From a virus: a stretch of 26,151 nucleotides of DNA. The first letter of the stretch is position 1; every line of letters starts with the position of its first letter. This document shows, one piece after another, positions 1-26,151 of the stretch. The DNA lies in the IMG/VR virus record IMGVR_UViG_3300020205_001580, positions 1 to 26,151 of that record. One strand, given 5' to 3'. The notes under the pieces were generated by a model. It had not been told where the DNA came from. It made no database searches and saw only the letters and a list, made by a program, of their open reading frames with translations. Both the position numbers and the translations under genes were made by a program.

Positions 1-1
1 A

Positions 2-421
2 CGTAAGTATCGTGCTATCAAGTCTAACTTGAAGTTCTATGCTGGTACAGACGCATTCCAGGGAATCGTTAAGAATAACGGTACTCTAGCAGACGCAGTT
101 GCTGAAGCATTTGCTTCACAAGCTGGCGGAACTCCAATGAATCGTCAAGCATACCTTGATGGTGGAGCACAGACATTCGGTGGAGCACGTACAACACGTG
201 TTCTCGGAATTGACGTACAAGAAGTTCCTTACTACCCTGCAGGATATGTTGACTTGACATTCCCACAGAACCGTGTATGGGGATTCCAGCGTGACATCAC
301 TGTTAACCGTGAATACAAGCCAAAGAAGGATACTGTAGAATACACAGTCTTCGTTCGCTTCGGTATTACATGGGAAGAGCAAGATGCTATCGCATACGCT
401 GATGCTGCATCAGATGCATAA
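2..421 (+). CDS. Major capsid protein, HK97 fold, C-terminal part (5' end outside window)
   Basis: The frame is open from the first bases of the window and the visible 139 codons are the end of a larger gene. A TTG at 29 is not needed as a start because the frame continues upstream without a stop. HK97-type capsid subunits build the icosahedral head. The visible tail end has the expected ending of that family: a stretch reading LTFPQNRVWGFQRDI followed by charged residues and a last strand ending in FVRFGITWEEQDAIAYAD, which fits the A-domain and C-terminal strands that close the capsomer. Codons are visibly more GC-ending (tac, ttc, cgt) than in most other genes here, as expected for the most abundant virion protein. 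The connector and tail genes that follow support the call. The family assignment is from recognition, not a search. Confidence 0.85.
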   Translation, partial: RKYRAIKSNLKFYAGTDAFQGIVKNNGTLADAVAEAFASQAGGTPMNRQAYLDGGAQTFGGARTTRVLGIDVQEVPYYPAGYVDLTFPQNRVWGFQRDITVNREYKPKKDTVEYTVFVRFGITWEEQDAIAYADAASDA

Positions 422-444
422 TCTGTAAACAGTAAAAATTTTAG

Positions 445-474
445 GGGGAGTAGGAGTTAATTCTCTTACTCCCC
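445..474 (+). terminator. Hairpin after the capsid gene, probable transcription terminator
   Basis: A 12-base arm (445-456, GGGGAGTAGGAG) pairs with 463-474 (CTCTTACTCCCC) with a single G-T wobble, around a 6-base loop TTAATT. It lies 23 bases after the capsid stop codon. The bases after it (TTATTAACTT) are AT-rich but not a clean T run, so termination may be partial, or the hairpin may protect the 3' end of capsid mRNA. A promoter-like site follows immediately. Confidence 0.6.
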
Positions 475-488
475 TTATTAACTTATAA

Positions 489-497
489 TGATATAAT
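489..497 (+). promoter_or_regulatory. Extended -10 promoter TGATATAAT
   Basis: TG-A-TATAAT lies just after the capsid hairpin and 18 bases before the next ATG. No convincing -35 box is visible, which is normal for extended -10 promoters. Transcription would start near 504, leaving a 12-base leader that just includes the AGGAGG ribosome site at 505-510. The same TGnTATA(A/C)T pattern recurs in four other spacers in this window. A second TATAAT at 484-489 overlaps it. Confidence 0.6.
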
Positions 498-515
498 ACT
501 ATTTAGGAGGAAATA

Positions 516-971
516 ATGGAAAATATAAATGAAAATTCAACTGTAGAAGAAAATATTGAAACTCCAGTTGTTGAAGAAGTACCAGAGGTTGTTGAAGCCC
601 CTGTAGTTAATGAACCAGTAATTGAAGCACCTGTTGCAGAAGAGCCAATTATTGAACAAGCACCAACAGCAATTGATACATCAGATTTTGGAAAATCAAG
701 TTCTGAGCCACAAGCAGTTGGTCAAGTAGATAGTGGTGCAATTGGAGTTACAGCAGCACCAGCATCACCAAAACCATCCAAGAAATCAAAGATCGATCCA
801 AATGAAGAAACAGTTGCAGTTAAGTCAACAAAAAATGTTTCATGGCCAGGAGTCGGTAAAGTTTATGTTGGAATCAACATTGTGACAAAGAGTGCTGCTG
901 ATCAGTGGGTAACTCGTTCACATATTACACTTGCCACACCTGAAGAAGTTGCTAAGGAATTTGGTAAGTAA
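516..971 (+). CDS. Small capsid-adjacent protein with Pro/Glu/Val-rich N-terminus (possible head accessory protein)
   Basis: This is a 151-residue protein. ATG 516 is preceded by a strong AGGAGG at 505-510 with 5-base spacing. Residues about 8-50 are a low-complexity acidic repeat rich in Glu, Pro, Val and Ala (units like EAPV, EEPI, NEPV), probably extended and disordered. Residues about 51-100 are a Ser/Pro/Lys linker. The last 50 residues form a small folded domain with NVSWPGVGKVYVGINIV and a TPEEVAKEFG ending. I recall similar C-terminal domains in small proteins next to capsid genes in actinophages, but I do not know a proven function. Its place right after the capsid gene, with its own promoter, suggests a head decoration or head-tail accessory role. 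That role is inferred from context only. Confidence 0.7.
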   Translation: MENINENSTVEENIETPVVEEVPEVVEAPVVNEPVIEAPVAEEPIIEQAPTAIDTSDFGKSSSEPQAVGQVDSGAIGVTAAPASPKPSKKSKIDPNEETVAVKSTKNVSWPGVGKVYVGINIVTKSAADQWVTRSHITLATPEEVAKEFGK

Positions 972-974
972 TTC

Positions 975-1895
975 ATGGAGATATTGAGAGTTCCGCCATA
1001 TGATGATATTCTTGTAAGATTTGTTGTCCCAACAGGTTATACTGATGCAGACATCTATGCAAGAGTAACAGATATGGCGGATCTTTCATTCCAAGTCTTA
1101 GAATTTTTAGAATGGTCTACAGGAGATAATATAGATATATATCTTCCAGGAAGATACGACAATGACTACAGAGTAGAGATTTTTACGATTGGCGAGTCCG
1201 AGAGTGAAGAATTAATTCACGAAGAATACTATGAACTAATCCGACCATATGTAGACCCAAACACATTAGGAACAACGGCATCAGAAATTGCTGAATACAC
1301 AACATTAGAATTAGTAGCAAGATCAATTATAGATACTTTTGTTCCAGAAGGTTTTTATAATAAAAAAATAACAGTAGTTGGTACTGGAAATGGAACAGAT
1401 TACTTTTCTTTGTGGAACAAAGTTTATAGAGTATTTAAAGTATACGAGAATAACGAACTAGTTTATGACAGATCGACTCCAGATACTAATGAGTATGAAT
1501 ATATAATTACAGCAGATAAAACAGCTATACAAAAAGTAGTCGTTGGCGGATTAAACCGATATGAATCAACTGGGCCAAACCTTATTTCCGCAAGAGGAGA
1601 TCTTGGATACTACGGCTATGATGGTGTTGCGTTTCCACAAGGATATGACTATACTTTTGTTGTTGATCAAGGCTATCTAACAGTTCCAGCGGACATTGAA
1701 TATGCCTCAAAACTTTTGCTTGAAGATTTGAAATGTGGCAAGTTAGATTACTATAAGAGATATGTCACAGCATACAATACAGATCAGTTTAGAATTCAGT
1801 TTGACAAGACAATGTTTGATGGTACTGGTAACTTCTTGGTAGATAAGATACTGGAGAAGTATATTAAAACCATTACCAAACCAGGGATAATTTAA
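975..1895 (+). CDS. Head-tail connector/adaptor protein (neck)
   Basis: This is a 306-residue protein starting at ATG 975, three bases after the previous stop, with only a weak ribosome site (GGTAAG). It probably docks on the portal ring and joins the filled head to the tail. Residues about 1-85 look like a beta-rich domain (DILVRFVVP, IDIYLPG, YRVEIFTIG). From about residue 100 helices resemble the adaptor fold of HK97 gp6-type connectors (LGTTASEIAEYTTLELVARSI), and the C-terminal part resembles actinophage head-to-tail adaptors (VPADIEYASKLLLEDLKCG). It is longer than simple gp6-like adaptors because of the extra beta-rich middle. Position between the capsid gene and the stopper-like gene fits. 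It shares a TAATG stop-start overlap with the next gene, so translation is probably coupled. The general role is likely; the exact family is less certain. Confidence 0.6.
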   Translation: MEILRVPPYDDILVRFVVPTGYTDADIYARVTDMADLSFQVLEFLEWSTGDNIDIYLPGRYDNDYRVEIFTIGESESEELIHEEYYELIRPYVDPNTLGTTASEIAEYTTLELVARSIIDTFVPEGFYNKKITVVGTGNGTDYFSLWNKVYRVFKVYENNELVYDRSTPDTNEYEYIITADKTAIQKVVVGGLNRYESTGPNLISARGDLGYYGYDGVAFPQGYDYTFVVDQGYLTVPADIEYASKLLLEDLKCGKLDYYKRYVTAYNTDQFRIQFDKTMFDGTGNFLVDKILEKYIKTITKPGII

Positions 1896-2341
1896 TGATA
1901 TGCGAAGAGCCAGATTTTATATTCCCAATGCAAGCAGATATTTACTATCCAATTGTTGAACAAGGCGCATATGGTAATGTTAAGAAGCAGTGGATTTTAG
2001 ATAAAACAATTGCAGGCAGCTTTGCCTCAGCTGGATCAGCATTTAAAGAAGAAGTGACTCCCAATGTAAACATTACTCAAGAGTCTTTGCTTCTCGGTAG
2101 AGTTAAAACAGATATTAGAATTTCAAGTCATGATTCAAAAAATTCAATTACAAATATTATTGTTACAAATATTCGTGATAAAAATTGTAATGAAATCTAT
2201 GTTGAAACTTCTGGCGTAAGATCTGGAAAGCCCACTATCTTTGAAGTAGCTACAGTAGAGCCTTTTGTAGGGCCTTTTGGTGGAGTAGAATATTATAAGA
2301 TTGTTATACGTCGCTCTGAAAATCAGGCAGTAGACCTATGA
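1895..2341 (+). CDS. Head-tail stopper / head-closure-like protein
   Basis: This is a 148-residue protein whose ATG overlaps the preceding stop by one base (TAATG at 1893-1897). It is likely the second neck ring that closes the head after packaging and gives the tail its docking surface. The order in the sequence fits head-closure beta-barrel proteins: an N-terminal strand ADIYYPIVEQGAYGNVKKQW, a polar middle with many short strands, and an ending TIFEVATVEPFVGPFGGVEY followed by a YKIVIRRSE strand. The length is typical of stopper proteins. It ends in an ATGA overlap with the next gene. Four conserved connector-sized genes in a row (975-3581) is the usual siphovirus neck cluster, and this one is in the stopper position. 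It could instead be a general minor capsid or joining protein. Confidence 0.55.
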   Translation: MICEEPDFIFPMQADIYYPIVEQGAYGNVKKQWILDKTIAGSFASAGSAFKEEVTPNVNITQESLLLGRVKTDIRISSHDSKNSITNIIVTNIRDKNCNEIYVETSGVRSGKPTIFEVATVEPFVGPFGGVEYYKIVIRRSENQAVDL

Positions 2342-3009
2342 AACTAACAATGAACAATAAATTATTTATGAAAGATATGAACAATATTATGGAGTATTCT
2401 TTTGGATTTTTAGAAGGAGTTCAAAGAGGTAAAACCGTTTTATACAAAACTTTGGGTCCACAAATTGCAGAGATGGCTTCCAACTTTATTGACTCTAACG
2501 CAAGAATGAATCCAGAAAACCTACACCATGTTTATGAATGGTATAGGACTGGTAGCCCAGACGCAAGACTATTTGACATTGATTATGTTGTTAGTAATTT
2601 AGGAATTACGTTTAACAGTAAGTTTAAACAATCAACCACGATTAAGGATGGCTCTTATGTGCCATTCTACAATAAAGCAACAATTATGGAGAGTGGAGCA
2701 CCAGTAGTAATTATGCCTAAGAAAGCCAATGCTTTAAGGTTTGAAATTGATGGAGAGGCTATTTATACAAAAAATCCAGTGACTGTAGATAATCCTGGTG
2801 GTAACTCAGCAGGTCAATTTGAGAATGTGGTTGATATGTTTTTTAATGTATATTTTAGGCAAACATTTTTAAGAGTTACGGGATTAGATAAACACTTTAA
2901 GAATCCATCAGTATTTAAAAGAAATATTAAAAGAGGAAAAAGTCAAGGCCGTTCGGCAGGAATTCAAACAGGATTCCAATGGGTTGCAAATGCGGGGGTA
3001 TTAGGATAA
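2338..3009 (+). CDS. HK97 gp10-like neck / tail-completion protein
   Basis: This is a 223-residue protein starting at ATG 2338, overlapping the previous stop by four bases (ATGA). Tail-completion proteins sit at the top of the tail tube and let finished tails bind heads. An N-terminal helix of about 50 residues is followed by NPENLHHVYEWYRTGS, then a strand-rich core with VPFYNKATIMESGAPVVI, a GQFENVVDMFFNVYF helix, and a very basic C-terminus (FKRNIKRGKSQGR). The helix-then-beta layout with an ESG-type turn resembles gp10-like minor structural proteins. The basic tail could contact DNA or a neighbouring ring. It links to the next gene by TAATG at 3007-3011. Role is inferred mainly from order and general layout. 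Confidence 0.5.
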   Translation: MKLTMNNKLFMKDMNNIMEYSFGFLEGVQRGKTVLYKTLGPQIAEMASNFIDSNARMNPENLHHVYEWYRTGSPDARLFDIDYVVSNLGITFNSKFKQSTTIKDGSYVPFYNKATIMESGAPVVIMPKKANALRFEIDGEAIYTKNPVTVDNPGGNSAGQFENVVDMFFNVYFRQTFLRVTGLDKHFKNPSVFKRNIKRGKSQGRSAGIQTGFQWVANAGVLG

Positions 3010-3581
3010 TGGCAAACAACGATCTATTAAACACACCAGTCTTGTGGATTAACAAATATCTACAGAGTCAGATTCAGCTGGTAGCTGATATTGAAACACC
3101 CTTTTTCCCATCTACACCTTCTACCATCAATGATTTAACTCAGTATTTCCCAGATGGCGGAGTGATGGCTACTTGGGATAGATTGATTAAAATGAATAAA
3201 AAAGGTTTCCCACATATAAAGTGTGAGCAACTATTATATTATTTTTATGCTACCGCAGAAAATACAGTATTGAATATGATTAAAACTCAGGAAGCAGTTT
3301 TAAGATTAATGGATAGATTTGATGAAACAGCAGAAGAAATTAACGCATGGTGTGCAAATAGACAAATACAGTTAGACGATGGATCCGTCATAGATAACAT
3401 GTTCTATTTTCACAATTTTAAAGTCTATCAACTGGAAGAAACCAGAGACATCATTGATTTTGGAACGGCAAGGACTTACGGTGGGAATAAGATAATCATA
3501 GATTTTGACTACCACCAAATGCCAGACTTAATTAACACAGAAGGACCAGAGAGCCGTTTGGCTACTAAAATAATTATATAA
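3009..3581 (+). CDS. Tail terminator-like protein
   Basis: I choose ATG 3009 (190 residues), which overlaps the preceding stop as TAATG. An in-frame ATG at 2979 would add ten Cys/Gly-rich residues buried in the end of the previous gene and is less likely. The protein lies directly before the major tail tube gene, where the tail terminator ring protein that caps a tube of correct length is usually encoded. Visible features are an N-terminal helix (LWINKYLQSQIQL), a FPDGGVMATWDRLIKM segment, a strand-helix region (CEQLLYYFYATAENTVLNM) and a C-terminal pair of strands (KIIIDFDYHQMPDL). The alpha/beta order is compatible with tail terminators, but sequence alone does not prove it. No good stop-associated hairpin follows, only a promoter-like site. 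Confidence 0.5.
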   Translation: MANNDLLNTPVLWINKYLQSQIQLVADIETPFFPSTPSTINDLTQYFPDGGVMATWDRLIKMNKKGFPHIKCEQLLYYFYATAENTVLNMIKTQEAVLRLMDRFDETAEEINAWCANRQIQLDDGSVIDNMFYFHNFKVYQLEETRDIIDFGTARTYGGNKIIIDFDYHQMPDLINTEGPESRLATKIII

Positions 3582-3587
3582 AACCCG

Positions 3588-3596
3588 TGTTATACT
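3588..3596 (+). promoter_or_regulatory. Extended -10 promoter TGTTATACT before the major tail protein
   Basis: TG-T-TATACT lies 7 bases after the preceding stop and 53 bases before the major tail protein ATG. Transcription would start near 3603 and give a 47-base leader with the ribosome site GAGGTGG. The site also lies in a small inverted repeat (CGTGTT 3587-3592, AACACG 3608-3613) that may be incidental. It is one of five sites in the window sharing this pattern. Confidence 0.55.
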
Positions 3597-3649
3597 TTAT
3601 ATGAGGAAACACGCCCACAATTTAATACAATCGAAAGAGGTGGAAAATT

Positions 3650-4324
3650 ATGGCATATTCAAGAGGCGACAGTACTAACATTATCGTTGGTGCAGCAGCA
3701 CTTTTTACATATAATGAAGGCGTCCTAACAGATGCCGACCTTCCAGCGTATGCAGATGGAAAATCTTTTAAAGATTCTCTATCTGGTTATGCAGGACAGG
3801 CAGCGGGAGATGCTACAAAAGCAGCAGACTTCCGTAACGTTGGTTACACAATGAACGGTTTGGAAATTCAATTCCAGCCAGATTTCGGCGAAGTTGCTGT
3901 AGATCAGGTTCTTGACGTAGCAAAGTTGTTCAAGCAAGGTATGCAGGTTAACCTAAATACTACATTTGCTGAATCAACATTAGAAAATCTTTTGTTTGCA
4001 ATTGCAGGCAAGGGTGACGAATCAGCTAACCCAGATCTAACAACAGTTGCAGGAAATCCAACACTTAACCTTTCAGCAGGAGACATCGGAGAATGTCCAG
4101 TTGAGCGTGGTTTGGTAGCAGTAGGTCCAGGTACAGGTGACTGTTCAATCGGATCTGAATTGGAAAGAATTTATGTTGCATACCGTGCACTCTCAATTGA
4201 GAATGTTTCAGTATCAGCAAAGCGTGATGAAGCAACAATGTTTGAAGTTTCATTCCGTCTACTTCCAAATGATGATGCATCATACGGTAAGATCGTAGAT
4301 CGCACAATTCCAGCAGCATCATAA
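3650..4324 (+). CDS. Major tail tube protein
   Basis: This is a 224-residue protein preceded by GAGGTGG with 6-base spacing to ATG 3650, plus its own promoter and a downstream terminator, so it is a single-gene unit. It should form the stacked rings of the non-contractile tail tube through which DNA passes. The start MAYSRGDSTNIIVGAAALF, a long strand-rich middle (GYTMNGLEIQFQPDFGEVAV), a helix-loop with TTFAESTLENLLFAIAG, and a final strand ending FEVSFRLLPND are the layout of tail tube proteins in this phage group. Position between the terminator-like gene and the tail chaperones plus tape measure gene is diagnostic. Codons end in C or G much more often than in neighbouring genes (ttc, gac, cgt), matching the capsid gene and expected for very high expression. 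Confidence 0.87.
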   Translation: MAYSRGDSTNIIVGAAALFTYNEGVLTDADLPAYADGKSFKDSLSGYAGQAAGDATKAADFRNVGYTMNGLEIQFQPDFGEVAVDQVLDVAKLFKQGMQVNLNTTFAESTLENLLFAIAGKGDESANPDLTTVAGNPTLNLSAGDIGECPVERGLVAVGPGTGDCSIGSELERIYVAYRALSIENVSVSAKRDEATMFEVSFRLLPNDDASYGKIVDRTIPAAS

Positions 4325-4344
4325 TACAACTTAATAATACAAGG

Positions 4345-4384
4345 TTGCCCTTCATTTTCGGATGCGGGGCAATTTTGTTTTTGG
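4345..4384 (+). terminator. Rho-independent terminator after the major tail protein
   Basis: TTGCCC (4345-4350) pairs with GGGCAA (4367-4372). An inner CAT/ATG pair closes a TTTCGG loop, and TTTTGTTTTT follows directly. It lies 20 bases after the major tail protein stop. The T run merges into the next promoter (TGGTATACT at 4382), so terminator and promoter share bases. Confidence 0.8.
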
Positions 4385-4390
4385 TATACT
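4382..4390 (+). promoter_or_regulatory. Extended -10 promoter TGGTATACT giving a leaderless transcript
   Basis: TG-G-TATACT ends 6 bases before ATG 4397. Counting seven bases from the end of the -10 box puts the transcript start exactly on the A of the ATG. No ribosome site exists upstream; the bases are the terminator T run. The gene is therefore expected to be read from a leaderless mRNA. The start of transcription is inferred from spacing. Confidence 0.65.
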
Positions 4391-4396
4391 ATATTA

Positions 4397-5083
4397 ATGG
4401 CAACAACAATATATGATAGTGAATTAATAACATTAGTCGATGGCACACAAATTTACCTAACCCCATTAAAAATAAAGTATTTAAGACAGTTTATGATAGC
4501 TTTTGAAGATGTAAAAAAGACTGGAAATGATATAGATGCTATTGCCAGCCTTGTTGAATGTGCCAGAATAGCAATGCAGCAATACCTTCCAAGAATTAAA
4601 ACAGTTGAAGAGTTAGAGGATATTGTTAATATGCCTAACATTTATAAAATTTTAGATATAGCAGCGGGAATTAAAATAAATAGTAAATCAGAAGAACCAG
4701 TCAAACAGCAAGCAGTAGAAAGTGGATCTTCCTGGGACACCCTTGATTTAGCAGCACTAGAATCAGAGTTATTTTTGCTGGGGATTTGGAAAGACTACGA
4801 AGAATTAGAAGAGTCATTAAGTATGCCAGAATTAACAGCAACCTTAAATATTAAAAGAGATTCAGATTACAATGATAAAAAGTTTATGGCAGCAATGCAG
4901 GGTGTAGATTTAGATAAAGAAAGTGGTAAAAGTAATAAAAATGCTTGGGAAGAAATGAAGGCCAGAGTATATAGTGGTGGTATGGCTGCCAACGCAAATG
5001 ATGTTTTAGCCCTTCAAGGAGTCAATGCACAGAAGGCTGGTTTTGGTATCGGCATGGGCTTAAGTTATGAAAGAATTGATTAA
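4397..5083 (+). CDS. Tail assembly chaperone, long form (G-domain plus T-domain in one frame)
   Basis: This is a 228-residue protein. Residues about 9-92 are homologous to the separate protein of the next gene (DGT, PLKI, LR, FM, IAM, LEDI, YKI and DIA matches line up). Residues about 110-175 carry a second domain (SWDTLDLAALESELFLLGIW, then MPELTATLNIKRDSDYNDKK and AAMQGVDL) that I recognise from the C-terminal part of actinophage tail chaperones. Such chaperones coat the tape measure protein and recruit tube subunits but leave the finished tail. In most siphoviruses this long form arises by ribosomal frameshift from the short one; here it is one continuous frame and comes first. It has no ribosome site and appears leaderless. 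The final 35 residues are Gly/Ala-rich. Family call is good; the domain boundary is approximate. Confidence 0.8.
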   Translation: MATTIYDSELITLVDGTQIYLTPLKIKYLRQFMIAFEDVKKTGNDIDAIASLVECARIAMQQYLPRIKTVEELEDIVNMPNIYKILDIAAGIKINSKSEEPVKQQAVESGSSWDTLDLAALESELFLLGIWKDYEELEESLSMPELTATLNIKRDSDYNDKKFMAAMQGVDLDKESGKSNKNAWEEMKARVYSGGMAANANDVLALQGVNAQKAGFGIGMGLSYERID

Positions 5084-5099
5084 GAAATAAGCTCCTCTG

Positions 5100-5108
5100 T
5101 GGTATAAT
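5100..5108 (+). promoter_or_regulatory. Extended -10 promoter TGGTATAAT before the short tail chaperone
   Basis: TG-G-TATAAT lies 16 bases after the previous stop and 26 before ATG 5135. The expected start near 5115 leaves a 20-base leader with a perfect AGGAGG (5123-5128). This is the best match to consensus in the window, identical to the site at 23534. A TTGATT at 5076-5081 is too far upstream to be a standard -35. Confidence 0.7.
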
Positions 5109-5134
5109 TAATTTACTAATATAGGAGGATACAC

Positions 5135-5461
5135 ATGGCAACTAAGCCACTAGAACCAAATCAAGTACTATTCCTTGACGGAACAATTGTAACAGCAGGT
5201 CCACTTAAGATTTCTTTGTTGAGACCATTCATGAATAAGTTCCAGGAACTAAATACAGTATCAGAAAATAACGATCAATCAATGGATATCTTGCTAGATT
5301 GCGTACTAATTGCAATGAAGCAATACAAGCCAGATCTAGCAGAAGATAGAGCAAAGTTAGAAGATATTATTGATCTTCCAACAGTATACAAGATTGTGGA
5401 TATTGCTTCTGGAGTTCCGACTACGGACCCAACAGCAATTGTTAATGCTTTAGGCAAGTAA
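5135..5461 (+). CDS. Tail assembly chaperone, short form (G-domain only)
   Basis: This is a 108-residue protein with AGGAGG at 5123-5128, 6 bases before ATG 5135. By eye about 31 of some 86 residues match the N-terminal domain of the preceding gene, including LDGT, PLKI, LR.FM, IAM.QY, LEDI, YKI.DIA and a final G. It lacks the second domain and ends at a normal TAA. It should be the abundant short chaperone that coats the tape measure protein during tail assembly. I looked for a slippery heptamer near its end that could produce a longer product and saw none. Codons are more GC-ending than in the long-form gene, fitting higher expression. A short spacer (5462-5484) then leads to the tape measure gene, the standard neighbour. 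Confidence 0.8.
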   Translation: MATKPLEPNQVLFLDGTIVTAGPLKISLLRPFMNKFQELNTVSENNDQSMDILLDCVLIAMKQYKPDLAEDRAKLEDIIDLPTVYKIVDIASGVPTTDPTAIVNALGK

Positions 5462-5484
5462 ATGAAAAGGCGGTGTCGTGAATA

Positions 5485-8400
5485 GTGTCAGATATAAACT
5501 CCAATATACGGATTGAATTTGACACTGGCACGGCGCTTGCTCAGCTTCGTAATCTACAAGCGGGGCTTTCTAAATTCCATCAAACTTTAGCTGAAGGAAA
5601 TCTAGCTGCAGCAAATGCCCAAAAGGGTTTAACTGCAAGCATGATCCAGTCCATCAATGCTACTGGAAAATTTTCAGCAAGTCAAAAAACTGTAGCAACA
5701 AGTACTCAAGCATTTACAACTGCGCTTGAAAAAAATCAGTTAAGCATGAAGGAATATTTTAGATATTCCGCAGCAGCTGCTACAGCAAACACAAAGTTAT
5801 TAACAAAAGCCTTTGCAGCTGAGCGTGAAATTCTTAACCGTGCTCGTAGAGATAGAGTTAAAGCACTTCAGTCACAATATATTCAACTAAACGGTGCGAC
5901 AGGTGCTTTTGCTAAGACAATTCAAGTCATGCCAAAAAGCCTTGCAATGGTTAATGGAAAGTTTACTGAGCTTGGAACTAGAATTCAATATGCTGCTCAA
6001 AGGCAACAGTTCTTAAATCAGTTACTAAAACAAGGCTCCACTCAGCTTCTTAACTTTGGTAAGAATATGCAGTGGGCTGGTCGTCAGTTGATGGTTGGTC
6101 TAACGATGCCACTTGGAATGTTGGCGGGAGCTGCAGCAAAAGCATTTAGAGAATTAGAAAAAGAAACAGTAGCATTTAGACGTGTTTATGGAGACATGTT
6201 TACAAGCGATGCTGAGACAGATGCTGCTATTGAAAATATTAAAAAGATTGGTATGGAATATACTAAATTTGGTATTGCTGTAAAAGATACAATGAACATG
6301 GCAGCAAGTGCTGCAGCAGCAGGTTTTTCTGGAACAGCATTAGAAAATCAAGTTAAACAAGCAAATAAGCTTTCAGTACTTGGTCAGATTGATCAACAAA
6401 AAGCACTTGAAACAACTATCTCTTTACAGAACGCCTTTGGTATTTCATCTGACGAACTAGCAAAGAAGATTAACTTTCTTAACGCAGTAGAAAACCAAAC
6501 AGTTGTATCTCTTGATGACATCACAACCGCAATTCCAAAAGTAGCACCAGTAATTAAACAACTTGGTGGATCAGTAGAAGACCTTGCGTTCTTCCTGACC
6601 GCAATGGAAGAAGGTGGAATAAACGCATCTGAAGGTGCTAACGCACTGAAGTCTGGTTTAGCAGCTTTAATTAATCCAGGGGATAAAGCAACAGCAATGC
6701 TTGCTGGCCTAGGAATTAATATTAAGGGTATTGTTGAAGGAAACGCAGGAGATCTTAAAGGAACAGTAGTTGGCTTTGCTCGTGCACTTGATACACTTGC
6801 TCCACTTCAAAGAGCAAGAGCCATTGAGCAGCTATTTGGAAAATTCCAATTTGCTCGTCTATCTACACTATTTCAAAACGTAACAAAGGATGGATCTCAA
6901 GCAAGTAGAACATTGCAGTTAGCAGGAGCATCTGTTGAAGAGCTTTCAATTTTGTCACAACGAGAAATGAGCAAGGTTGAAGATTCAGTAGGGGTAAAAT
7001 TCCAAAAAGCAATTGAGCAATTCAAAGTTACATTAATGCCAATTGGAAAACAATTCTTAGAAGCAGTTACACCTGTTGTTGAATTTTTTGGAAAGATGCT
7101 TGAAAAGTTTAATGGCTTGGGAGATGGAACTAAAAAGGTTATTGGTATTTTAGTTGCTGCTTTAGGTTTTATTGGCCCAGCTGCTTTGATGGCATTTGGT
7201 TTGCTTGCTAACGGTGCAGCAAACGTAATTAAGTTTTTTGCTATGCTTCGTGGTGGAATTGCAAAATTAAATGGACAAACAAATGTTCTTGGTGCTGGAT
7301 TTGACTATTTGACACAACAAGAAACTGAAAACCTTGCACAATCAAATGCTCTCCACACTTCTCATCAAAGATTAATCTCAGTCTTTAATGTAGAAAAAGG
7401 TTCTTTAGACTCTTTAGCATCTTCATATGCCAATGCAGCAACACAGGCTAGAAGCCTTGCTACAAGCTCTCCAGGACTGTTTGCAGCCCCTGGCGCAGCT
7501 TCAGCGGTAAGTAAGCTACCTAAGACTAGAAAGTACGCAGATGGTGTTTTATCCGTTCCAGGCCCAAAGGGTGCGGGAGACATTCAGCCAGCAATGCTAT
7601 CCCCAGGCGAGTCGGTAATTCCAACAAAGCAGTCTCAAAAGCATCGTGGCTTAATTAAAGCAATTATGGCAGATAACATTCCAGGTCATATTAAAGGAAG
7701 ACTAGGATCATCAGCAAAAAATTCTAAAGTTGATCAATCAAAAGCTTTGCTTAATTCATCTGGAAGACTTGCATCTAATACTTTAATTAGAAATCTAACT
7801 CCACAACAAAAAGAAGCGTATGATAAAACAACAAAAACATTAAGAACTTATAGTGATGACAAAGACGCAAACTTGGCAATTGATAATGCTCTAAAGGCGG
7901 GAGTTCCAAAACAATTATTAGGAAAATCTTTAATAAAACTATGGAAAGATGGTTATTATCCTATAACCAGTCTTAAAAAATATAATTCTTTAACTAAATC
8001 TTTAGCTACAAAAGAGTCTGGAACTTTCTTCAGAGGAACAGGAGTGTCTGGTAAGCAATATTTGCAGAACAAGATGGGAGGCTTACCACCAGAAATATCT
8101 GGTGAAATTTATCAAATTTTAAAAACTTTAAAAGGTGCTGACCAAGCCCAAGCATTAAGTAAATTTGTTGGAAAACCATTTAAGATGCGAACATCTTCTT
8201 GGAGCACTGAGGAATCTATTGCAGGAGGCTTTGCAAAAAATACAAGAGAACGAGCAGTAAGTAAAAAAGATGTTGTGCCATTTACAATTAAAACATCTTT
8301 TAAGGACCAAGATGTAATTCCAGTACACTCGCTATTTAAAAATATGTATAGTCAAAAAGGTGTTCCAGAATCTGAACGAATGTTTGGTGGTAATTTTGTA

Positions 8401-11400
8401 ATAACTGGAATTAATTCTAAGGGTGTGACTGTTGAAAGAGTTGCTGGATTTGAAAAAGGCACATTCTCAGTTCCAGGATCAAAGGGTGCAGGAGATGTTA
8501 CACCAGCAATGCTTTCCCCAGGTGAATCAGTTATTCCAACCAAGCAATCTGAAAAACATCGTGGTTTGATTAAAAGTATTATATCGGATAACATTCCAGG
8601 ACATATGGCTGGAAGAATTGGCAAGATAAAACCACAGTCTTCACGAGAGCCACTATTCCTTGGAATGCCAAAGACACTTAAAGAAACCAATATTAGAATA
8701 GCAAATCAAAAAATGTTGGACGACATAGATCGTTCAATTAGAAATGGTCCATTAGGAGCATTAGAGCCTTCAAACTTTGGAAAGCTAGTTACAGAAACAA
8801 CAGGTCACAGCTTCCCAATTCCAGGTGTTGGCGGTATTTACGAAAAGGGTGGCAAGCAACTATTTGTTAAACCAGTAACAGATATTGATGCTGCCAGAGC
8901 AGAATTGTTATCAACATCAGCATTTACTCCTGCTCATAACCTAATTGCACCAAAACAAGAATTAAGAACAATGTTAGATCCAACAGATCCAAAAGGAAAA
9001 AGAAGAATAGCAGTTCTTGTATCTCCTTATGATGCTAAGTTTGCAAATCCAGATGGTAAATTTACTCAACAACAAATGGCTGATCAGCTTTATGCTTCAT
9101 CTTTAAGAGGTGATAAAGATTTACAGACAGCAAATGTTTCTGGCAATATGGTTATTGATGCAGGAACTTCGTATGCGTATGACAAGGCTTCAGGATTAAG
9201 AACACAATCAGATTCTCTTAAGTCAGTATTAGAACAAGCGCATATAAATACACTTGGAGTTAAAGGTGGTGCCAGAAGAGCGTTTGCAGATGCTGTTTCA
9301 CCAATAGCACAAAAAATGACGGCAGATGAATTCCATATTCTTATGTCTGGCACTGTAACAGCTCATAATGCAAGACTGGCACAAACTTTAGCAACAACTA
9401 AATTAACTGCAGCAGAAAAAGAATTTTATGCTAAAAATATTTTAGCTAGAGGTAAAGAGGCTGAAGACATTGATTGGAGACAAATTCACGCTAACCTTGT
9501 TAATCTTGAAGCTGCTCCTAAAAAGAAAGAGCTTACCGCTGCAGCAATAGCTAAGAAATTTGAAGAGCAACTATTAAAAAAGCGTCAATCAGGACATGCC
9601 AATGAAGACTTCTACGTTCAACCTTTTGATGATGGAACTGGTGGAGTTGGAAAATCAAAAGCATCTTTAGATAGAATTAAAGCTTTACCAATAATTGATA
9701 GTCAAAGCCAACAAGAACAGCATAGAATTTTTCAATGGGCTGAAGATCAAATGTCTGGTCCTGACATTAGACCTGAAGCAAAAGCAAAATGGGAAAAAAG
9801 TAAGGTTAAGTGGAAAGAAAGTATTGCTAAGTACCTTACCTATGATCCAGCAACAGGACTTTACTACACAGGTAAAGAAGGAGAACGTGGCACACCTAGA
9901 GAGCATCTTGAAAAAGCATTAAGGTATAACTTAGGAATTGATCCAGCAACAACACCAAAAAGAAAAGGCCAATTTGCAAGCCTAAGTGATACAGCCACAG
10001 GAAGTCATGCTTTAGAAAAAATATCAATTGGTGGGGCAACAAAAGGTGGCGGTGGAGTTGCTACTAATAACCCAGGAGCAAAAGCACTACTCGATGAAAT
10101 TAGATTAGAAACTGAAGCTAGAAATAAAGCACTAGGCGCAAGTGGAGAAACTACCAAGATAACAGAATATTTAAAATCAAAATATCCAGATGCTACTGCT
10201 GGTCAGATAAACAGAATTTTACAGTTAGAAGCTGCACATATTGAGCCAGGTAAAGCTGCACAAGGAGAACAGTCAATAGCAAGAAGTAAAGATAAATGGA
10301 TTAATGGTCAAGCATGGGATGACTTTGGTGGCGTAAATCAGTACATGCTAAATGATAAAAAGCACCAAAGAATTCTTGACTGGGATAAATCTTTTGCAGA
10401 AAGCCCATTAGGATTAAATGATAAAAGAAGATCTGAGTATCAAAAAGCAGCTGACTTTATGGCTTCAGGAAGACACCCTTCAACTGCGGAAGAAGCAAAG
10501 CTAGTAAGGGATGCAGCACAACTTGAATTATTAGCCATTGAAGCAGAGGAAAAAAGCAAAAAAGAAACTGGGAAAAAACCAAAAGGATTTAGCAAGTACA
10601 AGTTAAACCTTAATAAATTATCAGCAGACGCAGCAAGATTTATTCTTGATGGAAGATTAGGACCAAACTCTAGTTTCTATGACGATCTATTAACACAAAA
10701 AAAGATAGTCAACTTAGATACAAACACTAGAACTGGTCAAATTTCTGTTGGTAAGGGAGAAGGAATAATTCCTGCAGACACTAAGCCAGGATCTAAGGTT
10801 AAGCCTAAAAAAGTAACAGGACAAAACTCAACTCCTAGACCTTTTGGATCAACCACAACTGGTCCATCTGGTGAAAGAGTTCCTAAAAACCCTGGATTAG
10901 TTGCTTCACGACAAACAATGAGGTTTATTGGAAAAGATAAGGGAGATTTAACATTTAGAAATGATCCCACATATAGCCCAGCATTTACTGAAGCATCTGA
11001 TTTAAGTAAAAACTCTCAAAGAAATGTTAATAAACTTGTTAATGAACACATTGCTAATCTAAAGAAAACAAACACCTTAAGTAAAGATGACATTAGAGCT
11101 AAAGCTGATAACTACAGAAGATATCTTATAGCAGATAGATTAGAAAAAGCTAATCAAGCAGAGTATGCTAAGACTGCACCAGCCCGTGCAAAATTAGCAG
11201 CACAGAGTCTTAAAAAAGAACAGGCTAATGCTCGTAAAGAAAGAGTTGGAAGGTTTTCTGGAGGTGCATCAGCTGCCGTTGGTGGCTTAGGTATGGCTGC
11301 AATGATGGGTGGTGCAGATCAAAAGGTGACAACTGGACTGTTTGCAGCATCAGCAGTTGCTGGCTTGGCCCCAATGCTTATGAATCCATATGTAGCTGCT

Positions 11401-14400
11401 GGAGCAGCAGTATTAGCAGTTGCTGGATCTTTCTGGTATGCAAACAAAAAAATAAAAGAAGCTGCAGAAAATCAATCTAGATTTGTTGATTTAACAAGAG
11501 CCACAACAGAAAAGATGAAAACCATTGGCGAAATGAATCAAAAAGTCGGCGCAGCTGAGATTATGGCTGCAAAAAGAAAAGCTGGTACTGCAAACCGTTA
11601 CACTGAAGGTTTTGACAGAGGTAAGCAACAGTACGGTGCAACTTTTCTTGGGACTGATCCAGGTAAAGAAATGCAAGACACTTTTTCAAAGCAACTTGCT
11701 AAAGGAGGAGATCAGGCCATTAAGCAAATGGCACTAAACCTTGGAACTTATGTTTCAGATGGTATTATGTCTGCACAGCAAGCATACAGTATTGCACAAC
11801 AAATTGGTCAAGACATGGGAAATTTAACAATTAGCTCTCAAATAACTGGAGAACTAATAAGTTTAATTGGCCCAGATGGAAAAGACATTTTAACTAATCC
11901 TATAGGTGTAAGAGTTAAGATTGTACAAGACTCAAGAGCACAAAGCCAACCTACAAGAGAAACTCTTGAAAAAAGCCCTACTTCGACATGGTCTATTTCC
12001 GACATTCCAATGGGAGAAACATCAACAAAACAAACAAGGGACTTGTCAGCAGCCTTAGCAGCATCAAATGTTCAAGACTTAGAGTTAGCACAAGCAGTAC
12101 AAGACTCTTTAGAGTTACAGTTAACAAAAGAAATTGAAAAATTAAAAGTTCAAAAAGCAGCAACTACAGATAAAGAAAAACAAGCAAAGATTGAAGACAA
12201 GATTGTTAAAAAAGAAGAGCAAAGATTAGATGGCCAAAAAAAATTAAAAGGAGAGTTAACAGCCATCTTAAAACAGCAGGCAGCAGACTACAAGCTAGCT
12301 CAAAAAAAGAAATCTGAAGCTGAATATTTAACTTCTTTAGAAACACAAATTACTGAAAAATATAAAGATGACCCTGTACAAAAGAATTTTTTAAGCACAC
12401 TTTCTGCCAATACAAATAAGGTTGCAGATAGAACAGTTAGAATAAAAGTTCAAGCTTTAGTTGCAGCTGGATTTTTAGAACCATCACAAATGTCTAGCTT
12501 GTTAGATTTGTACAGTGGTGACGATGCCGCCTTAAACACTCAGCTCAACTTGGCTGTAAGAACAACCGACAGTGGAGTTTTGAAAGAGGTTATCGGATTT
12601 GTAACTAGTTTAGATAATAAAGATTATATTAAAAAAGCTTTGTTTGAAAAGGTAATTGCTGGAGATTCTGTTGAGTTGATGTCTACTCTTAACTCTTTGG
12701 CAAAGTTAAATAATAAAGAGGTAAGCGTTAAAACATTTTTTGAAGATCCAAAGGCTTTAGAAAACTTAGATCTACTACAGGGCAAACTTAGCAAGATTAA
12801 AGAAATTGATTCTCCTATTACTGCAAAAGTTTTAGCAGAAACAGAACAAATAGGTGACATCAAGCTTGGCCCATTAGCGGATATATTTAAAAAATGGGAA
12901 GGCCTCGATCCAAAAATTACAAGAACAATTGTTGCACAATATGTAACTATTGCCTCTTTAATCGGTACCCCCGAAGCAATTGCTAGCTTAAAGGCACGGG
13001 GAGTATTAGCTCCGCTTGGTCCAAATGGTGAAAACTATACCCCCACACAGATTGAGGCAGAGAAAGGAAGAATGGCTGCCGAATTTACACCGCAGGCGGT
13101 TGCAGCAATGATAGCAGCCAATACTCCTAAAAATCTAGGCGATGGCGATGGCAATAAAACTACAAGAACTTATTCTGAAATTAATGACTTATTAAAACAA
13201 ATTAAATTCTTAAGAGATGCATCTGTTAATGCTGAAGGCAAACTTAAAGAATTAGCAAATGTTACAGCTGGTAAAGGAATAACTAAAATTACTGGTGTTA
13301 TTCAACAGTTAATGAAGGGTCCAAAAGGCGGATACAATAGAGACTTTATCTCATGGCTAGAGAGTATGGATGAGGCTACACGCAAAACCTACATGTCTGT
13401 AAATAAAGCTGGAAAAGTTATATTAAGTACTGAAGGTAAACAGGCAAAAGAGTTATTCAATGAAGCTTCATTTGGAAGAGCGTATAATAGAGAAAACACA
13501 GTTGCTCAAGATAGTCTTGCCCAAGCAGCTGCTCTTGTTAAATTAAAAACAGCTGGGTTTGACACAGCAAAAGCCTTAGAATTAGTTGCAGATGCATCGT
13601 TTGCGGTATCTGTTAACTCTGGAAACATTACTCCAGAGGAACTAAAACTTCTTAAAGAAGAAGCTATAAGAGCAAAGAAAGAAGTAGCAGCGCTTGCTCT
13701 AGAACTTAAGACAGCTGCAGAAGGATCACAGCAAGGCTTAACCGATATAACACAAAAACTTAGAATTTTGTCTGGACTAAAAGACAGGTACAAACTAACC
13801 TCTGATCAAAGAGAAGCCATTGTGTCACAAAGTAAGGGAACTCTAGATTCTCTTGAAGGCTACCTTGCTGGGAAAATTACGGGACCAGCAGGGGATGCAA
13901 TTAAAAAAGATTTAGAAAAAATTCTAAACAGTGTTCATCCTATCCTTGATGGCACCCTTAATCTTAAGGTGCAAGTTGATGGACTTCAGGCAGCAAGAGA
14001 TGCGTTCTCAGATATTCAGAATAGGTTTAATGATTTCTTTAATGCTAAAAGATCTTTAGTTGCATCAAAATATAGAAAAGATCTAAATGCAGCACAAGAC
14101 AAGTTAGACCCTAATGTAAAAGGATCGGCTGGAGCAAATGCTAAAGCAGCACAAGACGAGCTTACCGCTGCTCAAAAAGCAGTAGATGCAGCCAATAGAG
14201 CCAATGATAAAAAAATCAAAACTATAAATGATAATGCTGAAAAAGAACTTCGTGTTTTAGAAAAAACAGTTAAAGAAAAGAAAGCTGCTTTAGATAAAGC
14301 AAATAAAGACTTAAAAGATGCCGAAGACAAAGCAAACATCGAGCAAGATAGATATAACGTACAAATGGAATATGATAGTTATTTTGCAGCAGATGGAACT

Positions 14401-16356
14401 GTCAACGATGGTTTTACTAAAAATGCTAAAACTGGTGTAACTAATCCCCGTTCTATTGAATTTTTACAAAGAAATATTGATACTAATCAAAGAGAATTAG
14501 AAGAAAAGGTCAATAGACCTTTGGAAGATGCTCAAAGATCTCTAGCTGACTTTGAACGCAAGATGCAAAAAACATATACCGATAGAATTGACGCATTGCA
14601 AGAAACCTCATCTGCATATTCCGATGACCTAACACTTATTGATCACGCAGCAGAGGCAATTAATAAAAAATATGATCTTCAAGAAGAAGCACTTAATAAA
14701 ATTTCTGCAATTAATGATCAAATTATTTCACAACAAAAAGATCAGCTAGACCTTGCTAGTGCAATTAGTTCTGGAGACATAGGCGCAGCAGCAAAAGCAA
14801 TGCAGCAGATTCAAGCATCCCGTGTTTCTGGTATGGCAAAGACACAACAGGATGCTCTAACTGCATCAAGAGAGTCTGAGATTTCTGGGTTAACATCACG
14901 TGGTTTAACTAGAGAGCAAATTGAAGAAAAACAATGGAATATATCAAGAGAAATTATTCAAATAGAAAAAGACTCTTTACCTTTACAAGAAAATATTGAA
15001 ATCATAAAAGAACGAATTTATGAGCTAGAACAAAAAAGAGAAAACTATTTAAAAGGAATACAAATCCTTGAAGATGAAATTTATGCAAAGACATTAGCAC
15101 GACAAGTTGCACTTGATGCAATTACAAAAAAAGAAATTGCATTAAAACCATTACAAGATGCTGCAAAGGCTGCTCAAGAAGATTACGACGATGCCGAGGA
15201 AAATTATAATGATGTTGTAAAGGCTAGAGATGAAGCTTTAAGGGCTTTAGAAATAGCACATACTGATGCTATGGTCGATCTTGAGACTAGACTTACTGCT
15301 GCTGAAGATGCATTGATCATTGCCAATGACGCACTTGCTGCTGCTCAAGCAGCAGTTGATGAAATACAAGGCAAGATAGATGAAGAACTTGGTAAAATTA
15401 CAGAGCTGGAAGATAAATTCTTGGCAGTTCAAGATGCAATTTTTGGCATGACTTCAAACCTGTTTGACTTTACAACTGAGTTAGAAGCTGCTCTTGTAGC
15501 AGCAGAAAATCTTGCAGCTCAGTTAGCCAAAGATGCACAAGAAAAGAAAGATTTAAACGATGCTGCCCCTGGGTTAGCAAAAGACAAATATACTGCTGCC
15601 TTAAAAGCAGAAAAAGATTTCTCTGATTCAGTCGGCAGAACTACGGCATTTATTAAAAGCCTTCAAGACAAGGTTTTAGACGGAGTTACTCTAAGCTATG
15701 AAGAATTTTATGGTCTAGAGAGAGCCATGAAAGAACTTCCAGGATTACTTTCTAAGCTACAAGACCTGCAGCGTGATACTGCTGAAGCTCAAGAAGCATA
15801 TTATCAAATACTGCTTAAAAACCCCGCAACTAAAAAAGATGCACTAAGGTTTAGATTGCAGACAGACAAAGCATTTGCACTTAGCCCTGAAGGAATGCAG
15901 GCTGCAAGAGATTTAGATGCCGAAGATAAGAAACCAGTTGTACCTCCTGTAGTACCTATGACCCCAGCCGAGCTTAAAGAAAGAATTGCTAAATGGAGAA
16001 AAAACAATCCTTGGGCAGCCTCAATCCCAGATTCAGCAATTCCAAATATGCTAGGCTTCTCTTCAGGAGGAATGGTTCTCAAGTATATGGCTCAGGGTGG
16101 CTTTACTCGTGGATCAGACATAGTTCCAGCTATGCTTACCCCAGGAGAGTTTGTAATGAGCAGATATGCCGTTTCTACCCATGGTGTAGATAAAATGAAA
16201 GCCATGAATAACGGAGATTCAATTGGCGACGCAGTGTATAATTATAGTGTAAACGTAAATGTTAAATCTGATGCTAACCCAGATGAAATTGCAAGAGCAG
16301 TAATGATGCAAATCAAGCAAGTTGATGGTCAGAAAATTAGGGGGAATAGATTCTAA
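5485..16356 (+). CDS. Giant tape measure protein with embedded enzyme-like domains
   Basis: This is a 3623-residue protein starting at GTG 5485; an in-frame TGA lies just upstream and AAGGCGG at 5467-5473 is the ribosome site. Tape measure proteins set tail length and are ejected with DNA, often touching the host membrane. Residues 1 to about 215 are helical; about 215-545 match the TP901-type core (FRELEKETVAFRRVYGDMF, then long Ala-rich helices). Hydrophobic segments lie at about 548-590 and 1926-1986. Between them are two copies of a repeat (687-741, 992-1046), ADP-ribosyltransferase motifs (770-985), a kinase-like domain (1097-1342), a possible HNH motif (1573-1640) and a low-complexity Pro/Thr/Gly linker (about 1750-1830). 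About 2000-2850 is mixed helical, about 2858-3445 is strong coiled coil, and 3538-3577 is a third, weaker repeat. Few tape measure proteins are this long. It ends in TAATG with the next gene. Confidence 0.96.
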   Translation: MSDINSNIRIEFDTGTALAQLRNLQAGLSKFHQTLAEGNLAAANAQKGLTASMIQSINATGKFSASQKTVATSTQAFTTALEKNQLSMKEYFRYSAAAATANTKLLTKAFAAEREILNRARRDRVKALQSQYIQLNGATGAFAKTIQVMPKSLAMVNGKFTELGTRIQYAAQRQQFLNQLLKQGSTQLLNFGKNMQWAGRQLMVGLTMPLGMLAGAAAKAFRELEKETVAFRRVYGDMFTSDAETDAAIENIKKIGMEYTKFGIAVKDTMNMAASAAAAGFSGTALENQVKQANKLSVLGQIDQQKALETTISLQNAFGISSDELAKKINFLNAVENQTVVSLDDITTAIPKVAPVIKQLGGSVEDLAFFLTAMEEGGINASEGANALKSGLAALINPGDKATAMLAGLGINIKGIVEGNAGDLKGTVVGFARALDTLAPLQRARAIEQLFGKFQFARLSTLFQNVTKDGSQASRTLQLAGASVEELSILSQREMSKVEDSVGVKFQKAIEQFKVTLMPIGKQFLEAVTPVVEFFGKMLEKFNGLGDGTKKVIGILVAALGFIGPAALMAFGLLANGAANVIKFFAMLRGGIAKLNGQTNVLGAGFDYLTQQETENLAQSNALHTSHQRLISVFNVEKGSLDSLASSYANAATQARSLATSSPGLFAAPGAASAVSKLPKTRKYADGVLSVPGPKGAGDIQPAMLSPGESVIPTKQSQKHRGLIKAIMADNIPGHIKGRLGSSAKNSKVDQSKALLNSSGRLASNTLIRNLTPQQKEAYDKTTKTLRTYSDDKDANLAIDNALKAGVPKQLLGKSLIKLWKDGYYPITSLKKYNSLTKSLATKESGTFFRGTGVSGKQYLQNKMGGLPPEISGEIYQILKTLKGADQAQALSKFVGKPFKMRTSSWSTEESIAGGFAKNTRERAVSKKDVVPFTIKTSFKDQDVIPVHSLFKNMYSQKGVPESERMFGGNFVITGINSKGVTVERVAGFEKGTFSVPGSKGAGDVTPAMLSPGESVIPTKQSEKHRGLIKSIISDNIPGHMAGRIGKIKPQSSREPLFLGMPKTLKETNIRIANQKMLDDIDRSIRNGPLGALEPSNFGKLVTETTGHSFPIPGVGGIYEKGGKQLFVKPVTDIDAARAELLSTSAFTPAHNLIAPKQELRTMLDPTDPKGKRRIAVLVSPYDAKFANPDGKFTQQQMADQLYASSLRGDKDLQTANVSGNMVIDAGTSYAYDKASGLRTQSDSLKSVLEQAHINTLGVKGGARRAFADAVSPIAQKMTADEFHILMSGTVTAHNARLAQTLATTKLTAAEKEFYAKNILARGKEAEDIDWRQIHANLVNLEAAPKKKELTAAAIAKKFEEQLLKKRQSGHANEDFYVQPFDDGTGGVGKSKASLDRIKALPIIDSQSQQEQHRIFQWAEDQMSGPDIRPEAKAKWEKSKVKWKESIAKYLTYDPATGLYYTGKEGERGTPREHLEKALRYNLGIDPATTPKRKGQFASLSDTATGSHALEKISIGGATKGGGGVATNNPGAKALLDEIRLETEARNKALGASGETTKITEYLKSKYPDATAGQINRILQLEAAHIEPGKAAQGEQSIARSKDKWINGQAWDDFGGVNQYMLNDKKHQRILDWDKSFAESPLGLNDKRRSEYQKAADFMASGRHPSTAEEAKLVRDAAQLELLAIEAEEKSKKETGKKPKGFSKYKLNLNKLSADAARFILDGRLGPNSSFYDDLLTQKKIVNLDTNTRTGQISVGKGEGIIPADTKPGSKVKPKKVTGQNSTPRPFGSTTTGPSGERVPKNPGLVASRQTMRFIGKDKGDLTFRNDPTYSPAFTEASDLSKNSQRNVNKLVNEHIANLKKTNTLSKDDIRAKADNYRRYLIADRLEKANQAEYAKTAPARAKLAAQSLKKEQANARKERVGRFSGGASAAVGGLGMAAMMGGADQKVTTGLFAASAVAGLAPMLMNPYVAAGAAVLAVAGSFWYANKKIKEAAENQSRFVDLTRATTEKMKTIGEMNQKVGAAEIMAAKRKAGTANRYTEGFDRGKQQYGATFLGTDPGKEMQDTFSKQLAKGGDQAIKQMALNLGTYVSDGIMSAQQAYSIAQQIGQDMGNLTISSQITGELISLIGPDGKDILTNPIGVRVKIVQDSRAQSQPTRETLEKSPTSTWSISDIPMGETSTKQTRDLSAALAASNVQDLELAQAVQDSLELQLTKEIEKLKVQKAATTDKEKQAKIEDKIVKKEEQRLDGQKKLKGELTAILKQQAADYKLAQKKKSEAEYLTSLETQITEKYKDDPVQKNFLSTLSANTNKVADRTVRIKVQALVAAGFLEPSQMSSLLDLYSGDDAALNTQLNLAVRTTDSGVLKEVIGFVTSLDNKDYIKKALFEKVIAGDSVELMSTLNSLAKLNNKEVSVKTFFEDPKALENLDLLQGKLSKIKEIDSPITAKVLAETEQIGDIKLGPLADIFKKWEGLDPKITRTIVAQYVTIASLIGTPEAIASLKARGVLAPLGPNGENYTPTQIEAEKGRMAAEFTPQAVAAMIAANTPKNLGDGDGNKTTRTYSEINDLLKQIKFLRDASVNAEGKLKELANVTAGKGITKITGVIQQLMKGPKGGYNRDFISWLESMDEATRKTYMSVNKAGKVILSTEGKQAKELFNEASFGRAYNRENTVAQDSLAQAAALVKLKTAGFDTAKALELVADASFAVSVNSGNITPEELKLLKEEAIRAKKEVAALALELKTAAEGSQQGLTDITQKLRILSGLKDRYKLTSDQREAIVSQSKGTLDSLEGYLAGKITGPAGDAIKKDLEKILNSVHPILDGTLNLKVQVDGLQAARDAFSDIQNRFNDFFNAKRSLVASKYRKDLNAAQDKLDPNVKGSAGANAKAAQDELTAAQKAVDAANRANDKKIKTINDNAEKELRVLEKTVKEKKAALDKANKDLKDAEDKANIEQDRYNVQMEYDSYFAADGTVNDGFTKNAKTGVTNPRSIEFLQRNIDTNQRELEEKVNRPLEDAQRSLADFERKMQKTYTDRIDALQETSSAYSDDLTLIDHAAEAINKKYDLQEEALNKISAINDQIISQQKDQLDLASAISSGDIGAAAKAMQQIQASRVSGMAKTQQDALTASRESEISGLTSRGLTREQIEEKQWNISREIIQIEKDSLPLQENIEIIKERIYELEQKRENYLKGIQILEDEIYAKTLARQVALDAITKKEIALKPLQDAAKAAQEDYDDAEENYNDVVKARDEALRALEIAHTDAMVDLETRLTAAEDALIIANDALAAAQAAVDEIQGKIDEELGKITELEDKFLAVQDAIFGMTSNLFDFTTELEAALVAAENLAAQLAKDAQEKKDLNDAAPGLAKDKYTAALKAEKDFSDSVGRTTAFIKSLQDKVLDGVTLSYEEFYGLERAMKELPGLLSKLQDLQRDTAEAQEAYYQILLKNPATKKDALRFRLQTDKAFALSPEGMQAARDLDAEDKKPVVPPVVPMTPAELKERIAKWRKNNPWAASIPDSAIPNMLGFSSGGMVLKYMAQGGFTRGSDIVPAMLTPGEFVMSRYAVSTHGVDKMKAMNNGDSIGDAVYNYSVNVNVKSDANPDEIARAVMMQIKQVDGQKIRGNRF
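7543..7707 (+). repeat. Tape measure module repeat, copy 1 (residues 687-741)
   Basis: This 55-residue module has the core GAGD..PAMLSPGESVIPTKQS followed by KHRGLIK and DNIPGH, ending GRLG. Copy 2 (8458-8622) matches it at 43 of 55 residues by direct comparison. PAML[ST]PGE motifs recur near the C-termini of many phage tape measure proteins; the function is unknown to me. Here it marks the start of the inserted enzyme region. Confidence 0.9.
7792..8439 (+). other. Predicted ADP-ribosyltransferase domain inside the tape measure protein (residues about 770-985)
   Basis: The three signatures of the R-S-E class of NAD-dependent ADP-ribosyltransferases occur in the right order and spacing. The first is an Arg after an aromatic pair, FFRGTG, at R850. 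The second is a Ser-Thr segment, SSWSTEESIAGGFA, at 904-917, with S907 the likely key Ser. The third is an ExE pair, PESERMFGGNFVI, at E962 and E964. ExE is typical of members that modify Arg or similar acceptors. Known phage relatives in function are T4 Alt, which is injected with DNA, and ModA/ModB, which modify host RNA polymerase and other proteins. The domain sits between two near-identical repeats, in frame with the tape measure gene, with no separate start. The target is unknown. The fold call rests on motifs only. Confidence 0.72.
8458..8622 (+). repeat. Tape measure module repeat, copy 2 (residues 992-1046)
   Basis: This is the second copy of the GAGD..PAMLSPGESVIPTKQS / KHRGLIK / DNIPGH module, 43 of 55 residues identical to copy 1. 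Differences are mostly conservative (I/V, A/S, M/I, L/I). It directly follows the ADP-ribosyltransferase-like domain and precedes the kinase-like one, so copies 1 and 2 bracket a single enzyme unit. Confidence 0.9.
8773..9510 (+). other. Predicted kinase-like domain (HipA / phosphoinositide-kinase-like) inside the tape measure protein (residues about 1097-1342)
   Basis: The segment carries kinase landmarks in order. There is a glycine-rich start GVGGIYEKGGKQLFVKP with K1129 in the position of the ATP-binding lysine, an AARAELL helix with E1140 as partner, and a strand region RIAVLVSPYDAKF. A catalytic stretch GDKDLQTANVSGNMVIDAG follows, with D1210, N1217 and D1225 matching the D....N and D.G metal-binding pattern of HipA and phosphoinositide-type kinases. 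A helical segment follows as expected for a C-lobe. The substrate could be protein, lipid or nucleotide-related. It directly follows repeat copy 2. This is motif recognition without a structural comparison; a degenerate pseudokinase is possible. Confidence 0.5.
10201..10404 (+). other. Possible HNH-type nuclease motif inside the tape measure protein (residues about 1573-1640)
   Basis: LEAAHIEPG (H1585) followed 33 residues later by GGVNQYML (N1618) and KKHQRI (H1627) reproduces the H...N...H order of HNH and related beta-beta-alpha metal nucleases, in which an AH[HI].P stretch precedes a GG..N and a final His. The usual zinc-binding Cys pairs are missing, and AHI stands where many families have AHH or HHI. 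The surroundings (residues about 1400-1570 and 1640-1750) are not recognised. It may be a nuclease, a decayed one or a coincidence. Confidence 0.35.
16096..16215 (+). repeat. Degenerate third copy of the PAML.PGE module near the tape measure C-terminus (residues 3538-3577)
   Basis: GGFTRGSDIVPAMLTPGEFV keeps the core of the two upstream modules (G.F, GSD for GAGD, PAML, PGE, V) but then diverges (HGVDKMKAMNNG where the others have KHRGLIK). This C-terminal form is the one commonly seen in tape measure proteins, so it is probably ancestral and the two internal copies derived. Confidence 0.75.
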
Positions 16357-17003
16357 TGCCTACAATAAATGATGCTAATACAGCATACCTTCAAGGTAGA
16401 AAGAAGTATGGCAGACCACAAGGAATGCTTTGGTCAGAAAATGCAGGGACCCTAAAAAATGGAATCTATGTACCATATGGATTTGAAATAGGATCTGGAA
16501 CTACAGAAACAGATACAACTCTAATCAATCAGTTTATGATCCTATCTGATGATAATCGTGATGCTATCAATATACAATCATCAAGAATTGAAAAGCGTGA
16601 AAGAATGATTAATGGTCGTATGAGGTCTTATCATATTGCTGACAAACTAACTATTTCTACATCCTGGAAAAATCTACCCTCACGCTCATTTGCCCTAGCA
16701 CCAGAGTTTAATTCTTCAGGTGCCTCTGTAATAACAAGCGTGTCCCAGCAATACACTACAGATGGTGGAGCAGGTGGAGTAGACATCCTTGACTGGTATG
16801 AAAACCACAAAGGTTCTTTTTGGGTATACCTTGCCTATGATAAAAAATCTAATTTTGGAACTGATGATAATTCATACGCTCATCTTAGTCAGTATAATCA
16901 GTTAGTACAAGTATTTATATCTGACTTTAATTATTCAGTAGTAAAACGTGGATCAAACAACTATGACTTTTGGGATATTGATATCACACTGGAAGAAGTG
17001 TAA
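16356..17003 (+). CDS. Distal-tail-like minor tail protein
   Basis: This is a 215-residue protein starting in a TAATG overlap with the tape measure stop. The first gene after the tape measure gene in siphoviruses usually encodes the distal tail (Dit-like) ring linking the tube to the tip, and the length fits. The sequence is strand-rich with Trp, Tyr and Gly, contains ISTSWKNLPSRSFALAPEF and a DILDWYENHKGSFWVYLAYD segment, and ends FWDIDITLEEV, an ending I associate with actinophage minor tail proteins at this position. No enzyme motif is visible. It joins the next gene by another TAATG overlap, so the tip proteins are likely made together. The Dit assignment rests on position and general character. 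Confidence 0.6.
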   Translation: MPTINDANTAYLQGRKKYGRPQGMLWSENAGTLKNGIYVPYGFEIGSGTTETDTTLINQFMILSDDNRDAINIQSSRIEKRERMINGRMRSYHIADKLTISTSWKNLPSRSFALAPEFNSSGASVITSVSQQYTTDGGAGGVDILDWYENHKGSFWVYLAYDKKSNFGTDDNSYAHLSQYNQLVQVFISDFNYSVVKRGSNNYDFWDIDITLEEV

Positions 17004-20000
17004 TGTTTACTAATTTAGAGTTACAAAACCATTTAGAAACTTCCTCAACAATTAAAAGTCAGTCTGCAATTATTGCAGAATGGAACATGAACATACCAAC
17101 AAACATATACACAATAGGAAACTATCGCTATAGAAAAAATGATACAGGCTCAATCTATAGCGCTATCCCTAATGAATTTTTTAAAAATGATGAAGGAAAT
17201 AATTACACTAAGGCTACAGATGCAGATATTGTAATTGATGGAGGTTTTACCGATAATGATTTACCAACAACTCTAACATTAAATAAAGACAAGCTAAAAA
17301 TGCTTTACTCTTTAGAAGATTGTTTTAAACCATTCCGACCAAGATCAGGCATTAATAAGGCTGCTTATTTCCCAGGATCACATTTGCATAACGCCAATTC
17401 TGAAATGGCAAAAAGACCAAGATATTATATGCCAGATAAAAATGATACCTTTAAGTATTGGACTTCATTTAGAACAGAGGGAGAAGGCGTATACGGAATT
17501 TCTAATCAACAAGTATCTGGACAAAATGCTATAGATGATACAGCACCCTTTATTGTTTATGAAAACAATGTTCCTGCCAATAGGGTAGTGGTAAAGATGC
17601 AAACTCATGTCGGAGACATTAACTTAGGACCATTTTCAAATAAATCTGGCTCGTTTAATGATCCATATTACGGAGATGCCAACAAAGCAACTCCAATTAA
17701 TTGGAAAGTTCAAACCCTTAAGGGTGACAAATGGGTAGACATTGCGGTATTTAATCAAAACACAAAAAGAAAAGATGGAACAGATATCATTAAATCTGAT
17801 GGATACGTAGAGTTATCTTATGGATTACAAGTTCCAGATAAGTTTGCAGACAACTTTGTTTATTCAGAAACATACTCATCGGTTAACTTACTCCCAGATA
17901 AAACAATTACGGGGTACGCCTATCTAATTCAAGAAAATGAAAATGATCTTGGAGATTTTTATGTTTGGACTGGAGAGGCCTACGAGGTATTTTCTCCAGA
18001 ATATGGCTGGGCATTAGAAGAAGAGACTGTAGATAGACTAACAAACTTTGTTACAGATTTATCTGCTCCAGTCCTATACACTAATCCAGTTGACGGATCA
18101 CAAAGATACAGAGAGTTTGAATATTTAAGAGGAATTAGATTAGTTGTTGAAACAATGAATAAGCCTAATTGTACTTTTGACCTAATCGAAATCTCTCCAA
18201 GATTAACAGTAAATCTTACTGATAAGACCCTAGCCTATTCTGTTAATAAAACTGCTTCAGATTTAGGTGTAAGTGGAATGCCTGTTGGTCAACTACTTGC
18301 TTCAAATGGATCAGTTGAATTATTTGATTACGACGATGCCTTTAATGAAAACAATTCTTTAAGTATTATTAAAAACTATATTTCACGACACATACAGTTT
18401 AAATTTTATGAGATCATCTTAGACGTTGGAGGATATGATTATTATATTCCAATTAAAACAATGTATTCAGATGGTTTTCCAACAAACGATAATTCTAGCA
18501 AAACTGTAAGCATTGAGCTACGAGATATGTATTTTTATTTAGAGTCTCTGACTGCTCCACAAATTCTATTAACAAATGTTTCTGTTAGCTCTGCAGTTTC
18601 TTTATTGCTTGACTCAATTGGATTCTCTAATTATATTTTCAAAAGAGTGGCTAACGAATCTGAAGTTACTATTCCATTTTTCTTTATTAAACCAGACACA
18701 AACATTGCAGAGGTTCTACAAAGTATTGCTGTGTCAACTCAAACAGCAATGTTCTTTGATGAATATAATAATTTTATTATGATGAGTAAAGACTACATTA
18801 TGCCAACTGCTTCTCAAAGAGAAACAGACCTTACTCTTTACGGATCATCTGACATGGAAGATAGTTCTGTGTATCAAAATAAAACAACAAAAAATAAAAT
18901 TGCTAATATTTTAGAAATTTCTTCTCAGGATAATCAGGTTTATAATGATGGAGTTATTAACTATACTTCAAGATATATTCAAAAATCTGAAGCATCTGTT
19001 CAGCAAGCAATGCTTGTAGACGATTCTAAAAATTGGGTTTATAAGCCAGCACTTCTGTGGGAAGTAACTGGAACAGAAAAAACAAAATCTATTAATGATG
19101 AGTCTGGATCATCTACCTATACACTAGCAGCAATTCCACTAAACTCAAACCTAACTGATGAAGTTCCTAAAGTTGTAAATAATTTATTAGTTAACAATAT
19201 ATTAGATTTAGGCGAAGCGGTTTTTTTCCTAAGCAGAAATAATGGATATTTTTATAGCAATGGTGAAGTTATAAAATTTGATGCAGTAGAATATAACATT
19301 CCAGGAGCAGAAAAAATTGTTGTTTCTGAAGGCGAAAACGGTCAGCTTGTTTATAATACAACCACTGTTGGTCAAATAGGTAATGTTTGGATTACAAACT
19401 CTCAGGAATACGAAAGATATTTTTCACAACTTGCCTTTAACGGTAAAATTTATCCAACAGGAAAGGTTCGCATTTACTCTGAGCCAAACTATGAGGAAGT
19501 ATCTGGAGTACTTAGATTAAAAAATGGCCCAGTAGCAAAACATGGTAGAGGACAGTTTGGAACAAAGGCTGTAGAGCACTATGCTGGAATAAATCCTTAC
19601 TGGTTTAATAATGACTACATACGTGGCTGCTCTATGAAATCAGAATATTTGTTTTCAGAAAAATGGTTAGGATCTACAACCCTTGGCGATGCAGGAATTA
19701 ATAATCCTCTTGCACAAAAAACCACAAGAAATAGCATTATTAAAAACATTCTGTCTTCAACTTATATACCAGAAAATGAAACTAATACTTTACGTACTGC
19801 AAAAAGTGGATCAGTTCAAGCATCTGCTCTAGTGATGAATGGGCCTTCATTTACAACTACTGAAAAACCGAGAGATTTTATTTCCTATGTTTATAAGCCT
19901 TTGGATAATAGGTATAAACATTTTGGTACACGAATGAGAATTATTGGAAAGCTGCAGAACAATGAAAGTAACACCCAGACCGCAGTTGGAAATACAACCT

Positions 20001-21337
20001 ACTATACTGTAGATGGAACAACTCCAGATAAAACAATTAATATTTCTGGTGGCAGTGGTGGATTAGCTTTTCTGCTAAACCCATCTAATAACAATGGGTA
20101 TTACTTTGAAATAATTGGCTTAGGATCAGAAGGCTTTACTAAAACCAATTCAGTCAACGTAAACAATATTATGTTCTATAAAATTAAAAAATCGGGTAAT
20201 GATGCAATTCCAGTAAAGCTATGGGAAGGGCTAGGGGCAATTAATGTTGATCCTGGCCTATTTACTGGTCTAAACAGAATGACTGGTGATGAAACAATAA
20301 GTGTCTATGACCTTTCTGTAGAATATGTTGATAATGGATCAATTAGAACTTTCTATTTGTATATAAATAATAATCTAATTGCTACAGTTGCCGACTCAGA
20401 TCCACTCCCAACATATAATAATATGGCTATGTTTGTTAGAGGATCTTCAAAAATTATGTTTGAAAATATTTATGCTATTACAAATAATTACGCACAGAAT
20501 AGTGCTTACTCTTTAAACACTCCTGTGAATTCAATATTTAATGATGGAGAAATAAATGTAAATGAAGCATTTAGAAAATATTCTATGAGTGGAGTTGTTC
20601 AAGGAACACATCTTTCTGGAATTAGTCCAAGCGATACTCCAGCCTATAATATTTATTTTGATGAATTTGGAAGCATAATGAGAGAAGCAGCAGCTTTTAA
20701 TATTAAATATGACAAGGCTTACCCAGCCTTATTTGCTAAGATAACTCCAACCTATAACCGTGTTAAAGGCTATACAGTTTCTGGTTTTAGGGCAGGATCT
20801 TATGGAGCAGAGTTCTTAATCTTTAATGCTACAGACACAATCATAACTCTTGATCAAGCAAATGGAAACTATCTACAGATTCAAGGTATAACATTTACTC
20901 AGCAATCTTCAGATGGTTTAACTGTTGATAAGTATTTTTCTAAGAATAGTGATTTTTCAAACCCACAGTTTATAGGAAATAATTTAATATCATCCCCCTT
21001 TAAAGTTAAAAAAGATTATGAAGATATTAAGCTGAGCAGAATGACCTATGGTAAAAAAGATTTCTCATTAGATGTTGAGTATATTCAAACAGATGATGAT
21101 GCAAACAATTTGATGAAGTGGATTATTTCAAAGATAATGAAGCCAAGAAAATCTATTGGAGTTAAGGTATTCTCAATGCCAATTTTACAGCTCGGAGACA
21201 TTGTAAGTGTTGACTATAATCAAAACGGTATTGACATAGTGGGTTCCGCAGATAAAAGGTTTGTAGTGTATAATATTGAATATAGTAAATCTAAGGATGG
21301 CCCAGATATGTCTGTTTATTTAAGTGAGGTTTTATAA
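17003..21337 (+). CDS. Large minor tail protein: tail hub with lectin-like insertion
   Basis: This is a 1444-residue protein starting in a TAATG overlap. The second gene after the tape measure gene normally encodes the tail hub (Tal / gp27-like) that plugs the tail tip. Residues about 525-600 look like a hub domain: SSAVSLLLDSIGF, a TIPFFFIK strand, then a helix and MFFDEYNNFIMM. The last 110 residues resemble a closing hub beta-domain (MKPRKSIGVKVFSMPILQLG, then DIVSVDYNQNG and a final YLSEVL). Between them, residues about 973-1160 resemble a concanavalin/laminin-G-like sandwich (FGTRMRIIGKLQ, YYFEIIGLG, FYLYINNNLIATV, then MFENIYAI), a fold common in carbohydrate binding, so host-surface recognition is plausible. 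Residues 60-430 contain further beta-rich sections. No peptidoglycan hydrolase motif was found. The hub call is moderate, the lectin-like call tentative. Confidence 0.65.
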   Translation: MFTNLELQNHLETSSTIKSQSAIIAEWNMNIPTNIYTIGNYRYRKNDTGSIYSAIPNEFFKNDEGNNYTKATDADIVIDGGFTDNDLPTTLTLNKDKLKMLYSLEDCFKPFRPRSGINKAAYFPGSHLHNANSEMAKRPRYYMPDKNDTFKYWTSFRTEGEGVYGISNQQVSGQNAIDDTAPFIVYENNVPANRVVVKMQTHVGDINLGPFSNKSGSFNDPYYGDANKATPINWKVQTLKGDKWVDIAVFNQNTKRKDGTDIIKSDGYVELSYGLQVPDKFADNFVYSETYSSVNLLPDKTITGYAYLIQENENDLGDFYVWTGEAYEVFSPEYGWALEEETVDRLTNFVTDLSAPVLYTNPVDGSQRYREFEYLRGIRLVVETMNKPNCTFDLIEISPRLTVNLTDKTLAYSVNKTASDLGVSGMPVGQLLASNGSVELFDYDDAFNENNSLSIIKNYISRHIQFKFYEIILDVGGYDYYIPIKTMYSDGFPTNDNSSKTVSIELRDMYFYLESLTAPQILLTNVSVSSAVSLLLDSIGFSNYIFKRVANESEVTIPFFFIKPDTNIAEVLQSIAVSTQTAMFFDEYNNFIMMSKDYIMPTASQRETDLTLYGSSDMEDSSVYQNKTTKNKIANILEISSQDNQVYNDGVINYTSRYIQKSEASVQQAMLVDDSKNWVYKPALLWEVTGTEKTKSINDESGSSTYTLAAIPLNSNLTDEVPKVVNNLLVNNILDLGEAVFFLSRNNGYFYSNGEVIKFDAVEYNIPGAEKIVVSEGENGQLVYNTTTVGQIGNVWITNSQEYERYFSQLAFNGKIYPTGKVRIYSEPNYEEVSGVLRLKNGPVAKHGRGQFGTKAVEHYAGINPYWFNNDYIRGCSMKSEYLFSEKWLGSTTLGDAGINNPLAQKTTRNSIIKNILSSTYIPENETNTLRTAKSGSVQASALVMNGPSFTTTEKPRDFISYVYKPLDNRYKHFGTRMRIIGKLQNNESNTQTAVGNTTYYTVDGTTPDKTINISGGSGGLAFLLNPSNNNGYYFEIIGLGSEGFTKTNSVNVNNIMFYKIKKSGNDAIPVKLWEGLGAINVDPGLFTGLNRMTGDETISVYDLSVEYVDNGSIRTFYLYINNNLIATVADSDPLPTYNNMAMFVRGSSKIMFENIYAITNNYAQNSAYSLNTPVNSIFNDGEINVNEAFRKYSMSGVVQGTHLSGISPSDTPAYNIYFDEFGSIMREAAAFNIKYDKAYPALFAKITPTYNRVKGYTVSGFRAGSYGAEFLIFNATDTIITLDQANGNYLQIQGITFTQQSSDGLTVDKYFSKNSDFSNPQFIGNNLISSPFKVKKDYEDIKLSRMTYGKKDFSLDVEYIQTDDDANNLMKWIISKIMKPRKSIGVKVFSMPILQLGDIVSVDYNQNGIDIVGSADKRFVVYNIEYSKSKDGPDMSVYLSEVL

Positions 21338-21834
21338 TGGTAGACGCAGTAGCAAACTTAGCATCATCAACAAGCTCTACCTCAAAGCCTGCAATCAAGG
21401 CAGCAACTCCAGAGTTGATTAATTTTTCAGATGTTAAAATAGACGAAGCAACAGCGCAAGCAATGATAGACCTTGTTTTTGAAGACATCGGTGGGCAAGA
21501 AATGATTAGTATTGTCCGAAACGATTTAGTCAATGGTCAAAATCAAAATCGTCAAACAATAAAAAATCTATCTAGAATTAATCTAGACTATAATCCAAAC
21601 AACATTTTAAGCTTACAGGATACCTCAGCTTCATATTTTGCTAATTTTCCAATTAAGTTTGAAGAAAAAGTTCCAGACAAAGGCTTTGGTCCTAACGGTG
21701 AAATTGTTTACCTTGAGGAAAGTACAGGAAATATAATTATTAGCGTAATCAACATTAACCCAGACGAGCAAATAGAAGTTCAGATACTTAATAATGGATC
21801 AATTTTTAGTAAAACAAAATATGAGGTGGATTAA
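21337..21834 (+). CDS. Virion-associated protein of unknown function in the tail-tip operon
   Basis: This is a 165-residue protein with its ATG in a TAATG overlap with the hub gene. The N-terminus is Ser/Thr/Ala-rich (SSTSSTSK). A helix-rich section follows (DEATAQAMIDLVFEDIGG, then QEMISIVRNDLVNGQNQNRQ). The last 60 residues look like strands (EIVYLEESTGNIIISVINI, then EQIEVQILNNGSIF). A helical N-part with a beta C-part would suit a tail-tip connector or a small fibre base. I do not recognise a named family. Two bases separate it from the next gene. Its place in the tail-tip operon is the only functional clue. Confidence 0.6.
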   Translation: MVDAVANLASSTSSTSKPAIKAATPELINFSDVKIDEATAQAMIDLVFEDIGGQEMISIVRNDLVNGQNQNRQTIKNLSRINLDYNPNNILSLQDTSASYFANFPIKFEEKVPDKGFGPNGEIVYLEESTGNIIISVININPDEQIEVQILNNGSIFSKTKYEVD

Positions 21835-21836
21835 TA

Positions 21837-23078
21837 ATGATAACTAATACTGGTAAAGGTATTTTAGCAAAATATTTAGTTGGGCAAGCCCCAGCTTATG
21901 CTTCATACATTGCTCTTGGATGCGGACCAAAACCATTTCCTGAAGGATACGACTTTGCATCACCTACTAACGCATCAACCATTGCAGCCATGCAATCTAG
22001 AGATAGTCTGGAATTTGAGATGTTTCGTGTTCCTATTACTTCTAGAGGCTATGTTGTAGAAGAAGTTACTGTTGACAGTGTTGTTCAAAAAATATCTAAA
22101 ATTGTTTTAACGGCAGAACTTCCTACAGAAGAAAGATATGAAATATCAGAAGTTGGCATTTTTTCTGCGGGAGCTAATTCTGCAGCAGGAGCATATGACA
22201 GTAAGGTAGTAAGTTCATTCAACACAACAGAAAATTGGGAATATCACTCAGGCTCTGCTGCTGAAAAAATTCCTACAATTTATGCTCCGTTAGATGATAA
22301 TGATGATAATGTTATTACTGGAAATTATAAGATTAACCCTACTACTAAACAATACGATGATAGCGATACAGGTGTTGCGGTAAATACTCCAGCAATTCAA
22401 ACAAGTGCAGATAACAGAATTTTTACTTATCCTGACAGAACTTCAAGATATGAAAATTGTAGATTTTTAAACAATGTAATTATGATTAAGGGAAACACTT
22501 CTACCTTATCAACAGAATCTGTTGGTGATACAACTCGCCTAAAGGTAGAAGCAAATTCAAATCATATTCATTTAAGTGGAGTGACTTTAGATTTTAATAA
22601 TAATTCAGGAACAGATGAGTTAAGATTAGCATTTTCGGTAATAAACCGAGATGGCGCTGACGACGCAATAGTTCCAGATGAAGTTAGAATAATGGTAGAG
22701 TTTTCAAATTCAGATGCTCAAGACACTGGCGTGTGGGCTAGATTTGAAGCTATTCTAACTGCCGCTAATTATGATTTTGAAAATAACAGATACTATGTAC
22801 ACGTAAATCAATTACAGCAACTAAGAAAAAGCTCGGCTTTTAATTGGAACGAAATTGATATTATTAAAATTTTTGGATGTGTTATAAATAATGCAGTACC
22901 ATCTCCAGACTTTTATATTTGTTTAGACGCTTTACGCTTAGAGAATGTTAGTACAACAAATTCATTGTATGGTTTAAGTGGTTATTCTATTATTAAAAAT
23001 AGTGATGCAAAAACAATAACTAAATTATCAAACACAACAAACTATGTAGAATTTAGATTTACAGTGGATGTTCAATAA
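21837..23078 (+). CDS. Minor tail protein, probable tail fibre or baseplate component
   Basis: This is a 413-residue protein with GAGGTGG at 21823-21829 before ATG 21837. The start MITNTGKGILAKYLVGQAPA with ALGCGPKPF, then YEISEVGIFSAGAN, resembles the N-terminal attachment part of actinophage tail fibre-like proteins, where EVG.F is a recurring turn. Residues about 225-370 look like a beta-sandwich (TRLKVEANSNHIHLSGVTLD, then DELRLAFSVIN and DEVRIMVEFS), possibly a jelly-roll. The C-terminus has the strand YVEFRFTVDV. No glycosidase motif is visible. It overlaps the next gene as TAATG. A role in host contact is inferred from position and beta content. Confidence 0.6.
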   Translation: MITNTGKGILAKYLVGQAPAYASYIALGCGPKPFPEGYDFASPTNASTIAAMQSRDSLEFEMFRVPITSRGYVVEEVTVDSVVQKISKIVLTAELPTEERYEISEVGIFSAGANSAAGAYDSKVVSSFNTTENWEYHSGSAAEKIPTIYAPLDDNDDNVITGNYKINPTTKQYDDSDTGVAVNTPAIQTSADNRIFTYPDRTSRYENCRFLNNVIMIKGNTSTLSTESVGDTTRLKVEANSNHIHLSGVTLDFNNNSGTDELRLAFSVINRDGADDAIVPDEVRIMVEFSNSDAQDTGVWARFEAILTAANYDFENNRYYVHVNQLQQLRKSSAFNWNEIDIIKIFGCVINNAVPSPDFYICLDALRLENVSTTNSLYGLSGYSIIKNSDAKTITKLSNTTNYVEFRFTVDVQ

Positions 23079-23533
23079 TGGCAGATCCTGGAGCAAAGAA
23101 GGTAACAGTTTTAAAATCTGACATTGTGTTGATGTCTGGCGCAGATCAAAGTTATACAATAAGATATAGGATTGTTTCTGAAGATAAAAACAGAACTTCT
23201 CATTGGTCACCAAAGTACAAACTAAGTTTAACACCCCTTAATCCAATAGTAAGTCCAAGACCTCATGTAGTTACTGTTGCTAATGGCGCCATTAATTGTG
23301 TTTGGGAACAGACCCAAGGCCTAAGTGCAGAAAAGTATGACGTTTATATAAATTGGGCAACAGATCCAGCAGAGCCTGTATGGGAATATTCATCTACAGT
23401 TACGTCTCCATCATTTCAAATAATTAAAAGATCTACTGCAAGCAAGGTACAAATTGCCGTACAGGTTCCAACCTTTCCTAAAGAAAGATTTACAGGATCG
23501 ACTTTATTTGTGTCTGCTCAGTATAGCGTTTAG
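23078..23533 (+). CDS. Small minor tail protein with fibronectin-III-like fold
   Basis: This is a 151-residue protein starting in a TAATG overlap. The pattern SYTIRYRIVSEDKNRTSHWS near the N-terminus is the strand-turn typical of fibronectin type III repeats in phage tails. A second beta unit follows (INCVWEQTQGLSAEKYDVYI, then WEYSSTVTSPSFQII), again FN3-like with W in strand B. Such domains decorate tail or fibre proteins and bind cell-surface sugars weakly. The last part (VQIAVQVPT, FVSAQYSV) completes the sheet. The stop is followed within one base by a promoter, so this closes the unit begun upstream. Confidence 0.6.
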   Translation: MADPGAKKVTVLKSDIVLMSGADQSYTIRYRIVSEDKNRTSHWSPKYKLSLTPLNPIVSPRPHVVTVANGAINCVWEQTQGLSAEKYDVYINWATDPAEPVWEYSSTVTSPSFQIIKRSTASKVQIAVQVPTFPKERFTGSTLFVSAQYSV

Positions 23534-23542
23534 TGGTATAAT
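23534..23542 (+). promoter_or_regulatory. Extended -10 promoter TGGTATAAT giving a nearly leaderless transcript
   Basis: TG-G-TATAAT begins directly after the TAG stop at 23531-23533 and ends 9 bases before ATG 23552. The expected start near 23549 leaves only about 3 bases of leader, and no ribosome site is present. Identical 9-mer to the site at 5100. It would drive the next gene and those coupled to it. Confidence 0.65.
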
Positions 23543-23551
23543 AGAATAACT

Positions 23552-23995
23552 ATGGCAAAACTAAACCTACCAGACAGAGGCCAGCCTCTAGACGTAACCT
23601 ATATCTATAAAATGGCAGAAGCAATTAACGATATTGCTTTACAAGTATCACCAACAAACTCTAAATACTTAACAGTAGATGCAGGGGCCAACGGCAAACA
23701 AAATAGAAGAATTTCTGAATCAAGAATTTTAGGTGGCTATAAAGAAATCATCGGTGGCGGATCAGTTATATCTGGCCAAGAAATATCTTTCACTTATGAC
23801 TTTGGTGTTGAATTTAAATTTGCTCCAATCGTAACTGCTACAATTGTGAATGTAACAGATAGACCTGCAGGAAAAAATGTTTCAGTAATATTAAAATCTC
23901 CAAGTACTTCTAAGGTTGATGGTGTTGTAAGATTTAATACAGCGGGAGATCTTACCGTTGGAGTTAATTTAATAGTTATTGGTATTCCTAATTAA
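23552..23995 (+). CDS. Virion protein, possible tail-tip/fibre end domain
   Basis: This is a 147-residue protein with no ribosome site, probably read from a leaderless or near-leaderless mRNA. The N-terminus MAKLNLPDRGQPLDVTYIYK and a following helix (MAEAINDIALQV) form a small domain. A Gly/Ser linker (GGGSVISGQ) leads to a C-terminal beta domain of about 70 residues (FTYDFGVEFKFAPIVTATIV, then NVSVILKSPS and LTVGVNLIVIGIPN). C-terminal domains of this kind occur at the ends of tail fibre and collar proteins. Having its own promoter separates it from the tip operon, which suggests a different dose or time of expression. The virion role is inferred from context. Confidence 0.55.
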   Translation: MAKLNLPDRGQPLDVTYIYKMAEAINDIALQVSPTNSKYLTVDAGANGKQNRRISESRILGGYKEIIGGGSVISGQEISFTYDFGVEFKFAPIVTATIVNVTDRPAGKNVSVILKSPSTSKVDGVVRFNTAGDLTVGVNLIVIGIPN

Positions 23996-24186
23996 TGCTA
24001 AAATGTAAAAAATGTAAAGGCAGGATGTTAATTGATAGAATTTATAGCTCTCCAACGCACCTTGAAACCTATTGCCTTATGTGTGGCAATAGAGCTTTCT
24101 TTACTCCACCCGAAAAAACATCAGAGGGTTCATGGCTACTAAAAAAGGAACAACAGAGAGCGAAGGCTACAATCTCCTCCCTATAA
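23995..24186 (+). CDS. Small zinc-ribbon protein
   Basis: This is a 63-residue protein with its ATG in a TAATG overlap. Two CxxC pairs, C4/C7 and C27/C30, separated by 19 residues, form a classic zinc ribbon (LKCKKCKG and ETYCLMCGN). Small zinc ribbons in phages often bind nucleic acid or touch RNA polymerase. The C-terminus is basic. The last 55 bases are also the beginning of the next gene in another frame. It lies just after the virion genes, so it may be a regulator or a small processing factor. No specific family is recognised. Confidence 0.75.
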   Translation: MLKCKKCKGRMLIDRIYSSPTHLETYCLMCGNRAFFTPPEKTSEGSWLLKKEQQRAKATISSL

Positions 24187-24674
24187 TCCCTGGCAATAAA
24201 AAGGTTTGGTTTTTAAATGGGGATTTAGTAAGAGTTCATCACTTTAATAAGTCTAACGGGATTATGTCTGTTTATAATATTACAAAAGATCAGATTGAAA
24301 GTTGTTTAATTAGTGAGTTTAAAAAGAAAAGAGAAAAAGCATACACTGTTGGTGAGACTGCTGATTTAGTTAATCGTCATAAAAAATATATGCCAAGATT
24401 AATGAAGAAAGGTTTGATACCTTTTCCAACTGGTTCACAAAAAGGCGGGTCAAGAGGATGGCAAGTACGATCATATTATTCAGAATCGCAAGTAAAAGAG
24501 ATACGTGATATACTAGCAATGAACCATATTGGCAGACCAAGAAAAGACAATTTAATAACAAATGACATTACTCCCACCAAGCAAGAGTTGACAAGGCGTA
24601 TGGGAGAAGGTATACTTACATATACGAGAACTGATGATGGGAGATTTATTCCAATTTGGAATGAGTCTATTTAA
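24132..24674 (+). CDS. MerR-like helix-turn-helix DNA-binding protein
   Basis: This is a 180-residue protein. ATG 24132 lies inside the zinc-ribbon gene, with GAGGG at 24124-24128 as ribosome site, giving a 55-base overlap in a different frame. The middle resembles a winged MerR/excisionase-type helix-turn-helix: AYTVGETADLVNRHKKYMPR, then LMKKGLIPFPTG, then GWQVRSYYSESQVKEIRDIL. After it is an AT-hook-like GRPRKD. The protein is basic, as expected for DNA binding. Similar proteins sit near the boundary between structural and replication genes in actinophages as I remember, possibly controlling late or early transcription. The recognition sequence is unknown; the extended -10 sites in this window are candidates only by proximity. 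Confidence 0.65.
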   Translation: MATKKGTTESEGYNLLPIIPGNKKVWFLNGDLVRVHHFNKSNGIMSVYNITKDQIESCLISEFKKKREKAYTVGETADLVNRHKKYMPRLMKKGLIPFPTGSQKGGSRGWQVRSYYSESQVKEIRDILAMNHIGRPRKDNLITNDITPTKQELTRRMGEGILTYTRTDDGRFIPIWNESI

Positions 24675-24687
24675 CGAAGGGTATAAA

Positions 24688-24894
24688 ATGGAAAACGATT
24701 TAACTAAGGTATCTGTAACACTTGGATACACACTAAACTTGGGAAACTTTCAATCACTAAGACTTGATCTTGGCATTGTAGATTCCAAGCGTGGAGAAGA
24801 AAGTACAAACGATGCTTTTGAGCGTGTCTATAAATTTGTTGAAGACAAGCTTGCTGAAAAAATTAACGAAGCAAAAGCTGAAATTAACGAATAG
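24688..24894 (+). CDS. Small conserved-looking protein of unknown function
   Basis: I choose ATG 24688 (68 residues) because GAAGGG at 24676-24681 stands 6 bases before it and it begins 13 bases after the upstream stop. An in-frame ATG at 24634 would lie inside the previous gene. The sequence is a strand region (VSVTLGYTLNLGNFQSLRLD, then LGIVDSKRG) followed by a long charged helix (AFERVYKFVEDKLAEKINEA). I have a sense of similar short proteins before replication genes in actinophages, without known function. It ends in a TAGTG overlap with the next gene. Confidence 0.6.
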   Translation: MENDLTKVSVTLGYTLNLGNFQSLRLDLGIVDSKRGEESTNDAFERVYKFVEDKLAEKINEAKAEINE

Positions 24895-25202
24895 TGGCAG
24901 AGCGCAAAGACCGAATGGCTTTGCTTTCACGCTACAGTAAATACCATACTGCAAAGTATGAGCAAAAGCCATCACTAAACTTAAACGTAGAACAATGGGC
25001 AGCAGATGCCCTTGTAGAATCATATGGTGTATCAGGTTGTTACGATATACTTGAATATTACTTTAAGGTTGCAGAAAATCCTTCATGGAATTATTTTGCT
25101 TACAATGCAGAAAAAATTTTACAGGCACAAAAAGATAAAGCAAGAGATGACAAAGAGAGAGTAGAGCGTAGACAAATGGCAAGGGAGTGGCTAAGTGAAT
25201 AA
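24894..25202 (+). CDS. Small protein upstream of the helicase, unknown function
   Basis: This is a 102-residue protein starting at GTG 24894 in a TAGTG overlap. It is mostly helical: a basic N-terminus (RKDRMALLSRYSKYHTAK), a middle with WAADALVESYGVSGCYDILE and WNYFAYNAEKILQAQ, and a highly charged C-terminal helix with ERVERRQMAREWLSE. It overlaps the helicase gene by 8 bases, so the two are probably made together. A helicase loader or partner is possible from that position, but no loader motif (such as a Walker site) is present. I do not recognise the family. Confidence 0.6.
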   Translation: MAERKDRMALLSRYSKYHTAKYEQKPSLNLNVEQWAADALVESYGVSGCYDILEYYFKVAENPSWNYFAYNAEKILQAQKDKARDDKERVERRQMAREWLSE

Positions 25203-26151
25203 CACAGAAGCAAAACTAATTTCCGCAGTCTTAAGTGATAAACAAGTTCACGTTCTTCTTCAGGCAAATGTAGATAACCTACTTAGAACTCATAATGATG
25301 TTTGGAATTTTATAAGAAATTATTTTGAGCATAATAGTTCTGTTCCACCAATGGAGTTGGTAGTAGAAAAGTTTAGAGACTTTCAGCCTATTCCAGGTAT
25401 TGGCGCAACTAAACATCATCTTGAAGAATTACAGTCAGAGTATTTAACTGACAGCCTTAAAGATATCATTCGCACAGCAGCCTCAGAAATTCAAACTGGT
25501 AATGGTGGAGAAGCACTTGATCAACTAATTACTAAAACATCTGAGTTAAAGAAAAATACATCAGCGATTCGTGACATTGATGTAACAGACCTTGAATCAG
25601 CAGTAGCATACTTTGAAAACCTAAAGGCTCAGCAGGCAGCAGGGCACGTTGGAATTAAAACCAACCTTCCAGGATTTGATAACTACTTGCCTTCTGGAAT
25701 TATGCCAGGCCAGCTAGGAGTCTTTTTAGCATACCCAGGCATAGGAAAGTCGTGGATGGCGCTATACTTTGCTGTACAGGCCTGGAAACAGGGTAAAACA
25801 CCCCTTGTAATCTCTCTTGAGATGTCAGAAACAGAAGTTCGTAATCGTGTATTTACTATTATGGGTGAAGGTCTTTGGTCTCACAGAAAGCTTAGTAATG
25901 GTGAGGTTGAAATGGACATGTTAAAGATGTGGCATGCTAAGCATTTACAGGGTAAGCCAGAGTTTCATATCATTTCAAATGATCAAGGTGGAGAGATTAA
26001 CCCATCAGTTCTTCGTGGAAAGATTGATCAGTACAAGCCAGACTTTGTAATCGTTGACTACCTTCAGTTAATGGCTCCTAATCAGAAGTCAGATAATGAA
26101 ACGGTACGAATGAAGAACCTTTCAAGAGAACTTAAACTAATGGCTATTGGC
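25195..26151 (+). CDS. DnaB-type replicative helicase, N-terminal part (3' end outside window)
   Basis: GTG 25195 lies directly after an in-frame TAA and overlaps the previous gene by 8 bases; 319 codons are visible and the frame runs off the window. It should unwind the replication fork as a hexamer. Residues about 1-105 form a helical domain like the DnaB N-terminus (KLISAVLSDKQVHVLLQANV). Residues about 155-319 are a RecA-like core: Walker A LAYPGIGKS at 178-186 with K185, a VISLEMSETEVRNRVF helix, and Walker B FVIVDYLQLM with D288. The Walker A lacks the first glycine usual in many ATPases, but DnaB proteins tolerate Ala or Gly there. This marks the switch from virion genes to replication genes. 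Confidence 0.88.
   Translation, partial: MNNTEAKLISAVLSDKQVHVLLQANVDNLLRTHNDVWNFIRNYFEHNSSVPPMELVVEKFRDFQPIPGIGATKHHLEELQSEYLTDSLKDIIRTAASEIQTGNGGEALDQLITKTSELKKNTSAIRDIDVTDLESAVAYFENLKAQQAAGHVGIKTNLPGFDNYLPSGIMPGQLGVFLAYPGIGKSWMALYFAVQAWKQGKTPLVISLEMSETEVRNRVFTIMGEGLWSHRKLSNGEVEMDMLKMWHAKHLQGKPEFHIISNDQGGEINPSVLRGKIDQYKPDFVIVDYLQLMAPNQKSDNETVRMKNLSRELKLMAIG

What the first reader, a model, noticed from the sequence alone, without database searches (positions are those of the whole stretch)
7792..8439. ADP-ribosyltransferase motifs inside a phage tape measure protein
Seen: FFRGTG (R850), SSWSTEESIAGGFA (S907) and PESERMF (E962/E964) in R-S-ExE order, in one continuous frame of the tape measure gene. 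Known: R-S-E ADP-ribosyltransferases use NAD to modify proteins or nucleic acid, and T4 injects one (Alt) with its DNA. Inferred: the tape measure protein is ejected into the host, so this phage could deliver an ADP-ribosyltransferase at the first moment of infection without a separate injected protein.
Basis: partly seen in the sequence, partly recalled or inferred. Interest (0 to 1): 0.9.

Follow-up and report, generated by a model that had tools for sequence, protein, structure and literature searches.

The report
Mobile ADP-ribosyltransferase-like cassette in tape measure
A phage's tail-length ruler protein carries a swappable, in-frame module that looks by its active-site residues like an ADP-ribosyltransferase and has moved between phages, so the ruler may double as a carrier that brings enzymes into the bacterium; neither the fold nor the activity is proven.

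Summary
The motifs are real: FFRGTG (R850), SSWSTEES (S905/W906/S907) and PESERMF (E962/E964), in one open frame of a 3623-aa tape measure gene. A loose R-S-E string alone is weak evidence (it appears in 6% of shuffles of this protein), but the finding holds up better than that. The segment is a discrete cassette of 305 aa from linker to linker (PAMLSPGE at 702 and 1007). It is absent from the close relative L004. It is shared by only two other contigs found, L002/L003 and L178, at different places in their tape measures, with R850, S904, W906, S907, E962 and E964 invariant. Synonymous divergence is 0.29-0.34 in the cassette against 0.49-0.72 elsewhere: it was exchanged horizontally. The same active-site block occurs in phage head (MuF)-type and stand-alone R-S-E ARTs. 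Profile searches are sub-significant and two AlphaFold models are too poor (pLDDT about 52) to test the fold. Related tape measures carry other linker-bounded cassettes: a kinase-motif domain, two further ART-like types, OmpA plus metallopeptidase. Verdict: probable R-S-E ART module on a cassette-bearing tape measure; delivery to the host is inferred. Correction: S905, not S907, is the first serine of the motif, and it is Ala in L002.

The parts
5485..16356 (+). tail tape measure protein gene, 3623 aa, GTG start
   Evidence: PF10145 1.7e-27, phrog_10030 9.6e-92, TIGR01760 2.6e-30
7549..7713 (+). linker 1 (about residues 689-743, SVPGPKGAGDIQPAMLSPGESVIPTKQSQKHRGLIKAIMADNIPGHIKGR), upstream border of the cassette
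   Evidence: its 5' part matches the L004 linker better than linker 2 does
7750..8445 (+). ART-like domain (residues 756-987), helical N-terminal part then R / S-W-S / E-x-E core
   Evidence: A4: three tape measures, 64-81% identical to the window; dN/dS 0.30-0.58; pS 0.29-0.34 against 0.49-0.72 elsewhere
8026..8043 (+). R motif FFRGTG (R850)
   Evidence: invariant in 3 tape measures and in the 7-sequence alignment A6
8194..8241 (+). S motif SSWSTEESIAGGFAKN (S905-W906-S907 = S-x-S)
   Evidence: W906, E909, E910, A913, F916, A917 invariant in A6; S905 is Ala in L002
8365..8385 (+). E-x-E motif PESERMF (E962, E964)
   Evidence: both Glu invariant in A6
8464..8628 (+). linker 2 (about residues 994-1048, SVPGSKGAGDVTPAMLSPGESVIPTKQSEKHRGLIKSIISDNIPGHMAGR), downstream border of the cassette
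   Evidence: its 3' part matches the L004 linker better than linker 1 does
8662..9486 (+). domain with kinase-like invariants (residues 1060-1334: VKP Lys, Glu, RGDKDL....N, D-x-G), common in this tape measure family
   Evidence: A7, 22 sequences; found in 95 of 144 tape-measure ORFs; no significant Pfam or PDB match
16126..16149 (+). C-terminal PAMLTPGE motif (residues 3548-3555) common to these tape measures

Best explanation
The tape measure protein of this siphovirus-like phage (probably infecting an actinobacterium) carries a horizontally exchanged cassette, about residues 745-990, bounded by duplicated PAMLSPGE linkers. The cassette is most likely an R-S-E mono-ADP-ribosyltransferase related to the ARTs that other phages fuse to MuF head proteins; E-x-E would predict arginine as acceptor. 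It would ride inside the tail tube as part of the tape measure, be released with it at genome entry, and ADP-ribosylate a host protein early in infection. Shown: the in-frame cassette, its boundaries, the cassette-free relative, its transfer between three phages, and conservation of the R/S/ExE residues. Inferred: ART fold and activity, release into the cytoplasm, and the target.
For:: motifs and frame. L004 is 86% identical over residues 2-743 but lacks the cassette (window 970 rejoins L004 665), and the linkers show the footprint of insertion within a linker; two further carriers, 81% and 64% identical in the cassette, catalytic R, S904, W906, S907 and both E kept, cassette at other positions; pS 0.285 and 0.34 in the cassette against 0.54-0.72 in the flanking tape measure and tail genes and 0.49 in a capsid-type gene; the block SSWS.EE.IA..FA joined to aromatic-RG upstream and E.E downstream recurs in MuF-type and stand-alone ARTs (L203, L201, L197, L177, L180); two of these have sub-threshold PF03496/PF01129 hits (E 0.009-0.017), and homologues of L203 are minor head proteins of Porphyromonas phage 005b and cyanophages PSS2 and S-2L; 7 of 32 motif occurrences have aromatic-RG upstream against 0.6% background; hhalign score 30.0 against a MuF-ART profile, null maximum 22.9 of 150.
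Against: No Pfam, NCBIfam or PDB match for the cassette. The profile of four ARTs not chosen by motif gives only 13.6 bits to the window, below an unrelated 150-aa gene, and hhalign against it scores 25.4 with one null segment at 26.4, itself ART-like. Both AlphaFold models are unreliable and Foldseek finds no ART. S905 is Ala in L002. Nothing here shows ejection of the cassette, and a folded domain in the tail lumen would be a tight fit.
Confidence: 0.55

Rival explanations
1. The cassette is a mobile tape-measure module of unknown fold and the R, S-W-S and E-x-E strings are coincidental; it serves as a tail spacer or in envelope penetration.
For: Loose R-S-E strings arise in 6% of shuffles of this protein; no family or structure match; ART-HMM score not above background; poor models.
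Against: Motif residues conserved across three carriers; the extended block plus upstream RG is strongly associated with ARTs; the tight pattern is absent from shuffles.
Confidence: 0.2
2. It is a real ART but does not act in the newly infected cytoplasm: it modifies phage or host proteins in the producing cell during assembly, or acts in the envelope.
For: A tape measure is made late; known tape-measure enzymes act on the cell wall (PMC6116005); in JBD30 the ejected protein is proposed to form the membrane channel rather than a cytoplasmic effector (PMC11445458).
Against: NAD is cytoplasmic, so an outside location makes little sense; the nearest relatives by motif are head-packaged MuF-type ARTs that are thought to be injected (PMC9503650).
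Confidence: 0.15
3. It is a degenerate ART fold kept as an NAD- or protein-binding module without transfer activity.
For: First Ser of S-x-S is Ala in L002; dN/dS 0.30-0.58 is not strongly constrained.
Against: R850 and both Glu of E-x-E are invariant in all carriers; the window copy keeps S905.
Confidence: 0.1

Closest known systems
MuF (SPP1 gp7-like)-fused phage ADP-ribosyltransferases: Porphyromonas phage 005b minor capsid protein, cyanophage PSS2 and S-2L minor head proteins; Microbacterium phage MuF-VIP2 fusions
   Same: aromatic-RG, S-W-[ST] block followed by a helix with A..F, E-x-E (or x-x-E) before the last strands; fused to a virion protein (PMC7302621)
   Different: here the chassis is the tape measure in the tail, not a head protein; longer segment between R and S (57 residues against about 27); no significant profile score
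T4 Alt (injected R-S-E ART, Alt/VIP2 clade)
   Same: proposed use: virion-carried R-S-E ART acting at the start of infection (PMC5512222, PMC9503650)
   Different: Alt is a separate head-packaged protein; no sequence match to the cassette was found
Polyvalent proteins of phages (Iyer et al. 2017, PMC5512222)
   Same: many interchangeable effector-type domains in one virion-associated polypeptide
   Different: those are not described in tape measures (no 'tape' in the paper); their ARTs are mainly of the H-Y-D type, and the Alt/VIP2 R-S-E ARTs are stated not to occur in genuine polyvalent proteins
Tape measure proteins with enzymatic domains (TM4, T5, phiIPLA35 muralytic domains)
   Same: enzyme domain within a tape measure (PMC6116005)
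   Different: those cleave peptidoglycan; an NAD-using domain would act on a cytoplasmic substrate

Membership tests
R-S-E ADP-ribosyltransferase superfamily | conserved Arg on the first core strand (aromatic-R-G) | tested here: met
   R850, invariant in 3 tape measures and 4 outside ARTs
R-S-E ADP-ribosyltransferase superfamily | S-x-[ST] motif | tested here: inconclusive
   S905-W906-S907 in the window; first Ser is Ala in L002, S907 and W906 conserved
R-S-E ADP-ribosyltransferase superfamily | [QE]-x-E catalytic Glu motif | tested here: met
   E962-S-E964, invariant in A6
R-S-E ADP-ribosyltransferase superfamily | significant profile match to a curated ART family | tested here: not met
   no Pfam, NCBIfam or PDB hit
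R-S-E ADP-ribosyltransferase superfamily | ART fold with R, S and E in one pocket | tested here: inconclusive
   two AlphaFold2 models, pLDDT 51.4 and 51.9; no Foldseek match
R-S-E ADP-ribosyltransferase superfamily | NAD-dependent transferase activity | not testable with these tools
   needs protein
Tape measure protein TP901/PhageMin_Tail type | N-terminal tape measure domain, largest gene of the tail operon | tested here: met
   followed by minor tail proteins
Polyvalent protein | several effector-type domains in one virion-delivered polypeptide | tested here: inconclusive
   cassette variety shown by sequence; domain functions and delivery not shown

The most novel reading that the evidence does not exclude
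In a large lineage of uncultivated, probably actinobacterial siphophages the tape measure protein is a general delivery chassis: linker-bounded cassettes (several ART types, a kinase-like domain, others) are swapped in and out of it by recombination at the PAMLSPGE linkers and are injected as a first-strike effector set.
Probability: 0.35. Interest if true: 0.85.

Novelty: new variant of a known kind. Interest (0 to 1): 0.66.

Why it matters
Phages are known to inject ARTs from the head. A tape measure carrier would be a second route, usable by siphophages, where NAD-ADP-ribose systems are less often found (16% against 60% of myoviruses, PMC9503650). A survey of phage protein mosaicism suspected tape measures but could not confirm any recent case (PMC10684548); this cassette, with a cassette-free relative and low synonymous divergence against diverged flanks, is such a case. 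It also gives a direct experiment on whether tape-measure segments reach the cytoplasm.

Tried and rejected
AlphaFold2 with two sequences and with seven (including outside ARTs, so biased towards ART) both failed to give a confident core. Foldseek on these models: no usable match. An ART profile hit to a roughly 150-aa gene upstream of the tape measure (window 516-971 and its homologues, 'GKVYRGYNIV') was examined and rejected: no S or E motif, and the Arg is not conserved in the window copy. The loose R-S-E pattern was rejected as evidence on its own. Searches for the cassette in INPHARED phages and plasmids gave no real match, and 396 genomes of one bacterial phylum gave two weak non-ART matches (alignments). 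E-values of motif-selected relatives were not used as evidence because the selection inflates them. First genome-contig scan by alignment: nothing.

Full report
1. The observation. The open frame 5485-16356 encodes a 3623-aa tape measure protein. A bare R-S-E order is cheap in a protein of this size: 122 of 2000 shuffles contain it, and the 19 real ORFs that match are close to the 13.2 expected.

2. It is a cassette. Two copies of a linker, S-V-P-G-x-K-G-A-G-D-x-x-P-A-M-L-S-P-G-E..., sit at residues 702 and 1007 (position of PAML) and bound the segment. The close relative L004 (86% identical over residues 2-743) has one linker there and no cassette; window residue 970 onward rejoins L004 at 665. 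The left part of linker 1 and the right part of linker 2 each match the L004 linker better than the other copy does, as expected if a cassette was inserted by recombination within a linker. In IMG/VR the cassette was found in two other contigs: L002/L003 (81%), where it sits after the kinase-motif domain and another linker, and L178 (64%), found with a degenerate active-site DNA pattern. These searches rest on short exact peptide or DNA patterns, so more divergent carriers may exist.

3. It moved between phages. Proportion of synonymous differences, window against L003: cassette 0.285; tape measure N-terminus 0.627 overall (0.535-0.675 in windows of the same size); kinase-motif domain 0.608; two other tail-region genes 0.70-0.72; a capsid-type gene with 87% amino-acid identity 0.487. 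Against L178: cassette 0.34, N-terminus 0.64, kinase-motif domain 0.615. The cassette is therefore younger in these genomes than the genes around it. dN/dS in the cassette is 0.30-0.58, constrained but fast.

4. What it probably is. R850, S904, W906, S907, E962 and E964 are invariant in the three carriers. The block around the second motif recurs, with aromatic-RG upstream and E-x-E downstream, in proteins that are evidently ARTs: L203, L201 and L197 from Clostridia-type genomes, the MuF-topoisomerase-ART fusion L177, and L180. Homologues of L203 in named phages are minor head proteins. In the seven-sequence alignment A6, R850, G851, W906, E909, E910, A913, F916, A917, E962 and E964 are invariant. 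Of 32 distinct in-frame occurrences of the middle block, 7 have aromatic-RG 10-75 residues upstream, against 0.6% of random positions; one of the 7 is the tape-measure carrier L178, the other six are unrelated to the window's gene. hhalign against a MuF-ART profile that includes motif-selected L203 gives 30.0 with a null maximum of 22.9 in 150 segments; without L203 it gives 25.4, second to a segment of L048 at 26.4 that on inspection is itself ART-like.

5. What does not support it. No curated family or PDB sequence matches the cassette. The HMM of four ARTs not chosen by motif gives 13.6 bits, below a spurious gene family. AlphaFold2 gave pLDDT 51.4 and 51.9 with only the N-terminal helices credible, and Foldseek found nothing. 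By alignment the first Ser of S-x-S is S905, not S907, and L002 has Ala there.

6. Wider setting. Among 144 tape-measure ORFs of this family (overlapping loci included), 95 have the domain that follows the cassette in the window; its invariant VKP lysine, Glu, RGDKDL....N and D-x-G resemble a protein-kinase fold, though no profile recognises it. Others carry further linker-bounded segments: a second R-S-E-like type (L048, L067: YRGLS, KS[TF]TE.LDWAK, T.TE), an RPTYG / RS[ST]A / YIET type (L065, L056, L077, L082), OmpA plus a weak metallopeptidase match (L030), and several without matches. This looks like a cassette-bearing tape measure, comparable to polyvalent proteins but on a different chassis. 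These assignments are by motif only.

7. Mechanism and its limits. Tape measures of some siphophages are released into the envelope and may form the DNA channel (PMC6116005; PMC11445458); head-packaged ARTs are thought to be injected (PMC9503650). Putting these together, the cassette could act in the cytoplasm at entry. That step is inference. The host is inferred to be actinobacterial from the nearest named tape measures, mainly Streptomyces and Gordonia phages, the listed ones at under 30% identity.

8. Verdict. Observation confirmed; ART reading likely (about 0.8) but structurally untested; injected-effector mechanism plausible (about 0.55 overall). Novelty: new variant of a known kind (virion-borne phage ART on a new, cassette-exchanging chassis).

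Noticed in passing
window 8662-9486: Domain with kinase-like invariants (VKP Lys, AE Glu, RGDKDL....N, D-x-G) in most tape measures of this family; no Pfam or PDB match. NCBIfam gave a weak DarA hit (E 0.002) overlapping its C-terminal part and the region just downstream (about residues 1232-1297).
   Followed up: partly
L048 residues about 3578-3800; L067 residues about 3722-3913: A second ART-like cassette type (YRGLS, KS[TF]TE.LDWAK, T.TE) near the C-terminus of related tape measures, only 33% identical between the two with the motifs kept.
   Followed up: partly
L065 741-1010, L056 746-1005, L082 754-986, L077 735-967 (residues): Linker-bounded cassette with RPTYG[YF]A, RS[ST]A and YIET.TP.GF, possibly another R-S-E type; no Pfam match.
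   Followed up: partly
L177 8941-11877 (-) and L184 1213-4149 (-): 979-aa head protein fusing Phage_Mu_F, bacterial topoisomerase IB and a C-terminal R-S-E ART-like domain.
   Followed up: partly
L030 10708-13215: Tape measure C-terminal cassette with an OmpA domain (E 1.1e-12) and a weak reprolysin-like metallopeptidase match.
   Followed up: no
L008 residues about 3260-3500: Cassette segment with a look of a GNAT acetyltransferase; by eye only.
   Followed up: no
L239 (Porphyromonas phage 005b) 1-1564 and 1852-2543: MuF-ART gene lies near a gene annotated ADP-ribosylglycohydrolase.
   Followed up: no
L056 969-1589: Small gene upstream of the tape measure contains a linker-like string (PATLQPGEPVIP) outside the tape measure.
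   Followed up: no
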